A stretch of DNA of 64,000 nucleotides, from NCBI RefSeq assembly GCF_000236705.1, contig NC_016599.1, positions 1,612,001 to 1,676,000 of the forward strand. The letters run 5' to 3'. Below the pieces are notes generated by a model that searched no databases, had not been told where the DNA came from, and saw only the letters and a program-made list of their open reading frames with translations. This stretch comes from Owenweeksia hongkongensis DSM 17368. GTDB taxonomy: Bacteria > Bacteroidota > Bacteroidia > Flavobacteriales > Schleiferiaceae. Position numbers and translations under genes: made by a program. Shown one piece after another: positions 1 to 64,000 of the stretch (its first letter is position 1; each line of letters begins with the position of its first letter).

Positions 1-1434
1 ATCTCCGCCTTGCGGCAAAAAGAGCGAGCCAAAAAATACGGCCATCAATAATAAAGGAGTAACGTACATCATTACATATTTAAAGAATACTGGCACTTTC
101 ATATCTGACCCAGAAAGCAACTCTGCCCAGCCTCGTTTCATTCCAAATATCCATGCAAAGAGCACTGCTTCCGCTGTAGCGAAAACCACCAACGACATGG
201 TGCCTGCCCAGTAATCATATTCATTAAAGAAAATTTGGTCCACCACCCCATTGGTCGCTACTTGATAAATTAAAACCGTGGGTAGGCCAAACATTAATAT
301 GATAAGGCCAAAAGACCACGCGGCACTTTTTCTGCTAAAGCTAAATTCATCCTGCATGAAGCCCATCCATGGTGTACCCATAGCTAAGGAAGATGTGATT
401 CCTGCAAAGAATAAAAGTCCAAACCAGAAGACACCTGCGAGATTACTAATGACGCTTCCCCATTGGTCAAACAAATAAGGCATGGTTTGAAACGCCATTC
501 CAAAGCCTGCATTTTCCTTTACCCAATCAATGCCCAAATAACCAGCCGCGATAGGAATTACAATAAGGCTACCGAGAACCACTTCCACAAATTCGTTCAT
601 AAAACCAGCCGATACTGCGTTGAGCGCAATATCATCCTTAGACTTTATATAGGAAGCATAACAATGCACCGTACCCATTCCTACTGAAAGCGTAAAAAAC
701 ATTTGGCCCGCAGCCGCCAACCATACCGTAGGGTTGGAAAGTGAGTCAAACTGTGGTGTCCACAAAAAGTTAAGACCGTCCCACGCATTGGAATCAGGGT
801 GCATGGCCGAAGCTCCATCCGTGCCAAGGGTCAATCCGCGAAAAGCGAGAAAAGCACCAAAAATAAGCAACATGGGCACACCTATTTTGGCGGCACGCTC
901 CACTCCTTTTAGTCCTCTTGATAATATATAGGTATTCAGCGCCAAGCAGATCACATAAAAAACCACCGCTTCATAAGGTATGCCAGTGGTAGATTTACCA
1001 ATAGTAAGATAGGTGTTGAAGAAATCGGCTACGGCTCCCTGCTCCATTCCCGTAAAGGTGCCACTAATGGAATGAAAAACGTAGGACATTGTCCATGACT
1101 CGATGTAACAATAATAGGAAGCAACGGCTATGTTGGTGAAAATACCGAACACGCCAAAGTATTTCCAAAAACGGGCTTTACCCATGGTATCCAATATAAA
1201 TGGAGTACTGTGATTTCCTCCTTTGCCGCCAAAGCGCCCCATGCTCCACTCTATCCAAAGGATTGGGATTCCCATTAAAACAAAGCAAACTAAATATGGA
1301 ATAATGAAGGCGCCACCTCCATTTTGAACAGCTTGAACAGGAAATCGAAGAAAGTTTCCAAGTCCTACGGCATTTCCGGCCATTGCCAAAATCAGCCCTA
1401 TCCTGGAACCCCAGGCTTCTTTATTTGTACTCAT
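1..1434 (-). CDS. Neurotransmitter:sodium symporter (SNF family), partial
   Basis: The gene runs off the left edge; 478 codons are visible and the C-terminus is missing. I translated it by hand from the ATG at 1434. The N-terminus reads WGSRIGLILAMAGNAVGLGN followed by FLRFPVQAVQNGGGAFIIPY, the classic first-helix sodium-binding signature of LeuT-fold SNF transporters, with a GG-x-x-F-I-P-Y continuation. Many further hydrophobic helices follow. The family takes up amino acids or other small amines across the inner membrane using the sodium gradient; the substrate cannot be read from the sequence. It is divergent from the AGCS symporter at 1575, so two sodium-coupled transporters share a 140-base spacer. 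Confidence 0.93.
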   Translation of the reverse strand, partial: MSTNKEAWGSRIGLILAMAGNAVGLGNFLRFPVQAVQNGGGAFIIPYLVCFVLMGIPILWIEWSMGRFGGKGGNHSTPFILDTMGKARFWKYFGVFGIFTNIAVASYYCYIESWTMSYVFHSISGTFTGMEQGAVADFFNTYLTIGKSTTGIPYEAVVFYVICLALNTYILSRGLKGVERAAKIGVPMLLIFGAFLAFRGLTLGTDGASAMHPDSNAWDGLNFLWTPQFDSLSNPTVWLAAAGQMFFTLSVGMGTVHCYASYIKSKDDIALNAVSAGFMNEFVEVVLGSLIVIPIAAGYLGIDWVKENAGFGMAFQTMPYLFDQWGSVISNLAGVFWFGLLFFAGITSSLAMGTPWMGFMQDEFSFSRKSAAWSFGLIILMFGLPTVLIYQVATNGVVDQIFFNEYDYWAGTMSLVVFATAEAVLFAWIFGMKRGWAELLSGSDMKVPVFFKYVMMYVTPLLLMAVFFGSLFLPQGGD

Positions 1435-1574
1435 CAGCGGTATATAAGGTCTTTAGTTAAAAAGTAAACCGCATTAAATATATAAATATAAGCACCTCCA
1501 AAATAGCTTGTTGACATCTTAAATTTGCCATAGCGGTATATTTTTAAGAACATTGCAAACTTTCAAAAACCAAA

Positions 1575-3389
1575 ATGCACAAAATGCGTAAAGCAATACC
1601 GCTGTTATCATTTCTATTTCTTAGCCTATTAAATCTTCAAGCGCAAAACCCTCCCCTTGTTATTGAAGACCTCAAAATCGACAACGTAAGCAATCAAATC
1701 AATGATGCTACTGCCGAAATTGATGTAAAAGGCGGAACACCTCCTTATAGATATTATTGGTCAAAAACCAGTACTGACACCAATGCCAGCAAAAGCAATG
1801 GCTTGACAGAAGGCATTTCGCATTCAGTTACCGTACGCGATGCTGTCGGCACAGAACTAAGCCGTGAATTTGAAGTTGAGTCAGAATCTGTTGCCGAAAC
1901 TTTTAATGGAACATTCAAACCAATAGTGGATGTGTTTGCATCGGTAATTTTTTGGGACCCATTCTATGCAATGGGGATGTATGATAATAAAGTGTACACT
2001 GACGATGGTCAAGTTGTAAAAAATCCAAATGGAACTGTACGCACCAATCAAATTCCATTTATTGTAATCTGGTTGATTTTTGGCGCACTGTTTTTCACCA
2101 TCCGAATGGGCTTTATCAACTTTTGGGGATGGCGCCACTCCATTGCCTTGGTTCGAGGAAAATTTGACGAAGATGATGCACCGGGTGAAGTAACTCACTT
2201 TCAAGCTTTGGCTACAGCCGTAAGTGCTACCGTAGGACTTGGAAATATTGCGGGTGTTGCCGTAGCAATTTCTGTAGGTGGCCCTGGAGCTACTTTTTGG
2301 CTGGTTCTTGCCGGATTACTCGGTATGGCTTCCAAATTTACAGAGTGTACACTTGGAGTAAAATACCGTGACATTGGCGCTGACGGTGTAGTAGAAGGTG
2401 GCCCAATGCGCTACTTACGTAAAGGACTTGCAGCTAGAAACATGGGCGGACTTGGTAAAGTATTGGCCGTAGTTTTTGCAATTCTTGCTATCGGTGCCAG
2501 CTTTGGTGGTGGTAATATGTTTCAGGCCAATCAGGCGTATGAGCAGCTTTCCAGCCAATTTCCAATGCTACAAGGTATGGGTCCATACTTCGGTGTTTTC
2601 TTAGCTGTTTTGGTGGGAGTTGTTATCCTTGGTGGAATTCAAAGTATTGCTAAGGTTACTGAAAAAATTGTTCCTTTTATGGCTGGTCTTTACGTGTTAG
2701 CAGCTTTAATTATTGTTTTCAAAAACATTGGAAATGTAGGTCATGCCTTCACCCTTATTATTGATGGCGCTTTTGCTCCATCTGCCATGCTTGGTGGATT
2801 TATCGGAGTTTTGGTTCAAGGGTTTAGAAGAGCGGCATTCTCTAACGAAGCTGGTGTAGGTTCTGCCGCCATCGCTCACTCTGCCGCAAAAACCAAGCAT
2901 CCTGTAAGCGAAGGTTTCGTTGCACTTTTAGAACCATTTATCGATACTGTAGTAGTTTGTACTCTTACCGCTTTGGTTTTAATTTTTACCGGCTTCTACC
3001 AGGATGACGGTATGGGTGGCGCACAATTGACATCACAAGCTTTTGGTAGCGTTATCAGTTGGTTCCCCTACGTGCTTGTGTTGGCTATTTTCCTTTTTGC
3101 CTTCTCTACCATGATTAGCTGGAGCTATTACGGTTTGCGTGCATGGACTTTCCTATTCGGACGTAGCAAGGTTACCGAAATCGTATACAAATTGATTTTC
3201 CTTGTATTTATCGTAATTGGTTCATCTGTAAGTTTAGGAGCCGTACTCGACTTTTCAGATATGATGATACTCGCCATGGCTTTGCCTAACATTATCGGTC
3301 TACTGCTCCTTAGCGGAGAAGTTCGCTCCGACCTGAAATCCTACTGGAAAAAGTTTAAAAACGGAGAAATCCTGGAAACGAAGAAATAA
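1575..3389 (+). CDS. Alanine/glycine:cation symporter (AGCS family) with N-terminal Ig-like extension
   Basis: The core, from about residue 115 to 604, is an AGCS/AlsT sodium:amino-acid symporter: motifs ALATAVSATVGLGNIAGVAVA, GGPGATFW, KFTECTLGVKYRD and FRRAAFSNEAGVGSAAIAHSA are family hallmarks. It sits in the inner membrane and imports alanine or glycine with sodium. Unusually, it begins with a signal peptide (to about residue 24, ending LQAQ) and an 80-residue segment resembling a SprB/PKD-like beta-sandwich repeat (GGTPPYRYYWS ... SHSVTVRDA). That segment would lie in the periplasm. An alternative start is M4 at 1584. A terminator follows directly. Confidence 0.93.
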   Translation: MHKMRKAIPLLSFLFLSLLNLQAQNPPLVIEDLKIDNVSNQINDATAEIDVKGGTPPYRYYWSKTSTDTNASKSNGLTEGISHSVTVRDAVGTELSREFEVESESVAETFNGTFKPIVDVFASVIFWDPFYAMGMYDNKVYTDDGQVVKNPNGTVRTNQIPFIVIWLIFGALFFTIRMGFINFWGWRHSIALVRGKFDEDDAPGEVTHFQALATAVSATVGLGNIAGVAVAISVGGPGATFWLVLAGLLGMASKFTECTLGVKYRDIGADGVVEGGPMRYLRKGLAARNMGGLGKVLAVVFAILAIGASFGGGNMFQANQAYEQLSSQFPMLQGMGPYFGVFLAVLVGVVILGGIQSIAKVTEKIVPFMAGLYVLAALIIVFKNIGNVGHAFTLIIDGAFAPSAMLGGFIGVLVQGFRRAAFSNEAGVGSAAIAHSAAKTKHPVSEGFVALLEPFIDTVVVCTLTALVLIFTGFYQDDGMGGAQLTSQAFGSVISWFPYVLVLAIFLFAFSTMISWSYYGLRAWTFLFGRSKVTEIVYKLIFLVFIVIGSSVSLGAVLDFSDMMILAMALPNIIGLLLLSGEVRSDLKSYWKKFKNGEILETKK

Positions 3390-3393
3390 ATGA

Positions 3394-3419
3394 AAGCCCT
3401 GTGAGAACAGGGCTTTTTT
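3394..3419 (+). terminator. Rho-independent terminator after the AGCS symporter
   Basis: Nine-base stem AAGCCCTGT / ACAGGGCTT with a four-base loop, followed by a run of T. It starts five bases after the stop codon. Confidence 0.9.
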
Positions 3420-3473
3420 GATTTTACTCAAGCTTCTTTTAACTATTCAACTCATATCATTGGGCATAGTTCA

Positions 3474-3481
3474 TACTTTTG
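3474..3481 (+). promoter_or_regulatory. Bacteroidota -7 element (TACTTTTG) for the ABC exporter
   Basis: TACTTTTG fits TAnnTTTG. Its terminal TTG could be misread as a start codon in frame with the ABC gene; the first ATG is at 3503, about 15 bases past the expected transcription start. Confidence 0.65.
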
Positions 3482-3502
3482 CACCCCATTTGGAAGACCG
3501 CA

Positions 3503-5278
3503 ATGAAGACAGAAGAAAAGAAAGCTCGCATGAGCAAAGACACTCTTAAGAAGTCACTTAAGCTCTATAAATACATAAAACCTTACCGCGGTGAATTTGC
3601 TGTTGGATTAGTATTCCTTTTGCTTTCGAGTTTGGCCAACCTGGCTTTCCCAAAGTACTTGGGTGAGCTTGTAGATGCTACCAATAGCGATAGCATCGTT
3701 GAAAACATCCAGCAGATTTCCCTTATACTTATCGGGATTCTAATTATTCAGGCCATTGTGTCTTTCTTTCGCGTAGTCCTGTTTGTAAACGTTACCGAAA
3801 AAACTTTGGCCTCTTTGCGCCAAGCTACCTATACACACCTTATAAAGTTGCCCATCACCTTTTTCAATCAAAAGCGTGTAGGTGAATTGAACAGCCGCAT
3901 TTCTTCTGACATTTCACTTTTACAGGAAACCTTCACTACCACTTTGGCGGAATTCATTCGTCAATTGGTGATAATTTTTGGAGGTATTGCCATCTTGCTT
4001 TACACCTCTCCACAGCTTACACTTTTCATGCTAGCCGTAGTTCCGGTAGTCGTGGTATTGGCCATTTTCTTCGGTCGTTTTATCCGTAAGTTTTCTAAAA
4101 TGGCGCAGCAGCAAGTAGCGGAATCCAATACGATTGTGGAGGAAACTTTGCAGGGAATTTTTAATGTGAAGGCTTTCGCCAATGAGTTTTTAGAAATAGC
4201 CAGATACCGCACCAAGACTAAAGAAGTAGCCCAAACTGGAATGAAAGGCGGCAAGTATCGCGGGGCTTTCAGTTCATTTATAATATTAGGAATGTTTGGT
4301 GCTATCGTTGCCGTAATCTGGCAAGGTGTGAATCTTATCGCTCAAGGCGAATTACAAACCGGAGAGCTTTTCAGCTTTGTGATTTACTCAGGGTTTATTG
4401 GAGCTTCTATTGGTGGGTTTGCCAATGTGTATGCTAGCATCCAAAAAGCACTTGGAGCTACCGAAGAGCTGATGGAAATTTTGGAAGAGCCTACCGAAGA
4501 TCTTCAGGAAGAAGAAACAAAGTCGGAGTTGCAAAACTTTTCCGGTAAGGTTACTTTCAAAAACTTGTCTTTCACCTACCCCAATAGGAAAGACATTCCT
4601 GTATTAAAGGAAATCAACTTTAAAGCTTTACCCGGTCAGCAAATTGCTTTGGTAGGACCGAGTGGAGCCGGAAAGTCTACCATGGTATCTTTGATTCTAC
4701 GTTTTTACAACCCTACTTCTGGTCATTTACTTTTTGATGATAAGGATGCCACTGAATATGGACTGAGCGAACTGCGTAACCAAATGGCGGTCGTACCTCA
4801 GGACGTTTTCCTTTTTGGCGGAAGCATACGCGAAAACATTGCTTATGGTAAGCCCGATGCCTCGGAAGAAGAAATTATAGAAGCGGCCAAAAAAGCCAAT
4901 GCCTGGGAATTTATTCAAGACTTCCCCGAGAAGTTAGACACCTTGGTTGGCGAACGTGGCGTTCAGCTTTCAGGAGGTCAGCGCCAGCGCGTGGCCATTG
5001 CCCGTGCGGTTCTCAAAAATCCAAAGATTCTTATTTTGGATGAAGCTACCTCAGCACTAGATTCAGAATCAGAAAGATTAGTGCAAGATGCGCTTGACAA
5101 ACTTATGATTGGCCGTACATCTATTGTGATTGCTCACCGCCTCGCCACCGTACGTCAGGCAGATGCCATAGTAGTTCTTGAAAAAGGCCAGGTAAAAGAA
5201 ATTGGAACGCACGAGGAATTGCTCAATATCGAAGAGGGAATTTATCGTAATCTCAGCCAGCTTCAGTTTACCACCTGA
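3503..5278 (+). CDS. ABC transporter, fused permease and ATPase (MsbA/ABCB-like exporter)
   Basis: A 591-residue half-transporter. The N-terminal two-thirds hold six membrane helices of an exporter-type (ABC_membrane) domain. The C-terminal third is the nucleotide-binding domain with Walker A GPSGAGKST, Q-loop region VPQDVFLFGGSI, signature LSGGQRQR, Walker B ILILDEATSALD and the switch histidine in IAHRL. It should work as a homodimer in the inner membrane; lipids such as lipid A or drugs are possible substrates, and sequence alone does not decide. I chose the ATG at 3503 because the longer frame starts inside the -7 promoter element; the ATG at 3530 is also possible. Confidence 0.93.
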   Translation: MKTEEKKARMSKDTLKKSLKLYKYIKPYRGEFAVGLVFLLLSSLANLAFPKYLGELVDATNSDSIVENIQQISLILIGILIIQAIVSFFRVVLFVNVTEKTLASLRQATYTHLIKLPITFFNQKRVGELNSRISSDISLLQETFTTTLAEFIRQLVIIFGGIAILLYTSPQLTLFMLAVVPVVVVLAIFFGRFIRKFSKMAQQQVAESNTIVEETLQGIFNVKAFANEFLEIARYRTKTKEVAQTGMKGGKYRGAFSSFIILGMFGAIVAVIWQGVNLIAQGELQTGELFSFVIYSGFIGASIGGFANVYASIQKALGATEELMEILEEPTEDLQEEETKSELQNFSGKVTFKNLSFTYPNRKDIPVLKEINFKALPGQQIALVGPSGAGKSTMVSLILRFYNPTSGHLLFDDKDATEYGLSELRNQMAVVPQDVFLFGGSIRENIAYGKPDASEEEIIEAAKKANAWEFIQDFPEKLDTLVGERGVQLSGGQRQRVAIARAVLKNPKILILDEATSALDSESERLVQDALDKLMIGRTSIVIAHRLATVRQADAIVVLEKGQVKEIGTHEELLNIEEGIYRNLSQLQFTT

Positions 5279-5340
5279 TACTCACCATCAATAGTTAAAA
5301 ACTTGGTTCACATGTATACGATGTGCACTGTATCGCTGTT

Positions 5341-5348
5341 TATATTTG
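5341..5348 (+). promoter_or_regulatory. -7 element (TATATTTG) for the DivIC/FtsB gene
   Basis: TATATTTG matches TAnnTTTG and lies 28 bases before the ATG at 5376. The in-frame TTG within it is a false start. Confidence 0.65.
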
Positions 5349-5375
5349 AAAAAGTTGAAACAGGCAATTGCCCCT

Positions 5376-5705
5376 ATGAAAAAGCTCCGCGCCAAAATTG
5401 ATAAAATAAAACAGACCCGATGGTTTGCTATCGCCAGCAACAAGTTTGTACTGGCCACAGTTGGTTTTATCATTTGGATGCTCTTTCTGGATGTCAACTC
5501 CTATTTAATTCACCATGAACTAAATGTGGAAATTGATGAACTGGAGCAAAGTATTGAGTACTACGAAGCCGAAATAAGCCGTGATAAAAAGCAACTTGAA
5601 GAACTTACTTCCGACCCCGAAAAGCTTGAAAAATTTGCCCGCGAGCAATACTGGATGAAAAAGAAAGGTGAAGAGATTTACTTAGTAGAAGAAGTGGAGG
5701 AGTAA
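5376..5705 (+). CDS. Septum formation initiator DivIC/FtsB-like protein
   Basis: 109 residues: a short basic cytoplasmic tail, one membrane helix (FVLATVGFIIWMLFLDVNSYLI) and a periplasmic coiled coil rich in E, L and K, ending in DPEKLEKFAREQYWMKKKGEEIY. The last motif is the conserved C-terminal part of the DivIC/FtsB family, which forms the FtsQLB divisome complex with FtsL and FtsQ/DivIB. Size and topology are typical. The next gene is unrelated, so it is probably monocistronic, transcribed from the TATATTTG promoter just upstream. The name rests on family motifs. Confidence 0.85.
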   Translation: MKKLRAKIDKIKQTRWFAIASNKFVLATVGFIIWMLFLDVNSYLIHHELNVEIDELEQSIEYYEAEISRDKKQLEELTSDPEKLEKFAREQYWMKKKGEEIYLVEEVEE

Positions 5706-5859
5706 TTCGGAATCGGGAGTATGGAGCTGGGGGGTTTGGCTTGTAAATTAAAACTATGATTTATCATCCTGAGTAGGTCTTGAGGCACGAAAGAAAGTAT
5801 CAACTTGCCCGTTAAATGGCGGGGAAGGGTGTTTGGAACATAAAAATAACCCCATCAAT

Positions 5860-6387
5860 ATGCGACTACTATTTACACTCTCTCTTATTCTTACCCTTTC
5901 GGGAATTGGATTTGCTCAACCGCAAAACACCCTTGAGCAGCGAATCAAATACCTTAATTCTATTTACAACACCTACAAGGCCATCAATTTTTATGAAGAT
6001 TCTGTAATGGTGGTTTCCGGATTTCGTTCAGAAGAGCATCTTGCTGCAATTGATTCTTTAAAGCAAGTGGATGTTGTCCTTACACACCGAATTGACACTT
6101 ATCTCAACACATACGGTTATCCCGAAAAGGAGCTTTATGGAGAAACAGCTAATCAAACCCCACTGCTCATTTTACAGCAGAGTGCCTTGTACGATGTAAG
6201 AAAGTCTCAAACCAAATGTCTTTATAAAGCCTATAAAAAAGATGACTTGGAGTTAAGCAGACTTATTGGTTTTTTAGAAAGCGAATACGAATATCGTTTT
6301 CAAAAAACGTATCAATCTTACCTTCAAGACGAACCACGCCTGAAAGATCTAATGACCGCTTTGGAAGTCAAGCCAAGCAAACTATAG
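5860..6387 (+). CDS. Secreted protein of unknown function
   Basis: 175 residues starting at ATG 5860, chosen because it gives a clean signal peptide (MRLLFTLSLILTLSGIGFAQ) ending at an A-Q cleavage site. The mature part is mixed-charge and predicted helical, with no motif I recognise. It lies between divIC and the methylmalonyl-CoA mutase genes with separate spacers on both sides. The 150-base spacer in front contains ATCCTGAGTAGGTCTTGAGG, which looks like a decayed dispersed repeat. Probably periplasmic; function unknown. Confidence 0.7.
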   Translation: MRLLFTLSLILTLSGIGFAQPQNTLEQRIKYLNSIYNTYKAINFYEDSVMVVSGFRSEEHLAAIDSLKQVDVVLTHRIDTYLNTYGYPEKELYGETANQTPLLILQQSALYDVRKSQTKCLYKAYKKDDLELSRLIGFLESEYEYRFQKTYQSYLQDEPRLKDLMTALEVKPSKL

Positions 6388-6445
6388 AGGATTCGTGGCT
6401 TTATCCCCTATTTTTATGACCTTTGCGCAAAAGGCATAAGGATAC

Positions 6446-7807
6446 ATGGCAAATACAAATCTGTTTGAGGGCTTCAGCCCCACTACCCCCGATGAGTGGA
6501 AAGCTCAAATTGAAAAAGACCTTCGCGGCAAAAGTTTTGACACCCTCCTATCTCCCACGCTTGATGGGATTACGATAGAACCATTTTATCACCGTGCACA
6601 AACTGAGGTTTCCGGTCAGCCCTTTAAGGCTATGGCCAAATGGGACATAGTACAAGAGCTATTGGTAGAAGATGCCAAAGCTGCCAATAAGCTTGCGCTG
6701 GATCACCTTAACCGCGGAGCAACTTCATTACTATTTTATTGCAATGCAGATGTAGATCTAAATCAGCTTTTGGACGGTATTCAAATTGAGTATATCCGCA
6801 CCAACTTTGTGGTAGAAGGTGATGCTTTGGCTTTAGCCGAAAGTTTTAAAAAGCTTATTTCTGCAAGGGGACTAAAAAAAATTGAGATTGCCGGATCCGT
6901 AAATATAGACTGTCTCGAAAGCATTGCCCGCACGGGAAATTGGCTAGATAGCGAATCAAATGATTTTGATCGTATAAAAAAGCTAAACGAAGCTTTACCA
7001 GAAAACATAAAAGGTACTTGCATTAATACGAATCTTTTTGCCAACGCTGGTGCTTCATTAAGTCAGCAGTTGGGAATCTCTCTTTCTATGATGTATGAAT
7101 ACATTCATCGATTAGAATTAAAAAGCACACAGCCTTTTTGGATCAACTTTGCCATAGGTTCGGATTATTTTGGAGAAATAGCAAAACTACGCGCCTTCCG
7201 TAGATTGTTTACCCAACTGAGCCAAGAGCTGGGCTTACCTCAAGAGGAAGCTTTCATTTATGCCGAAACAGCCTTCCGCAACAAAACTATTCTTGACGCT
7301 TATAATAATATGATTCGCACCACCAGCGAAAGTATGGCTGCGGCTATTGGCGGGGCAAATGAAATTTCTGTAAAAGGATTCAATCACACTTTTAAAGAAC
7401 CTGACTTTTTTGGAGAGAGAGTTGCCAAAAACCAACAAAGTATGTTGGAGCATGAAAGCCACGTGAATGCTGTAAATGATATTTCGAAAGGTTCCTACTT
7501 TATTGAAAACCTTACTGAAGAGCTAGCGGAAAAAGGTTGGGCATTTTTCAAAGAAATTGAAAAGCAAGGAGGCTATGTAGAAGCCATGAAAAATGGTTGG
7601 CTACAAGAGCAAGTTGAGCTTTTCGCGGAAGCGGAACAAAAAGCATTTGATGCTCAGGAAACCGTTTTGATTGGGGCTAACAAACACGCCAAGAAAGATG
7701 AAAACCTGAAAGAGATCATTGAATATGGAATGTTTACTGCGAAGGATAAAGACACGGAGATAAAAAGAATTGTGCCGAGAAGGTTGTCGGAAAAACTCGA
7801 GTCCTAA
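6446..7807 (+). CDS. mutA: Methylmalonyl-CoA mutase, small (beta) subunit
   Basis: 453 residues of the mutase TIM-barrel domain (N-terminal LFEGFSPTTPDEWKAQIEKDL; GGANEISVKGFN near the barrel end). It pairs with the large subunit just downstream to interconvert succinyl-CoA and methylmalonyl-CoA. The small subunit is catalytically inactive in this family. It is shorter than the roughly 620-residue small subunits of some bacteria because it has no degenerate B12-binding domain at the C-terminus; no DxHxxG motif is present. The 71-base spacer to mutB carries a short GAGCGGAGTCGAGG dispersed-repeat remnant. Co-transcription with mutB is very likely. Confidence 0.93.
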   Translation: MANTNLFEGFSPTTPDEWKAQIEKDLRGKSFDTLLSPTLDGITIEPFYHRAQTEVSGQPFKAMAKWDIVQELLVEDAKAANKLALDHLNRGATSLLFYCNADVDLNQLLDGIQIEYIRTNFVVEGDALALAESFKKLISARGLKKIEIAGSVNIDCLESIARTGNWLDSESNDFDRIKKLNEALPENIKGTCINTNLFANAGASLSQQLGISLSMMYEYIHRLELKSTQPFWINFAIGSDYFGEIAKLRAFRRLFTQLSQELGLPQEEAFIYAETAFRNKTILDAYNNMIRTTSESMAAAIGGANEISVKGFNHTFKEPDFFGERVAKNQQSMLEHESHVNAVNDISKGSYFIENLTEELAEKGWAFFKEIEKQGGYVEAMKNGWLQEQVELFAEAEQKAFDAQETVLIGANKHAKKDENLKEIIEYGMFTAKDKDTEIKRIVPRRLSEKLES

Positions 7808-7878
7808 AGCTACAAGCTTAGAGCAAAACTACCGTACATTGACTGTCCGAGCGGAGTCGAGGACCAATTAAACACATT

Positions 7879-10008
7879 ATGAAAAGACACGATTTTCAAA
7901 ATACAAACTATTCCAAATCACAGGCTCAGGAAACTAAGTCCAGTGCTACGTGGAATACCCCAGAAGAAATTAAAGTTCCAAATCAATTCTCCAAGGTAGA
8001 CTTCGGAAAACTTACCCACCTGGACTATGTAGCCGGTTTACCGCCATACCTGCGTGGTCCCTACTCCACCATGTACGTTAGCCGCCCTTGGACCATCCGC
8101 CAGTACGCGGGCTTTTCAACAGCCGAGGAGAGTAATGCTTTTTACAGACGAAATCTGGCTGCCGGCCAAAAAGGACTTTCTGTAGCTTTTGACTTGGCCA
8201 CACACCGTGGTTATGATTCCGACCATGAGCGCGTGGTGGGTGATGTGGGAAAGGCAGGTGTTGCCATCGACTCTGTGGAGGATATGAAGATTCTCTTTGA
8301 TCAGATTCCTCTGGATGAAATGTCAGTATCGATGACCATGAATGGTGCTGTGATTCCAATTATGGCATTTTACATTGTTGCTGCTGAGGAGCAAGGAGTT
8401 TCTCCTGAAAAACTTTCTGGAACCATCCAGAATGATATTCTGAAGGAATTTATGGTGCGGAATACTTATATCTACCCACCACTTCCTTCCATGCGCATTG
8501 TGGCTGATATTTTTGAGTACACAAAAAACAATATGCCGCGCTTCAATAGTATTTCTATTTCGGGATACCACATGCATGAAGCTGGTGCTACAGCAGATAT
8601 TGAACTAGCTTACACCCTTGCCGATGGAATGGAATATATCCGCACAGGAATGCAAGCTGGTTTAGATATTGACGACTTCGCTCCTCGCCTTTCCTTCTTT
8701 TGGGGAATTGGGATGAACCATTTTATGGAAATCGCCAAAATGCGTGCTGCACGCATGCTGTGGGCCAAAATTGTAAAAAGCCTTGGTGCTAAAAATCCAA
8801 AGTCGATGGCTTTGAGGACGCACTCACAAACTTCTGGATACAGTCTTACAGAGCAAGATCCATTTAACAATGTAGCTCGCACCACTATCGAAGCTATGGC
8901 TGCTGTTTTTGGTGGAACACAATCGCTGCACACCAACTCACTTGACGAAGCCATCGCACTTCCCACAGATTTTTCTGCGCGTATTGCTCGAAACACACAA
9001 CTTATTATTCAGGAAGAGCTTGGCGTAACCCGCACCGTAGACCCTTGGGGTGGTTCTTATTATGTAGAATACCTCACCGATCAATTGGTAGAAAAAGCAT
9101 GGAAGCTGATTGAAGAAGTGGAAGAACTTGGTGGCATGGCAAAAGCTATTGAAACCGGTGTCCCTAAAATGCGTATTGAAGAAGCTGCGGCCAAAAAGCA
9201 GGCCCGTATAGATTCTGGTAAAGAATGGATTATTGGTGTAAATGCTTATAAAAACGAGAAAGACGAAGAGATAGAACTACTTGAGGTAGACAATGCTGTG
9301 GTTCGTCAAAAGCAAATTGAAAGACTGGAAAGCATTCGTTCTACGCGTGATCAACAAAAAGTGGACGCAAACCTGAAAGCTATCACTGAGGCTGCCAAAA
9401 GTGGTGAAGGAAATCTTTTAGCTTTAGCTGTAGAAGCAGCTCGTCATAGAGCCACGCTTGGCGAAATAAGCCTGGCTATGGAAAAAGCTTTTGACCGCTA
9501 CACCGCCACTATCCGTTCTATTTCTGGTGTATATTCCAATGAAATGAAGAAAGACGAAAAGTTTGAAAAGGCGCAACAACTAGCCGATAAATTTGAAGCA
9601 GTAGAAGGAAGGCGCCCTAGAATTATGATTGCCAAAATGGGACAAGATGGCCATGACCGTGGTGCTAAAGTAGTAGCTACTTCTTTTGCTGACCTTGGCT
9701 TTGATGTAGACATAGGGCCCCTTTTCCAAACTCCGGCAGAAGCAGCCAAGCAAGCCATAGAAAATGATGTGCATTTATTGGGTGTTTCATCACTCGCTGC
9801 CGGCCACAAAACTTTGGTACCTCAGGTTATTGATGAATTAAAAAAACAAGGAAGAGAAGATATTTTGGTGATTGCAGGAGGAGTAATTCCTCAAAACGAT
9901 TACAAGTATCTTTTTGAGGCAGGAGTAGTTGGCGTCTTCGGTCCAGGAACTGTTATTGCTGAGGCTGCTGCTCGAATTTTGGAGGTAATGATTGAGGGGA
10001 GAAATTAG
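7879..10008 (+). CDS. mutB: Methylmalonyl-CoA mutase, large (alpha) subunit
   Basis: 709 residues. The N-terminal catalytic barrel includes the substrate-site segment [18 protein letters not shown]. The C-terminal cobalamin-binding domain has [13 protein letters not shown] with the axial ligand His592, then [12 protein letters not shown] and [11 protein letters not shown]. The enzyme uses adenosylcobalamin to isomerise methylmalonyl-CoA and succinyl-CoA in propionate, valine and isoleucine breakdown. The partner chaperone MeaB lies 1.5 kb downstream on the same strand. Length and motifs are full and intact. Methylmalonyl-CoA epimerase and propionyl-CoA carboxylase are not in this window. Confidence 0.97.
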
Positions 10009-10043
10009 TATATTTATAAAGAGAACATTAAAGCTTCCCTATA

Positions 10044-10469
10044 ATGAAAAAGCTAGTATTTTTTCTTGCTTCTATCATAACCTTTACTACTTGTAAAAAA
10101 GAAGATTTTGATAAAACCACATATATAGGATCCTTTCGGGAATATGGTTCTTATATAACCACCATTAACGATACCTTAAGACAAGTTTCTTATGACAGTT
10201 CTTCCACAAACTTATTCATATTGACTAAGAAATCTTCTCACTACACATTAAATAGAGTTTCTTCTACAGGAGATGTCATCCCAATAAAAGATAACTTTGA
10301 GCTAAATCAAAACAACGAATTTAGAGACACGATTTGGGGAGGATATTTAATGCCTGATTATCACATTTATATCAGAATTGAAAAAGACAGCTTATTTGTG
10401 GATAGAGTCCAGCACGTAGGTAGACCAAATTTTTATGTATGGGAGGCGAAAGCAGAGAAATTGGATTAA
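10044..10469 (+). CDS. Small lipoprotein, paralogue of the gene at 10649
   Basis: 141 residues with a lipoprotein signal (KKLVFFLASIITFTTC, cysteine at about residue 18). The C-terminal half has a motif pattern shared with the gene 180 bases downstream: F-R-D-T-I-x-G-G ... DSLFVDRVQHVGRPN here versus F-H-D-T-V-P-G-G ... DSIIADRFAVHGRAG there. The two are thus tandem paralogues, diverged to low identity. Beta-rich, probably on the periplasmic or outer surface; no known family recognised. It starts 36 bases after mutB and could be read through from it. Confidence 0.7.
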   Translation: MKKLVFFLASIITFTTCKKEDFDKTTYIGSFREYGSYITTINDTLRQVSYDSSSTNLFILTKKSSHYTLNRVSSTGDVIPIKDNFELNQNNEFRDTIWGGYLMPDYHIYIRIEKDSLFVDRVQHVGRPNFYVWEAKAEKLD

Positions 10470-10648
10470 TAAACTATTCATTTTTGTGAGGCTATCCTTG
10501 GTCTATCCGATTGTACTTACTTCAAGAAACTAAACACTTAACTTAGCAACAAAGCCAAAGGCCATGATTTTGAATACCCTGAAATAAGAATTAATCCAGC
10601 GCAAAAATTAATATCTTCGAATTACGAAAAGATTAAAACCCTATTGAA

Positions 10649-11122
10649 ATGAAAAAACTGACAATCATACTACTTGGTTTATCCATACTAGTTGCATGCG
10701 AAAAAGAGAGTGAAATTGATACTCAAACTCCAAGTGAAAAGAACAATTACTTTGGAATTTATTCAGGTGATTCTCATTTTATTGGAGAGAGCTACTACAG
10801 ACAAGATAGCTTAGGTAATTGGACTAATAATCCGTATGACTATCACCTTAACCCTAGCGAAACTGAGGTAAAACCAGGAATCTGGGATCAATCCAAACTC
10901 ATGCTTTATTACCGTGATAAAAATGATAGCCTGTTACTTTTTTATGATAGCGAATTTCAGCTTGATTCGAATGGAGTCTTTCACGATACCGTGCCAGGAG
11001 GGTCTAGTTACAAATACACCTATATTAAGTTTAAAGGTGATAGTATTATAGCAGATAGATTTGCTGTGCATGGCAGAGCAGGTGGTCATGGCGAGATTCA
11101 CATTAAGGCTAAAAAACAATAA
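10649..11122 (+). CDS. Small lipoprotein, paralogue of the gene at 10044
   Basis: 157 residues. The lipobox ILVAC puts the lipidated cysteine at residue 17, followed by an acidic EKESE stretch of the kind linked to surface export of Bacteroidota lipoproteins. Its C-terminal half matches the preceding lipoprotein (see there), so one probably arose by tandem duplication. It ends 14 bases before ybaB. Function unknown. The 180-base spacer in front shows no clear terminator. Confidence 0.7.
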   Translation: MKKLTIILLGLSILVACEKESEIDTQTPSEKNNYFGIYSGDSHFIGESYYRQDSLGNWTNNPYDYHLNPSETEVKPGIWDQSKLMLYYRDKNDSLLLFYDSEFQLDSNGVFHDTVPGGSSYKYTYIKFKGDSIIADRFAVHGRAGGHGEIHIKAKKQ

Positions 11123-11136
11123 ATTCTACATAAACA

Positions 11137-11463
11137 ATGTTCGGAAAAATGGGAGATATGATGGGCCAACTAAAAGATGCCCAGCAAAAAATGGAAGAAA
11201 CCAAGGAAAGGTTGAAATCTATTACCATGGTTGAAGAATCCAACAATGGAAAAATAAAAGTAACTATTAGTGCTGCTCGCGAAATAAAAGATATTCACAT
11301 TGATGAAAGCCTTTTGCAGGACACAGAAGAGCTTAGCGATAACCTCGTGCTTACGCTGAATAAGGCTATGGAAAAAGCAAACAATGTAAACGAAAGTGAA
11401 ATGCAGGGAGCTGCTGCCGGCATGATGAATATGCCGGGTATGGGAAACCTTTTCGGTAAATAA
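11137..11463 (+). CDS. ybaB: YbaB/EbfC family nucleoid-associated protein
   Basis: 108 residues: MFGKMGDMMGQLKDAQQKMEE opens the protein, followed by a coiled segment and a beta-alpha core (GKIKVTISAAREIKDIHIDESLL). This is the YbaB fold, a small dimeric DNA-binding protein of the nucleoid. A methionine/glycine-rich tail (GMMNMPGMGNLFGK) is normal in Bacteroidota members. In many bacteria ybaB sits beside dnaX-recR; here it sits between a lipoprotein and meaB, with 21 bases to meaB. Confidence 0.92.
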   Translation: MFGKMGDMMGQLKDAQQKMEETKERLKSITMVEESNNGKIKVTISAAREIKDIHIDESLLQDTEELSDNLVLTLNKAMEKANNVNESEMQGAAAGMMNMPGMGNLFGK

Positions 11464-11484
11464 AACTCCTACCTTTATTCTTGC

Positions 11485-12513
11485 ATGGACAACATCAACC
11501 CCAATTTCAAAAAATTCAAATCAGCGGAGCTACCCTCCGCTGATTGGCTTTTAGGTGAACTCAGTAAAGGGAATCGAGCAGCACTTAGCCGTGCTCTTAC
11601 TTTAGTGGAAAGCAAAAGCCAAAAGCACAGAAAAGTGGCCGAAGAGCTTATTCATAAAGCACTTCCCCTTTCTGGGAATTCTGTTCGGATTGGGATAACT
11701 GGTGTGCCTGGAGTTGGTAAGAGCACTTTTATTGAGGCGTTCGGGACTTACCTTACTTCCATTGGCAAAAAGGTGGCAGTCCTCGCTATTGATCCTAGCA
11801 GCACCAAAAACCGTGGCAGTATTTTGGGTGATAAAACCCGAATGAATGAACTTTCACAAAACGAGATGGCATTCATTCGCCCCAGCCCTTCGGCTGGCTC
11901 ACTGGGTGGTGTAGCTCGAAAGACTCGTGAATCTATCCTTCTTTGCGAAGCTGCTGGATATGATGTAATTATTGTGGAAACTGTAGGTGTTGGTCAGTCC
12001 GAAACTGCTGTAAAATCTATGGTCGACTTTTTTATGCTGCTAATGCTTGCTGGTGCTGGTGATGAACTTCAGGGCATAAAACGCGGCATCATGGAAATGG
12101 CCGATCTGCTTATTATCAACAAAGCAGATGGTAACAATGCCCGCAATGCCAAGCGCGCTAGTGGAGAGTATAAGCGTGCGCTACATCTTTTTCCTGCCAA
12201 CGATAATGAATGGATACCTCGTGTAAGTGTGGCTTCGGCCATCGAGAAAACAGGTATGAGCGATGCCTGGGAAGTAATTACTGAATTTGAAAATCAACAG
12301 AAAAATAAGGGGTATTTTAAAACTACGCGCCAAGAGCAAGCCCTAAAATGGTTTGAAGAATCTATTGGCGAACTTCTTTTAGAAAAATTCAACAGGAACC
12401 CTGAAGCACAAGAAAATTTGCAACAGCTAAAAGAAAAAGTAAGGTCCGAGAAACTCGAACCTTTTAATGCCGCCAATCAGGCGGTAGACTTTTTATTTAA
12501 GACCACTTCTTAG
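11485..12513 (+). CDS. meaB: Methylmalonyl-CoA mutase-associated GTPase MeaB
   Basis: 342 residues of the G3E-type MeaB/ArgK GTPase: P-loop GVPGVGKST, switch region DPSSTKNRGSILGDKTRM, ETVGVGQSE and the NKADG specificity motif. MeaB loads and protects the adenosylcobalamin cofactor of methylmalonyl-CoA mutase, whose genes lie 1.5 to 5 kb upstream on the same strand; the context supports this role over the old name arginine/ornithine transport ATPase. It is convergent with the T9SS protein gene, with only three bases between stop codons. Confidence 0.95.
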   Translation: MDNINPNFKKFKSAELPSADWLLGELSKGNRAALSRALTLVESKSQKHRKVAEELIHKALPLSGNSVRIGITGVPGVGKSTFIEAFGTYLTSIGKKVAVLAIDPSSTKNRGSILGDKTRMNELSQNEMAFIRPSPSAGSLGGVARKTRESILLCEAAGYDVIIVETVGVGQSETAVKSMVDFFMLLMLAGAGDELQGIKRGIMEMADLLIINKADGNNARNAKRASGEYKRALHLFPANDNEWIPRVSVASAIEKTGMSDAWEVITEFENQQKNKGYFKTTRQEQALKWFEESIGELLLEKFNRNPEAQENLQQLKEKVRSEKLEPFNAANQAVDFLFKTTS

Positions 12514-12516
12514 ATC

Positions 12517-14220
12517 TTACTGCTTTACAAAGCGCTGAGAATACACTTCTCCGTCAACTTCTGTTGAAAGAATATAGATTCCACTTTTCAGCCCACTTAC
12601 GTTTAATGGCGCTTTTGTGTCATAAATTTCTTTAGTAAGAATTTGTTGCCCTGTAATGGAATAAACTGTTAAGCGATTGATAACTCCCGAACCTTTCAAG
12701 TTTACATTCAGTACATCATTTACCGGAGAAGGGTAAACCTCAATGCGCTCCGCTAGATTGGTTTCTTTAAGGTTCATTCCTTCAAAATGAGAATTCACTG
12801 AATTTATTCCCACCGGATAAAGAATGTTTCCATTAGCAGCTGCAGCCACCAATTGAATATCTAAATCAGCAATATTACTATCTGCTGTGTAGGATAAAAA
12901 ATCGTCAGTAATTGTAACCATCACGGAATCTGCCGGAGCTAAATTCATGTTCTGATAAGCAGCCTTCCTACCGCAACTCCAAGAACCATTATATGCTGTA
13001 TAAAGAATATCCAGACTATCCAAAGTCTTAGTACTATTGTTCTTTATCCAGACATCTAAACTTGCGTCTATTTCATAAGAGTAAAAAGTTGTATCTGTTT
13101 CCGTATATGTTCTTGCATTCCCCGTAATTACAGCTGAATTAACAGAAGAAGATAAATTTACCTCGCCAAATGTTTCCGCCTTTTGATTAAAAGGATAAAT
13201 CTCTAAATGTCTATGGCAACTTTCAGCTTCACTTACCAAAGCAATTGTATTTCCCTCCAAAGCAGTTCTTGTATATCGAAAGCTTCTTGAGGTCAAATCC
13301 TCATTACGAACCGAATCGATATACTTGGTAAAAGGAAAATCTCCCTGCAAAACGATATACTCTCCAGTCGTAGCAGTTCCAACAATTCCATCTTCAAAAA
13401 ACTCTATTCTTGATACATCAAAACCAGCAGTATCACTCAAATAATATGAGTTTTCAAGGCTCAGGGTTTCTTTATTGTAAAAGCTCAATACCCCACTTCC
13501 ATTATTACTGGGAAAGTCATAAATGCAAAGTCCATCATTTTTAGAATCATAACTTCCATAATTCCCTTGGGTGTTAGACCCCGGTAATCCGGCAACAGCA
13601 TACTCAACACTATCTCCCATGTCAATTACAGCATAACTCCAACTTCCGCCACCTGACCGTTGCACAAAAACACTATCACCAATCAGCGGCACAGCAAAGT
13701 CGTTGTGAGTACCATCCTTAGTGTAATAGTCATTTAAGCTAAAGTCTTTATTAAACTTATAGATTCCAGCTCCTTTAAAAGCTAATATTTTGCCATCAGG
13801 CAAGGACTGAATACCTGTCCCAAAGTTCCAGGAACTATCCACAATATCCTTCAACTCTAAAATATTCAATGCAGTATCCAATCGCGCAATAAAGCCATAG
13901 TCATGTACCCAAAATACAGTGGTATCAAACGAAGCTCCTGAAATAAGAAAAGTGGAGTCAGATTCATTCTTAATTAAATTGACAACCCTTCGCAAGGAAT
14001 CGTGAGGCATTAATTTCCTCGCAACCACTTTACCTTCGTCACTCCATTTTACAATTTCCGACCAGTTTAAGCTACCCGGACTTGTTGAAAAAAAACGACC
14101 TCCACTCAACATCACATCATCAAAGTATTGATGATTGGTGTAAGACCGATTAAACTTCTGACCAAAAACACTGAGAGAAATGCACAGGAAAAGTGCTAGA
14201 AAAGAAATAGGGGTTTTCAT
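12517..14220 (-). CDS. Secreted protein with T9SS C-terminal sorting domain
   Basis: 567 residues: signal peptide (MKTPISFLALFLCISLSVFGQ), a roughly 460-residue beta-rich body without a domain I can name, and a C-terminal type A sorting domain. The sorting domain runs from RIEVYPSPVNDVLNVNL through VYSITGQQI and LNVSGLKSGIYIL to the terminal QRFVKQ. The protein should cross the outer membrane by type IX secretion and be attached or released there. The body has repeated DxxxF/W segments that may form propeller-like strands, but I do not claim this. Monocistronic, with its own promoter. Confidence 0.88.
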   Translation of the reverse strand: MKTPISFLALFLCISLSVFGQKFNRSYTNHQYFDDVMLSGGRFFSTSPGSLNWSEIVKWSDEGKVVARKLMPHDSLRRVVNLIKNESDSTFLISGASFDTTVFWVHDYGFIARLDTALNILELKDIVDSSWNFGTGIQSLPDGKILAFKGAGIYKFNKDFSLNDYYTKDGTHNDFAVPLIGDSVFVQRSGGGSWSYAVIDMGDSVEYAVAGLPGSNTQGNYGSYDSKNDGLCIYDFPSNNGSGVLSFYNKETLSLENSYYLSDTAGFDVSRIEFFEDGIVGTATTGEYIVLQGDFPFTKYIDSVRNEDLTSRSFRYTRTALEGNTIALVSEAESCHRHLEIYPFNQKAETFGEVNLSSSVNSAVITGNARTYTETDTTFYSYEIDASLDVWIKNNSTKTLDSLDILYTAYNGSWSCGRKAAYQNMNLAPADSVMVTITDDFLSYTADSNIADLDIQLVAAAANGNILYPVGINSVNSHFEGMNLKETNLAERIEVYPSPVNDVLNVNLKGSGVINRLTVYSITGQQILTKEIYDTKAPLNVSGLKSGIYILSTEVDGEVYSQRFVKQ

Positions 14221-14246
14221 GTAATAGTTTATTTAGTTTTCTAAAA

Positions 14247-14254
14247 CAAACTTA
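14247..14254 (-). promoter_or_regulatory. -7 element (TAAGTTTG) for the T9SS protein gene
   Basis: On the minus strand TAAGTTTG matches TAnnTTTG and lies 26 bases before the ATG at 14220. Confidence 0.6.
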
Positions 14255-14284
14255 TAAAACTATTCCTACAGAAAATGTTAAAAT

Positions 14285-14806
14285 TTAGAAATCCCTTTTT
14301 ACCTCGCCTTTTAGATAGCGTAAAGCCTTTTTAGTAGGGAAAGATTCCATCTCCATAGTTCTATTGAGGATGGTTTTGCGAAGTGCCATAGCATCATCTT
14401 TGGGCTTAAACTCGCGAGAAATATTATTGATGATACCAACCGTAGCTGATTTAGAATCGACAATCAGCTTCCAGGCTTCATCGCTAATATAAATCTGCTG
14501 AGAAAGGTTATGCTCAAATTCTTCTCGAATAGTCTCCGTAAGCAAGGTTTGATACTGTTGCGCTGTTAAGCCTTGAGAATGCAAACGAACCAAAAGACGA
14601 TCAGGAGTAATACGCTCCAGAAATAAAGAAAGACGTTCATATGCCTGCAAGCGTACGGGCAAAGCACTCTTTTGAGTTTCTTTTTTCAAAAAGTATGATC
14701 TGCGCTTTTCCTCATTCTCCATAAAATTGGAAAGCATCATATAACATAAAATCAAAAGAAATACAGAAGGAAGTGCGTATTTAAGAATATCTAAAACTAT
14801 GTCCAT
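14285..14806 (-). CDS. Membrane-anchored protein of unknown function
   Basis: 173 residues. An N-terminal membrane helix (YALPSVFLLILCYMMLSNFM) is followed by a soluble, helical, charged domain (ERLSLFLERITPDRLLVRLHSQGL ... IREEFEHNLSQQIYIS). I recognise the general type from Bacteroidota genomes but know no function. The soluble part probably faces the cytoplasm. It is divergent from the aminotransferase gene and has its own 97-base spacer. Confidence 0.75.
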   Translation of the reverse strand: MDIVLDILKYALPSVFLLILCYMMLSNFMENEEKRRSYFLKKETQKSALPVRLQAYERLSLFLERITPDRLLVRLHSQGLTAQQYQTLLTETIREEFEHNLSQQIYISDEAWKLIVDSKSATVGIINNISREFKPKDDAMALRKTILNRTMEMESFPTKKALRYLKGEVKRDF

Positions 14807-14903
14807 AGGGTGATCTAAAAGCTAAGTGGGCGTCAAATATCGTTAAATTTTAAAAAGCTTCAATACTGAAATTTGTAGCTTAGCCGCTTAATTTTTTAAG
14901 CCT

Positions 14904-16097
14904 ATGAACCTTCTCTCGGACCGTATTCAGGAACTCTCTGAATCTCAAACAATAGCAATGAATCGCAAGAGCCGCGAAATGAAAGAAAACGGCATCGATG
15001 TGATTAGTCTTTCTTTGGGAGAGCCCGATTTTAACACGCCAGACTTTATTAAAGAAGCTGCCAAGCAAGCTATAGATGATAACTACACCTACTATCCACC
15101 CATTGCCGGATACAAGGATGTGAGAGAAGCTATTAGCAAAAAGTTTAAAAGAGATAATGGGCTGGATTACTCTCCTGAGCAAATAGTAGTTTCTACAGGA
15201 GCCAAGCAATCCATTGCTAATGTGGTACTGTGCACCATCAATCCTGGTGATGAAGTACTGCTACCCGCCCCTTATTGGGTTTCTTATTATGAAATAGTAA
15301 AACTAGCTGGAGGTATTCCCGTGGTGATTCCTACCAAAATTGAAAATGACTTTAAAATTACAGGCGAAGAATTAGAGTCATTCATCAATGCTAAAACCAA
15401 AATGATGATTTTCAGCTCGCCTTGTAATCCTTCGGGCACCGTGTATACGGCCGAAGAGTTGGAGGACTTGGCCAAGGTTATTAAGGTTCACCCTAACTTG
15501 TTGGTGATTAGCGATGAAATATATGAGCTTATAAACTTTGAAGGCAAGCACGCCAGCCTTGCGGCAAATACCGAAATCTATGATCAGGTTATCACCATCA
15601 ATGGTGTTTCCAAAGGTTTTGCAATGACGGGCTGGAGATGTGGATACATTGGCGCACCACTTTGGTTGGCCAAAGCTTGCGACAAAATGCAAGGCCAATT
15701 TACCTCAGCTACATGTAGCATTACGCAACGTGCAGTGCTTGCCGCGTTAGAAGCTGATCCTTCTGAGGTTAGCTATATGAAGGATGCTTTTGCCAAAAGG
15801 CGTGATTTGGTTCTGGGACTACTCAATGAAATACCTGGAATTGAAACCAACTTACCAATAGGTGCATTTTACATTTTCCCTAATGTGACTAAGCTTTTCA
15901 ACAAAAAGCACAATGGAAAAGAGATTGGAAACTGTAACAACCTTTGCCTTTACCTTTTGGAGGAGGCTCAAGTAGGGTTGGTTCCCGGAGATGCTTTTGG
16001 AAGCCCAAACTGCATTCGTATTTCATACGCTGCTTCTGAAGAAACTTTGGTGGAAGCCTTGAAAAGAATTAAATCAGCAATAGAAAAACTTAGTTAG
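14904..16097 (+). CDS. Class I PLP-dependent aminotransferase (aspartate aminotransferase type)
   Basis: 397 residues, fold type I aminotransferase. SLGEPDFNTPDFIKEAA, TGAKQSIANV, SSPCNPSGTVY and the PLP lysine motif GVSKGFAMTGWRCGYIG match the aspartate/prephenate aminotransferase Igamma group. It transfers amino groups between aspartate (or aromatic amino acids) and 2-oxoglutarate in the cytoplasm. It is followed one base later by the DUF4254 gene, so the two are probably co-transcribed with the glycosyltransferase and TrkH genes after it. Confidence 0.93.
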   Translation: MNLLSDRIQELSESQTIAMNRKSREMKENGIDVISLSLGEPDFNTPDFIKEAAKQAIDDNYTYYPPIAGYKDVREAISKKFKRDNGLDYSPEQIVVSTGAKQSIANVVLCTINPGDEVLLPAPYWVSYYEIVKLAGGIPVVIPTKIENDFKITGEELESFINAKTKMMIFSSPCNPSGTVYTAEELEDLAKVIKVHPNLLVISDEIYELINFEGKHASLAANTEIYDQVITINGVSKGFAMTGWRCGYIGAPLWLAKACDKMQGQFTSATCSITQRAVLAALEADPSEVSYMKDAFAKRRDLVLGLLNEIPGIETNLPIGAFYIFPNVTKLFNKKHNGKEIGNCNNLCLYLLEEAQVGLVPGDAFGSPNCIRISYAASEETLVEALKRIKSAIEKLS

Positions 16098-16098
16098 G

Positions 16099-16710
16099 AT
16101 GAAGGCGGCCCGAATGAATGATATTTTTGATCAGTGTATTGCTGATTATCACCAAACTGATCACGTGGATAGCGCTGAAAACAACACTTTTCCAAAAGAT
16201 AGTTTTGACCATCTTCTGTATCACAAAAACTGGATTGACACCGTTCAGTGGCACCTCGAAGACATCATTCGTGACCCAAAAATAAAAGCAGAAGATGCAC
16301 TTGTAATAAAGCGTAGAATTGACGCCAGCAACCAGGATCGTACAGATTTGGTAGAGCAGGTAGATGATTATTACTTAAGTTCTTTTGGTGACATTAACCC
16401 AAAGAAACATGCTCGTGTGAATACCGAAAGTCCTGCATGGGCCATTGATCGCCTTTCTATTTTGGCACTCAAAATTTACCACATGCGCGTGGAGGCTTCT
16501 CGTACTGATGTGAATGACGAATTGCTCAACAAAAATCAGTTTAAACTAAATGTACTGCTTACTCAGCGTGAAGATTTGAGCCTTGCCATCGACCAACTTA
16601 TTGAGGACCTTCAAAGTGGCGACCGCATTATGAAAGTATATCGCCAAATGAAGATGTACAATGATCCGGAACTGAACCCCGTGCTGTACGCCAAAAAGAA
16701 CAATGGCTAA
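16099..16710 (+). CDS. DUF4254 domain protein
   Basis: 203 residues, all-helical and acidic, with the DUF4254 pattern HKNWIDTVQWHLEDIIRDP and ESPAWAIDRLSILALKIYHM. Function unknown. The family recurs beside family 9 glycosyltransferases in Bacteroidota, as here, where its stop shares one base with the next start (TAATG). That suggests a role in envelope sugar assembly; this is inference from context. It could also start at the second ATG (16114). Confidence 0.85.
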   Translation: MKAARMNDIFDQCIADYHQTDHVDSAENNTFPKDSFDHLLYHKNWIDTVQWHLEDIIRDPKIKAEDALVIKRRIDASNQDRTDLVEQVDDYYLSSFGDINPKKHARVNTESPAWAIDRLSILALKIYHMRVEASRTDVNDELLNKNQFKLNVLLTQREDLSLAIDQLIEDLQSGDRIMKVYRQMKMYNDPELNPVLYAKKNNG

Positions 16711-17747
16711 TGCATTTGGTGGTACTTCGGTTTTCTGCAATTGGCGATGTGGCCCTTACCGTGCCAGTCATTGCTCAAATTAAGCAGACCTATCCCGAAG
16801 TAAAAATCACCGTTGTAACCCGAGGTTTTTTAAAATCACTTTTTTCGGCAGTGGATGTCAACTTTTTGGAGGCAGACCTCAATGGTCGGCACAAAGGATT
16901 TAAGGGCATCAAAAAACTTCATTCAGACATCAAAAAACTAAACCCCGATAAGATTATAGATCTTCATGGGGTTTTACGCACACATATTCTCAAGCGCTTT
17001 TTCAGCTTAAACCGAATCCCGTTTTTCAGTATTAATAAAGGAAGGGAAGGCAAAAAGGAGCTTACCCGAAAAGAAAACAAAGTCTGGAAACAGCAAAAAC
17101 ACAGCACCACCCGATACGCTGAAGTATTTGCTGAAGCAGGGTTTCCTATTAATTGGAAAACTGAATCTATTCCACATTTAAAGTACACCAATCCAAAAGC
17201 TGAAGAAGTTTGGGCCGAAATAAAAACCGAAAGTACAGCTACTATAGGCATCGCTCCGCTCACCACTTTCAAAGGTAAAACTTGGCCTTGGGAAAAAGTA
17301 GAAGAACTTGTTCAGCAATTGTGTGAACAGCAAATTCAGGTAGTTCTATTTGGAGGTAAAGGCGATAAAGAAATCTTGGACAAACTCACGCTGAACCAAA
17401 CTTTGGTTTCAAACCTTGCTGGAAAATTACCTTTTGATGCAGAAATTGCCTTGATGAAAAAGCTTGACGCCATGGTAAGCATGGATTCATCCAATATGCA
17501 TTTGGCAACATTAGCTGGCACTCCTGTAGTTTCTATTTGGGGTGCAACACACACCTTGGCGGGATTTGGGCCTTTGGGCAAAAATGATCACCTCATTGCC
17601 GAAATTCCAAAAGAAGAACTGGATTGCCGCCCATGCTCTGTGTTTGGAAACAAGCCATGCTTTAGAGGAGATTACGCCTGTTTGAACTATCTTTCCTCAC
17701 AATCTGTATTGGAAAAAGTAATCTTGGCAACTAAGCAAAAGCTGTAA
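16710..17747 (+). CDS. Glycosyltransferase family 9 (heptosyltransferase-like)
   Basis: 345 residues, GT-B fold. The N-terminus VLRFSAIGDVALTVPVIAQI and the C-terminal domain segments GIAPLTTFKGKTWPWEK, VLFGGKGDKE, MDSSNMHLATLAGTPVVSIWG are typical of WaaF/WaaC-like heptosyltransferases that add sugars to the LPS inner core from the cytoplasmic face. Acceptor and sugar are not determined. Start overlaps the DUF4254 stop by one base and the stop is one base from trkH, so translation is probably coupled. Confidence 0.92.
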   Translation: MHLVVLRFSAIGDVALTVPVIAQIKQTYPEVKITVVTRGFLKSLFSAVDVNFLEADLNGRHKGFKGIKKLHSDIKKLNPDKIIDLHGVLRTHILKRFFSLNRIPFFSINKGREGKKELTRKENKVWKQQKHSTTRYAEVFAEAGFPINWKTESIPHLKYTNPKAEEVWAEIKTESTATIGIAPLTTFKGKTWPWEKVEELVQQLCEQQIQVVLFGGKGDKEILDKLTLNQTLVSNLAGKLPFDAEIALMKKLDAMVSMDSSNMHLATLAGTPVVSIWGATHTLAGFGPLGKNDHLIAEIPKEELDCRPCSVFGNKPCFRGDYACLNYLSSQSVLEKVILATKQKL

Positions 17748-17748
17748 A

Positions 17749-19560
17749 ATGATTTTTCAAGAAATCAGGGAAAAGGTCAAACTCTTTATTTACGACTCCC
17801 GGGATATTGTCTTAAAACTATTTCGGGTAAGCAGTGTGATAGTTGCCTTTATAGCGGTACTAAGCATACTCTATTTTCATGGATTTAACATTACCAGTGA
17901 AGAGAACAAGGTAATCACCATAATACTCAGGGTAGCATTCGGCTACTTTGTTATAAAGTATTTGGTCCGGCTACTTTTTAGCCTGCAACCTCTCAAAGAT
18001 TTTAAAAACTCCCTATTTGAAGGAGTCCTTATTCTTCTGGTGATTCTCAATGCCTCCTTTGCATTTCTCTTTGATTGGGAGTTGATTCATCATCTAGGTC
18101 AATTTCTCAATATTGAAAATATTAACTGGTTTTTTGCAGTTGGCATTCAACTCTACTTTGTACTCATTTTGGTAAATGAAGTTGGGCGTGCAGGCAGCCG
18201 CTTAAGCTCCTTCAACCTCTCTCCACCAGCCATGCTTATTGGCTCATTCTTTATTCTTATCCTTTTCGGAAGTGGTCTTTTAGTTCTTCCCGAAATGACA
18301 TCTAGCGGAGAATCCATGCCCTACTTTGATGCACTCTTCACCTCTATTTCGGCTAGCTGCGTTACAGGTTTGATTGTAGTGGATACAGCGACTTATTTTA
18401 GCCTAAAGGGCCAAATGGTAATCATGCTCCTTATTCAATTGGGTGGTTTAAATATTATCTCTTTTGCAAGTGTATTTGCGCTCATCGCTAGGCGCGGAAT
18501 TGGGCTAAAGCATCAAAGCATGCTTCAGGAGAGTCTCAATGCCGAATCATTAAGCGCTAGCTCTTCACTATTCCGACAGATATTTCTGTTTAGCATGTTG
18601 ATAGAAATAGCAGGTGCAGTGCTCATTTTCTTTTCCTGGAAAGACATCCCTGAGGTAAGTGCCACGTCAGACAAAATATTCTACAGCATTTTTCATAGTA
18701 TTTCTGCTTTTAACAATGCTGGTTTCTCCGTTTTCTCAAATGGCCTTTTTGAGGAAGGAGTTCGAAACGCCTATACATTGCACTTGGTTATAGCGCTTCT
18801 CATTATTCTTGGCGGAATTGGATTTACCACCATGCGTGACCTTTTTAGCTTTAGCAGAATAAAAGAACGTTACCAAAAAAGCTGGCGCTCACTCCGTATT
18901 GATACCAAACTTAGCCTCTACAGTGCGGCCATCCTCATACTTTCAGGGTTTGTGGTGTTTTACGTTTTTGAAGTAAACAATACCTTAAAAGATGCATCCA
19001 TCTGGGGACAAGTGGTTGGTGCGCTATTTCAATCAGTAACTACACGTACTGCTGGCTTTAACACAGTAGACGTGGGTGCTTTGGCAAAACCAGCTTTGAT
19101 ATTCAGCATTTTTCTAATGTTCATTGGAGCCAGCCCTGGCTCTACTGGTGGTGGTATAAAAACCAACACATTCGCTATTATCATTCTTGGGGCGTGGAGC
19201 ACAGCTAGAGGTAAACCCAGGTTGGAGCTTTTTAAAAGAACTATTCCTTATGATTTGCTCAATAAAGCATTTCTAATATTTTTCATTTCAATCTGCTTTA
19301 TTGCTCTCGGCATTTTTGGCCTGGCCATTTCAGAGCCTGATAAATCTTTGATAGCTCTATCCTATGAGGAGGTTTCGGCTTTTTGTACCGCAGGCCTGAG
19401 CACAGGCATCACTGCAGATTTAAGCACCACAGGCCGCGTAATCATTATGCTCAGCATGTTTTTAGGAAGAGTGGGAATACTTTCCCTTGCCTTTGCCTTA
19501 GGGCGAAACACTAAAGTGCATGACTACAAGTATCCCAAGGCCAGTCTACTGATCGGATAA
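17749..19560 (+). CDS. trkH: TrkH/KtrB-type potassium uptake channel subunit with extra N-terminal helices
   Basis: 603 residues. The core from about residue 155 has the four selectivity-filter repeats of TrkH/KtrB: SCVTGLIVVD, AFNNAGFSVF, TRTAGFNTVD and FCTAGLSTGI. Before it lie about 150 residues with four extra membrane helices. The protein imports potassium, normally gated by a cytoplasmic TrkA/KtrA RCK protein; no such gene is in the window. The gene follows the glycosyltransferase by one base. Whether the additional helices act as a sensor is unknown. Confidence 0.9.
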   Translation: MIFQEIREKVKLFIYDSRDIVLKLFRVSSVIVAFIAVLSILYFHGFNITSEENKVITIILRVAFGYFVIKYLVRLLFSLQPLKDFKNSLFEGVLILLVILNASFAFLFDWELIHHLGQFLNIENINWFFAVGIQLYFVLILVNEVGRAGSRLSSFNLSPPAMLIGSFFILILFGSGLLVLPEMTSSGESMPYFDALFTSISASCVTGLIVVDTATYFSLKGQMVIMLLIQLGGLNIISFASVFALIARRGIGLKHQSMLQESLNAESLSASSSLFRQIFLFSMLIEIAGAVLIFFSWKDIPEVSATSDKIFYSIFHSISAFNNAGFSVFSNGLFEEGVRNAYTLHLVIALLIILGGIGFTTMRDLFSFSRIKERYQKSWRSLRIDTKLSLYSAAILILSGFVVFYVFEVNNTLKDASIWGQVVGALFQSVTTRTAGFNTVDVGALAKPALIFSIFLMFIGASPGSTGGGIKTNTFAIIILGAWSTARGKPRLELFKRTIPYDLLNKAFLIFFISICFIALGIFGLAISEPDKSLIALSYEEVSAFCTAGLSTGITADLSTTGRVIIMLSMFLGRVGILSLAFALGRNTKVHDYKYPKASLLIG

Positions 19561-19599
19561 TGTAGCCTGATAAAGACCTAAAAATACCATTTGAACCCT

Positions 19600-19607
19600 T
19601 ACCTTTG
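19600..19607 (+). promoter_or_regulatory. -7 element (TACCTTTG) for ubiE-porT
   Basis: TACCTTTG matches TAnnTTTG and lies 18 bases before the ATG at 19625. Confidence 0.65.
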
Positions 19608-19624
19608 CCGCCATTATTTTGAAA

Positions 19625-20353
19625 ATGAAGAACGAAGTAAAGCCCTATAAAGAAGCCGAAGGCAGCAAGAAAGAACAAGTTGCACAGATGTTTGATAGCA
19701 TCAGTCAACGCTACGACTTTCTCAACCACATGCTTTCTATGAACATCGATAAAGGATGGCGTAAGAAAGTGGTGAAAATAGCTGCAGCAGAAGGCCCGAA
19801 GCAAATATTGGATGTAGCTACTGGAACTGGCGACCTTGCAATTGCCCTTACCAAAGCTAAGCCCGATAGCATTATGGGAATTGATATTTCTAATGGAATG
19901 CTAGAAGTAGGCCGCAAGAAGATCAAGGAAAAAGGCCTTACCCAAATCATCACTTTGCAACAAGCAGACTCTGAAGACCTTCCCTTTGAGGATAACACTT
20001 TTGATATTGTAACTGTAGCTTTTGGAGTGCGTAACTTCGAAAACCTTGAAAAAGGAATGTCAGAAATTAGACGTGTTTTAAAGCCTGGTGGAAAAGCTTT
20101 GGTTTTAGAATTTTCCCAACCCACTGGATTTCCTTTCAAGCAGGTTTATAAATTCTATTTCAAAAATATATTGCCAACACTGGGCAAAGCGATTTCGAAA
20201 GATGCTAGTGCCTACACCTATTTACCAGAATCAGTAAATGCTTTCCCTTACGGACAAAAATTTATTGATGTACTTGAGAATGTTGGCTTTACGCAAAATA
20301 AATTTCAGCCAGTTACTTTTGGAGTAGCTACTATTTATGAAGCTGTAAAATAA
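19625..20353 (+). CDS. ubiE: Demethylmenaquinone methyltransferase
   Basis: 242 residues, class I SAM methyltransferase of the UbiE/MenG/COQ5 family: [24 protein letters not shown] motif [23 protein letters not shown] and [17 protein letters not shown]. It methylates demethylmenaquinone to menaquinone, the last step of the respiratory quinone pathway in this phylum. The ATG at 19625 is preferred over an in-frame TTG two codons earlier. Its stop overlaps the start of porT (TAATG), an arrangement found in other Flavobacteriia. Confidence 0.95.
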
Positions 20354-21081
20354 TGCACATCGGTAATCGTTTGGTAATCGTGAAAAAACTGAGAACCTAC
20401 ATAGTAATGGGTCTATGCCTGGTTGCCATGAGCAGCTTTGCGCAAAACCTTCCGCCAAACCAACCTAAGTATGACAAAAAGCCTGTGCACTTTGGCTTTT
20501 TACTTGGCGTTAATTACTATGACTTTCATATTCAAACGATAGAAGATCTTTCCACCGTACCCGGATATTATTCGGTGCGTAGCGAAACCGCACCAGGATA
20601 TACGATTGGTATTATTGCCAACCTTCGTTTAACAGATTACTTAGATTTACGATTTATCCCGGCCTTTGCCGCCACCGAGCGTACATTGATTTTTGACGTA
20701 ATAGAACCCATCTCTGAAAAAAGAACTGAGGTAACACGTGACATACAAAGTAGCTTCATTGACTTTCCATTTGAGCTAAAGTGGAAATCCCAGCGTATTA
20801 ATAATTATAGGCTGTATGTTTTAGGTGGAGCAAAGTATAGTTATGATGTTTCTTCAAACGAACATGTAGAGGATGACCGCGTTTTCAAAATCCCGCACAA
20901 TGACTTTTCCTATGAGTTTGGTTTTGGTGTGGATATCTACTTTGAATTTTTCAAATTCTCGCCTCAAATCAAAGGCTCTTGGGGCTTTGCCGACCTTATT
21001 GTGGACGATGGCACATTCTATATCAAAGGAATTAACCGCCTCGAAACCCGTGGTATATTCCTGAACTTTACTTTTGAATAG
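20353..21081 (+). CDS. porT: Type IX secretion system protein PorT
   Basis: 242 residues: signal peptide ending SSFAQ, then an eight-strand-type outer-membrane barrel (HFGFLLGVNYYDFHI, LRLTDYLDLRFIPAFAATERTL, FIDFPFELKWKSQRINNYRLYVLGGAKYSYD). Length, sequence pattern and position directly after ubiE fit PorT/SprT, which is required for T9SS assembly. The window encodes at least five T9SS cargo proteins, in agreement. A GTG at 20380 is an alternative start. The main alternative is a generic porin-family barrel. Confidence 0.82.
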   Translation: MHIGNRLVIVKKLRTYIVMGLCLVAMSSFAQNLPPNQPKYDKKPVHFGFLLGVNYYDFHIQTIEDLSTVPGYYSVRSETAPGYTIGIIANLRLTDYLDLRFIPAFAATERTLIFDVIEPISEKRTEVTRDIQSSFIDFPFELKWKSQRINNYRLYVLGGAKYSYDVSSNEHVEDDRVFKIPHNDFSYEFGFGVDIYFEFFKFSPQIKGSWGFADLIVDDGTFYIKGINRLETRGIFLNFTFE

Positions 21082-21140
21082 AGTAGTCTGTTAGCAGTTG
21101 GCAAAAAACAAATTACCACCTGCATTGAGTGACATCTCCC

Positions 21141-21182
21141 CTTGCAACTTATAACCATTAACTTGCAACTTATAACATTTAA
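21141..21182. repeat. Two tandem 21-bp repeat units
   Basis: CTTGCAACTTATAACCATTAA (21141-21161) is followed directly by a copy differing at two positions (21162-21182). They lie in the 113-base spacer before the flavoprotein gene. No function seen. Confidence 0.85.
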
Positions 21183-21194
21183 CTTATAGTTCCC

Positions 21195-22754
21195 GTGATA
21201 CAGGACATTCAGTTGGTTTGCTCCCCGGAAGAAGCCGCCAACTACCAAAAACACCTCCCACTTTTTGCCCGTCAGGCAGGAGTTTCACCTAATCAAATTA
21301 ATGGTATCCAGCTGCTCAACAGATCGATTGATGCGCGCTCCAGAAACATCAAGGTCAATCTTGGTGGCCGCCTTTTTATTGATGAAGAAATTCAACCAAG
21401 GGAAATCCTACAGCCAGAGTATAAAGATGTAAGCTCAGCAAAGCGTATTCTCATTATTGGCTGCGGTCCTGCAGGAATGTTTGCCGCCATGCGTTGTATT
21501 GAGCTCGGCTTAAAACCAATTGTGATTGAACGTGGTAAGGATGTTAAATCACGGAGACGTGACCTGAAAGCGATAAATCGTGACCACACTGTGAATCCAG
21601 AATCTAACTATTGCTTTGGCGAAGGTGGTGCCGGAACTTACTCAGATGGCAAGCTTTACACCCGCAGCAAAAAGCGCGGAAGTGTAAAACGTGTATTGGA
21701 TATTTTGGTGAACCATGGAGCGGTAGAAGACATTTTGGTAGACGCTCATCCGCACATTGGCACCAATAAGCTACCAAAAGTGGTAGAAAACATGCGCGAA
21801 ACCATTCTTCACTTTGGTGGAGAAATTCACTTTGACACCCGCATGGATGACCTTATTTTGAAAGGAAATCGAATAACTGGAATACGTACCCAAAATGGCG
21901 ATGTAATAGATGGTGAGGCCTTAATTCTGGCAACCGGTCATAGCGCCCGTGATGTTTTTGAATTATTGCATCGTCACAAAATTGACATTGAAGCAAAGCC
22001 TTTTGCCATGGGAGTTCGTGTGGAGCATCCACAAGAGCTGATTGACAAAATACAATACCACGGCCAGGAGCGTGGAGACTTGCTTCCCGCAGCTTCCTAC
22101 AAGTTGGTGGAGCAAGTTCAGGATAGAGGCGTGTATTCTTTTTGCATGTGCCCTGGAGGGTTTATCGTTCCTGCCGCTACAGCGGGAAATGAACTCGTAG
22201 TCAACGGAATGAGTCCCAGCAAGCGCGATAATAAATTTGCCAACTCAGGAATTGTAGTGGCTATTGAACTAAGCGATTTAAGAAAGTATGCCAAACATGG
22301 CCCATTGGCCGGTCTTGCTTTTCAGCAGGAAACAGAACAAGCGATTTGGAAAGCTGGAGGCAGCGACCAAACAGCTCCCGCACAGCGATTGACTGATTTT
22401 GTAAAAGGCCGCACCTCCTCCACCCTCAATGATTGCAGTTATATGCCAGGCTTGCACTCGTCACCTATGCATGATATTTTACCCTCACACATTGGTGACC
22501 GCTTGCGCCAGGCTTTCCCAAAGTTTGGTCAAAAAATGCGCGGCTATTATACTGAAGATGCCAACATTGTAGGAATAGAAAGCCGTACCAGCAGCCCTGT
22601 TCGCATTCCGCGAAAGCGCGACACATTACAGCACCCACAGATTGACAACCTCTTTCCTTGTGCCGAAGGTGCTGGCTATGCCGGAGGAATTGTTTCGGCT
22701 GGTATTGATGGTGAAAATTGTGCCGAGGCTGTGTTGAGTTATTTAAGTAATTAG
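21195..22754 (+). CDS. FAD-dependent oxidoreductase, COG2509 type
   Basis: 519 residues. An N-terminal domain of about 90 residues is followed by a dinucleotide-binding motif (ILIIGCGPAGMFAAMRCIELGL) and the family signature CFGEGGAGTYSDGKLYTR. Later come ATGHSARDVFELL and the C-terminal GAGYAGGIVSAGIDG. This matches uncharacterised FAD-dependent dehydrogenases of COG2509; the substrate is unknown. I see no in-frame ATG near the N-terminus, so the GTG at 21195 is taken as the start. The gene ends without a clear terminator 88 bases before corA. Confidence 0.88.
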   Translation: MIQDIQLVCSPEEAANYQKHLPLFARQAGVSPNQINGIQLLNRSIDARSRNIKVNLGGRLFIDEEIQPREILQPEYKDVSSAKRILIIGCGPAGMFAAMRCIELGLKPIVIERGKDVKSRRRDLKAINRDHTVNPESNYCFGEGGAGTYSDGKLYTRSKKRGSVKRVLDILVNHGAVEDILVDAHPHIGTNKLPKVVENMRETILHFGGEIHFDTRMDDLILKGNRITGIRTQNGDVIDGEALILATGHSARDVFELLHRHKIDIEAKPFAMGVRVEHPQELIDKIQYHGQERGDLLPAASYKLVEQVQDRGVYSFCMCPGGFIVPAATAGNELVVNGMSPSKRDNKFANSGIVVAIELSDLRKYAKHGPLAGLAFQQETEQAIWKAGGSDQTAPAQRLTDFVKGRTSSTLNDCSYMPGLHSSPMHDILPSHIGDRLRQAFPKFGQKMRGYYTEDANIVGIESRTSSPVRIPRKRDTLQHPQIDNLFPCAEGAGYAGGIVSAGIDGENCAEAVLSYLSN

Positions 22755-22842
22755 TCCAATATTTTATTGGTAATTTATTACCCGTAAACTTTGTAGATTT
22801 CCAGATAGAAGTCACACTCGGTAAAACAACAAACATTTTTTC

Positions 22843-23907
22843 ATGGCAAGATTTTATAAAAAACGTTCCGCCAACAAAGGATTGCCACCCGGTAGCCTTG
22901 TATTTATTGGCACCAAAAAAGTAGATACCCCAACTGTAGAGTATGTATCGTACGATCAGGAAAACTTTACGGAGTCTGAGTTTCTAAGGGTGGAGAATGT
23001 TCCTAAAAATGACCCTGAAAAAAGACAGTGGTACAATATCACAGGATTGGATAATGAGGAGTTTATGGCCCATATTCAGGAGAGGTTGAACATTCACCCC
23101 TTGGCCATGGAAGATGTGATGAATACCGGACAGCGCGCCAAGTTTGAGGAATTTGAGGATTTTGCATTTACCACGCTAAAAATGCTTCAATTTGACAGTA
23201 AAGCTAGCCGTGTAATTACCGAGCAGGTTTCATTTGTAATAAAAGGAACTACACTTATCACGTTTCAAGAAGAACCGGGAGACACATTTGATGCGGTGCG
23301 CAAGCGCCTTAGAAATCCCAAGAGCAACATCAGGAAACTTGGCCCTGATTATTTGGCTTATGCACTTATGGATTCTATCGTAGATAATTATGTATACCTG
23401 ATAGAAGGCATGGGTGAAAAGGTGGATGATTTGGAGCTAAAAATATTGGAAGACCCAGATGAAGATGCTTTGCAGCAAATAAATATGTACAAGCGTGAGC
23501 TTCATTTTATTTTGAAAGTAGTTCGCCCTGTACGAGAGCTTACCCACAACTTAATTCGTACTGAATCCGAGTTTATTGACAAGAAAAAAACCTTAGCCTT
23601 TTATAAAGATTTAGACGATTTGATTACGCATGTTATTGAATCTGCCGAGGCTTACCGCCAAGTGCTTACTGATTACCTTCAGGTATACCACACTAATGTG
23701 AGCGCCAAGATGAATGACATTATGAAAGTGCTTACCATTTTCTCGGCCATCTTTATTCCTCTTTCCTTTTTTGCTGGGGTGTATGGCACCAATTTCGACT
23801 ACTTTCCTGAGCTACATTTTAAATATAGCTACTTCATCTTTTGGGGCGTGATTGTTACCATGGCCGGAGGAATGCTCTATTATTTTAAGAGAAAAGGTTG
23901 GTTTTAA
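22843..23907 (+). CDS. corA: CorA-family divalent metal channel with altered GMN motif
   Basis: 354 residues with the CorA layout: a cytoplasmic alpha/beta domain, a long stalk helix and two C-terminal membrane helices (IFSAIFIPLSFFAGVY and YFIFWGVIVTMAGGML). CorA proteins form pentameric magnesium/cobalt channels. The normally near-invariant GMN at the end of the first helix is GTN here (Gly315-Thr316-Asn317; codons GGC ACC AAT at 23785-23793). The protein is otherwise intact, so this looks like a specialised or differently selective member and not a pseudogene. Transported ion uncertain. Confidence 0.9.
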   Translation: MARFYKKRSANKGLPPGSLVFIGTKKVDTPTVEYVSYDQENFTESEFLRVENVPKNDPEKRQWYNITGLDNEEFMAHIQERLNIHPLAMEDVMNTGQRAKFEEFEDFAFTTLKMLQFDSKASRVITEQVSFVIKGTTLITFQEEPGDTFDAVRKRLRNPKSNIRKLGPDYLAYALMDSIVDNYVYLIEGMGEKVDDLELKILEDPDEDALQQINMYKRELHFILKVVRPVRELTHNLIRTESEFIDKKKTLAFYKDLDDLITHVIESAEAYRQVLTDYLQVYHTNVSAKMNDIMKVLTIFSAIFIPLSFFAGVYGTNFDYFPELHFKYSYFIFWGVIVTMAGGMLYYFKRKGWF

Positions 23908-23982
23908 AATTAACCTTACTAGCCTTTTTTAACCATTATTAGCCTATAGAATTGCACCTTTGCGCGCTCAATCATTTTTTTG

Positions 23983-24852
23983 ATGAAAAAGGCCATCGGC
24001 TATATGCTTATTTCGGTGCTTGGTTTTGCACTGATGAATCTTACAGTGAAGTTTCTTGGGCGACTTCCTGCCACAGAGCTAGTACTTTTTCGTAGCCTTA
24101 TATCCATCGTTCTTACGGTTTATTTTCTAAAAAGAAGACATATCCCACTTTTTGGAAACCAGAAGAAATATCTAATTCTTAGAGGGATTTTCGGAGTTAT
24201 TGGGCTCACCCTGTTTTTCTACACTTTACAGAAACTACCCTTGGGCTCAGCGATTACCATACAATACCTCTCTCCTATTTTCACCGCATTCTTTGCCATT
24301 TTCATTTTGGGTGAAAAGATGTACAAAATACAATGGCTCTTTTTCGCTGTTTCCTTTGCGGGAATTGCCGTTATCAAAGGTTTTGATCCCAATATTAGCT
24401 TACCATTATTTCTTATGGGCTTAGGGTCTGCTGTATTTTCCGGATTAGCGTACAATTGCGTTCGAAAGGTAAAAGACACCGATCATCCATTAGTGGTGGT
24501 TTTTTACTTTCCCTTGATGGCGGTACCTGTAATGGGCATCATTAGTTTATTCAATTGGGTAACGCCCATTGGCTGGGAATGGGGACTCCTTTTATTAATG
24601 GGTACTCTTACACAAATAGCTCAAGTATACATGACCAAAGCTTTGCAAAATGCTGAAGTAAATGAAATAACCGGGCTGAAATATCTAGGAGTAATTTTTG
24701 CCTTGGGTTTCGACTTCCTGATTTTTGATGTACAATATCGACCAATGGCGCTAGTAGGAATTGCTATGGTACTTTCAGGTGTGATTATCAATATTATTTA
24801 CAAATCACAAAAGCGCAGAAAAGCTCTATCTGCCCAAACTAATATTTCCTAA
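23983..24852 (+). CDS. DMT-superfamily (EamA) permease
   Basis: 289 residues with ten predicted membrane helices in two EamA repeats (first GYMLISVLGFALMNLTVKFLG; second starting near LFLMGLGSAVFSGLAYNCVR). An inner-membrane metabolite exporter or importer of unknown substrate. The ATG at 23983 is chosen over the adjacent TTG. Its last 27 bases overlap the 3' end of the convergent RNA methyltransferase gene. Confidence 0.9.
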   Translation: MKKAIGYMLISVLGFALMNLTVKFLGRLPATELVLFRSLISIVLTVYFLKRRHIPLFGNQKKYLILRGIFGVIGLTLFFYTLQKLPLGSAITIQYLSPIFTAFFAIFILGEKMYKIQWLFFAVSFAGIAVIKGFDPNISLPLFLMGLGSAVFSGLAYNCVRKVKDTDHPLVVVFYFPLMAVPVMGIISLFNWVTPIGWEWGLLLLMGTLTQIAQVYMTKALQNAEVNEITGLKYLGVIFALGFDFLIFDVQYRPMALVGIAMVLSGVIINIIYKSQKRRKALSAQTNIS

Positions 24853-25548
24853 AATGATGGCCGTGGCAATGGCTACATTCAGGCTTTCTGTTTTAGATTT
24901 TCCCTTACGGGGAATGGTCACGCGTTGACTATTTTTCCTCCAAAAATCAGATGGTCCGTGAGATTCGCTCCCCATTACCAAAGCCATTTTTTGAGGTACC
25001 TCTGCTTCGTTAAGATTTTCCCCTTCCATATCGGCACACCAAAAGGAAAAGTCTTGGGCCTTCAATTCTTCCAATATTTCCACCTCCGAAGCATAAGAAA
25101 CATTTACTCTGCCAGCACTTCCCATGGTGCTTTGCACTGTTTTAGAATTGTAAGCATCCACGGTTCCCGTAGTGCAAAAAATTTGCGTTATTCCAAACCA
25201 GTCACAAGTTCTGATAATTGTTCCCAGATTTCCCGGATCATTTATTTTATCTAAAATCACCACTCGGTTGCCAAGCTCTCTCTTCACTTCCGGAAAACGA
25301 AAAATAGCTATCACTTCATCCGCTGTATCAAGCTGGCTCAGCTTTTCAAATTCTTTTACAGGAATCACCATACCCGAATTGTGTACAAACGAACTCCCCT
25401 CTTTTATAATTAGATGCTCCAAATGAAGACCTTCATCCAAAAGTTCTTGCACCACTTTTCTACCTTCAGCTATAAACATCTTTAGCTGCCAACGGTACTT
25501 CCTAGTGGTTAGTTTACGCAATAATTTTTCGGTGGTGCGGGACAACAT
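24826..25548 (-). CDS. TrmH/SpoU-family RNA 2'-O-methyltransferase
   Basis: 240 residues: an N-terminal substrate-binding domain (FIAEGRKVVQELLDEG) and a SPOUT knot domain with motif 1 NDPGNLGTIIRTCDWFG, motif 2 VMGSESHGP and motif 3 IPRKGKSKTESLNVAIATAI. It methylates a ribose of rRNA or tRNA using SAM; the target is not evident. It is divergent from tamL, with about 40 bases between the two starts. Confidence 0.92.
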   Translation of the reverse strand: MLSRTTEKLLRKLTTRKYRWQLKMFIAEGRKVVQELLDEGLHLEHLIIKEGSSFVHNSGMVIPVKEFEKLSQLDTADEVIAIFRFPEVKRELGNRVVILDKINDPGNLGTIIRTCDWFGITQIFCTTGTVDAYNSKTVQSTMGSAGRVNVSYASEVEILEELKAQDFSFWCADMEGENLNEAEVPQKMALVMGSESHGPSDFWRKNSQRVTIPRKGKSKTESLNVAIATAIILGNISLGR

Positions 25549-25555
25549 ATCCTAT

Positions 25556-25563
25556 TACATTTG
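25556..25563 (+). promoter_or_regulatory. -7 element (TACATTTG) for tamL
   Basis: TACATTTG matches TAnnTTTG. The longest open frame begins with the TTG inside it, so the real start must be downstream (TTG at 25588). Confidence 0.65.
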
Positions 25564-25587
25564 CAAATTAGAATTGAGACAGCAAAC

Positions 25588-27921
25588 TTGACAAAAAACC
25601 TCTACATAATTTGGGTTGCCTTAGGAATTTTGATCCTGCAATCGTGCTCATACACCAAGTTGGTACCTGAGGGTCGAAGTCTATTATGGAAAAACACCAT
25701 TATTGTAGACGGTAAAAAAGGTGCTCCCTCAGAAGCTGAAAACATTATAAAACAACAGCCCAACAGTAAACTCGGGTTTAGGTTTATGCGTCCCAATTTG
25801 GCCATTTACAACTGGGGTAATGGCAATGACAGTAATTTTTTTGCTAAACTTGGTGAAGCTCCCAGGATTTTAGATTCAGTAAAAGTAGCTACTGGAGCCA
25901 ATCAATTACAGGATTGGTATTTTAACAAAGGTTACTTTAAAGCCTCAACTAGTTATGCCATCGACTCGATTGGAAAAAAAAAGGCTGAGGCTAAGTATTT
26001 TGTAACCAAACGTAATCGATACACTGTAAATGAGATTAGCTACATGGCTAATACCAAATCACTAGAAACTATAGTCCGTATAGTGATTGCGAAAGATAGT
26101 ATCATAAAAAAAGGAATTCCATATGATGCTGACTTATTCGAAACCTTGAGATCTGACATAACCAACGTTGCGAGAAATACAGGTTATTACGGTTTTTCAA
26201 AAAATTATATCCGATTTGAGGCAGATACCTTTTTAGTAGGTGACCGTGTTAATGTAAAACTTATAATAGACCAAGCTATTGTAGAAGTTGGTGACTCAAG
26301 CTATACCTCAAATCATAAACAATATTATTTCAAAAATATTTATCTGCGACCAGATTACAATTATCACAAAGCAGGAGATGTTCCAAGGGACACCTTAATT
26401 AGAGATGATTATCAATTGGTATATGATAGCTTAAAATACAAGCCTAGATATCTTACTGACGCCATTCATTTTGAAAAGACGGAACGATACAACGAGGAAA
26501 AGGTAAAAGAAACCTACTCGCACCTAGTTGGTTACAAGGCATTTCAACTAAGCGATATTAGCTTTACGCCTACCGGCACAATAGATTCATTAGGGGTACC
26601 GGGATTGAATGCCGTTGTAAACCTTAACCCACTTCCTAAAAGAACTTTTACCATTGAGCCAGAATTAACTACTTCGGGAGGTAACAACTTTGGTATAAGC
26701 GGAAGTATTGGTGTGATAAACCGAAATTTCTTTAAGGGAGGTGAAGCCCTAAATATCCGCTTAAATAGCGGTTTGGAATATCAAACAACCATTGGAGATG
26801 CAAATAAAGTAACACCCGCATTTGAAGTAGGAGGAGAAATTTCTATTGATTTTCCTCGATTTATCCTTCCTTTTATCAATACTGAAGGAATGCTACCTAA
26901 AAGAATGCAGCCAAAATCTCAAGTAAGTTTAAGTTATAATTTGCTTTCCCGTCAGGAATTTACGCGCCAAACTTTTGGAACCAAACTTTCATATAACTGG
27001 AAAGAGTCACAAAGAAAGTCACACAGATTGGATTTGATTGATATCACCTACTCACAGATCGTTGATACTACTGCTACCTTCTATAATGACTTGTCCGAAA
27101 TCCAGCAACAGGCCTTTACTTCTGAGTTTATTTCAGCTACTCGTTACACTTACACGTTAAATGAAAATCTGATTACTAGAAGAAAAAATCCGAGATATTT
27201 TAAGGGAACTTTTGAATTGGCAGGAAACTTTTTAAACCTACTGGATAACACAACTAATATAGGCGAAGAAAATCCAAGCAATGGCGCCACTTCTATTTTT
27301 AAGGTGCAATATTTTCAATATGCCAAGCTTGAGCTTGATGGCCGCTATTACTGGAATTTTGCTAAAAATCAATCTTGGATAAACCGTCTTTATACTGGCT
27401 ATATTTTACCTTACGGAAATAGTAAAATCCCAACTGACACCGGAGTGGCACGTGTACCTCCTTTCTCCAAGTATTTTTATATGGGAGGTAGTAATGACAT
27501 GCGAGCGTGGACTGCCTACCGACTTGGTGCTGGTAGAGAATTCAATACCGACTATGCTGCTGGTGATGATACTACCTTTGCTACGGGTACATTTAAACTC
27601 TTAATACAATCAGAATACAGGTTTCCGATTGCTTCCTATTTACAAGGTGCTATATTTTTGGACGCAGGTAATATTTGGCTTACCGGAGGACTGGAAAACG
27701 AGCAAACTGACCTGAAAATTGAAGACTTATATGATGAGCTCGCCTTGGGTGGAGGTGTGGGGCTAAGGCTCGACTTCGACTTTTTTGTAATTCGATTTGA
27801 TGTAGGGATGAAGCTCAGAGACCCTGGCCTGCTTGAATCTAACGAAGAGTGGGTGTTTTTAAGTCAGCCAGCATTTGTAAAAAACTGGACTTATAATTTT
27901 GCTTTAGGATATCCTTTCTAA
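25588..27921 (+). CDS. tamL: TamL: lipoprotein member of the BamA/TamA (Omp85) family
   Basis: 777 residues from a TTG start that gives a textbook lipoprotein signal (TKNLYIIWVALGILILQSC). POTRA-like domains cover roughly residues 30-340 and a 16-strand Omp85 barrel the rest (FFKGGEALNIRLNSGLEYQ; late FYMGGSNDMRAWTAYRLGAG; end WTYNFALGYPF). The lipidated form of TamA is the Bacteroidota TamL; it inserts proteins into the outer membrane, usually with TamB. No tamB is next to it here. Aldolase follows with its own promoter, so tamL is probably monocistronic. Confidence 0.87.
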   Translation: MTKNLYIIWVALGILILQSCSYTKLVPEGRSLLWKNTIIVDGKKGAPSEAENIIKQQPNSKLGFRFMRPNLAIYNWGNGNDSNFFAKLGEAPRILDSVKVATGANQLQDWYFNKGYFKASTSYAIDSIGKKKAEAKYFVTKRNRYTVNEISYMANTKSLETIVRIVIAKDSIIKKGIPYDADLFETLRSDITNVARNTGYYGFSKNYIRFEADTFLVGDRVNVKLIIDQAIVEVGDSSYTSNHKQYYFKNIYLRPDYNYHKAGDVPRDTLIRDDYQLVYDSLKYKPRYLTDAIHFEKTERYNEEKVKETYSHLVGYKAFQLSDISFTPTGTIDSLGVPGLNAVVNLNPLPKRTFTIEPELTTSGGNNFGISGSIGVINRNFFKGGEALNIRLNSGLEYQTTIGDANKVTPAFEVGGEISIDFPRFILPFINTEGMLPKRMQPKSQVSLSYNLLSRQEFTRQTFGTKLSYNWKESQRKSHRLDLIDITYSQIVDTTATFYNDLSEIQQQAFTSEFISATRYTYTLNENLITRRKNPRYFKGTFELAGNFLNLLDNTTNIGEENPSNGATSIFKVQYFQYAKLELDGRYYWNFAKNQSWINRLYTGYILPYGNSKIPTDTGVARVPPFSKYFYMGGSNDMRAWTAYRLGAGREFNTDYAAGDDTTFATGTFKLLIQSEYRFPIASYLQGAIFLDAGNIWLTGGLENEQTDLKIEDLYDELALGGGVGLRLDFDFFVIRFDVGMKLRDPGLLESNEEWVFLSQPAFVKNWTYNFALGYPF

Positions 27922-27938
27922 TGCCCTGCAAAAAATTA

Positions 27939-27946
27939 TAAATTTG
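27939..27946 (+). promoter_or_regulatory. -7 element (TAAATTTG) for the aldolase gene
   Basis: TAAATTTG matches TAnnTTTG, 45 bases before the ATG at 27991. Confidence 0.6.
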
Positions 27947-27990
27947 CCGCTCGAATATTGTGAAAGAACAAAACCATTAAATCTATATAC

Positions 27991-29052
27991 ATGACCCTTG
28001 ATCAAATAACCAAGTTACTTGGATCTGATGCCGAAAATCTACTTACTCATGAAAGTAAAACTATTTCAAAATCGAGCCTGCACTTGCCAGGAGCTGATTT
28101 TGTAGATCGTGCTTTTGGCATGAGCAACAGAAGCCCACAGGTACTTCGTAGCCTTCAGGCATTGTATGGTCATGGTAGACTGGCCAACACCGGATATGTT
28201 TCTATCCTTCCTGTTGACCAAGGTATTGAGCACAGTGCTGGTGCTTCATTTGCCCCAAACCCTATTTACTTTGACGGTGAGAATATTATAAAGCTTGCAC
28301 TGGAAGGTGGTTGTAACGCAGTAGCTTCTACATTTGGAGTATTGGGAAGTGTATCTAGAAAGTATGCCCATAAAATTCCTTTCATTGTAAAAATTAATCA
28401 CAATGAATTTTTAAGCTACCCAGCAGGATATGACCAAATTATGTTTGGTAGCATCCGTGACGCTTGGAATATGGGAGCTGTAGCCGTAGGTGCTACTATT
28501 TATTTTGGATCAGAAGAGAGCAATCGCCAGATTCAGGAAGTGGCAGAAGCTTTTGAATATGCTCACGAGCTAGGTATGGCTACCATCCTATGGTGCTACA
28601 CTCGTAACTCTGCTTTCAAAAAAGATAAAGATTACCACGTATCTGCTGACCTTACCGGCCAGGCAAATCACCTTGGGGTAACTATCCAGGCAGATATTAT
28701 CAAGCAAAAACTTCCAGAAAATAACGGTGGTTACACTGCTATTAACTTTGGAAAAACACACGATAAAGTTTATTCAGAACTTTCAAGTGACAACCCAATT
28801 GACCTTACTCGCTACCAGGTGGCAAACTGCTACATGGGACGCCAAGGTTTGATTAACTCAGGCGGAGCTTCTCTTGGTGATGCTGATAGCGACATGGCTC
28901 AAGCTGTTCGCACGGCTGTAATCAACAAGCGTGCTGGGGGTCAAGGTCTTATTTCAGGACGTAAAGCTTTCCAAAAACCAATGGTTGATGGAATTGAGCT
29001 TTTGAATTCGATTCAAGATGTGTATCTTGAAAAGGGTGTTACTATAGCCTAA
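27991..29052 (+). CDS. fbaB: Class I fructose-bisphosphate aldolase (DhnA/FbaB type)
   Basis: 353 residues, DeoC/DhnA-like TIM barrel: [36 protein letters not shown] (Schiff-base lysine region), [13 protein letters not shown]. It cleaves fructose-1,6-bisphosphate or makes it in gluconeogenesis, without a metal ion. Size matches the FbaB family. It is followed by a long inverted repeat and accD. Confidence 0.92.
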
Positions 29053-29074
29053 TTTAAGGCTCATAAAAATTACT

Positions 29075-29133
29075 AGTGGTTAGGTTTAAGGCTTCAAAAC
29101 GATGAGGTCTTAAACCTTCACACTTTTACCACT
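29075..29133. other. Interrupted inverted repeat between fbaB and accD
   Basis: AGTGGT (29075-29080) and AGGTTTAAG (29082-29090) pair with CTTAAACCT (29109-29117) and ACCACT (29128-29133). There is no T-run, so it may be an mRNA hairpin or processing site and not a terminator. Confidence 0.6.
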
Positions 29134-29153
29134 AATCATTAAAAAATAAAGAA

Positions 29154-30029
29154 ATGGGTTGGTTTAAGAGAAATAAAGATGGGATTACCACCAGTACCAA
29201 AGACAAAAAGGAGACTCCTGAAGGCCTTTGGCACAAATGCCCAAAATGCAAGGTGATCCATTCAGTAGATGATCATGCCAAGCATATGTGGGTGTGCAGC
29301 AACTGCGGACACCATGACCGTATTAATGCAGCGGAATACTTCACCTTCTTATTTGACGATGGAAAATTTACCGAGCTCAATCCTAAAATGACGTCAGGAG
29401 ATCCTCTGAAATTTGAGGACACAAAAAAGTATACGGATCGCTATGCTGCTTCTGTAAAAAAGACTGGGCTTAATGATGCTGTAACCACAGGATATGGCAA
29501 GCTTAATGATCAAGACATCGTAATTGCCTGTATGAACTTCAACTTTATTGGAGGATCAATGGGATCGGTAGTTGGTGAAAAGATAGCCCGTGCAATTGAT
29601 CACAGCATCAAATACAGAAAGCCGTTCATTATGATTTCTAAATCTGGTGGAGCACGTATGATGGAAGCTGCATTTTCATTAATGCAAATGGCAAAAACCA
29701 GTGCCAAGTTGGCTTTGTTGGGCAAAGAAGGAATCCCTTATGTTTCTCTTCTTACTGACCCAACTACTGGTGGTGTTACCGCATCATTTGCCATGCTTGG
29801 AGATATCAACATTTCTGAGCCAGGTGCTTTGATAGGTTTTGCAGGGCCAAGGGTAGTAAAAGAAACCATTGGTAAAGATTTGCCGGAAGGCTTCCAGACT
29901 GCGGAATTCCTATTAGAACATGGATTCTTGGACTTTATCAGTGAAAGAAAACATCTTAAGAAAAAAATAGGCAGCTTCCTTGGAATGGTAAGTCCTGAAA
30001 ATGAAACGGAAGCAGTAGCTACAAAATAA
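29154..30029 (+). CDS. accD: Acetyl-CoA carboxylase carboxyltransferase subunit beta
   Basis: 291 residues. A four-cysteine zinc ribbon (CPKCKVIH ... CSNCGHHD, residues about 28-50) precedes the crotonase-fold carboxyltransferase domain ([49 protein letters not shown]). With AccA it transfers carboxyl groups from biotin to acetyl-CoA, the first step of fatty acid synthesis. accA is not in the window. Intact and of usual length. Confidence 0.96.
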
Positions 30030-30037
30030 ATTTTGTT

Positions 30038-30045
30038 TACTTTTG
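30038..30045 (+). promoter_or_regulatory. -7 element (TACTTTTG) for rpsO
   Basis: TACTTTTG matches TAnnTTTG, leaving a leader of about 40 bases before the rpsO ATG at 30091. S15 autoregulates through its leader in other bacteria; I see no convincing structure here. Confidence 0.65.
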
Positions 30046-30090
30046 CACCTCATTTTTTATTAGCATAACATTTATCTAAACGATTTTGGC

Positions 30091-30360
30091 ATGTATTTGA
30101 CAAGCGAAAAGAAAGCAGAGATCTTCAAAAAACACGGAGAAACTGCTAAAAACACTGGTTCAGCAGAAGGACAGGTAGCACTTTTTACCTTCCGTATCAA
30201 TCACCTTACCGAGCACCTAAAGAGAAACCGCAAGGATTTCAACACTGAAAAAGCTCTAGTAAGCCTAGTAGGTAAGAGAAAGAAAATTCTTAATTACCTT
30301 AAGGATAAAGATATTGCTCGCTACCGTGCAATTATTTCTGAACTAGGTATCAGAAAATAA
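30091..30360 (+). CDS. rpsO: 30S ribosomal protein S15
   Basis: 89 residues, the normal length, with GSAEGQVALFTFRINHLTEHL and the C-terminal RKKILNYLKDKDIARYRAII. It binds 16S rRNA in the platform of the small subunit. As in many bacteria it is followed by pnp; a hairpin lies in the 85-base spacer. Confidence 0.98.
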   Translation: MYLTSEKKAEIFKKHGETAKNTGSAEGQVALFTFRINHLTEHLKRNRKDFNTEKALVSLVGKRKKILNYLKDKDIARYRAIISELGIRK

Positions 30361-30376
30361 TTTATCACATTTCGAG

Positions 30377-30405
30377 GAAAGGCAATTTTTAACGAATTGC
30401 CTTTC
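30377..30405 (+). terminator. Hairpin between rpsO and pnp
   Basis: Eleven-base perfect stem GAAAGGCAATT / AATTGCCTTTC with a seven-base loop. The following bases (TTCAATTTTA) are only moderately T-rich, so it may be a partial terminator or an RNase processing hairpin, as in the E. coli rpsO-pnp spacer. Confidence 0.65.
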
Positions 30406-30445
30406 TTCAATTTTATACACACATATAATAGACACAATACAATAG

Positions 30446-32569
30446 ATGATTCCAAATCCCATTACCCAAGAAATAACACTAGCAGACGGTAGAACCATCA
30501 CCCTTGAAACTGGCAAACTTGCCAAGCAGGCTGATGGTTCTGTTGTTGTGAAGATGGGCGGTACCATGCTTTTGGCTACCGTAGTATCTGCACCCGAAGC
30601 AAAAGAAGGTGTTGACTTTTTACCACTTACCGTAGATTACCGCGAGAAATTTGCTGCTGCCGGCCGCATGCCTGGTGGATTTTTGAAAAGAGAAGCTCGC
30701 CCTACTGACGAAGAAATTTTGGTAATGCGATTGGTGGATCGTTGCTTGCGCCCACTTTTCCCAGAAGATTATCACGCTGAAATTCAGTTGATGATTAGCC
30801 TTCTTTCTTATGACCCAGAAGTATCTCCGGATGCACTTTGTGGTCTTGCTGCTTCTACCGCTATCGCTCTTTCTGACCTTCCATTTGATGGACCAATGTC
30901 TGAAGCAAGAGTAGGTCGTGTAGATGGCAAACTTATGATCAACCCTTCTCCATCTGATATGGAAAAGTCTGATCTTGACATGATGATCGGTGCTACCAAA
31001 GATAGCGTGGTGATGGTAGAAGGTGAGATGAAAGAAATTTCTGAGAAAGAAATGGTGGAAGCCATTGCTTTTGGTCACGAAGCTATTAAATCACAAATCG
31101 ATGCTCAGTTAGCTTTGGCTTCTCAAGTTGAGAAATCAAAAACTAAAAGAGAATATAGCCATGAAACACATGATGAAGAGCTAAAAGCAGAAGTGCTAAA
31201 AGCAACTTATGATGATGTTTACGCTGTAGCTAAAAGTGGTCTTCCTAAGCATGAGCGCTCTGAAAAATTCAAGGAAATCCGTGAAAACTACAAAGCAAAG
31301 TATACTGAAGAAGAGCTAGCTGAAAAAGCTGGACTTATCAATACTTACTACCACGATGTAGAGTACAAGGCTATGCGTGCCATGATTCTTGAGGATGGTC
31401 AACGTCTTGATGGTCGTGCTCTTGACGAAGTTCGCCCAATCTGGTCTGAAATCGATTATTTGCCAGGAGCTCACGGTTCTGCCGTATTTACTCGTGGTGA
31501 AACTCAATCATTGACAACTGTAACTCTAGGTTCACGCCTTGATGAAAAACGTAGAGATGGAGTAACTGAAACTTCTTCTGAACGTTTTTACCTACACTAT
31601 AACTTCCCTCCATTTTCTACAGGTGAAGCTCGCCCAATTAGAGGTACCAGCCGCAGAGAAATAGGACATGGAAACTTAGCTCAAAGAGCTTTGGAAGTAA
31701 TGCTTCCCGATGATAGCATCTATACCATCCGTGTAGTTTCTGACATTTTAGAATCAAACGGTTCTTCTTCCATGGCTACTGTATGTGCAGGTTCTCTTGC
31801 ACTTATGGATGCTGGTGTAAAAATGAAGAAAGCTGTATCCGGTATTGCAATGGGATTGATTACTGATCCTGATACCGGTAAATATGCAGTTCTATCTGAT
31901 ATCCTTGGTGATGAAGATCACTTGGGTGATATGGACTTTAAGGTAACTGGTACCAAAGATGGTATCACTGCCTGCCAAATGGACATTAAAGTAAAAGGGC
32001 TTTCTTACGAAATCCTTGAAAAGGCATTAGAGCAATCTAAAGCTGGCCGTCTTCACATCCTTGGTGAGATTATGAAAACCATCTCTGAGCCACGCGAAGA
32101 TGTGAAACCAGGTGCTCCAAAAATCGAAACCATGACTATTCCTAAGGATTTCATTGGTGCCATTATTGGACCTGGAGGTAAAAATATTCAGAAGCTACAA
32201 GCTGACACTGAAACAACTATTACCATCGAAGAAGAAGGTGATAAAGGAATGATCGAAATCAGTGGAACCAACCGTGAGAACATGAATGCAGCTATGGCTC
32301 GCATCAAAGCTATCGCGTTTGTTCCTGAGGTAGGCGAAGTATACACAGGTAAAGTAAAGTCTATTCAGGCTTACGGTGCTTTTGTAGAAATCGCTCCTGG
32401 TACTGATGGTCTTCTTCACATTTCTGAAATCGATCACCGTAGATTAAAAACTGTAGACGAAGTTCTAAAAGAAGGAGATTCTGTAGAGGTAAAACTTATC
32501 GGAGTTGACGATAGAGGTAAGATGAAATTGAGCCGCAAAGTACTTTTGCCTCAACCATCTGACAATTAA
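30446..32569 (+). CDS. pnp: Polyribonucleotide nucleotidyltransferase (PNPase)
   Basis: 707 residues: two RNase PH-like domains separated by a helical domain, then a KH domain ([18 protein letters not shown]) and an S1 domain ([20 protein letters not shown] ... LLHISEID). It degrades RNA 3' to 5' by phosphorolysis. Domain order and length are standard. It lies downstream of rpsO and upstream of the primary sigma factor. Confidence 0.97.
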
Positions 32570-32639
32570 TAGAAAAAGTAGAACAAGGAACAGTTTTTGA
32601 CGTTCTTTATTATTCACAGTATATAAGCACATTTGAGAT

Positions 32640-33503
32640 ATGAGACAGCTGAAGATCACAAAACAGGTTACTAATCGTGAAACTGCATCACTAGACAAGT
32701 ATTTGCAGGAGATTGGTAAAGTTGAACTGATTACGGCCGAGATGGAAGTGGAGTTGGCTCAGCGCATTAAAGCAGGTGACCAAGTGGCGCTGGAGAAACT
32801 TACGAAGGCAAACTTGCGTTTCGTAGTTTCTGTAGCAAAGCAGTACCAAAACCAAGGGCTTACCCTTCCTGATTTGATTAATGAAGGTAACCTTGGGCTT
32901 ATTAAAGCTGCGCAGAGATTTGATGAAACTCGTGGTTTTAAGTTTATTTCTTACGCTGTATGGTGGATCCGTCAAAGTATTTTGCAAGCATTGGCTGAGC
33001 AATCGCGTATTGTAAGGCTTCCGCTTAACAAGATTGGATCAATCAACAAGATCAACAAGGCTTACGCAACTCTGGAGCAGGAGCACGAACGTGCACCTTC
33101 GGCTAATGAAATTGCCGATAACCTGGAGATGGGTGAGAATGATGTGAAGGAAAGCATGCGTAATAGTGGTCGCCATATTAGTATGGATGCTCCACTTGTG
33201 GAAGGAGAAGACAGCAACCTGTATGATGTATTGAATACAGGCGACAGCCCTAATCCTGATGATGATTTGATGCAGGATTCGCTTCGTACCGAAATTGAGC
33301 GCTCATTAGCCACTCTCACTCCAAGAGAGGGCGATGTAGTTCGTTTGTACTTCGGGCTTGGTGGCCAGCACCCAATGACGCTTGAAGAGATTGGTGAAAA
33401 ATTTGACCTGACACGTGAGCGTGTTCGTCAGATTAAAGAAAAAGCTATCCGTAGATTGAAACACACTTCTCGTAGTAAGATTCTAAAAACTTACTTAGGC
33501 TAA
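32640..33503 (+). CDS. rpoD: Primary sigma factor (RpoD/SigA), short Bacteroidota form
   Basis: 287 residues with sigma regions 1.2 ([23 protein letters not shown]), 2 ([20 protein letters not shown] and [19 protein letters not shown]), 3 and 4 ([34 protein letters not shown]). It lacks the long acidic region 1.1 and the non-conserved insert of E. coli sigma70, as is normal for this phylum, whose primary sigma reads the TTTG/TAnnTTTG promoters seen across this window. A strong terminator follows. Confidence 0.95.
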
Positions 33504-33529
33504 GATTAAGTTCTTTAAAATGTATATGA

Positions 33530-33563
33530 AACCCTCAGCAGAAATGTTGGGGGTTTTGTTTTT
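33530..33563 (+). terminator. Rho-independent terminator after rpoD
   Basis: Eleven-base stem AACCCTCAGCA / TGTTGGGGGTT with two G-T pairs and a GAAA tetraloop, followed by TTGTTTTT. Confidence 0.88.
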
Positions 33564-33603
33564 AGTTATCTATTCTAATGTCTCATTTTTGCTTTAGGCT
33601 TAC

Positions 33604-33611
33604 TACCTTTG
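33604..33611 (+). promoter_or_regulatory. -7 element (TACCTTTG) for rpe
   Basis: TACCTTTG matches TAnnTTTG, 22 bases before the ATG at 33634. Confidence 0.65.
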
Positions 33612-33633
33612 CAACACCAAAAAAATTTAGCAC

Positions 33634-34281
33634 ATGCCTATTATAGCTCCATCCTTATTAGCAGCCGATTTTGCCAACCTTCAACGCGATTGTGAAATGA
33701 TCAATCAAAGTGAAGCCGATTGGTTCCATATTGATGTAATGGATGGTGTTTTCGTTCCCAATATTTCTTTCGGAATGCCCGTGATTGACGCTATAAATCG
33801 CCATGCTAAAAAAACTTTGGACGTTCACCTAATGATTGTGCAGCCGGAGCGATATATCAGCGATTTCAAAAAAATTGGCGCTGATATTTTAACTGTTCAT
33901 TACGAAGCTTCTACACACTTGCACCGCACTCTTCAGGCAATCAAAGCTGAAGGCATGAAAGCTGGCGTGGCTTTGAATCCACATACTCCTGTTTCTTTGT
34001 TAAAAGATGTAATTCAGGATATTGACTTGGTGTGCATGATGAGCGTAAACCCTGGCTTTGGCGGTCAGAAGTTTATCGAAAAAACGTACGACAAAGTAAA
34101 AGAGCTAAAGCAGATCATTACCGATGCTGGAGCTTCTACCCTTATCGAAATTGATGGAGGTGTAACTTCTGCAAATGCTGCTCAATTAGTGGAGGCTGGC
34201 GCTGATGTGTTGGTAGCCGGATCTTTCGTGTTCAAATCAGAGAATCCAATCGAAACTATCGCTGGACTTAAGAAAGCGTAG
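33634..34281 (+). CDS. rpe: Ribulose-phosphate 3-epimerase
   Basis: 215 residues, full-length TIM barrel: PSLLAADFANLQRDC, HIDVMDGVFVPNISFG (metal-binding His and catalytic Asp), LDVHLMIVQPERYI, MSVNPGFGGQKFI, EIDGGVTSANA. It interconverts ribulose-5-phosphate and xylulose-5-phosphate in the pentose phosphate pathway. Its own promoter and the terminator in front make it a single-gene unit. A heptamer repeat begins five bases after the stop. Confidence 0.97.
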   Translation: MPIIAPSLLAADFANLQRDCEMINQSEADWFHIDVMDGVFVPNISFGMPVIDAINRHAKKTLDVHLMIVQPERYISDFKKIGADILTVHYEASTHLHRTLQAIKAEGMKAGVALNPHTPVSLLKDVIQDIDLVCMMSVNPGFGGQKFIEKTYDKVKELKQIITDAGASTLIEIDGGVTSANAAQLVEAGADVLVAGSFVFKSENPIETIAGLKKA

Positions 34282-34285
34282 AAGT

Positions 34286-34327
34286 AGTAGTCAGTAGTCA
34301 GTAGTCAGTAGTCAGTAGTCAGTAGTC
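34286..34327. repeat. Six perfect tandem copies of the 7-mer AGTAGTC
   Basis: AGTAGTC is repeated six times without change. It lies between the convergent rpe and acyltransferase genes, outside coding sequence. Copy number is likely to vary by replication slippage. Confidence 0.97.
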
Positions 34328-34349
34328 AAAATACTCAGTACTTCTCACT

Positions 34350-35312
34350 TCAGTCTTGCTTCTTTGTTAGCGGCCCTAAAAATTCCTTATCCCTTTCATA
34401 AGTGTCCAGATGGCGTTCCTTTCGCGCTGGGTAAATATCATCTACTATTGCCAAAATACCAGTTTCTTCCACCTCACCAAATTCATAGTTTAAGGAAGTC
34501 CCAAAGGTTTTCATGGTAGCGGAAATATTCATGTAGGTATTGATAAGCGGTGGAATATTTTCCCCACGTGCACGCACTTCTTTATTTAAAAGCGCATATC
34601 CATCCTTGTATGAAAGCTCCTTAAACATAGATTTATATTCATCCAGCTCACCATCTTTAATAAGTGGCTCAATTGGTTCTACCAAGTTCTCCTTATCGGG
34701 AAAGTAGTGCTCCATAAAGGCAAGAATCATATTTCTAGCTTCACGCTGAAAATGAGGGTACATGGTTACTTTGCCAAAAAGATATTTTATGTCAGGATTT
34801 TGCACCACATAAGCGCCCAGTCCATCCCAAAGATTATCCATAGAAAACAATCCTTTCTTAGAAGCTCCACGCTGATATTTTGGCTGTACAAATGAGCGAC
34901 CAAGCTCAATGGTATTGGGTAAGTAATTTTTGTAAAAATCCTGACTCAAATTGAATAGATGTGCTGTGGCTGAAATGATTCGACCATTCTCATCTTTTTC
35001 GGCATCACTACATTTTATAAGTCTGTAACCGGCAATTATTTCTTGGTCATCCGGATCCCAAACAATAAGTTGAAGAAATGGGTGCTTAGCAGTATCGTAA
35101 GCATCTATATCGGCAGACTTTCCAGTACCACCGCCTGCCATACGAAAAGCCTCTTCGCGCAAGCGACCAATCTCCAGCATAATGTTGGGCGAATTGTGAT
35201 GCGTAACCAAATACAAATGATTACGCAGCTTATTGGTGTGTCGCACGAACTTATCTTCAGTAAGCTCAGCAATAATCAATTTACGATCTATCGGTGCTAT
35301 GATCTTTTCCAT
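34350..35312 (-). CDS. glsB: GNAT-like N-acyltransferase, probable glycine/ornithine lipid synthase (GlsB/OlsB-like)
   Basis: 320 residues of the hemolysin-like acyltransferase group related to OlsB: LRNHLYLVTHHNSPNIMLEIGRLREEAFRMAGGG, IAGYRLIKC, IELGRSFVQPKYQRG, GLFSMDNLWDGLGAYV. These enzymes move a 3-hydroxyacyl chain from acyl carrier protein to an amino acid. The start is one base from the end of the partner O-acyltransferase at 35314. The same pairing (separate N- and O-acyltransferases) makes glycine lipids in Bacteroides. The amino acid used here is inferred, not seen. Confidence 0.75.
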   Translation of the reverse strand: MEKIIAPIDRKLIIAELTEDKFVRHTNKLRNHLYLVTHHNSPNIMLEIGRLREEAFRMAGGGTGKSADIDAYDTAKHPFLQLIVWDPDDQEIIAGYRLIKCSDAEKDENGRIISATAHLFNLSQDFYKNYLPNTIELGRSFVQPKYQRGASKKGLFSMDNLWDGLGAYVVQNPDIKYLFGKVTMYPHFQREARNMILAFMEHYFPDKENLVEPIEPLIKDGELDEYKSMFKELSYKDGYALLNKEVRARGENIPPLINTYMNISATMKTFGTSLNYEFGEVEETGILAIVDDIYPARKERHLDTYERDKEFLGPLTKKQD

Positions 35313-35313
35313 G

Positions 35314-36141
35314 TCAGTTATTTCCGTTGGCCAATTGATATACGCGTCTTCTCACCTCATCTGCCCACTCCTGCTGTGTTTTATCCTTGCTGAAGGTAGT
35401 ATATGGGATTGGTTTTCCCACAGTTACCTTCAAAGTTTTCCCTTTTTGTTTAAACAATTCATCAGCCAGATAAAACATTTCTAAATTGGCTTTTACTCCC
35501 AGTTTTCTGCGAATGTTGGAAAGGTTATAAAAAAAGTTGGAATTACGACCTCCAATATGCACTGGAATTATATCCTTTTTGTACTTCGTTGATTTTGAGA
35601 TAAAACTTTTTTTCCATTCCAAATCAGCGATTCCTTCTGGTAGCTTTCGCGAAACAAGACCTGCAGGAAAAACCAGGGTAGCTTCGTCTGATGCATAAGC
35701 CTGATCTATCATATTTAAAGCCTCTCGCGCATTTGAACCATGCTTGTTTACAGGTAAAAATAGGGGTTGAAAATTTTTAATATTCAAGAGAATATCATTT
35801 ACCAAAAACTTCATATCCGCACGAACCTGACCAACAGCCTGCATAAAAGCAATTCCATCTAAGCCTCCAAGTGGATGATTGGCCGCTAAAATGCAGCCTC
35901 CTGTTTGTGGAATATTTTCACCACCTACAAGCTCAATAGTCATATCAAGCTCATTCATCACAGCATTTACAAACTCCAAACCCTGCAAATGGCCAGTATT
36001 TCGCATCACCTCATTTACCTCATCCTCATGAACTATACGCTTGATGTAACGCACCACAAATGAAGGCAACCATTTGGCCAGCCTTTCACTTTTACTCTTT
36101 ATCACTTCATTGATATCGATGTATTTCTGTGGTGTACTCAA
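35314..36141 (-). CDS. glsA: PlsC-like O-acyltransferase, probable second step of aminolipid synthesis (GlsA-like)
   Basis: 275 residues. The acyltransferase site is AANHPLGGLDGIAF (His with an Asp six residues later, one more than in the usual NHx4D box). VFPAGLVSRK and IIPVHIGGRNSNFFYNL form the later blocks. It should acylate the hydroxyl of an N-acyl amino acid, or of a lysophospholipid if the aminolipid idea is wrong. First gene of the pair with the GNAT-like enzyme; intergenic gap of one base implies coupled translation. Confidence 0.78.
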   Translation of the reverse strand: MSTPQKYIDINEVIKSKSERLAKWLPSFVVRYIKRIVHEDEVNEVMRNTGHLQGLEFVNAVMNELDMTIELVGGENIPQTGGCILAANHPLGGLDGIAFMQAVGQVRADMKFLVNDILLNIKNFQPLFLPVNKHGSNAREALNMIDQAYASDEATLVFPAGLVSRKLPEGIADLEWKKSFISKSTKYKKDIIPVHIGGRNSNFFYNLSNIRRKLGVKANLEMFYLADELFKQKGKTLKVTVGKPIPYTTFSKDKTQQEWADEVRRRVYQLANGNN

Positions 36142-36253
36142 AGTAATCTTTAATTAAAAAAAGGAAAAATTTAGGGCCACCAAATCACAAATCCAGTGGT
36201 GTGGCGCTTTTACGCTTCAATTTATTATGCAAGAATACAATTTCTTCAAGACA

Positions 36254-37459
36254 TCAAGAATTTACATAATCTTCTAGATAGGCAAATTTTGGGGTGAGCT
36301 TTCCATCCAAAGTGGTTTCTGAAGCCCTGTCCAAAACGCCCTCTTTATCTCCACTGAAAAAGTGCGGAATTACATTTTTGATAAGCTCGTTTCCAAAATC
36401 TTCGGAAGCATCTTTGGGTAATTCACACGGTAAATTATCCACTGCAGAAACACCTATAGAACCTAGTGTACCCAATGGCACCTCTTTTTCACCATGAGGA
36501 TCGTAAGCATAAAAAGGTTCGGCAATAGTAGATGGTCGCAAGGTAGAAGCCACGGGGCCGTCAATATCACAGCTGATGTCCGACACTAAACGAATCTTAA
36601 ATTCCGGAGAACGGGCATCCTCTCTAGTAAAAACAAACGGTGCCTTGTTGCTCCAAAAATGACATGGTATATAAATGTCAGTAGTGCGGGCATAATGCCT
36701 AAACACAGACTTAAACCCTGTTGGATCTTTATAAAAATCAGCATTCTTAAATTCTCTACCATCCTTTCGTTCATAGTAGTCCGACACTTCGAGCTGAGTA
36801 AAAACTACACCATTAAAATCATCATTAAGGTATTTTTTTGGTGTAACCTGCTTCAGGTGCATTGCTGAAAAAATTTCCTGCGCTCCACTAGCTACTCGCC
36901 CTCCTCCAGTAATCGCAATTTTTGCCTTTGAAGGCAATTTTACTTTTATCAGTTCACTTTCCATTTCACGTCTATCTGCACATTCATGAGCTGGTTTCAA
37001 AGAATAGTCATGGGTCATTTCGCCCCATGCCCTAAAAGCATTGTAAGCACCCACAATACCGGCAAAACGACCGAAACCAAGAAGTCTTATTCCAAACTCA
37101 TTGGTAAGCATTTCATAATCTATGAGGCGAATTTTCTTCTCCAGAATTGTCTTTAAGAGCTTACTATTATAGGGTTGTTTCTTATATGTATGCGAAAAAA
37201 ACATATATGTTTTGTTGGGAATAAGCATATCCAACGGAACTTCTTTTACGCCAAGTAACACTTCACAATCTGACAAATCCTCAGCTATTGTGCTACCCTC
37301 CGCTTCATACTCCTTGTCTTTAAAAGCTCGAACATCACTAGGTTGAACCAATATTTCCATTTCTGGATATTTGGCCTTCAAGGCTTTACATTGTTGCGGA
37401 GTAAGAGGCACCCTTTTATCGGGTGGGGTTTTGCCTTCGCGGATAATTCCAAACTTCAT
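36254..37459 (-). CDS. Alanine dehydrogenase/saccharopine dehydrogenase-like NAD(P)-dependent oxidoreductase
   Basis: 401 residues. The N-terminal AlaDh/PNT domain begins KFGIIREGKTPPDKRVPLTP, and LLGFGRFAGIVGAYNAFRAWG and ITGGGRVASGAQEIF mark the linker and the dinucleotide-binding domain. The best fit is between alanine dehydrogenases and lysine-forming saccharopine dehydrogenases; substrate uncertain. I start at the ATG 37459, seven codons inside the longest frame, because a TATATTTG promoter overlaps the upstream ATG region. Divergent from the tmRNA gene. Confidence 0.8.
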   Translation of the reverse strand: MKFGIIREGKTPPDKRVPLTPQQCKALKAKYPEMEILVQPSDVRAFKDKEYEAEGSTIAEDLSDCEVLLGVKEVPLDMLIPNKTYMFFSHTYKKQPYNSKLLKTILEKKIRLIDYEMLTNEFGIRLLGFGRFAGIVGAYNAFRAWGEMTHDYSLKPAHECADRREMESELIKVKLPSKAKIAITGGGRVASGAQEIFSAMHLKQVTPKKYLNDDFNGVVFTQLEVSDYYERKDGREFKNADFYKDPTGFKSVFRHYARTTDIYIPCHFWSNKAPFVFTREDARSPEFKIRLVSDISCDIDGPVASTLRPSTIAEPFYAYDPHGEKEVPLGTLGSIGVSAVDNLPCELPKDASEDFGNELIKNVIPHFFSGDKEGVLDRASETTLDGKLTPKFAYLEDYVNS

Positions 37460-37477
37460 ACGGTATGCTATTTGCAT

Positions 37478-37485
37478 CAAATATA
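37478..37485 (-). promoter_or_regulatory. -7 element (TATATTTG) for the AlaDH-like gene
   Basis: On the minus strand TATATTTG matches TAnnTTTG, 18 bases before ATG 37459. It is two bases from the opposite-strand tmRNA promoter element. Confidence 0.65.
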
Positions 37486-37487
37486 AC

Positions 37488-37495
37488 TACCTTTG
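37488..37495 (+). promoter_or_regulatory. -7 element (TACCTTTG) for tmRNA
   Basis: TACCTTTG matches TAnnTTTG, 37 bases before the mature 5' end of tmRNA, which leaves room for a short 5' leader to be trimmed. Confidence 0.65.
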
Positions 37496-37532
37496 AGGCT
37501 TCCTGAAAGGGAAGTGTGTTCTTTAAAATTAT

Positions 37533-37931
37533 GGGGCTGACCGGTTTCGACAGCAAGATGAAATGGGTCGTAAGCATGCCGGAGTATGAGGTTACCTTCC
37601 GATATCAAGGTTCTTCAAATTATAGTTGGCGAAAATAACTTCGCACTTGCCGCGTAATCACTCGATAGAGGGTTACAGCTAATCTCAGCGTAAGACGCGG
37701 GAGCAAGTCATCTCTCAAACCCTAGGTCTGGTTGGGTTTGATCAAGAGGTGTCATTAAATCCGGACTAGTAAGTGTAGCGTTGCGTACCACTTTCGAAAC
37801 TCTAATTCGTAACTAAGCTATAGTTGGGGTGTTTGTTCCCAGGCTCTAGTCGAAAATCTAATGACAAAATAAGCATGTAGAAAGCTACTGATTTCCTTGT
37901 TTGCACGTGGGTTCGACTCCCACCAGCTCCA
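37533..37931 (+). ncRNA. ssrA: Transfer-messenger RNA (tmRNA)
   Basis: The 5' end GGGGCTGACCGGTTTCGACA and the 3' end GGGTTCGACTCCCACCAGCTCCA are the universal tmRNA ends. GGGGCTG pairs with CAGCTCC to form the acceptor stem; CCA is not encoded. The tag frame is at 37628-37657 and reads GENNFALAA then TAA, with the resume codon just before or at GGC. It rescues stalled ribosomes together with SmpB. One-piece form, about 399 bases; pseudoknot regions fill the rest. Confidence 0.97.
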
Positions 37932-37938
37932 CAATTCA

Positions 37939-37979
37939 AAGCCTTAATTAATTCTAATTGAATTAGTTGAGGCTTTTTT
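37939..37979 (+). terminator. Terminator after tmRNA
   Basis: Sixteen-base near-perfect stem (37939-37954 with 37960-37975) and a five-base loop, ending in GGCTTTTTT. Confidence 0.88.
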
Positions 37980-38000
37980 ATTTTCAGAAACTGTATTAGA

Positions 38001-38037
38001 CAAAATAAAACCCCGAAAGTGAATAACCTCCGGGGTT
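38001..38037 (-). terminator. Terminator of the PKD/T9SS protein gene at 38062
   Basis: On the minus strand AACCCCG / CGGGGTT stem with a 15-base loop, followed by TTATTTTG. It lies 25 bases after the stop codon. Confidence 0.75.
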
Positions 38038-38061
38038 CTTAAATAATACACTTTTTAAGTC

Positions 38062-39318
38062 TTAGTGCTTAATAATTTTATAATGAGACTGCACTCCATC
38101 ATTGCTGATCAGGTGAAGAAGATAAACACCATTTTGCAACTTGGTAAGATTAAGTTTCAAATCTATCTCATCGATTTTTACCAGTCCTTTTGTCACAACA
38201 GAACCTTTTAAATCAGTAACTGAATAAGCCTTAACCTTAGCACCTTCAGACACCAAAGAAACATTAAGTATATCTTTTACTGGATTTGGATAAACCTCAA
38301 AAATCGCCTGTGTATCAAACTCTTCAACCCCCACAGTAGGTTCCTTTACTGTAAGCGTAAATCCTGAATTCTTATAAATCAAATTTCCCACACTATCAAT
38401 ACCTAAAGTGTCGCAAAATGTAGATGTGCACACCGCTCCCACACTGTCAATAGAAGTTGCAGTAAGACACACGGCATAAGCTCCGGCATTAGCATAGGTA
38501 TGCGCAGGAAAGGGAAGATTAGACGTATCTCCATCCCCAAAATCCCAGTGATAGGTAGTAGTGTAATTTGTATCTCTTATAGATGGTGTGGAATTGTTGT
38601 AAATAAAGGCATAACCATTTCCCGAATTTACGGTATCTACAGAGTATGCTGCCTGGCAAAACGTGGGTGGGTTAAAAGGGAGCACCTCAATTGTATCTCT
38701 GTACCAATCTTGAGAAAAATAACCATTGCCTATACTAGAATCACTTTCTGTAAACGAATACTGAACATAGTATTTACCAGGACCCGGGTAGGTGTGACTA
38801 AATTTTGAGTTTACCAGCGCAGAATCATTATCACCATAAAAGCAGAAATAAGTGCTCTTAGTGCCTTGGAAACCCGCTCCAACTGAATTATCTGTAAAAT
38901 CAATTGTGTTGGCCTGACTTGTAGACTGTGCATAAGTAACCCCAGCTGTACCTGTGTAGGAATTCATCGAGCAAGTCTGAGTTATAGTATCTTCATACAT
39001 TCCCCATGTGTTTGGGGGCATTGGACTTGCTACTCCTTTTATTTTGTTTCCATTGCAATCATAGGAAAAGCTTACTATGCTATCAAAAATCAAGGAGCTA
39101 CTAATAGAATCTGAGTAACCTCCAAATGAGGAACTATCAGAGTACCCAGACATCCTCTTTACAATTGTAGTTCCATTATAAACGTTTATCCATACTTTTT
39201 GTCCTGGAATTCCCACTGATGTTGGTGTCCAAACACCTACATATATAGAGTGATATGTTTGAGCTGAACCTAAAAAGGTTCCACACAATAGAGTTAAAGC
39301 AAGTAATAGTTTTTTCAT
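38062..39318 (-). CDS. Secreted PKD-domain protein with T9SS sorting domain (paralogue 1)
   Basis: 418 residues: signal peptide (KKLLLALTLLCGTFLGSAQ), an N-terminal beta domain (VWINVYNGTTIVKRMSGYSD), then PKD-like domains with YHWDFGDGDTSN and HTYANAGAYAVCLTATS, and a type A sorting domain (FEVYPNPVKDILNVSL ... HYKIIKH). The PKD stretch and the following segment FCDTLGIDSVGNLIYKNSG are closely shared with the genes at 41820 and 43005. Likely displayed on the cell surface or released by the T9SS. It follows the barrel protein gene by 54 bases on the same strand. Confidence 0.88.
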   Translation of the reverse strand: MKKLLLALTLLCGTFLGSAQTYHSIYVGVWTPTSVGIPGQKVWINVYNGTTIVKRMSGYSDSSSFGGYSDSISSSLIFDSIVSFSYDCNGNKIKGVASPMPPNTWGMYEDTITQTCSMNSYTGTAGVTYAQSTSQANTIDFTDNSVGAGFQGTKSTYFCFYGDNDSALVNSKFSHTYPGPGKYYVQYSFTESDSSIGNGYFSQDWYRDTIEVLPFNPPTFCQAAYSVDTVNSGNGYAFIYNNSTPSIRDTNYTTTYHWDFGDGDTSNLPFPAHTYANAGAYAVCLTATSIDSVGAVCTSTFCDTLGIDSVGNLIYKNSGFTLTVKEPTVGVEEFDTQAIFEVYPNPVKDILNVSLVSEGAKVKAYSVTDLKGSVVTKGLVKIDEIDLKLNLTKLQNGVYLLHLISNDGVQSHYKIIKH

Positions 39319-39372
39319 AAAAATAAATTAGAGGACAATGTGTATTTGAATATAAATGGAAAATTAATTCGA

Positions 39373-41169
39373 CTAAAAATTATAAGCCACACCTACAGAA
39401 GCTCCCACACGATAGTAGCGTTGACGAACACCATCATTGGTTAGCATAGAGTTTATCTGATAACTACCCAATGCATTGAGGCGTACACTTATGGCTCGGT
39501 TGATGTAAAAATCAGCTCCCACCTGAAGCAACCCACTATACTGAATTTCAGATAAGCTTGCTTTGCTTCCTCCTTCGGTATAAGTTGAAGTTCCAAACTG
39601 AGGATATCTGTAACTCGCCTGAATTGGCAACCCTACAATTACACCGGCTTTTACCCAAGGTTTAATTCTTCCTGTGCCAAAACGATAACCTACGGTCAAT
39701 GGTACTTCAATGTATCGGAAAGTATTTCGTCCTGAGTAAGAATTAGCCGTACTATCATCATTTCTATACGAAAGATGATAATTCCAATGTCCTTGGTTCA
39801 CTGTATCTATGACACGCGTAGAGTCAATCGAGATGATATTTGGATAGTTAGATGGAGAATCATAGCGCCCATCAAAAGCAACGGTCTCAACTGAAGAGGT
39901 AACGTCATAAAGTGTATAATCCACATCTTCACCATACTCGGCCCATCCAAGACCAACTCCTACCGTCCAGTTTTTATTTACAAAGTAATCCAACCCTACA
40001 CCTGTCGGAGTAGTGTAAATAGGCTTCTCAAAAGCTTTACGTTTATCAATATCACTTTCATTACCACCGCTCAATACGTTCCCGGTGAATAAATAACCAC
40101 CCCAAACAGAAAGTGCAAAACGCTCCTTAGAAAAGGTCAGTAAATCAGGTATTGGCAAATCCTCTTCTGCCTCCAAAAATGCCAAATGTGCAGCTTTTGT
40201 AGTAAGGAGATTGCTGGCAGATTCTGCAATTTCTTCTTCTGGGCTTTTCTCTACTAAGCTTTCTTCTTTTAACTCTTCAGCATCATTGGATTCAGCTACA
40301 GCTAAACCTTCATCCTCTGGCTCCAATACAGTTTGCTCAGTGTTTTCAGATGCTATGTCCGCAATTGTACTTTCAGAAACCGAAATTTCCTCTATATAAT
40401 CTGTCTCTTCTTCTATTTGATTAGTTGAAGTTTCCTCCAATATAACCTCAGTTGCAGAAGTTGTCTTTTCCTCCTGTAATTTTTGCTCTTCATTTATAAT
40501 CAAAGCTTCATCTGCCGCTGCAATAGATGTTTCTGCAACGGGTATTATAACATCCTCCTCTGAGAGTGTCTCGATTTCTTTTTCTTCCGAAATAACCACC
40601 GCATCTTTCACAGACTCTTTAGCCACCTCATTAGCTACTATAACTTCACTTCCTGCCTCTTCAGTATTTGACTCACCCTGTGCCGTATTTGTTACAGATT
40701 TCTCTACAATAGGGGTGGCAGCCATTGCTTCCTGTCCATTTTCTTGCTCCTTGCTTTCAGGAATGATAGTAGTTTGTTGAGCATTATCCATTGTAGATTC
40801 TACAACATCTGCTTCTGAGGAATTTAAACTTTCAGTTGAAAAATCCGAAGGATACAATTCTTTATCATCAGAACTAATTGAAACCCCATCAGCGGGATCC
40901 ATCTGAATAGTTGTGGGTGTAGGCAGTTCTTTAGCAGGATTTACATCTTTTGGCTGATTAGCAATAAAGAAAGGAATACCAATCACAGTAACTACAACAG
41001 CCGCCAATCCAGTTAAATACAAGGGATTTGACATCATAGTTTTAGGAGGAGTAACAGGCATCTGCTTATCCAAAAGGCTTTGCATAGAGTCCCAGCCCTT
41101 TTGCTTCATGCCTTCAGAATACTTCTGTTCCTTAAAGTGATTTTTATATTTCTTATCTATCCAGCTCAC
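39373..41169 (-). CDS. Putative anti-sigma protein fused to an outer-membrane beta-barrel
   Basis: 598 residues in four parts: about 49 cytosolic residues (WIDKKYKNHFKEQ ... GWDSMQSLLDKQMPV); one membrane helix (50-70, PLYLTGLAAVVVTVIGIPFF); a very acidic, low-complexity linker of roughly 270 residues rich in E, S, T and A; and a C-terminal 250-residue barrel (FALSVWGGYLFTG, GVGLDYFVNKNWTVGVGLGW, end YYRVGASVGVAYNF). Its ATG overlaps the ECF sigma stop (ATGA), so the two are translationally coupled, which suggests an anti-sigma role for the N-terminus. The linker is long enough to cross the periplasm. No cleavable signal peptide. Confidence 0.8.
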   Translation of the reverse strand: MSWIDKKYKNHFKEQKYSEGMKQKGWDSMQSLLDKQMPVTPPKTMMSNPLYLTGLAAVVVTVIGIPFFIANQPKDVNPAKELPTPTTIQMDPADGVSISSDDKELYPSDFSTESLNSSEADVVESTMDNAQQTTIIPESKEQENGQEAMAATPIVEKSVTNTAQGESNTEEAGSEVIVANEVAKESVKDAVVISEEKEIETLSEEDVIIPVAETSIAAADEALIINEEQKLQEEKTTSATEVILEETSTNQIEEETDYIEEISVSESTIADIASENTEQTVLEPEDEGLAVAESNDAEELKEESLVEKSPEEEIAESASNLLTTKAAHLAFLEAEEDLPIPDLLTFSKERFALSVWGGYLFTGNVLSGGNESDIDKRKAFEKPIYTTPTGVGLDYFVNKNWTVGVGLGWAEYGEDVDYTLYDVTSSVETVAFDGRYDSPSNYPNIISIDSTRVIDTVNQGHWNYHLSYRNDDSTANSYSGRNTFRYIEVPLTVGYRFGTGRIKPWVKAGVIVGLPIQASYRYPQFGTSTYTEGGSKASLSEIQYSGLLQVGADFYINRAISVRLNALGSYQINSMLTNDGVRQRYYRVGASVGVAYNF

Positions 41170-41726
41170 GCTTTCTTTATTCCTAATTCAGGTGCAGGAA
41201 GTCTTTCCTGCAGTTTTCTTCGTGCATTGGTCAAATGCCTGATGGACGACCTTTCGGTAATACCCATCATATCTCCTATTTCTTTATGCGAGAAACCATC
41301 TACTGCATATAAGTTGAACACCAACTTCTCCGAATCCTTCAAGCATTCCATCAGGTGTTCCAAATATTCCGCCTCTTCCCATCCATGAGAGTCAGCCGAA
41401 TCAAAATCAGCCGAAACATTTTCCAGCTCGTCCTCATTTTCATCGATAAACTCACGCCTTCTTATCTTTTTGCGATAAGCATCAATAGCTTCATTTACCG
41501 TTATTTTCGCTATCCATGGTTTTAATTCATATTTTGAATTATAACTCTCTAAATTTTTCAGCACTTTCATGAACGCCAGGTTGAGGGTTTCCATAGCTAA
41601 ATCCTCATCCTTACAATATCGCATGCAAATGGACATCATCAGATCAAAGAATTGATTGTAGAGTTCATTTTGACTCCTACGATCATTCTTTATACAACCC
41701 TCTATTATGCGATTATTCTTCTTCAA
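41166..41726 (-). CDS. ECF-family RNA polymerase sigma factor
   Basis: 186 residues from a TTG start at 41726. Region 2 is NDRRSQNELYNQFFDLMMSI ... LAFMKVLKNLESYNSKYELKPWIAKITVNEAIDAYRK; region 4 is LKDSEKLVFNLYAVDGFSHKEIGDMMGITERSSIRHLTNARRKL. The longest frame extends to 41819, but that stretch contains the terminator of the upstream gene and then a TAGATTTG promoter element, so I trimmed it. It is coupled by a four-base overlap to the putative anti-sigma/barrel gene. Targets unknown; the flanking PKD genes are candidates. Confidence 0.88.
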   Translation of the reverse strand: MKKNNRIIEGCIKNDRRSQNELYNQFFDLMMSICMRYCKDEDLAMETLNLAFMKVLKNLESYNSKYELKPWIAKITVNEAIDAYRKKIRRREFIDENEDELENVSADFDSADSHGWEEAEYLEHLMECLKDSEKLVFNLYAVDGFSHKEIGDMMGITERSSIRHLTNARRKLQERLPAPELGIKKA

Positions 41727-41759
41727 GTAGTGTAGCCTGCCTATATGAGCAAGGCCTCG

Positions 41760-41767
41760 CAAATCTA
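41760..41767 (-). promoter_or_regulatory. -7 element (TAGATTTG) for the ECF sigma operon
   Basis: On the minus strand TAGATTTG matches TAnnTTTG, 33 bases before the TTG start at 41726 and directly after the preceding gene's terminator. Confidence 0.6.
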
Positions 41768-41804
41768 GTAAAACAGAAGCCGGTAAACCACAACCGACTT
41801 CTGT
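41766..41804 (-). terminator. Terminator of the PKD/T9SS protein gene at 41820
   Basis: On the minus strand ACAGAAGTCGGT / ACCGGCTTCTGT, a 12-base stem with one mismatch and an eight-base loop, followed by TTTTACT. It shows that the sigma gene does not start at 41819. Confidence 0.82.
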
Positions 41805-41819
41805 TGTTTGAGATACCAA

Positions 41820-42875
41820 TTATCTATCGACTCTCAATTTGTAATAGGAAACAGGGGTTGTACCATTTACATTTAGTTTTAATACATACATTCCTTCATT
41901 TAAGAATGCTGTATTTATTTGAATTGTTTCGTTATGAAAAATGTGACGGTTTCCTGATAACATCACTTTTCCATTCACACATAATATTTCCCAATCAATC
42001 CTCTGTCCATCCTCCTCTTCAGTAGATATATTAACATAATCGCTTGTAGGGTTTGGATAAATTTCAAAACTTGACAGTTCAATTTCTTCAACACTTATAC
42101 TGTACGGATCAAGCACATTTATAGTGAAAGCTGCTCCTGATTTTTTATAAATTAAGTTTCCCAAAGAATCAGCTCCAAAAGTGTCACAATAAGTTTCCGA
42201 ACACAGGTTATTTATACTATCATAACTTGAAACTTTAAGACAAACCTGATACTCACCTGCTGACGAGTAAGTATGGCTTGGATATGCCAAAGTAGAAGTT
42301 CCTCCATCTCCAAAATCCCAATCATAATAAACCGAATACAGAGTATCCTTGCTATTGGGAATAGATGAATTCCAAACTATAATATCTCCAGAATATGAGT
42401 TTGCCGTATCTACAATAAATTCAGCATTACAGGGGGGTGGCTGATAATTTACAACCACCGTTTTACAAATAGTATCAGCACAAAAAACTTGTCCTGTCAC
42501 ACTGTCTTTTACCTCTTGAGCTAGGCACACGTTATAACTTCCATTTGTGAGGTAACTGTGCCTGGGATCACGATCATAACTAAATATACCATCTCCAAAA
42601 AACCAAGTATACTCCACCTTACCATTAGGCACTCCAAAAGTGGTGGAACTTAAATTGGTAAATAACACTAGCCTAAAAGCATTATTTAAAGAGTTTGCCG
42701 AAAAATCTGCGGTACAAGAATCGGCTTGAGCCGTTGACCTGTCAACTGTTTGCAATAAAAAGACATCTTCCCCAAAAGGGAAACTCTGCCGGGCATAAGA
42801 AGAAAATATGCCCAGCAAAAGTAACCATAGCAGCACTAGTTGCTTAGTTGAAGGCCATTGCATCAATCTGATCAT
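41820..42875 (-). CDS. Secreted PKD-domain protein with T9SS sorting domain (paralogue 2)
   Basis: 351 residues: signal sequence (LVLLWLLLLGIFSSYARQ), two PKD domains (EYTWFFGDGIFSYDRD ... HSYLTNGSYNVCLAQ; YYDWDFGDGGTSTLAYPSHTYSSAG), the shared segment YCDTFGADSLGNLIYKKSGAAF and a sorting domain (FEIYPNPTSDYVNIS ... YYKLRVDR). Starts at ATG 42875 or 42863. Paralogous to 38062 and 43005. A terminator separates it from the ECF sigma gene downstream. Confidence 0.87.
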   Translation of the reverse strand: MIRLMQWPSTKQLVLLWLLLLGIFSSYARQSFPFGEDVFLLQTVDRSTAQADSCTADFSANSLNNAFRLVLFTNLSSTTFGVPNGKVEYTWFFGDGIFSYDRDPRHSYLTNGSYNVCLAQEVKDSVTGQVFCADTICKTVVVNYQPPPCNAEFIVDTANSYSGDIIVWNSSIPNSKDTLYSVYYDWDFGDGGTSTLAYPSHTYSSAGEYQVCLKVSSYDSINNLCSETYCDTFGADSLGNLIYKKSGAAFTINVLDPYSISVEEIELSSFEIYPNPTSDYVNISTEEEDGQRIDWEILCVNGKVMLSGNRHIFHNETIQINTAFLNEGMYVLKLNVNGTTPVSYYKLRVDR

Positions 42876-42941
42876 TTTTACGTTTCATTATTAATACGAA
42901 TCAAACGTAACAAATAGGACAGCATTCGGTAATTTTTTAAC

Positions 42942-42976
42942 AAAAAAAAAGAGCAGGATCACACAACCTGCTCTTT
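42942..42976 (-). terminator. Terminator of the PKD/T9SS protein gene at 43005
   Basis: On the minus strand a perfect stem AAAGAGCAGG / CCTGCTCTTT with a nine-base loop and a long T run. Confidence 0.9.
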
Positions 42977-43004
42977 TAAGATACTCATGGGAGGAAAATC
43001 ACAC

Positions 43005-44255
43005 CTAGAAAACCATGAGCTTGCAGCTACTAACAGCGTTACCATCCAATATTTTTAGCTGGTAAACTCCATTAGATAGGGGGTCAACATTTATATTAAA
43101 ATTTCTTGAATGAGACGATTCAACTCCACCGAGCACTTCCTGTCCTCTGCTATTAATTATTACCCATTGCACTTTATCATTTGGCGTCTGCGCTAATTTT
43201 ATAATCACATTTCCATTTGTTGGATTTGGAAACACTTCCACAGTATTATCCCTCTTTATTTCATCAACTCCTAAAGCATTTGGGTTTAACACATTTAGTG
43301 TAAAACCAGCGCCAGAATTTTTATACAAAACATTCCCCGCACTATCTACACCCAAGGTGTCACAATAGGTATTAGTGCATATATTTTGTGAAGAGTCTAT
43401 AGACGTTATTGTGAGGCAAATGGTATAAGACCCTGCGCCCGTGTAAGTATGCGTTGGAAATGCCTGGTTGGAAGTTCCCCCATCTCCAAAGTCCCAAGCA
43501 TAGGACGTGGCGTAACGGGTATTATTATGCAAAGGAGTTGAACGATTATACAATACCAAACTAGCTCCTCCAGAAGCCATAGTATCTACTTCAAAATAAG
43601 CCGTGCAAAACGTGGGAGGACTCGAATTGGAAACAGTATAAGCATTACACACGGTATCTTCACAGTAAACCATTTTAGTAAGTGTGTCTACAATATTTTT
43701 AATCATACATACCGTGTACGAACCTGCCTGTGAATAGGAATGTGAAACATTAGCATTATTATAAGTTGTAGAAAAAGTTCCATCACCAAAAGTCCAATAG
43801 CGCATTAGCATGGCATTAGGAATTGGATTGGAAGAATTTGAATCTCGCAAACTTAAACTCAAACCTGAAGAACTCGCCATTTTCACCATGTTTGGAGCAC
43901 AATTTAAAGCAGGTAACCCCTGACAACCAATTCGCAAGGTGTCATCAAAACTAGTATCGATTGCTGTAGCCAAATAACTATTACTATAAAAGCGACCATT
44001 GCAATCATTTGTCATTACCTGAAAAGTAGTGCTTGCTTGAGAGAAGGTAGTATAGTTATAATACCCTAAGGCATCAGAGTATACTAACTGTTGGGTAAAA
44101 AAACTTCCGTTAGAATATTTATTAATCCAAACTGGCTGGTTGGCTATAGCCGTATTGCTACTATCTAACGCCAAACCTGAAATAGAAAGTGCCTGCTGAC
44201 CGTGGGCCAGCAGGGCACTTAACACTACTATAGATGTAAATAGAAGCTTTTTCAT
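43005..44255 (-). CDS. Secreted PKD-domain protein with T9SS sorting domain (paralogue 3)
   Basis: 416 residues: signal peptide (KKLLFTSIVVLSALLAHGQ), an N-terminal CNA-B-like domain (ISGLALDSSNTAIANQPVWI), two PKD domains (YWTFGDGTFSTTYNN ... SYSQAGSYTVCMI; YAWDFGDGGTSNQAFPTHTY), the segment YCDTLGVDSAGNVLYKNSG and a sorting domain (VEVFPNPTNGNVIIKL ... SSCKLMVF). Very like the genes at 38062 and 41820, so this block grew by duplication. Probably surface adhesion or matrix protein; function inferred only from domains. Confidence 0.88.
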   Translation of the reverse strand: MKKLLFTSIVVLSALLAHGQQALSISGLALDSSNTAIANQPVWINKYSNGSFFTQQLVYSDALGYYNYTTFSQASTTFQVMTNDCNGRFYSNSYLATAIDTSFDDTLRIGCQGLPALNCAPNMVKMASSSGLSLSLRDSNSSNPIPNAMLMRYWTFGDGTFSTTYNNANVSHSYSQAGSYTVCMIKNIVDTLTKMVYCEDTVCNAYTVSNSSPPTFCTAYFEVDTMASGGASLVLYNRSTPLHNNTRYATSYAWDFGDGGTSNQAFPTHTYTGAGSYTICLTITSIDSSQNICTNTYCDTLGVDSAGNVLYKNSGAGFTLNVLNPNALGVDEIKRDNTVEVFPNPTNGNVIIKLAQTPNDKVQWVIINSRGQEVLGGVESSHSRNFNINVDPLSNGVYQLKILDGNAVSSCKLMVF

Positions 44256-44353
44256 TTTGTGTTTTCACCTTTAATACGCTCATGCAAATCTCAATAGGAC
44301 AATTAAAGGCAAACTTTTTTCAAAAACATCATACACCCCTGATTATCAGACAT

Positions 44354-44389
44354 AAAAAAACCCGCTTCAAACTATTTCAAAGCGGGTTT
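44354..44389 (-). terminator. Terminator of typA
   Basis: On the minus strand AAACCCGCTT / AAGCGGGTTT with a 12-base loop and seven T after it, 22 bases past the typA stop. Confidence 0.9.
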
Positions 44390-44410
44390 CATATTTTATT
44401 CTAGGTAAAT

Positions 44411-46204
44411 TTACTTACCCGATCTCTTACGTTCGTGTTCTTTCAAAAAGATTTTACGCAAGCGAATAGATTTTGGTGTTACTTCAACATACTCATCACC
44501 CTGAATATATTCCAAAGCTTCTTCTAGTGAGAATACGATTGGAGGAGCGATACGCACTTTATCATCAGCACCCGAAGACCTCATGTTAGACATCTTCTTA
44601 GCTTTGGTAACATTTACTACAAGATCACCGGCACGGTTGTTTTCACCAATCACCTGACCTTCATAAACATCATCATTTGGTGGAATAAAGAATTTACCTC
44701 TATCCTGTAGGTTGTTCAATGAAAATGGAATTGCAGTACCCGTTTCCAATGCGATCAATGATCCGTTTTGTCTTCCTGGAATTTCCCCTTTGTAAGGCTG
44801 GAATTCTTTAAAGCGGTGAGACATAATAGCTTCACCGGCAGTAGCAGTAAGCAAGTAGTTTCTCAAGCCGATGATACCTCTAGAAGGCACTTCAAACTCA
44901 AGGTGCATATGATCACCCTTAGGCACCATTTGCAACATATTTCCTTTACGTAAAGTGATGGCTTCAATAGCTTTTCCACTTACCTCATCCGGAAGGTCGA
45001 TGCTCAACTCTTCTACCGGCTCCATTTTTACACCATCAACTTCTTTGATGATAACTTGTGGCTGACCAATCTGAAGTTCGTACCCTTCTCTACGCATAGT
45101 TTCGATCAAAACCGAAAGGTGAAGTACACCACGTCCAAATACTCTAAATGTATCTGCAGAATCAGTTTCTTCCACACGAAGGGCAAGGTTCTTTTCAGTT
45201 TCCTTAGCCAAACGATCTTTGATATGGCGGGAGGTTACAAACTTTCCTTCTTTACCAAAAAACGGAGAATCGTTGATGGTAAAAGTCATGCTCATTGTAG
45301 GCTCATCAATTTTGATGGTAGGAAGAGCTTCGGGGTTTTCAAGATCAGCGATTGAATCTCCAATTTCGAAACCTTCGATACCGGTAATCGCACAGATTTC
45401 TCCACTTGATACCTCATCAACTTTTACTTTTCCAAACCCTTCAAATACGAAAAGTTCTTTAATACGAGACTTCACTTTAGTGCCATCACGCTTAACCAGG
45501 GTAACTTGTTGATTAGCCTTAAGCACACCACGGTGTACTCGGCCAATAGCAATACGGCCAACAAATGACGAGTAATCTAAGCTGGTAATTAGCAACTGAG
45601 GAGTTCCATCACGGTGTTCAGGAGCCGGAATATTTTCAATGATTGTATCTAAAAGATAGGTGATATCTGTAGTTTCATTTTTCCAATCATCACTCATCCA
45701 GCCATTTTTGGCACTACCATAAGCAGTTTGAAAATCAAGTTGATCTTCAGTCGCCTCAAGGTTAAACATTAGATCAAACACCATTTCATGCACTTCATCA
45801 GGAGTACAGTTTGGCTTATCTACTTTATTAATAACTACAACAGGCTTCAATCCAAGCTCAATTGCCTTTGACAATACAAAGCGAGTTTGAGGCATCGGTC
45901 CTTCAAAAGCATCTACCAAAAGAACTACACCATCAGCCATGTTTAGAACACGCTCTACCTCTCCACCAAAGTCACTGTGACCGGGGGTGTCAAGAATATT
46001 GATTTTGTAATCCTTGTATTTTACTGAAACGTTTTTGGCAAGAATGGTAATCCCTCTTTCGCGCTCAATATCATTATTGTCCATGATAAGCTCGCCAGGA
46101 GTTTCATGATCATCAAATAATTTGCCTGCCAATAGCATTTTATCTACCAAGGTAGTCTTACCGTGGTCTACGTGCGCAATGATGGCAATGTTTCTTAATT
46201 TCAT
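44411..46204 (-). CDS. typA: Ribosome-associated GTPase TypA/BipA
   Basis: 597 residues: G1 AHVDHGKTTLVDKML, G3 DTPGHSDFGGEVERV, G4 NKVDKP, an EF-Tu-like beta barrel (FVGRIAIGRVHRGVLKANQQ), EF-G-like domains III and V, and the TypA-specific C-terminal domain (PSRGIIGLRNYLLTATAGEA ... RIAPPIVFSLEEALEYIQGDEYVEVTP). It binds the ribosome and helps 50S assembly, mostly under stress or cold. Full length. Own promoter and terminator. Confidence 0.97.
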   Translation of the reverse strand: MKLRNIAIIAHVDHGKTTLVDKMLLAGKLFDDHETPGELIMDNNDIERERGITILAKNVSVKYKDYKINILDTPGHSDFGGEVERVLNMADGVVLLVDAFEGPMPQTRFVLSKAIELGLKPVVVINKVDKPNCTPDEVHEMVFDLMFNLEATEDQLDFQTAYGSAKNGWMSDDWKNETTDITYLLDTIIENIPAPEHRDGTPQLLITSLDYSSFVGRIAIGRVHRGVLKANQQVTLVKRDGTKVKSRIKELFVFEGFGKVKVDEVSSGEICAITGIEGFEIGDSIADLENPEALPTIKIDEPTMSMTFTINDSPFFGKEGKFVTSRHIKDRLAKETEKNLALRVEETDSADTFRVFGRGVLHLSVLIETMRREGYELQIGQPQVIIKEVDGVKMEPVEELSIDLPDEVSGKAIEAITLRKGNMLQMVPKGDHMHLEFEVPSRGIIGLRNYLLTATAGEAIMSHRFKEFQPYKGEIPGRQNGSLIALETGTAIPFSLNNLQDRGKFFIPPNDDVYEGQVIGENNRAGDLVVNVTKAKKMSNMRSSGADDKVRIAPPIVFSLEEALEYIQGDEYVEVTPKSIRLRKIFLKEHERKRSGK

Positions 46205-46254
46205 ATAGAAGCCTTTAATGGAACTTACGAGAAGCCCCCTTTTTAAAATGGCGG

Positions 46255-46262
46255 CAAAGGTA
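46255..46262 (-). promoter_or_regulatory. -7 element (TACCTTTG) for typA
   Basis: On the minus strand TACCTTTG matches TAnnTTTG, about 50 bases before the typA ATG at 46204. Confidence 0.65.
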
Positions 46263-46342
46263 CGCTTTTATACTTCGCAAAATATTACTAGCAAATTAAT
46301 TCTGCTCAAATGTAATTTATTCATTTTCCGAACTTAAGCACA

Positions 46343-46380
46343 CAAAAAAGAGCCTGAACGAAAACTCGCCCAGGCTCTTT
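46343..46380 (-). terminator. Terminator of the T9SS thioredoxin-like gene
   Basis: On the minus strand AAAGAGCCTG / CAGGCTCTTT, ten-base perfect stem followed by TTTTTTGTG. Confidence 0.9.
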
Positions 46381-46414
46381 CCAACCAAACCAAACCATAA
46401 GTGTTAAATTCTTT

Positions 46415-47143
46415 TCACTTTACGTATACTTTTCTAACGGCTTTAAAGCCCTTATTATTTTGTGCGCTTACCAAATAAATTCCTGCATTCATATTTGAGG
46501 TAAGCAGTGTATAACTACCGTCCTCAGAAACATTGTTAATAGATTTCACCACCTGCCCTGTCAAATTCACCAATTGAATGGTATTTGCACCTTTTGGCAA
46601 ATTATGAAGCCTAACGGCTCCTGGGCTTTGCGAAACATAAAAGTCCTTTTGAGATACCTCGTCAATCCCTACTGTGGTATTTCCGGCTATTTGTAAGGCG
46701 GTGTTCAAAGCTGCATTTTCATCGAAACCCTGATATGCCAATGAACTATCCAATGGGCTATACACCGTATAACGAGGAGTTCCTGACATAAACCAATGTC
46801 TATTTGCATCCACAAACGTATAAATATCCGTCCAGCCATAGCTGTTTACCCAACTATCCACACCAGTGCAAGTCGGTGTACTATTACTGTAGGTAAATGT
46901 CATTGCCCCCCAAACTTGAATTTTAGTTTTGTTTTGAGCCGCCCAACTTTGTAAGCCCGGTGCTTTACTCTTGCAGATAGAACAATCCAAACCATCAGAG
47001 GCCACCACCAAAACTTTACCAGTGCCCAAAACCGCATGAATCGAGCTTGCATTGTTATTGCAATCTGCAACGGAGACATCCATCACTTGTGCCGATGCAG
47101 CAAAAGTTATTATTGAAATAAAAAGAGTGTATATTTTTTTCAT
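46415..47143 (-). CDS. Secreted thioredoxin-like protein with CxxC and T9SS sorting domain
   Basis: 242 residues: signal peptide (KKIYTLFISIITFAASAQ), a thioredoxin-like segment (GKVLVVASDGLDCSICKSKAP, Cys54-x-x-Cys57; then TKIQVWGAMTF and the cis-proline-like GTPRYTVY), and a C-terminal sorting domain (FYVSQSPGAVRLHNLPKGAN ... VRKVYVK). The disulfide-type motif suggests an extracellular oxidoreductase or a structural relic. Single gene with its own terminator. Confidence 0.8.
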   Translation of the reverse strand: MKKIYTLFISIITFAASAQVMDVSVADCNNNASSIHAVLGTGKVLVVASDGLDCSICKSKAPGLQSWAAQNKTKIQVWGAMTFTYSNSTPTCTGVDSWVNSYGWTDIYTFVDANRHWFMSGTPRYTVYSPLDSSLAYQGFDENAALNTALQIAGNTTVGIDEVSQKDFYVSQSPGAVRLHNLPKGANTIQLVNLTGQVVKSINNVSEDGSYTLLTSNMNAGIYLVSAQNNKGFKAVRKVYVK

Positions 47144-47241
47144 AATCTATATATTTTCAATTACAAATTTGACCAATTCGTTCTAAAATGGTTGTCTTAC
47201 AGATGACACAAATCATGCCGAAAGGCGAAACATTTGGATGT

Positions 47242-47274
47242 AAAAAACAAAAGGCCACCATTTGGTGACCTTTT
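47242..47274 (-). terminator. Terminator after the truncated-hemoglobin-like lipoprotein
   Basis: On the minus strand AAAAGGTCACC / GGTGGCCTTTT (one G-T pair), tetraloop, then TGTTTTTTA. Confidence 0.88.
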
Positions 47275-47295
47275 GAAAAGAAAAGTTTGGGTTAA

Positions 47296-47862
47296 CTATT
47301 TCTGTACTATATCACCGCGAAGGGTTTCAAGCAACTCTCCAACCTCGCCAATGATTTCATTGGGAACATTATTTTGCTGAGCTCCTGTAACTACATCAGC
47401 AACAAAGGCATCAAAAGCAGCATCATCCGACTTCATAGCCATCCGACTGTTTTTTGAAGGATCATGAGCATCTACCATATTCATTCCACTATAGGTGTAA
47501 TTTTCAGCACCAGCAGCTACAGAGAAAAAGTCTGTTAGGTTTTTACTCAAAACTGCAAACCCACTCAAATCTCCATTTTGCACCTCGCCTAGAAGTACTG
47601 GGAAATAAGGTTGCAAAGCTGGGTCTCCCGCAATCACGAAGATGGTACTATCTACCACTGCGCGAAAGCTCAACCTACCTTTTTCAATCATTGCTCCTGC
47701 ATTGGCTGGGTCGCTTACCATTTCCGTTCCTCCTACTTTTTCATATAGAGTTGGTTCTGGTGCTGGGGTCATATCATCGTCCTTGTCGTCATCCTTACAT
47801 GATGACATAAATCCTATGGAGCCTACCAATAGTAGTACGCCAAATTTTGATAACATTTTCAT
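47296..47862 (-). CDS. Truncated-hemoglobin-like lipoprotein
   Basis: 188 residues. Lipobox FMSSC puts the lipid on Cys22, followed by a DDDKDDD acidic linker. From residue 38 the sequence follows group I truncated hemoglobins: TLYEKVGGTEMV at the N-end, GDPALQPYF, NYTYSGMNMVDAHDPSK with His133 at the proximal haem-ligand position, and VPNEIIGEVGELLETLR at the C-end. A 15-20-residue insertion follows the first motif and the B10 tyrosine and E7 positions are changed. A globin outside the inner membrane, next to haem biosynthesis genes, could bind haem, oxygen or NO. It follows the HMA-like gene by 24 bases. Confidence 0.78.
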   Translation of the reverse strand: MKMLSKFGVLLLVGSIGFMSSCKDDDKDDDMTPAPEPTLYEKVGGTEMVSDPANAGAMIEKGRLSFRAVVDSTIFVIAGDPALQPYFPVLLGEVQNGDLSGFAVLSKNLTDFFSVAAGAENYTYSGMNMVDAHDPSKNSRMAMKSDDAAFDAFVADVVTGAQQNNVPNEIIGEVGELLETLRGDIVQK

Positions 47863-47886
47863 TGTGTTGAATTTTTGGTTTAATAA

Positions 47887-48318
47887 TTAATGAATAACAT
47901 TTTGCACGAATGCACCTACTTTGAAGGTGATGGAGTTTTCATCAAAGGCAGGGCAGCCTTTGGCTAAATCTTCCTCACTAACTTCAAATTTTGTTAACCT
48001 GTAGTCGGTAGAACTACTTAGAGTAGCATACACCGCATCAGGGTTTTGCTGATCATTGTAATAGCCGTACACAATGGTACCAGCATCAGCATTTACATAA
48101 GCTTTATGAACACCTGGTATGGCGTTTACCTTAGATTTTAATTGAGCCACGTCCTCATCAGATAGAGAACCTTCAACATCAATTCTACTTAAATTAAGAT
48201 TTGAGTTTACTACTGGCTCGCTAGTCACCATATAGATGTGAACCACTAGTGTGGCGGATAGGAGCACAAAAACTCCAACTAAAACTAAAGCGATTCGTAT
48301 TATTTTTTTTCGTGCCAT
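47887..48318 (-). CDS. Membrane-anchored protein with HMA-like fold
   Basis: 143 residues from ATG 48318, chosen because the longer frame runs back through the hemH terminator into hemH. A membrane helix (residues 7-29, IRIALVLVGVFVLLSATLVV) is followed by a predicted beta-alpha-beta-beta-alpha-beta domain like heavy-metal-associated domains (VEGSLSDEDVAQLKSKVNAI, PGVHKAYVNADAGTIVYGYY) but without the metal-binding CxxC. A lone cysteine is in LAKGCPAFDE. It is probably co-transcribed with the globin-like lipoprotein. Function unknown. Confidence 0.7.
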   Translation of the reverse strand: MARKKIIRIALVLVGVFVLLSATLVVHIYMVTSEPVVNSNLNLSRIDVEGSLSDEDVAQLKSKVNAIPGVHKAYVNADAGTIVYGYYNDQQNPDAVYATLSSSTDYRLTKFEVSEEDLAKGCPAFDENSITFKVGAFVQNVIH

Positions 48319-48343
48319 GGTTGTTGATTTCCCATATGTACGA

Positions 48344-48374
48344 AACAAAACCGCCCTTCGGATTGAAGGGCGGT
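48344..48374 (-). terminator. Terminator of hemH
   Basis: On the minus strand a ten-base perfect stem ACCGCCCTTC / GAAGGGCGGT with a five-base loop, then TTTTGTTT. Confidence 0.9.
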
Positions 48375-48406
48375 GAAAAAAATATCGATATGTATACTTT
48401 AGACTT

Positions 48407-49426
48407 TTACAATAACTCCTCTCCCCAAGTTGCCACGAGCTTAGCCCAGTCATCGTTTTCGTTCATGCAGGGGATCAAAGTAAACTCCTCTCCTCCATTT
48501 TCCATAAAAAACTCACGAGCCTCCACTCCTATTTCTTCAATGGTCTCCAGGCAATCTGAAACAAAAGCCGGACAAACCACCATCAGCTTTTTCACTCCTT
48601 TACCAGGCAGGTCCTTTATTACTTTATCAGAAAAAGGCTGTAACCAAGGATCTCTACCCAAGCGGCTTTGAAAACTGTTACTGTACTTTTCCTTCGGGAT
48701 TCCCAATCTTTCTACCACGCCTTCCGTAGTATCAAATACTTGATGGCGATAGCAAGTTTGCTGAGCGGGTGAATCCTTAGAACAGCAGTTTTCCACCATT
48801 AAGCAATGGCTATTGGTAACATCTGTTTTTTGCACATGCCTTTCCGGAATGCCATGATAACTAAACAGAATATGATCATACTCCTTATTTATATATGGCT
48901 TCATCGAATTAGCCAAAACTTCCAAATAGCGAGGGTCATCATAAAACACGTTTTTCACCTTCATCTTAAGTTTTGGAAACTTAGCCTCCATCACTTCCCT
49001 AGCTTTTACCACCACGGTTTCATAGCTACTCATGGCATAATGCGGGTATAAAGGAATCATCACAAATTCCTCCAAATCAGGATTTCCATCTACCAGCTTT
49101 TGGATACCGGCTTCAATGGATGGATTTCCATAACGCATACCAAGCTCCACAGGATAATCGGTATTCTTACGAACTTGCTCCAAAAGCCTTTCACTTAACA
49201 CAATTAAAGGCGAACCCTCATCCCACCAAATACTTTGATAAGCTTCAGCAGATTTCTTTGGTCTGGTTTTAAGAATGATGCCTCGCACCAAAAGTGAACG
49301 CAACCAATAAGGTTTGTCAATCACTCTTTCGTCCATCAAAAATTCATCTAAGTAAGGTTTTACATCCTTTACTTCTGGCGAATCCGGTGAACCAAGATTG
49401 ACCAAGAGAATTCCTTTTTTACTCAT
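48407..49426 (-). CDS. hemH: Ferrochelatase
   Basis: 339 residues: ILLVNLGSPDSPEVKDV, the catalytic motif FSYHGIPERHV (His191) and the late VVCPAFVSDCLETIEEIG. It inserts iron into protoporphyrin IX. A four-cysteine group (C208, C214, C215, C225; spacing Cx5CCx9C) directly after the active site is like that of ferrochelatases holding a 2Fe-2S cluster with internal ligands. It is transcribed away from the rest of the haem genes and separated from hemA by the AraC regulator gene, also on the minus strand. Membrane-associated or soluble. Confidence 0.95.
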   Translation of the reverse strand: MSKKGILLVNLGSPDSPEVKDVKPYLDEFLMDERVIDKPYWLRSLLVRGIILKTRPKKSAEAYQSIWWDEGSPLIVLSERLLEQVRKNTDYPVELGMRYGNPSIEAGIQKLVDGNPDLEEFVMIPLYPHYAMSSYETVVVKAREVMEAKFPKLKMKVKNVFYDDPRYLEVLANSMKPYINKEYDHILFSYHGIPERHVQKTDVTNSHCLMVENCCSKDSPAQQTCYRHQVFDTTEGVVERLGIPKEKYSNSFQSRLGRDPWLQPFSDKVIKDLPGKGVKKLMVVCPAFVSDCLETIEEIGVEAREFFMENGGEEFTLIPCMNENDDWAKLVATWGEELL

Positions 49427-49612
49427 GTTGTTTGGGTTGAAATTTCTAGAACTGTTTTAAAATTATCCTTCCGTTTATTTAGGCATCTTTTTCGGCCATA
49501 TATCGTCTTTATCTCATTGCGTAGCAAAACTACGCGCTTCAACAAAGCCTTCACCTGACCAAAAAATCTATTCTAAATAATTCTAAAAACAAGTTCAAAA
49601 CAGTTCTTATTT

Positions 49613-50527
49613 CTAAATATTAGATATCAGATATTTTTTTGGGGTTACCCCAAATTTCTTTTTGAAGGCCGCTATAAAATGACTCGGGTTTGTGTAGCCG
49701 ATATGATATGCCGCATCATTAACCTTCATGTTTCCTTTGTCCAGCATTTGTCGCGCTATATCCAATCGGTAATCGTTCAAAAACTGAAAAACCGTTTTGC
49801 CATATATATTTTTAAAACCTTCCTTTAGGCGATATTCATTAAGGCCAACTTCACGAGAAAGTTCTTTAAGAGAAGGCGGAGTCGTCATTTTTTCAATCAA
49901 AATTTTCTTGGCATTTCGCACGCGCTCCACATTCTCCTCATCATTCAAGAATGGGCATTGCTCCACATCTTTCCCTTCTTCTTTATTTAAAAACAAAGCT
50001 AAAATCTCATAAGCTTTGGCTTTCTCAAAAACCCCCTTCGCAGGGCCATTTACGTTATTACTAAAAAGTTGGTTTACCGTAACCATCAACACAGGAGACA
50101 TTGGGCGGTCAGCATAAAACTTCTTGCCAATGTTTTCTTTATTGATAAATTCAATTTCCTCAGAACCTGTCACAAACATCCTGTGCAGATTTTCAACAGT
50201 AATATATAGGAACACCAGTTTTGAGCCGGGACGAACTTCAATATCTAAAGGAAGAGCTACAAGCGGATTGTAAAACAAAAGTGACTTTTCCTGCTCCAGC
50301 TTAAGCTTATAATTTCCATTATAGAATAAAAATTCCGCACCGCCTTGTACGGCAAAGTAAAACTGAATTAAGCTCTTATCTATGTCCCGCTTTATGCGCA
50401 GTGGCCCGTCTTCATGGTTTTCTACCCGCACCATAAAGAAGCCGTCACCTACTCGGGTATTTTCGATTTTACCTTTTGAGGTATTTTTTTCTGAATTTTC
50501 TATTTCAAAAGTCAACTCCATCTCCAT
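49613..50527 (-). CDS. AraC-family transcriptional regulator in the haem cluster
   Basis: 304 residues. The C-terminal third has the two helix-turn-helix motifs of AraC (PSLKELSREVGLNEYRLKEGF; VNDAAYHIGYTNPSHFIAAFKKKFGVTPKKYL). The N-terminal 190 residues form a cupin-like ligand or sensor domain (FYFAVQGGAEFLFYNGNYKL) with a single CPFL cysteine. The overall plan resembles PchR-type regulators of iron/haem genes. It lies between hemH and hemA and is divergent from hemA, so it may control them; ligand unknown. Palindromes in the 180-base spacer are candidate sites. Confidence 0.9.
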   Translation of the reverse strand: MEMELTFEIENSEKNTSKGKIENTRVGDGFFMVRVENHEDGPLRIKRDIDKSLIQFYFAVQGGAEFLFYNGNYKLKLEQEKSLLFYNPLVALPLDIEVRPGSKLVFLYITVENLHRMFVTGSEEIEFINKENIGKKFYADRPMSPVLMVTVNQLFSNNVNGPAKGVFEKAKAYEILALFLNKEEGKDVEQCPFLNDEENVERVRNAKKILIEKMTTPPSLKELSREVGLNEYRLKEGFKNIYGKTVFQFLNDYRLDIARQMLDKGNMKVNDAAYHIGYTNPSHFIAAFKKKFGVTPKKYLISNI

Positions 50528-50578
50528 TTTTCTCGTAGGTGTATGTGTAAGTAGTTTTCAAAACCGCATCCTCATTAC

Positions 50579-50590
50579 GTTTGCGCAAAC
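50579..50590. promoter_or_regulatory. Perfect 12-bp palindrome GTTTGCGCAAAC at the araC promoter
   Basis: The palindrome overlaps the end of the araC -7 element and the expected start of transcription, where an autoregulatory protein would bind. Confidence 0.5.
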
Positions 50591-50593
50591 TTA
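50586..50593 (-). promoter_or_regulatory. -7 element (TAAGTTTG) for the AraC regulator
   Basis: On the minus strand TAAGTTTG matches TAnnTTTG, 58 bases before ATG 50527. Confidence 0.55.
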
Positions 50594-50614
50594 TAACAAA
50601 GCCTAAGTAGAACG

Positions 50615-50632
50615 AATCTAAATAAATAGATT
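50615..50632. promoter_or_regulatory. Inverted repeat AATCTA-N6-TAGATT between araC and hemA
   Basis: Contains the octamer TCTAAATA (50617-50624) found again in both palindromes in front of the imelysin operon and upstream of hemH. Candidate operator of a shared regulator. Confidence 0.5.
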
Positions 50633-50689
50633 TTATGAATCTGGGTATTAATTATTCGTTTTCGGGTATTGCGCTACTACATAACGGGA

Positions 50690-50697
50690 TATTTTTG
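50690..50697 (+). promoter_or_regulatory. -7 element (TATTTTTG) for the hemA operon
   Basis: TATTTTTG matches TAnnTTTG and lies 10 bases before the ATG at 50708; the longer in-frame start at 50669 is a TTG upstream of it. Confidence 0.6.
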
Positions 50698-50707
50698 CCA
50701 CCAAATT

Positions 50708-51964
50708 ATGAAAGACTTCCAGGTAAGTAAATTTTCGAACTTCTTCTTAGTAGGAATAGATCACACCCATGCATCGGTAGATGTGAGGGAACTATTCTCA
50801 CTAAATGAAGAAAAAGCCAGTCATCTGATTTATGACTACAAAACGCTTGGAGGTGATGGTATGATGGTGGTTTCCACTTGCAACCGTACCGAAATCTATG
50901 CTTTCGCAAATTGTCCTCGCGACATTATCGACCTGTTTTGCAAACATACACAGGCCAATCTTGAACTTTTTTATCGCCATCAAAATATTAAGCAAAACCG
51001 CGAAGCCATTGAGCACCTTTTTAAGGTAAGCTCTGGAATGGAGTCTAAGATTTTGGGTGATTTTGAAATTATTGGTCAAATTAAAAAGTCTTTCCTTTTT
51101 GCAAAAGAGCAAGCCGCGCACAATACCTTCCTTGAAAGATTGGTAAATAGCGCTGTTCAAACTTCTAAAAAGGTAAAGAATGAAACTCAGCTGAGCTCGG
51201 GAGCTGCTTCTGTAGCCTTTGCTGCTGTGCAAAAAGTAAAGCAACATTTATCTACTCTGCCGGCAGGTGCTCAACCTAAAGTTCTATTGTATGGAACCGG
51301 AAAAATAGGTCGCACGGCTTGTGAGAATTTGGTAAACCAGACTGGACTAAAAGACATCACCCTTATCAACCGTACGGAAGAAAAAGCGGAACGTCTTGCT
51401 GATAGATTTGGTGTAAAGCATATAGATTTTTCAAACTTGAACGAAGGCCTAAACGCGGCCGATATTATAATTGTAGCCACCGGTGCTCTTGGTGCTACAG
51501 TAATTCCTGAGCAATTTACCGAAGATAAGTATCGCCTTATTTTGGATTTGAGCGTACCTCGAAATGTTGAAGTTTCTCTTTATGAAAACCCAAACTTTGA
51601 GGTAGTGGATGTAGATGCTCTTTCAGCTATAGCTGATGAAAGCATTGCAAAAAGAAAAGCTGAAATCCCTGCAGCCGAGGCTATCATCAACAGTATGATT
51701 GATGACTTTTACATTTGGCTGGAAAGCCGTAGGGTTGCCCCTACCCTACAAGCTGTACGTAGCAAAATGGAAAGCTGGAAGAGTAAGGAGGTACAAACTT
51801 TACTTAAGAAGTTCCCGGAGCTAAATGAAGAGCATGCCGACCTATTGGCAGACCAACTACTAAACCGCATAACCGGCCAATTTGCCCGCCAGCTAAAAAA
51901 TGGACCGGATATAAACAACGACCTTCGTACTATTCATCATATCTTTGAGATAGAAAAGAAATAG
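50708..51964 (+). CDS. hemA: Glutamyl-tRNA reductase
   Basis: 418 residues. The catalytic cysteine lies in VVSTCNRTEIYAF, the NADPH domain has VLLYGTGKIGRTACENL, and the C-terminal dimerisation helix region begins DFYIWLESRRVAPTL. It reduces glutamyl-tRNA to glutamate-1-semialdehyde, the first step of the C5 route to haem. First gene of the plus-strand haem operon; hemC starts four bases after its stop. Start placed at ATG 50708, after the promoter element. Confidence 0.95.
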   Translation: MKDFQVSKFSNFFLVGIDHTHASVDVRELFSLNEEKASHLIYDYKTLGGDGMMVVSTCNRTEIYAFANCPRDIIDLFCKHTQANLELFYRHQNIKQNREAIEHLFKVSSGMESKILGDFEIIGQIKKSFLFAKEQAAHNTFLERLVNSAVQTSKKVKNETQLSSGAASVAFAAVQKVKQHLSTLPAGAQPKVLLYGTGKIGRTACENLVNQTGLKDITLINRTEEKAERLADRFGVKHIDFSNLNEGLNAADIIIVATGALGATVIPEQFTEDKYRLILDLSVPRNVEVSLYENPNFEVVDVDALSAIADESIAKRKAEIPAAEAIINSMIDDFYIWLESRRVAPTLQAVRSKMESWKSKEVQTLLKKFPELNEEHADLLADQLLNRITGQFARQLKNGPDINNDLRTIHHIFEIEKK

Positions 51965-51968
51965 CTAC

Positions 51969-52886
51969 TTGATCACCAACAATCTTCGTATAGGAACGCG
52001 CGATAGTAAACTTGCCGTTTGGCAAGCAGAGACTGTTCAGCGATTATTAAAAAATGCCGGCATCAATTCTGAGCTGGTAATGGTAAAATCTCCCGCAGAC
52101 ATAGATTTAATTACTCCTCTTCATCAGTTTGGAGGCGTGGGTATTTTCACTAAAATATTGGACGATGCTCTCTTTAAAAATGAGATTGACATTGCCGTAC
52201 ATTCACTAAAAGATTACCCCACACAATCTCCGGAAGGACTCACCATTGCTGCAGTTTTGGAGCGCGGCCCCTCACAGGATATTTTGGTACATAAAGGTGA
52301 TTTGTCTTTTTTGAATAACGAAAAGGAAGGGCTTATTGCCACGGGGAGTATTCGAAGAATAGCCCAGTGGAAAAGTAAATTTCCAAAACACCAAACCACC
52401 AATTTGCGTGGCAACGTACAAACCCGATTGCAAAAACTAGCTGACAATAACTGGAATGGAGCTATTTTCGCGAAAGCTGGATTGGAGCGTATCGATTTAT
52501 TACCTGAACATTTTGAGGTTTTAGATTGGATGATTCCCGCGCCAGCACAAGGTACAATTGGCGTTGGATGCAGAAATGAAGACCAGGAAATTGTAGATGT
52601 ATTGAAAACTATCAATCATCGTGAAACTGAAATCCGTGCCACTGTAGAACGACAATTTTTGCGCACCGTAGAAGGTGGATGCTCCGCCCCTGTTGGAGCT
52701 TTCTCCACGATTGAGGGAGATAAAATTCACTTAACAGCCGGAGTTTTTGAACTTGATGGCAGCAATAAAGTTGTGGTAAACAAAACCTTCAAAATGGAAG
52801 ACTACAAAAACGCAGGCCAGCTTGCCGCTAAAGAAGTACTTGCCAATGGAGGAAAAGAAATAATGCAAAACATTGACCATGCCTGA
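51969..52886 (+). CDS. hemC: Porphobilinogen deaminase (hydroxymethylbilane synthase), TTG start
   Basis: 305 residues: RIGTRDSKLAVWQAETVQ, DIAVHSLKDYPTQSP, RRIAQWKSKFPKHQTTNLRGN and the cofactor-binding cysteine in EGGCSAPVGAF. It joins four porphobilinogens into hydroxymethylbilane. There is no ATG before the conserved RIGTRDS motif, so it must begin with the TTG at 51969, five bases past the hemA stop, an inefficient start that may keep it coupled to hemA translation. It overlaps hemD by eight bases. Confidence 0.94.
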   Translation: MITNNLRIGTRDSKLAVWQAETVQRLLKNAGINSELVMVKSPADIDLITPLHQFGGVGIFTKILDDALFKNEIDIAVHSLKDYPTQSPEGLTIAAVLERGPSQDILVHKGDLSFLNNEKEGLIATGSIRRIAQWKSKFPKHQTTNLRGNVQTRLQKLADNNWNGAIFAKAGLERIDLLPEHFEVLDWMIPAPAQGTIGVGCRNEDQEIVDVLKTINHRETEIRATVERQFLRTVEGGCSAPVGAFSTIEGDKIHLTAGVFELDGSNKVVVNKTFKMEDYKNAGQLAAKEVLANGGKEIMQNIDHA

Positions 52887-53616
52887 TAAAAATGGACGTC
52901 CCGTTGTGCTTTCTACCCGTGTGCTCGAAGATGAATTTCTTCAGAAGCTAGATGATGCGGGAATCTCTGTAAAACAACATGACTTCATTCAGGTTTCTCA
53001 TGAGTTTGATAAAACCACTTTTCGGGAATATTTAAACAATCCCGATTCGCAGGCCCGCATTTTTACGAGCAAGAACGCTGTTTTTAGTTTAGAAAAATTG
53101 CTGGCCAGTGAGACTATTGAAATTCAGCAAAAGAAGAATTTTACCGTTGGAATTCGCGCCACTGAAATGCTACAAGAGCTTGGCGTAGAAACCAATGCCC
53201 GTGCTGGAAATGCCATTAGCTTGGCGCAAATAATTGCAAGAAACAAAGGCGTTCAATCTGTAGATTTCTTTTGTGGAAACAAAGCCTTGGATGACCTGCC
53301 AGAATATTTGGAAAGCAAGGGAATCCGCGTTCACAAAGAAATCGTTTATAAAACCGAGCTTGTTTCACAAAGGCTAAATACCGCAGATGTTGACGCTATG
53401 ATTTTTCTATCGCCAACAGCCGTTTATAGTTTCTTTAAAGAAAACAACCTCAACCCAAAAATCCCTTGTTTTTGTATTGGAGCCACGACATCTGAAGCTA
53501 TTCACTTTAGGTGTAACAATCCAAGAATTCCATCCAATGAGCCAAATCTTGAATCGGTAATCGACAAGGTGATTGAACATTTTGGAATTCAAAAATTTGA
53601 GGATTCAAAGATTTAA
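52879..53616 (+). CDS. hemD: Uroporphyrinogen-III synthase
   Basis: 245 residues with the bilobed HemD pattern, poorly conserved as usual: VVLSTRVLEDEFLQKLDDAGI, ARIFTSKNAVFSLEKLL, VDFFCGNKALDDLPEYL, AMIFLSPTAVYSFFKENN and IPCFCIGATTSEAI. It cyclises hydroxymethylbilane to uroporphyrinogen III. Identification rests on these motifs and on its place between hemC and hemE. ATG at 52879 overlaps the hemC stop. Confidence 0.9.
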   Translation: MPDKNGRPVVLSTRVLEDEFLQKLDDAGISVKQHDFIQVSHEFDKTTFREYLNNPDSQARIFTSKNAVFSLEKLLASETIEIQQKKNFTVGIRATEMLQELGVETNARAGNAISLAQIIARNKGVQSVDFFCGNKALDDLPEYLESKGIRVHKEIVYKTELVSQRLNTADVDAMIFLSPTAVYSFFKENNLNPKIPCFCIGATTSEAIHFRCNNPRIPSNEPNLESVIDKVIEHFGIQKFEDSKI

Positions 53617-53646
53617 GCACAAACCCAAAAATATCCCTCTATACAT

Positions 53647-54672
53647 ATGAGCACATTAAAAAATGATCTGTTCCTAAAGGCACTTGCCGGAGAAAAAGTA
53701 AACCGTCCACCTGTATGGATGATGCGCCAGGCAGGTCGCTACCTTCCTGATTTCATGAAATTAAAAGCTAAGTACAGCTTTTTTGACCGTGTAGAAACTC
53801 CTGAACTGGCCTCAGAAATTACCGTGATGCCTATTCATCAGGTAGGCGTTGATGCTGCCATTTTATTTTCAGATATTTTGGTGATCCCCCAAGCGCTGGA
53901 GGTAGAGGTGCAAATGGTTCCCGGAAAAGGACCTTACATCCCCAACCCCATCCGCACGATGGAGCAGGTTCAGGCTATTCCGGATATTGATGTGAAAGAC
54001 CGCTTGAGCTATGTGTATCAGGCTATCGATATGACAAAAGATGCTTTGGCAAATGAAGTTCCACTTATCGGTTTTGCCGGTTCGCCATGGACTATTCTTT
54101 GCTACATGGTAGAGGGTCAGGGAAGTAAAACTTTTGATAAAGCAAAGGAATTTTGCTACTCACAACCTGAGGCTGCACACTTGCTTTTGCAAAAAATCAC
54201 TGATGCAACTATTGCTTATTTGAAAGAAAAAAGAGCGCATGGTTGCGATGCTATTCAGGTTTTTGACAGCTGGGGAGGATTGCTTTCACCAAATGATTAT
54301 GAAACTTTTTCGCTGCAATATATCCGCCAGATTGTAGATGCACTGCACACTGAAGTTCCCGTGATCGTATTCGGAAAAGGATGCTGGTTTGCCTTAGAGC
54401 AAATGTCGCAAATGCCGGTTTCTGCCCTTGGTGTAGATTGGACAATTTCCCCACAAATGGCACGTGAATTCACCAAGTTCAACACCACCCTTCAAGGAAA
54501 CTTTGACCCAGCCAGATTGCTAAGTCCTATTCCTGAAATAGAAAGACTTGCCAAGCAAATGGTTGACGATTTTGGAACCTATAAATACATTGCCAACCTT
54601 GGACATGGTATTTTACCAAATGTGGATGCCGATCATGCAAGGGCTTTTGTGAATGCAATTAAGAGCTACTAA
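53647..54672 (+). CDS. hemE: Uroporphyrinogen decarboxylase
   Basis: 341 residues: [21 protein letters not shown] at the N-terminus, [43 protein letters not shown] and NLGHGILPN. It removes four carboxyl groups from uroporphyrinogen III to give coproporphyrinogen III. Complete; separated from hemF by a spacer that can fold into a hairpin. Confidence 0.97.
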
Positions 54673-54674
54673 AA

Positions 54675-54751
54675 GTTAATTGGAAAAATAGTAGAAAGGT
54701 TAATTAGTGGTGATTAAACTAATCAACAAATGCACTAATCAACCAATTAAC
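54675..54751. repeat. Imperfect inverted repeat filling the hemE-hemF spacer
   Basis: GTTAATTGG (54675-54683) pairs with CCAATTAAC (54743-54751). GGTTAATTAGTG inside can pair with CACTAAT and AATTAACC, so the spacer could fold into a large hairpin in mRNA. Confidence 0.6.
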
Positions 54752-54759
54752 CAACCAAT

Positions 54760-55662
54760 ATGAAAGATCAATTCACCCAATACATACGCGACCTTCAAGA
54801 TGAAATTTGCACAGCTCTTGAAAAAATTGACGGCAAGGCAAAGTTTGTAGAAGACCTGTGGGAAAGACCCGGTGGCGGAGGTGGCCGCTCAAGAGTATTG
54901 GAAAAAGGAAACGTTTTTGAAAAAGGCGGAGTGAGCACTTCTACCGTACACGGTGAAATGCCTGAGGCCCTGAAGAAAAACATGAAAGTGGAAGGTGATA
55001 CTTTTTTTGCCTGTGGTATTTCATTGGTGCTTCATCCCGAAAATCCCTTTGTGCCAACCGTACACGCCAATTACCGATATTTTGAAATGTACAATGAAGC
55101 GGGTGAACGAATTGATGGCTGGTTTGGCGGAGGTACGGATTTAACTCCCTATTACCTTTTTGAGGAAGACGCTATTCATTTTCATAAAACTCAAAAAGAA
55201 ACTGCCGACAGACACGGTAAAGATCTTTATCCAAAGTTTAAAAAACAGTGTGATGAATACTTTAGAAACTCACACAGAGATGAATCTCGAGGCATTGGAG
55301 GAACCTTTTTCGATTACCTAAAACCTGATGGCCAGCGTACTGCTGAAGATTGGATGGCTTTTGATATGGACATGGGAAAATCTTTTCTGCCGGGCTATTT
55401 ACCCATTGTAGAAAAGCGCATGAACATGCCATGGACGGATGAGCATCGCTATTGGCAGGAGTTACGCAGAGGACGCTATGTTGAATTCAATCTAGTACAC
55501 GACCGCGGAACTTTGTTTGGACTAAAAACCAATGGCCGTACCGAAAGTATTTTAATGAGTCTTCCGCCAAGGGTAAGATGGGATTACAATGTAGAACCGA
55601 AGGCTAGCACTGAAGAAGCCAAGCTTGTAGAGATATTAAAAAACCCGAAGGATTGGGTATAG
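54760..55662 (+). CDS. hemF: Oxygen-dependent coproporphyrinogen III oxidase
   Basis: 300 residues: WERPGGGGGRSRVLEKGNVFEKGGV, VHANYRYFEM, DGWFGGGTDLTPYYLF and RGRYVEFNLVHDRGTLFGLKTNGR. It oxidises coproporphyrinogen III to protoporphyrinogen IX with O2, which points to an aerobic life. The oxygen-independent HemN is not present in this window. Confidence 0.97.
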   Translation: MKDQFTQYIRDLQDEICTALEKIDGKAKFVEDLWERPGGGGGRSRVLEKGNVFEKGGVSTSTVHGEMPEALKKNMKVEGDTFFACGISLVLHPENPFVPTVHANYRYFEMYNEAGERIDGWFGGGTDLTPYYLFEEDAIHFHKTQKETADRHGKDLYPKFKKQCDEYFRNSHRDESRGIGGTFFDYLKPDGQRTAEDWMAFDMDMGKSFLPGYLPIVEKRMNMPWTDEHRYWQELRRGRYVEFNLVHDRGTLFGLKTNGRTESILMSLPPRVRWDYNVEPKASTEEAKLVEILKNPKDWV

Positions 55663-55679
55663 TTATTAAATCCGAAGCA

Positions 55680-55726
55680 CGAAACTCTAAATGCTAAAAA
55701 CACAACGTGCTCATTTTAGAGTTTCG
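55680..55726. repeat. Inverted repeat in the hemF-hemB spacer
   Basis: CGAAACTCTAAA (55680-55691) and TTTAGAGTTTCG (55715-55726) are a perfect 12-base inverted repeat with a 23-base loop. The sequence resembles the repeats flanking the four-helix-bundle gene. Confidence 0.85.
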
Positions 55727-55750
55727 AGTTTAGAACTTAGAATTTAAAAT

Positions 55751-56743
55751 ATGTTACACCGACCAAGAAGATTACGCCAATCTGCTGCCCTTAGAGAAAT
55801 GGTAGCCGAAACCAGATTGCACCCTTCCGATTTTATCGCTCCATTGTTTTTGATAGAAGGTAAAAACAAGAAGGAAGAAATTGCCTCCATGCCCGGATAC
55901 TTTCGCTATAGCTTGGATTTGCTTGAAGCAGAAGTAAATGAACTTTGGAATATGGGCTGTCGCTCGGCTTTGCTTTTTGTGAAGGTAGAAGATGACCTGA
56001 AAGACAATGAAGGAGAAGAAGCACTAAACCCGGATGGATTGATGCAACAAGGTATTCGCATGATTAAGGAAGTTGTTCCTGAAATCTGCCTGATGACGGA
56101 TGTTGCCCTTGACCCTTATTCTGAATTTGGCCATGATGGCATTGTAGAAGATGGTGAGATTATCAATGATGAATCCGTAGGTTTTTTATGTGAAATGGCC
56201 ATTAGCCATGCACAGGCCGGAGCTGATTTTGTGGCACCAAGCGACATGATGGATGGCCGTATTGAAGCCATGCGCATTGCTTTGGACGTGGCGGGCTTTA
56301 CCCATACAGGAATCATGGCTTATAGCGCCAAATATGCTTCATGTTTTTACGGCCCTTTCCGTGATGCTTTGGATTCTGCACCGGTAGATATGGCAGATAT
56401 TCCAAAGGATAAAAAGACCTACCAAATGGATCCTGCCAATGCTGTGGAAGGTGTGAAAGAAGCTCAAATGGACATCGATCAAGGAGCCGACATGGTGATG
56501 ATAAAACCTGCTCTTTCTTATTTGGATGTAATCCGCAGAATAAAAGATATTTCCCCAGTTCCGGTGACGGCTTACCATGTAAGTGGTGAATATGCCATGA
56601 TAAAAGCTGCCGCTGAAAAAGGCTGGTTGAATGAAGAGGAAGCCATCGTTGAAGTTTTGACTTCTATCAAAAGAGCCGGAGCAGATTTGATAGCTACTTA
56701 CTTTGTGAAGGATATTATTAAGCTAATAAACTCGAAATCCTAA
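55751..56743 (+). CDS. hemB: Delta-aminolevulinic acid dehydratase (porphobilinogen synthase), non-zinc type
   Basis: 330 residues. Catalytic lysines are in MAYSAKYASCFYGPFRDA and VMIKPALSYLDVI. The segment DVALDPYSEFGHDG replaces the three zinc-binding cysteines of the zinc type (positions 119, 121 and 129) by Ala, Asp and Asp, so the enzyme should be of the magnesium-dependent type known from Pseudomonas. It joins two aminolevulinates into porphobilinogen. Confidence 0.95.
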   Translation: MLHRPRRLRQSAALREMVAETRLHPSDFIAPLFLIEGKNKKEEIASMPGYFRYSLDLLEAEVNELWNMGCRSALLFVKVEDDLKDNEGEEALNPDGLMQQGIRMIKEVVPEICLMTDVALDPYSEFGHDGIVEDGEIINDESVGFLCEMAISHAQAGADFVAPSDMMDGRIEAMRIALDVAGFTHTGIMAYSAKYASCFYGPFRDALDSAPVDMADIPKDKKTYQMDPANAVEGVKEAQMDIDQGADMVMIKPALSYLDVIRRIKDISPVPVTAYHVSGEYAMIKAAAEKGWLNEEEAIVEVLTSIKRAGADLIATYFVKDIIKLINSKS

Positions 56744-56746
56744 ATT

Positions 56747-57197
56747 CGAAATTCTAAACAAAGCACTAAACTAAAAATTTCAAAACCATGGCACATTATG
56801 ATCTTGAAGAAAGAACATTGCGTTTTGCCAAAGAAATTCGAAAATTTATAAAATCGGTTAAGCTTACAACCGTAAATGAAAGTGATTGTAGGCAGTTGAT
56901 CCGATCATCCGGCTCAGTTGGAGCAAACTATATTGAAGCCAATGAGTCATTTAGCAAGAAAGATTTCCTCTTCCGAGCAAAGATATCAAGGAAGGAAGTC
57001 AAAGAGTCACGATTTTGGTTGTCTTGCTTAGAAAATAATATTCAACCCGACTTAGAACCCGCTCGAACGGAACTTCACACTGAAGCAACCGAAATAATGA
57101 AAATTCTCGGGGCTATCATCCGAAATTCAGAAGGCGGCCAAGTGTAGCTATTTTTGAATTTTCGGCTTTTTGAACTTTGAATTTGTTTAGAATTTCG
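56747..57197. repeat. 16-bp inverted repeats flanking the four-helix-bundle gene
   Basis: CGAAATTCTAAACAAA at 56747-56762 and its exact reverse complement TTTGTTTAGAATTTCG at 57182-57197 enclose the gene. The ends suggest a small mobile cassette or a folded mRNA domain. Confidence 0.8.
56788..57147 (+). CDS. Four-helix-bundle protein (23S rRNA intervening-sequence type)
   Basis: 119 residues: LEERTLRFAKEIRKFIKSV, CRQLIRSSGSVGANYIEANE, KISRKEVKESRFWLSCLE. This is the four-helix bundle family first found in intervening sequences of 23S rRNA. Homologues recur as stand-alone genes in Bacteroidota, often in odd places, and their function is not settled. It splits hemB from hemL and is bounded by perfect 16-base inverted repeats. 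Confidence 0.9.
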   Translation: MAHYDLEERTLRFAKEIRKFIKSVKLTTVNESDCRQLIRSSGSVGANYIEANESFSKKDFLFRAKISRKEVKESRFWLSCLENNIQPDLEPARTELHTEATEIMKILGAIIRNSEGGQV

Positions 57198-57230
57198 AGT
57201 TTAGTTTTTAGAATTTTATAAATCAATTTT

Positions 57231-58520
57231 ATGATTACAGATAACAGCAAATCCCTTTTCCAAACCGCATCAAAATATATCCCTGGTGGAGTAAACTCCC
57301 CGGTACGTGCCTTTAAATCTGTAGGTGGTGATCCTATTTTTATAAAGAAGGCCAAGGGTGCTTATATGTATGACGAGGATGGCAATAAATACATCGACTA
57401 CATCGCCTCTTGGGGGCCAATGATTTTGGGCCATGCCTGGGAACCTGTGGTAAAAGCCATTCAAGACAAAGTAGCTGACTCAACTTCTTTTGGAGCACCT
57501 ACCGAAATGGAGATTGACCTCGCCCGCCTTATTTGCGAAAGCATTCCAAATGTAGAGCGTGTACGTATGGTAAACTCGGGAACGGAAGCAACCATGAGTG
57601 CTATTCGCTTGGCTCGTGGTTACACAGGAAAAGACAAGTTTATAAAATTTGCAGGCTGCTACCATGGCCATGGTGATGCCTTTTTGATACAAGCCGGAAG
57701 TGGCGCTGTAACCCTTGGCCACCCAAGTAGCCCGGGGGTAACAGTTGGCACAGCCAAGGACACCCTGCTGGCCGAATACAATGACTTGGAAAGTGTAAAA
57801 AAAGTAGTGGATGCCAACAAAGGCGAAATCGCAGCTTTGATAATTGAGCCAATTCCCGGCAACATGGGCTGTATACTTCCCGAACCGGGTTTTATTGAAG
57901 GCTTACGCCAAATATGTACTGAGGAAGGAATCATATTAATCTTTGACGAGGTAATGAGCGGCTTCAGAATGGGCTTTGGTGGTGCTCAAGAAGCACTTGG
58001 TGTGGAAGCTGATTTGGTAACTTATGGAAAAGTAATTGGTGCCGGAATGCCCGTTGGTGCTTATGCGGGTAAAGCCGACATTATGGAATATGTAGCGCCA
58101 AACGGACCGGTATATCAAGCTGGAACTTTGAGTGGAAACCCGATTGCCATGGTTGCCGGTTACACACTCTTGAAGCATTTAAAGGAAAATCCACAGATAT
58201 ATACTGAGCTTGCTGAAAAATGTGAGGCCATTCATGTTGGTCTGGAAAAAGCTTTGAAAGAAACCAGCCTGCCCTGGACTATCAATCGCAGAGGTTCTAT
58301 GATCAGTCTTCATTTTACAAATGAGCCCGTTCGTGACTTTGCGTCATCGGCAAAAGGGGCGAATGATTATTTCAAGCAATTTTTCCATGGAATGCTAAAG
58401 CGTGGTGTGTATTTACCACCTTCTGCTTACGAAAGCTGGTTCCTTTGCAATGCTTTGACTTACGCGGATATTGAAAAAACTTTGGAAGCTGCGAAGGAGA
58501 CTTTTGCGGAGATGGGGTAA
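57231..58520 (+). CDS. hemL: Glutamate-1-semialdehyde 2,1-aminomutase
   Basis: 429 residues of the class III aminotransferase fold: [53 protein letters not shown] and the PLP lysine in [17 protein letters not shown]. It converts glutamate-1-semialdehyde to 5-aminolevulinate, the step after HemA. Last gene of the haem cluster, with a terminator 28 bases later. Confidence 0.96.
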
Positions 58521-58548
58521 TTTCTAACCAACATGACAACAATATAAG

Positions 58549-58572
58549 AGCCGCATTTTGCGGCTTTTTTTT
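58549..58572 (+). terminator. Terminator after hemL
   Basis: AGCCGCA / TGCGGCT stem with a three-base loop and eight T. Confidence 0.92.
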
Positions 58573-58652
58573 GATTCAAATGCACCTCTAATCCCTATCC
58601 AAACTGCCCTCGTACCTACTTATTAACAGAGTGTTAAATCGCTCAAAAACTT

Positions 58653-58673
58653 TATTTAGAAATTATCTAAATA
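58653..58673. promoter_or_regulatory. Operator 1 of the imelysin operon: TATTTAGA-N5-TCTAAATA
   Basis: Perfect eight-base arms with a five-base spacer, AT-rich, in the style of Fur/DtxR-family sites. It ends four bases before the -33 TTG, so a bound protein would cover the promoter. Confidence 0.7.
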
Positions 58674-58676
58674 GGC

Positions 58677-58707
58677 TTGGTCAATTAAATCATGCCTATT
58701 ACATTTG
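58677..58707 (+). promoter_or_regulatory. Promoter of the imelysin operon (TTG-N20-TACATTTG)
   Basis: A -33 TTG at 58677-58679 and a -7 TACATTTG at 58700-58707, with 20 bases between them. This is the best-formed promoter in the window. Confidence 0.75.
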
Positions 58708-58713
58708 CCTCGC

Positions 58714-58734
58714 TATTTTAAATAAGTCTAAATA
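58714..58734. promoter_or_regulatory. Operator 2 of the imelysin operon (imperfect copy of operator 1)
   Basis: TATTTTAA-N5-TCTAAATA: same layout and same right arm as operator 1, left arm matching at six of eight positions. It begins about where transcription should start. Confidence 0.6.
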
Positions 58735-58745
58735 ACCTAAACGTA

Positions 58746-59849
58746 ATGCGCAAGCTACTTTTATCAGTTTCAATTCTCAGCACAATGTTCCTTTCTTCTT
58801 GCAAAGAAGAAACTACCGATACAGTGGACAACACCGTAAACCTACCTGACACTTACAATTTTGAAAATGTAGATCATTCTGGTCAAGATCAACGCCTGGA
58901 TATGTTTGTTGAAATCGCCAGCTATGTAAAATCCAGCAATGATGGTGACCTGGTAGACAAAGACATTGTGTTTGACATGCTTACCAACGAAAACTACACT
59001 TGGACCAATACAGAGCTAAACAGTGCAACTAAGCAGATAGCTGATAAAATAGAGCCAGAAGCCGGGATAGTAATTGGAAATTGGATTGAAGAACTTTCAA
59101 GCATTAGTGGAAGCACCACTACCGGGAGCAATGGTACCGCAGGACTTGTACAGAGTAACAGTGGTACTAAGCAATACCTTTTCAGCGAATTTGGTATGGA
59201 ATACGGCCAGTTGATTGAAAAAGGTATGATGGGTGCATTAGCATTTTATCAGGCTACAGCAGTATATATGAGTTCATCTAAAATGGATGTGGACAATGAA
59301 ACTGTGGAAGCTGGAAAAGGAACTGATATGCAACATCATTGGGATGAGGCCTATGGATATTTTGGTGCACCAAATGATTTTGGATCAGCAGGCTTTAACT
59401 TCGACAATACTGCTACTTACAACCGCTTTTGGGCAAAGTATACCAACTCATTAAATGATGCGCTTGGATGCAACACTAAAATTATGAAAGCGTTCATCAA
59501 AGGTCGTGATGCTATCAATCGTAAAGACTATGAAACTCGCGATGCCGCTATTTCTGAAGTTCGTCAAGAGTGGGAGCTTGTAGTTGCAGGTATGGCTATC
59601 CATTACCTTAATGGTGCTAAAGCTGACTTAGCCGATGATGCCCTAAGAAATCACCAACTTTCTGAAGCTGCCGGATTTATTTGGAGCCTTCAATTTAACC
59701 CCGAAACCAGAATGACCGAAAGTGAAGTGATGGACATTCTTGAAAATAAATTGCCTAACCTATATGAAGTTAGCGTTCAGGATTTAAATGACATTATTGA
59801 CACGTTGGCCACCACCTATGGTCTTTCTGATGTAAAAGACGCTCTATAA
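58746..59849 (+). CDS. DUF4856 lipoprotein, first gene of the imelysin operon
   Basis: 367 residues: lipobox MFLSSC (Cys19), then a mainly helical domain with YNFENVDHSGQDQRLDMFVEI and MQHHWDEAYGYFGAPNDF, typical of the DUF4856 family that travels with imelysins in Bacteroidota. The paired histidines before WDEAYGYFG could bind metal. Located in the periplasm or outer membrane. Role unknown, but the operon and its operators suggest iron or haem acquisition. Confidence 0.85.
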   Translation: MRKLLLSVSILSTMFLSSCKEETTDTVDNTVNLPDTYNFENVDHSGQDQRLDMFVEIASYVKSSNDGDLVDKDIVFDMLTNENYTWTNTELNSATKQIADKIEPEAGIVIGNWIEELSSISGSTTTGSNGTAGLVQSNSGTKQYLFSEFGMEYGQLIEKGMMGALAFYQATAVYMSSSKMDVDNETVEAGKGTDMQHHWDEAYGYFGAPNDFGSAGFNFDNTATYNRFWAKYTNSLNDALGCNTKIMKAFIKGRDAINRKDYETRDAAISEVRQEWELVVAGMAIHYLNGAKADLADDALRNHQLSEAAGFIWSLQFNPETRMTESEVMDILENKLPNLYEVSVQDLNDIIDTLATTYGLSDVKDAL

Positions 59850-59851
59850 AG

Positions 59852-60934
59852 ATGAAAAATATCCTATCTGGATTTTGTATTAAACTATTTCCGGTCCTTG
59901 TGGCCGGAATACTTTTTAGTGCTTGTGGAGATGACAAACCTCTAACCAATAAAGTGGACTTTGATCGCAAAGCAATGCTCACAAATTGGATAGACAACAT
60001 CATGCTTCCGGCTTTTGAAAACTTTAGCACAGAAGCAACTGCACTTCAAGTATCTGCTAATGATTTTAGCGATGATGCTAACCTTCAGACCTTACAAGAT
60101 CAGTTTGTAAAAACCTACACGGCTTTTCAGCAAATAAAGGCTTTTGAGATAGGTCCTTCCGAGGATGTAAGCCTTCGTGCATCCATCAACACCTACCCAG
60201 CTGATGCCGCCAAAATTGATAATAATATCCAGAATGAGGTAAGTGATATCAGCAGCGCTTCGAACCTTACCGCTAGAGGTTTTCCTGCTATGGATTACTT
60301 GTTATACTCTTCTAGTGTAGACCTTAACGATCCTAAAACACAAGCTTACCTTAAGCTCTTGGCAAATGATATTTCTGCTTTAGCAAGCAGTATTTATACT
60401 AATTGGCAAAATGAGCGAGCTTCATTTATTGCAGCTTCAGGGACAGATTTAGGCAGTTCTCTTGGACAAATGGTGAATGCCATCAACAAGGATTACGAGA
60501 TTGTAAAAAATGCCAAGATTGGCTTTCCAGCTGGTAAAAAAACTTTAGGAAAACCTTACCCAGAAACCTGTGAAGCCTACTACAGCGGGCACTCTATAGA
60601 TTTAGCTATTGCCAATATCGAAGCTATTCACAAGTTTTTCCAAGGTTACAGTTTTGATGGAAACCTAAAAGGATCAAGCCTTGAAGACTATATCATAGAA
60701 TTAGGAACCACAACCGATAATGAACAACTTGATGTTGTGATCAATACACAGTTTACCGAAGCGGTGACTGCTCTAGAAAAAATTACCACACCTCTTTCTG
60801 ATGCCGTAATAAATGATGCTGATGCAGTGAGTGATGCATACCTCACCATACAGCAAAATGTACGCTATCTAAAGGTAGATATGCCTTCAGCTATGGGTGT
60901 ACTCATTACCTATCAGGATAATGATGGTGATTAA
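59852..60934 (+). CDS. Imelysin-family lipoprotein with degenerate GxHxxE motif
   Basis: 360 residues, lipobox LFSAC (Cys25). The helical imelysin fold is seen in LTNWIDNIMLPAFENFSTEA, YTAFQQIKAFEIGPSED and LNDPKTQAYLKLLANDISAL. The signature GxHxxE reads GFPAMD (residues 143-148): Pro replaces His145 and Asp replaces Glu148, while the paralogue downstream keeps it. It may have lost metal binding and serve as a partner. It starts two bases after the DUF4856 stop. Confidence 0.88.
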   Translation: MKNILSGFCIKLFPVLVAGILFSACGDDKPLTNKVDFDRKAMLTNWIDNIMLPAFENFSTEATALQVSANDFSDDANLQTLQDQFVKTYTAFQQIKAFEIGPSEDVSLRASINTYPADAAKIDNNIQNEVSDISSASNLTARGFPAMDYLLYSSSVDLNDPKTQAYLKLLANDISALASSIYTNWQNERASFIAASGTDLGSSLGQMVNAINKDYEIVKNAKIGFPAGKKTLGKPYPETCEAYYSGHSIDLAIANIEAIHKFFQGYSFDGNLKGSSLEDYIIELGTTTDNEQLDVVINTQFTEAVTALEKITTPLSDAVINDADAVSDAYLTIQQNVRYLKVDMPSAMGVLITYQDNDGD

Positions 60935-60955
60935 TTCAAACTAAAAATTAAAATA

Positions 60956-62185
60956 ATGAATATTCGATTTACCAAGTCTATGCTTGCCTTGGCTGGTTCT
61001 GCAATGCTATTTGCAGCCTGCAGTAAGGATGACGAAAACACTGACAATGCAGATCCAAATGCTGCTTTGAAACAGTCTGTAGTAAGCAACTATGCAGATA
61101 TTGTTTTTGCTAGTTACGAAGATGCTCATGCAAAAGCTGTGATTCTAAAAAATAAGCTTGATGCATTTGTAGATGCTCCTTCGCAAACTGCTTTTGACGA
61201 AGCAAAACAAGCATGGCTTGATGCTCGTGAGCCTTACGGTCAAACGGAAGTTTACCGCTTTTACTCAGGGCCAATTGATGACAATGATGGTCCAGAAGGT
61301 GCGCTAAATGCATGGCCTCTTGATGAAGCACACGTTGATTACGTACAGGCTGGAACCGGAAATGATGACAATCCCGGAAACGAGGCTAACATTATTAATA
61401 ACACCACAGATTATCCAACCATTGATGAGGCTACACTTATTGGGCTGAATGAAAATGGTGGCGAAAAGAATATTTCTATTGGTTACCACGCTATAGAGTT
61501 TCTTCTTTGGGGTCAGGATTTTAACGCTGGTGCACCTGGAGACAGACCTTATACTGACTATGTAACCGATGGCAGCGGCACAGCTACCAATCAAGATCGT
61601 AGAGGTGATTACCTTAAAGTAACCGCCAAAATTTTGGTTGACGACTTGGCTACAATGGTTGAAGCATGGAAAGAAGGAAGCTCTAACTACCGTGGTACTT
61701 TTACCAGTCAAGCTGCCAATGTTAGCATCAAAAATATGCTTACAGGAATGGGTGTTTTGAGTAAATCAGAATTGGCTGGAGAGCGTATTTATGTAGCTCT
61801 TGACAACCAGGATCAAGAAGATGAGCATTCATGTTTTTCTGATAACACACATCGTGATATCATCCTAAATGCTCAAGGAATTGAAAATGTATATACAGGT
61901 ACTTATATACGTACAGATGGTACGGTAGTAAGCGGAGCTTCAATTTATGAATTGCTTAAAGAGGTAGACGCTACTCTTGCCGAAGAGTTGAACACCATGG
62001 TTGCAACAAGCGTATCTGATGCAGAGAGCATTCCGGTTCCATTTGACCAAGCTCTTACACAAGAAACAGTTGGAGGCAATGGTCCGATTATGACTACTGT
62101 TCACTCACTTCAAGATCAGGGTGATAAAATTGCTGAAGCAGCAGCGGCATTAGGAATTTCTATTTCTACTGACCTGCCTGACTAG
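60956..62185 (+). CDS. Imelysin-family lipoprotein, IrpA-like, intact GxHxxE
   Basis: 409 residues, lipobox LFAAC (Cys22). Motif GYHAIEFLLWGQDF contains the GxHxxE signature (G176, H178, E181). Family features AFDEAKQAWLDAREPYGQTEVY, GPIDDNDGPEGALNAWPLDE and LTGMGVLSKSELAGERIYVA fit IrpA/ICMP imelysins. These are iron-regulated periplasmic or outer-membrane proteins; the protease activity once claimed for the family is doubtful. It likely binds iron or haem. Same operon, 21 bases after the previous stop. Confidence 0.92.
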   Translation: MNIRFTKSMLALAGSAMLFAACSKDDENTDNADPNAALKQSVVSNYADIVFASYEDAHAKAVILKNKLDAFVDAPSQTAFDEAKQAWLDAREPYGQTEVYRFYSGPIDDNDGPEGALNAWPLDEAHVDYVQAGTGNDDNPGNEANIINNTTDYPTIDEATLIGLNENGGEKNISIGYHAIEFLLWGQDFNAGAPGDRPYTDYVTDGSGTATNQDRRGDYLKVTAKILVDDLATMVEAWKEGSSNYRGTFTSQAANVSIKNMLTGMGVLSKSELAGERIYVALDNQDQEDEHSCFSDNTHRDIILNAQGIENVYTGTYIRTDGTVVSGASIYELLKEVDATLAEELNTMVATSVSDAESIPVPFDQALTQETVGGNGPIMTTVHSLQDQGDKIAEAAAALGISISTDLPD

Positions 62186-62195
62186 AAAGTAAAAT

Positions 62196-63608
62196 ATGCG
62201 AAAGCAAAGAATCGTACTGGGAGCCGCATTTCTCAGCGTATTTGTAGCTTTTGGCTCTTGCCAAAAAGACAAAGAACAAGTACATGAACTGAGCCCTGAA
62301 GAAGGTGAGGAACTTTCTGCCGGCCCCGGTACGGTTTTTAATGATGGTCCAAATGCTTTTGGATTTCAAATAGATGGCCTTCAAGGAACCGATGAACTCG
62401 AGTTTTTTGTGGGCAATTCTTTTTTTAATCAAAACTGGGTACAATCCCCCTCTTCTACCACGGCTCGCGATGGCCTCGGGCCTTTGTTTAATTCTCGTGC
62501 TTGTAGTGGATGCCACTTTAAAGATGGTCGAGGACGTCCCCCTTTATATCCCGGAGAAGAAGCTACAGGGCTATTACTTCGCCTAACCAAAGCTGCAAAA
62601 GATATCAATGGTCAAAATATTGGTGACTCCCATTACGGTGGCCAGTTTCAAGATAGAAGTATCGGTGGCGTAGATAAGGAAGGGACAATTTCTATTACCT
62701 ACCAAAACATTGAGGGACAATTTGCAGATGGTACTTCCTATACTTTAAAACAACCCATCTATTCTGTTACTGATTTAGCTTATGGTCCGCTAGAAGCGGA
62801 TGTTTTCATTTCCCCACGAATTGCAAATCAGGTAATCGGTCTTGGCTTTTTAGAAGCTATTTCTGAGCAACAGTTACTTTCTTGGGCAGACCCAAATGAT
62901 GCAAATAATGATGGGATAAGTGGCCGACCAAACTATGTGTGGGATGAAGTAAGTAAAAGCCGCACCGTTGGCCGTTTTGGCTGGAAAGCCAATCAGCCCA
63001 ATTTACTACAGCAATCTGCAGGAGCATTTAATGGAGATATGGGGATTACCACTTCTGTTTTCCCAAATCAAAATTGCGCTGGTGGGCAACAAGCTTGTAA
63101 TGATGCTCCCACTGGTGGATACCCCGAAATTGATGATGATGATTTAGGAAAGGTAGTTCTCTACGTAGCCAGTTTAGCAGTGCCCGCAAGAAGAGATTAC
63201 AACACTCAAGCTGTGCTTGAAGGCAAAGCTATTTTTAACAAAATAAATTGTGGCAGCTGTCACCTCCCCAAAATTACAACAGGCCAGCATCCTACAATGG
63301 ATGAATTTTCAAATAAAACTATTCGTCCTTATACCGATATGCTCCTACATGATATGGGGCCTGATTTGGCCGATGGCGTGGGTGATTTTGAAGCAACCGA
63401 AACTGAATGGCGCACGCCTCCACTTTGGGGAATTGGACTTTTTGAAACTGTAAATGGACACACTCGCTATCTACATGATGGCCGTGCCGAAAACATAGAA
63501 CAAGCCATCCTTTGGCATGGAGGTGAAGCAGAAAATTCGCGCGAACGCTATAAGAAGTTACCTTTGGCCGATCGTGAAAAACTCATAAAATTCCTGGAAT
63601 CTCTATGA
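62196..63608 (+). CDS. Di-haem oxidoreductase-like c-type cytochrome (COG3488)
   Basis: 470 residues, lipobox FGSC (Cys22). Two c-haem sites: RACSGCHFKDGRGRPP (C103, C106, H107) and NCGSCHLPKI (C352, C355, H356). TPPLWGIGLFETVNGHTRYLHDGRA is typical of the di-haem thiol-oxidoreductase/MauG-like family. Probably a periplasmic or outer-membrane redox protein, perhaps for iron(II)/iron(III) handling with the imelysins next to it. Needs haem maturation (not in the window). Its stop overlaps the next start (ATGA). Confidence 0.93.
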   Translation: MRKQRIVLGAAFLSVFVAFGSCQKDKEQVHELSPEEGEELSAGPGTVFNDGPNAFGFQIDGLQGTDELEFFVGNSFFNQNWVQSPSSTTARDGLGPLFNSRACSGCHFKDGRGRPPLYPGEEATGLLLRLTKAAKDINGQNIGDSHYGGQFQDRSIGGVDKEGTISITYQNIEGQFADGTSYTLKQPIYSVTDLAYGPLEADVFISPRIANQVIGLGFLEAISEQQLLSWADPNDANNDGISGRPNYVWDEVSKSRTVGRFGWKANQPNLLQQSAGAFNGDMGITTSVFPNQNCAGGQQACNDAPTGGYPEIDDDDLGKVVLYVASLAVPARRDYNTQAVLEGKAIFNKINCGSCHLPKITTGQHPTMDEFSNKTIRPYTDMLLHDMGPDLADGVGDFEATETEWRTPPLWGIGLFETVNGHTRYLHDGRAENIEQAILWHGGEAENSRERYKKLPLADREKLIKFLESL

Positions 63609-64000
63609 TTCAACTAAAGCCTACTCTGGCCATATTAGCGCTTCTTACACTTTTTGCCTGTGGCAAGGAGGATGAAAAAGATAAAGATCCCGTTGACAAT
63701 TTCAATCGCAAAGAGCTTTTTACCAATTTGGGAGACAAGGTTGTTCTGCCAACTTTCTTAGAGTTCGTAAATACTTCTGATTCCCTTTTTCAAAAGGCTT
63801 TAGCTTTTCAAAACCAACCTAGCACAAATACTTTAACCGAACTACAAACAGCTTGGGTGCAGGCAAAAACATCTTCCAAAAAAATTGAACAGCTAAAGTT
63901 TGGCCCACTCAATGATACCAAAATGTACAGTTTGGTGGACAAATGGGCTACCAATGATGGTTTTATAGAAGGCTTTATCAGCGGCACGGATCCCATCAAT
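63605..64000 (+). CDS. Third imelysin-like lipoprotein, partial
   Basis: 132 codons are visible before the window ends. Starts at ATG 63605 inside the stop of the di-haem gene. Signal MIQLKPTLAILALLTLFACG, lipid cysteine at residue 19, then NRKELFTNLGDKVVLPTFLEF and LQTAWVQAKTSSKKIEQLKFGPL, the N-terminal imelysin pattern. The GxHxxE region is beyond the edge. Confidence 0.85.
   Translation, partial: MIQLKPTLAILALLTLFACGKEDEKDKDPVDNFNRKELFTNLGDKVVLPTFLEFVNTSDSLFQKALAFQNQPSTNTLTELQTAWVQAKTSSKKIEQLKFGPLNDTKMYSLVDKWATNDGFIEGFISGTDPIN

Follow-up and report, generated by a model that had tools for sequence, protein, structure and literature searches.

Our analysis identifies, in the window (the whole stretch of 64,000 nucleotides of the Owenweeksia hongkongensis genome analysed here), a gene pair for an ECF sigma factor and a Dma-type anti-sigma/barrel protein that lies among genes for T9SS-exported PKD proteins. 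The one-chain design of the barrel protein equals that of an already described family, Dma, and the one-chain idea itself is not new. New here are the coupling to PKD genes upstream of this group of sigma factors, an ECF-type site on those genes and a hairpin motif of the PKD-linked barrels. We consider it probable that the sigma factor is held by Dma until the surface hairpin is engaged, and that it drives the T9SS PKD genes from the site TGTC-N19-CGTA.

The gene cluster and the predicted architecture of Dma

An ORF check of the window placed all ORFs of the cluster at the coordinates given here, with five genes, all on the minus strand. The sigma gene (41166-41726) lies where the original prediction had put it, opens with TTG at 41726 rather than ATG, and encodes a product of 186 aa with Sigma70_r2 and Sigma70_r4_2 in Pfam; among the 25 NCBIfam matches listed, TIGR02937 alone is above its cut-off. 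The adjoining gene (39373-41169), assigned from its ORF, Pfam and AlphaFold2, encodes the 598-aa Dma-type protein, for which Pfam gives OMP_b-brl_2 at residues 358-556, above cut-off. It begins with GTG at 41169, and the sigma stop and Dma start share a GTGA overlap, which corrects the earlier reading of ATGA. As had been proposed, three T9SS-exported PKD proteins flank the pair on the same strand: one of 351 aa (41820-42875) directly upstream of the sigma gene, one of 416 aa (43005-44255) and a third (38062-39318) downstream of Dma, all three with PKD_4 and Por_Secre_tail (PF18962) above cut-off and with TIGR04183 in agreement. Between the PKD gene and the sigma gene, a hairpin followed by a T-run (41770-41803, minus strand), read by eye, is a probable and possibly leaky terminator; it is absent from the output of the sequence scan of the window, and a scan for sigma-70 promoters stayed at shuffle level (21 found versus 20.4 expected). 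The gene preceding the cluster is, in our reading, typA-like. At the other end, a tmRNA gene (37533-37932, plus strand; tag GENNFALAA) lies between the third PKD gene and a gene that Pfam identifies as alanine dehydrogenase-like.

The original prediction had a single chain running from the cytosol through an inner-membrane helix and an acidic linker to an outer-membrane barrel, and structural modelling supports this as a prediction. AlphaFold2 on the whole 598-aa chain with 22 relatives (mean pLDDT 59.5, pTM 0.44) predicted helices at residues 3-13 and 21-36 with low confidence and a further helix at 49-70, and residues 1-75 modelled separately with 45 relatives gave the same three helices (mean pLDDT 80.7, pTM 0.33), W26 being the sole column conserved at 90% or more in this alignment. 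Residues 1-36 (41062-41169), with two predicted cytosolic helices and the near-invariant W26, may form a sigma-binding domain. They are followed by a predicted inner-membrane helix at residues 49-70 (40960-41025), found in both models, and by a predicted disordered acidic tether at residues 71-342 (40144-40959), with pLDDT below 50 over residues 70-90 and 95-342 and a composition, over its 272 residues, of 26% D+E and 5% K+R. For residues 349-598 (39376-40125), structure prediction, which had been suggested as a check, returned a confident barrel with 8 strands between 350 and 597 and pLDDT mostly 85-97; structure comparison with OmpA, NspA, OprF and OmpW gave Z about 18, and Foldseek was also run. 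A sequence search of the PDB with the Dma profile gave no barrel or anti-sigma match; its weak matches, TolA and FtsY among them, covered the helices and tether and were rejected.

Two long strands of the predicted barrel, 401-433 and 459-496, flank a hairpin at 445-456/459, which we infer to be extracellular because both barrel ends should face the periplasm. This hairpin carries RVIDTVNQGHW (residues 452-462; 39784-39816, minus strand), and the corresponding expression [WR]x[IV]x5Gx[WYF], composed after inspection of the PKD-linked sequences and counted over related loci, occurs in the last 300 residues of 21 of 23 PKD-linked partners, 0 of 61 others and 1 of 2 whose upstream gene is off the contig, against shuffle expectations of about 0.5, 0.8 and 0.05; the count was made without a score limit, and the 23 include L065 (158 bits) and the 61 at least one non-Dma neighbour (L020). 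Among the 80 named loci across Bacteroidota described below, none of the 67 testable downstream proteins has the motif. We regard it as a marker of a clade, accompanying the PKD gene, and not as proof of contact.

Conservation of the gene pair and its PKD neighbours

A sigma profile search of 246 genomes of the order gave a match at 1e-25 in 114 of them, and neighbourhoods were taken for about 110 of the best 150 sigma places, roughly best first. The resulting set comprises 116 distinct loci of at least 190 bits, a few of them from another search, with places below 190 bits excluded and L056 and L081 removed before counting as duplicate sigma sequences. In all 116 loci the next downstream gene lies on the same strand, abutting or overlapping the sigma gene in 102; the partner has at least 380 aa in 83, a hydrophobic segment within its first 110 residues in 109 and a barrel, by our own profile, in 79. 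The pair, whose gene order had been suggested as something to look for in other genomes, recurs in 116 of 116 loci, beyond chance. Across Bacteroidota, 80 named loci have a same-strand gene next downstream in 78 cases, an N-terminal profile match in 75 and a barrel profile match in 47 (own profiles). When GTDB contigs were searched with the barrel protein alone, no relative came up, and a search of its own genome gave no other match better than E 0.236, though Dma-type partners of other sigma genes exist there. Some related sigmas (L024, L093, L098, L101, L048, L051, L061, L073 and L080) have a short membrane anti-sigma protein of about 240 aa with no barrel match, and a T9SS-tail gene upstream. 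In a sister sigma-Dma clade, 18 of 19 rows have a gene for a lipoprotein of about 375 aa after Dma (e.g. L026 3113-6005), with PKD_4 in Pfam for L083 and not for L026 or L084.

Genes for secreted proteins are concentrated at the position immediately upstream of sigma. T9SS and PKD profiles were self-built, and Pfam agreed on the proteins checked. Position -1 holds a T9SS-tail gene in 44 of 114 loci, 33 of these on the same strand, and T9SS-tail genes number 25 of 529 at +2 to +6; a same-strand PKD+T9SS gene is found at -1 in 22 of 114 loci versus 3 of 529 at +2 to +6, and tandem PKD genes lift -2 (7/112) and -3 (5/104) as well. On the sigma tree, the PKD label requires 4 changes versus 20.5 when shuffled, and it falls into three sub-clades plus the single L075, all within one 45-row clade. 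Two gene contexts recur, typA-like-PKDs-sigma-Dma in the window and L031-L033, and fadA-like-PKD-sigma-Dma-acyl-CoA dehydrogenase-like in L029, L041 and, judged by gene lengths, several more; these enzyme names are what we take the genes to be. The genome itself holds a second PKD-sigma-Dma locus at 1747000-1753500 (L029 1269-4867), with its own TGTC-N19-CGTA site.

The promoter-like site TGTC-N19-CGTA

A promoter-like site TGTC-N19-CGTA, defined after side-by-side reading of the PKD leaders, lies upstream of the 351-aa PKD gene (42893-42921) and of the 416-aa PKD gene (44273-44301), both on the minus strand, as seen in the leader count and in the genome pattern search. Among the 33 PKD+T9SS genes of the 22 PKD-linked loci, 24 are preceded by the site when spacings of 17 to 20 are allowed, with spacing 19 in 23 and 18 in one; L034, whose contig ends before its PKD+T9SS gene, qualifies this count, and L065 and L075 lie outside the 22 loci, with their genes counted under the remainder. 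Within the same loci the site precedes 2 of the 244 other genes and none of the 21 sigma genes, and elsewhere 1 of 96 sigma, 0 of 54 T9SS and 0 of 962 other genes. The nine PKD+T9SS genes that do not have it include the third PKD gene of the window (38062-39318). By our count, the loci come from 18 genomes and 9 genera, all of one family; the site counts are not independent, because all site-bearing loci belong to this family, and Fisher tests, which treat related loci as independent, serve as a guide only. An open enumeration of 4+4 dyads ranked TGTC-N19-CGTA first in PKD leaders (22 of 32, versus a shuffle maximum of 6).

The composition of the site is that of an ECF-type promoter, with -35 and -10 boxes, a fixed spacing and CGT at -10: nearly all of the 23 N19 sites read TGTC[CA][CT] and CGTA[TGC]T[AT], and most intervening bases are free. 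A CGT box at -10 is assigned to ECF sigma factors in a study of transcript starts in Flavobacterium psychrophilum, as far as its accessible text goes (PMC9723704). Other sigma clades have different dyads before their own sigma genes, for example CAAC-N18-TGTC in 12 of 16 in the clade of L024 and L093. L065 and L075, which belong to another family and whose -1 gene is PKD+T9SS, lack both the site and the hairpin motif, and among the 80 named loci across Bacteroidota the site precedes 0 of 40 same-strand upstream genes, the PKD+T9SS genes upstream in L240, L264, L277 and L280 likewise having neither site nor motif. The PKD leaders of L041 and L082, from one sub-clade, have no TGTC-N19-CGTA and share, by eye, GGCCCTTT followed by CGTAAT, which may possibly reflect a shifted specificity.

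Searched over its own genome, the pattern TGTC-N18/19-CGTAnT occurs 29 times versus 52 for the reversed pattern; there is no genome-wide excess, so that the claim for the site is based on where it lies and how it is spaced rather than on how often it occurs. Four of the 29 matches lie outside ORFs before a same-strand gene, and three of these belong to PKD genes in the two PKD-sigma-Dma loci, namely both upstream PKD genes of the window and that of L029. The fourth non-coding site precedes an unrelated 97-aa gene (L203 4285-4578) with a C-terminal hydrophobic stretch and no Pfam family. Eight relatives that have the locus together contain 41 occurrences of TGTC-N18/19-CGTAnTA, 22 with spacing 19 and 19 with spacing 18. 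Of the N19 sites, 14 lie before T9SS-tail genes, these being PKD genes of sigma loci and two tandem T9SS genes of G029 with no PKD match, and the other 8 lie inside ORFs; 12 of the 14 came from site-defining loci (one a duplicate copy), which leaves the spacing contrast and the G029 pair as the fresh evidence. The G029 genes (L201 4604-7436) are away from the sigma locus and have near-identical TGTC-N19-CGTA leaders. None of the 19 N18 sites precedes a T9SS-tail gene. Another ORF begins 8 bp after one of them, a second lies outside ORFs and is followed by no gene, and the remainder were scored as inside ORFs, the L323 site falling right where its ORF begins. A site was scored in this way if it fell within an ORF of at least 120-150 aa, whichever the frame; this criterion can err, as it did, through an over-long ORF, for the G012 C24 site described below.

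Twelve control genomes, with no listed sigma match or none as strong as most PKD-linked loci, hold 24 N19 sites, 18 scored inside ORFs and 6 outside (four before some ORF). One of them, G012, had given no match in an earlier search and proved to carry a PKD-type Dma (E 2.8e-30 with the Dma profile); its C24 locus has a PKD+T9SS gene headed by TGTC-N19-CGTA, together with sigma and a Dma with WRILGINQGGW. In this chance hold-out, the site and the hairpin motif thus accompany the PKD gene, sigma and Dma. Its other site lies 107 bp before an ORF of more than 2,500 codons, beside a T9SS-tail gene. In the other eleven control genomes, Dma profile matches are weak (best 1.2e-7), and 0 of 22 N19 sites stand directly before a T9SS-tail gene by our own profile, at loci that reach 1.5 kb, where the tails of long genes may be cut; a 137-aa lipoprotein-like ORF starts 76 bp after a G004 site, and a 492-aa ORF 6 bp after a G016 site.

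Proposed mechanism, alternatives and known systems

In the mechanism that we favour, which starts from the observed gene order, promoter-like site and hairpin motif, the N-terminal helices of the predicted chain would hold the sigma factor at the inner membrane, and the outer-membrane barrel, via the disordered tether, would expose a surface hairpin that senses something outside. Engagement of the hairpin, or a disturbance of the envelope or tether, would free the sigma factor, which would then recognise TGTC-N19-CGTA and transcribe the neighbouring T9SS-exported PKD genes from it; the PKD proteins may in turn feed back on the hairpin. The earlier proposal that the flanking PKD genes are targets of the sigma factor is supported for the two upstream genes, which have the site, and is not supported for the downstream gene, which has none. 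Several observations count against this mechanism, among them that the sigma genes have no site, unlike autoregulated ECF operons, that the terminator-like hairpin lies between the PKD gene and sigma, that nine PKD+T9SS genes, the third of the window included, do not have the site, that the pattern shows no genome-wide excess, and that one family holds all site-bearing loci. The co-occurrence of hairpin motif and PKD gene is circumstantial evidence that PKD proteins could possibly be the signal or ligand of Dma. We can also imagine, with rather less confidence and as an unlikely extension, a one-protein circuit that monitors T9SS export, in which exported PKD proteins dock, or fail to dock, on the Dma hairpin and the tether tells sigma to raise or lower the same proteins and other T9SS cargo. 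If this were true, Dma barrels would act as receptors of secreted proteins, and every Dma subfamily would read a surface protein of its own.

The data could also be read as a general envelope-stress sensor as in Bacteroides, with the PKD genes as passengers and TGTC-N19-CGTA recognised by a different ECF sigma factor; the genome has 14 Sigma70_r2 matches, at least five with Dma-type partners. Published Dma systems, in the accessible parts of the reports, answer envelope stress and control vesiculation (PMC13088901; PMC9308784), and the missing site before the sigma gene fits such a sensor as well. However, the site goes with PKD linkage of this sigma group and precedes none of the 54 T9SS genes beside other sigma groups, the N19 sites of the eleven control genomes without a PKD-type Dma are not directly before T9SS-tail genes at loci that reach 1.5 kb, and the other sigma clades have dyads of their own, and we judge this reading improbable. 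We give somewhat less credit still to the idea that TGTC-N19-CGTA is a leader-RNA or repressor site, not a promoter, retained by descent of duplicated PKD genes: these are paralogues, so that some conservation is inherited, and one family holds all site-bearing loci, but boxes and spacing are conserved while most of the 19 intervening bases are free, the site also precedes the two tandem G029 genes (whose near-copy leaders make one case), and tmRNA is the sole Rfam family matched within the window. Least credible to us is that, instead of an anti-sigma factor, the 598-aa product would be an ordinary protein of the outer membrane whose long N-terminus resembles a signal sequence. Its sigma binding is putative, as this reading would have it, but a conserved helical segment, including the near-invariant W26, precedes its membrane helix, which starts at residue 49, the pair is conserved with its overlap, and published relatives with the same layout are reported to function as anti-sigma factors (PMC13088901; PMC9308784). 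We regard as likely the mechanism in which Dma holds the sigma factor and the sigma factor drives the PKD genes.

FecI-FecR-FecA cell-surface signalling uses three proteins, with a large TonB-dependent receptor and a separate anti-sigma protein. As in that system, an outer-membrane receptor would govern an ECF sigma factor here, whereas the window has one chain and an 8-strand barrel; TonB-dependent receptor families were absent from a Pfam scan of seven window proteins. The original prediction held that sigma and barrel pairs had no established function, a view out of date with the description of Dma (PMC13088901; PMC9308784). In what is accessible of that work, Dma has an N-terminal sigma-binding region, a transmembrane helix, a long disordered tether and a C-terminal barrel, with an adjacent sigma gene, and what Dma proteins sense is left open (PMC13088901). 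The 598-aa protein shares the predicted helix after a short N-terminal region, the predicted disordered tether and C-terminal barrel, and the adjacent ECF sigma gene; the family features also include a sigma factor of group ECF21, N-terminal sigma binding and release of sigma on deletion, and we match the window protein by layout and adjacency. For Dma of Bacteroides, effects on vesiculation, NigD and PULs are reported (PMC13088901), whereas the coupling here is to T9SS-exported PKD genes whose promoter-like site is conserved, along with a hairpin motif in the barrel. The M0N98_03760/03761 pair of Phocaeicola vulgatus, as reported, likewise has its anti-sigma gene after the sigma gene, and the anti-sigma protein is predicted to cross the periplasm and to end in a barrel; the pair, however, is induced by exposure to an antibacterial toxin (envelope stress is suggested), and its activation accompanies longer O-antigen (PMC9308784). 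A precedent is PorA-PorXY-SigP of Porphyromonas gingivalis, in which an ECF sigma factor is reported to act downstream of a surface protein that bears a T9SS C-terminal domain, although the route there is via a two-component system and the sigma factor controls T9SS components (PMC7712824). Among titles and the openings of abstracts, with few subscription papers covered, we found no description that couples T9SS or PKD proteins to Dma or to anti-sigma factors.

Dma is a recently described signalling class, and with this locus an output and a candidate sensing surface become testable. The locus supplies a promoter consensus, a short target list and a surface hairpin, which by our count occur together in ten genera of one family, and the secreted-protein genes with the matching site suggest what such a sensor controls in these bacteria. 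If our proposal is correct, T9SS cargo would be tied to a dedicated sigma factor outside Porphyromonas.
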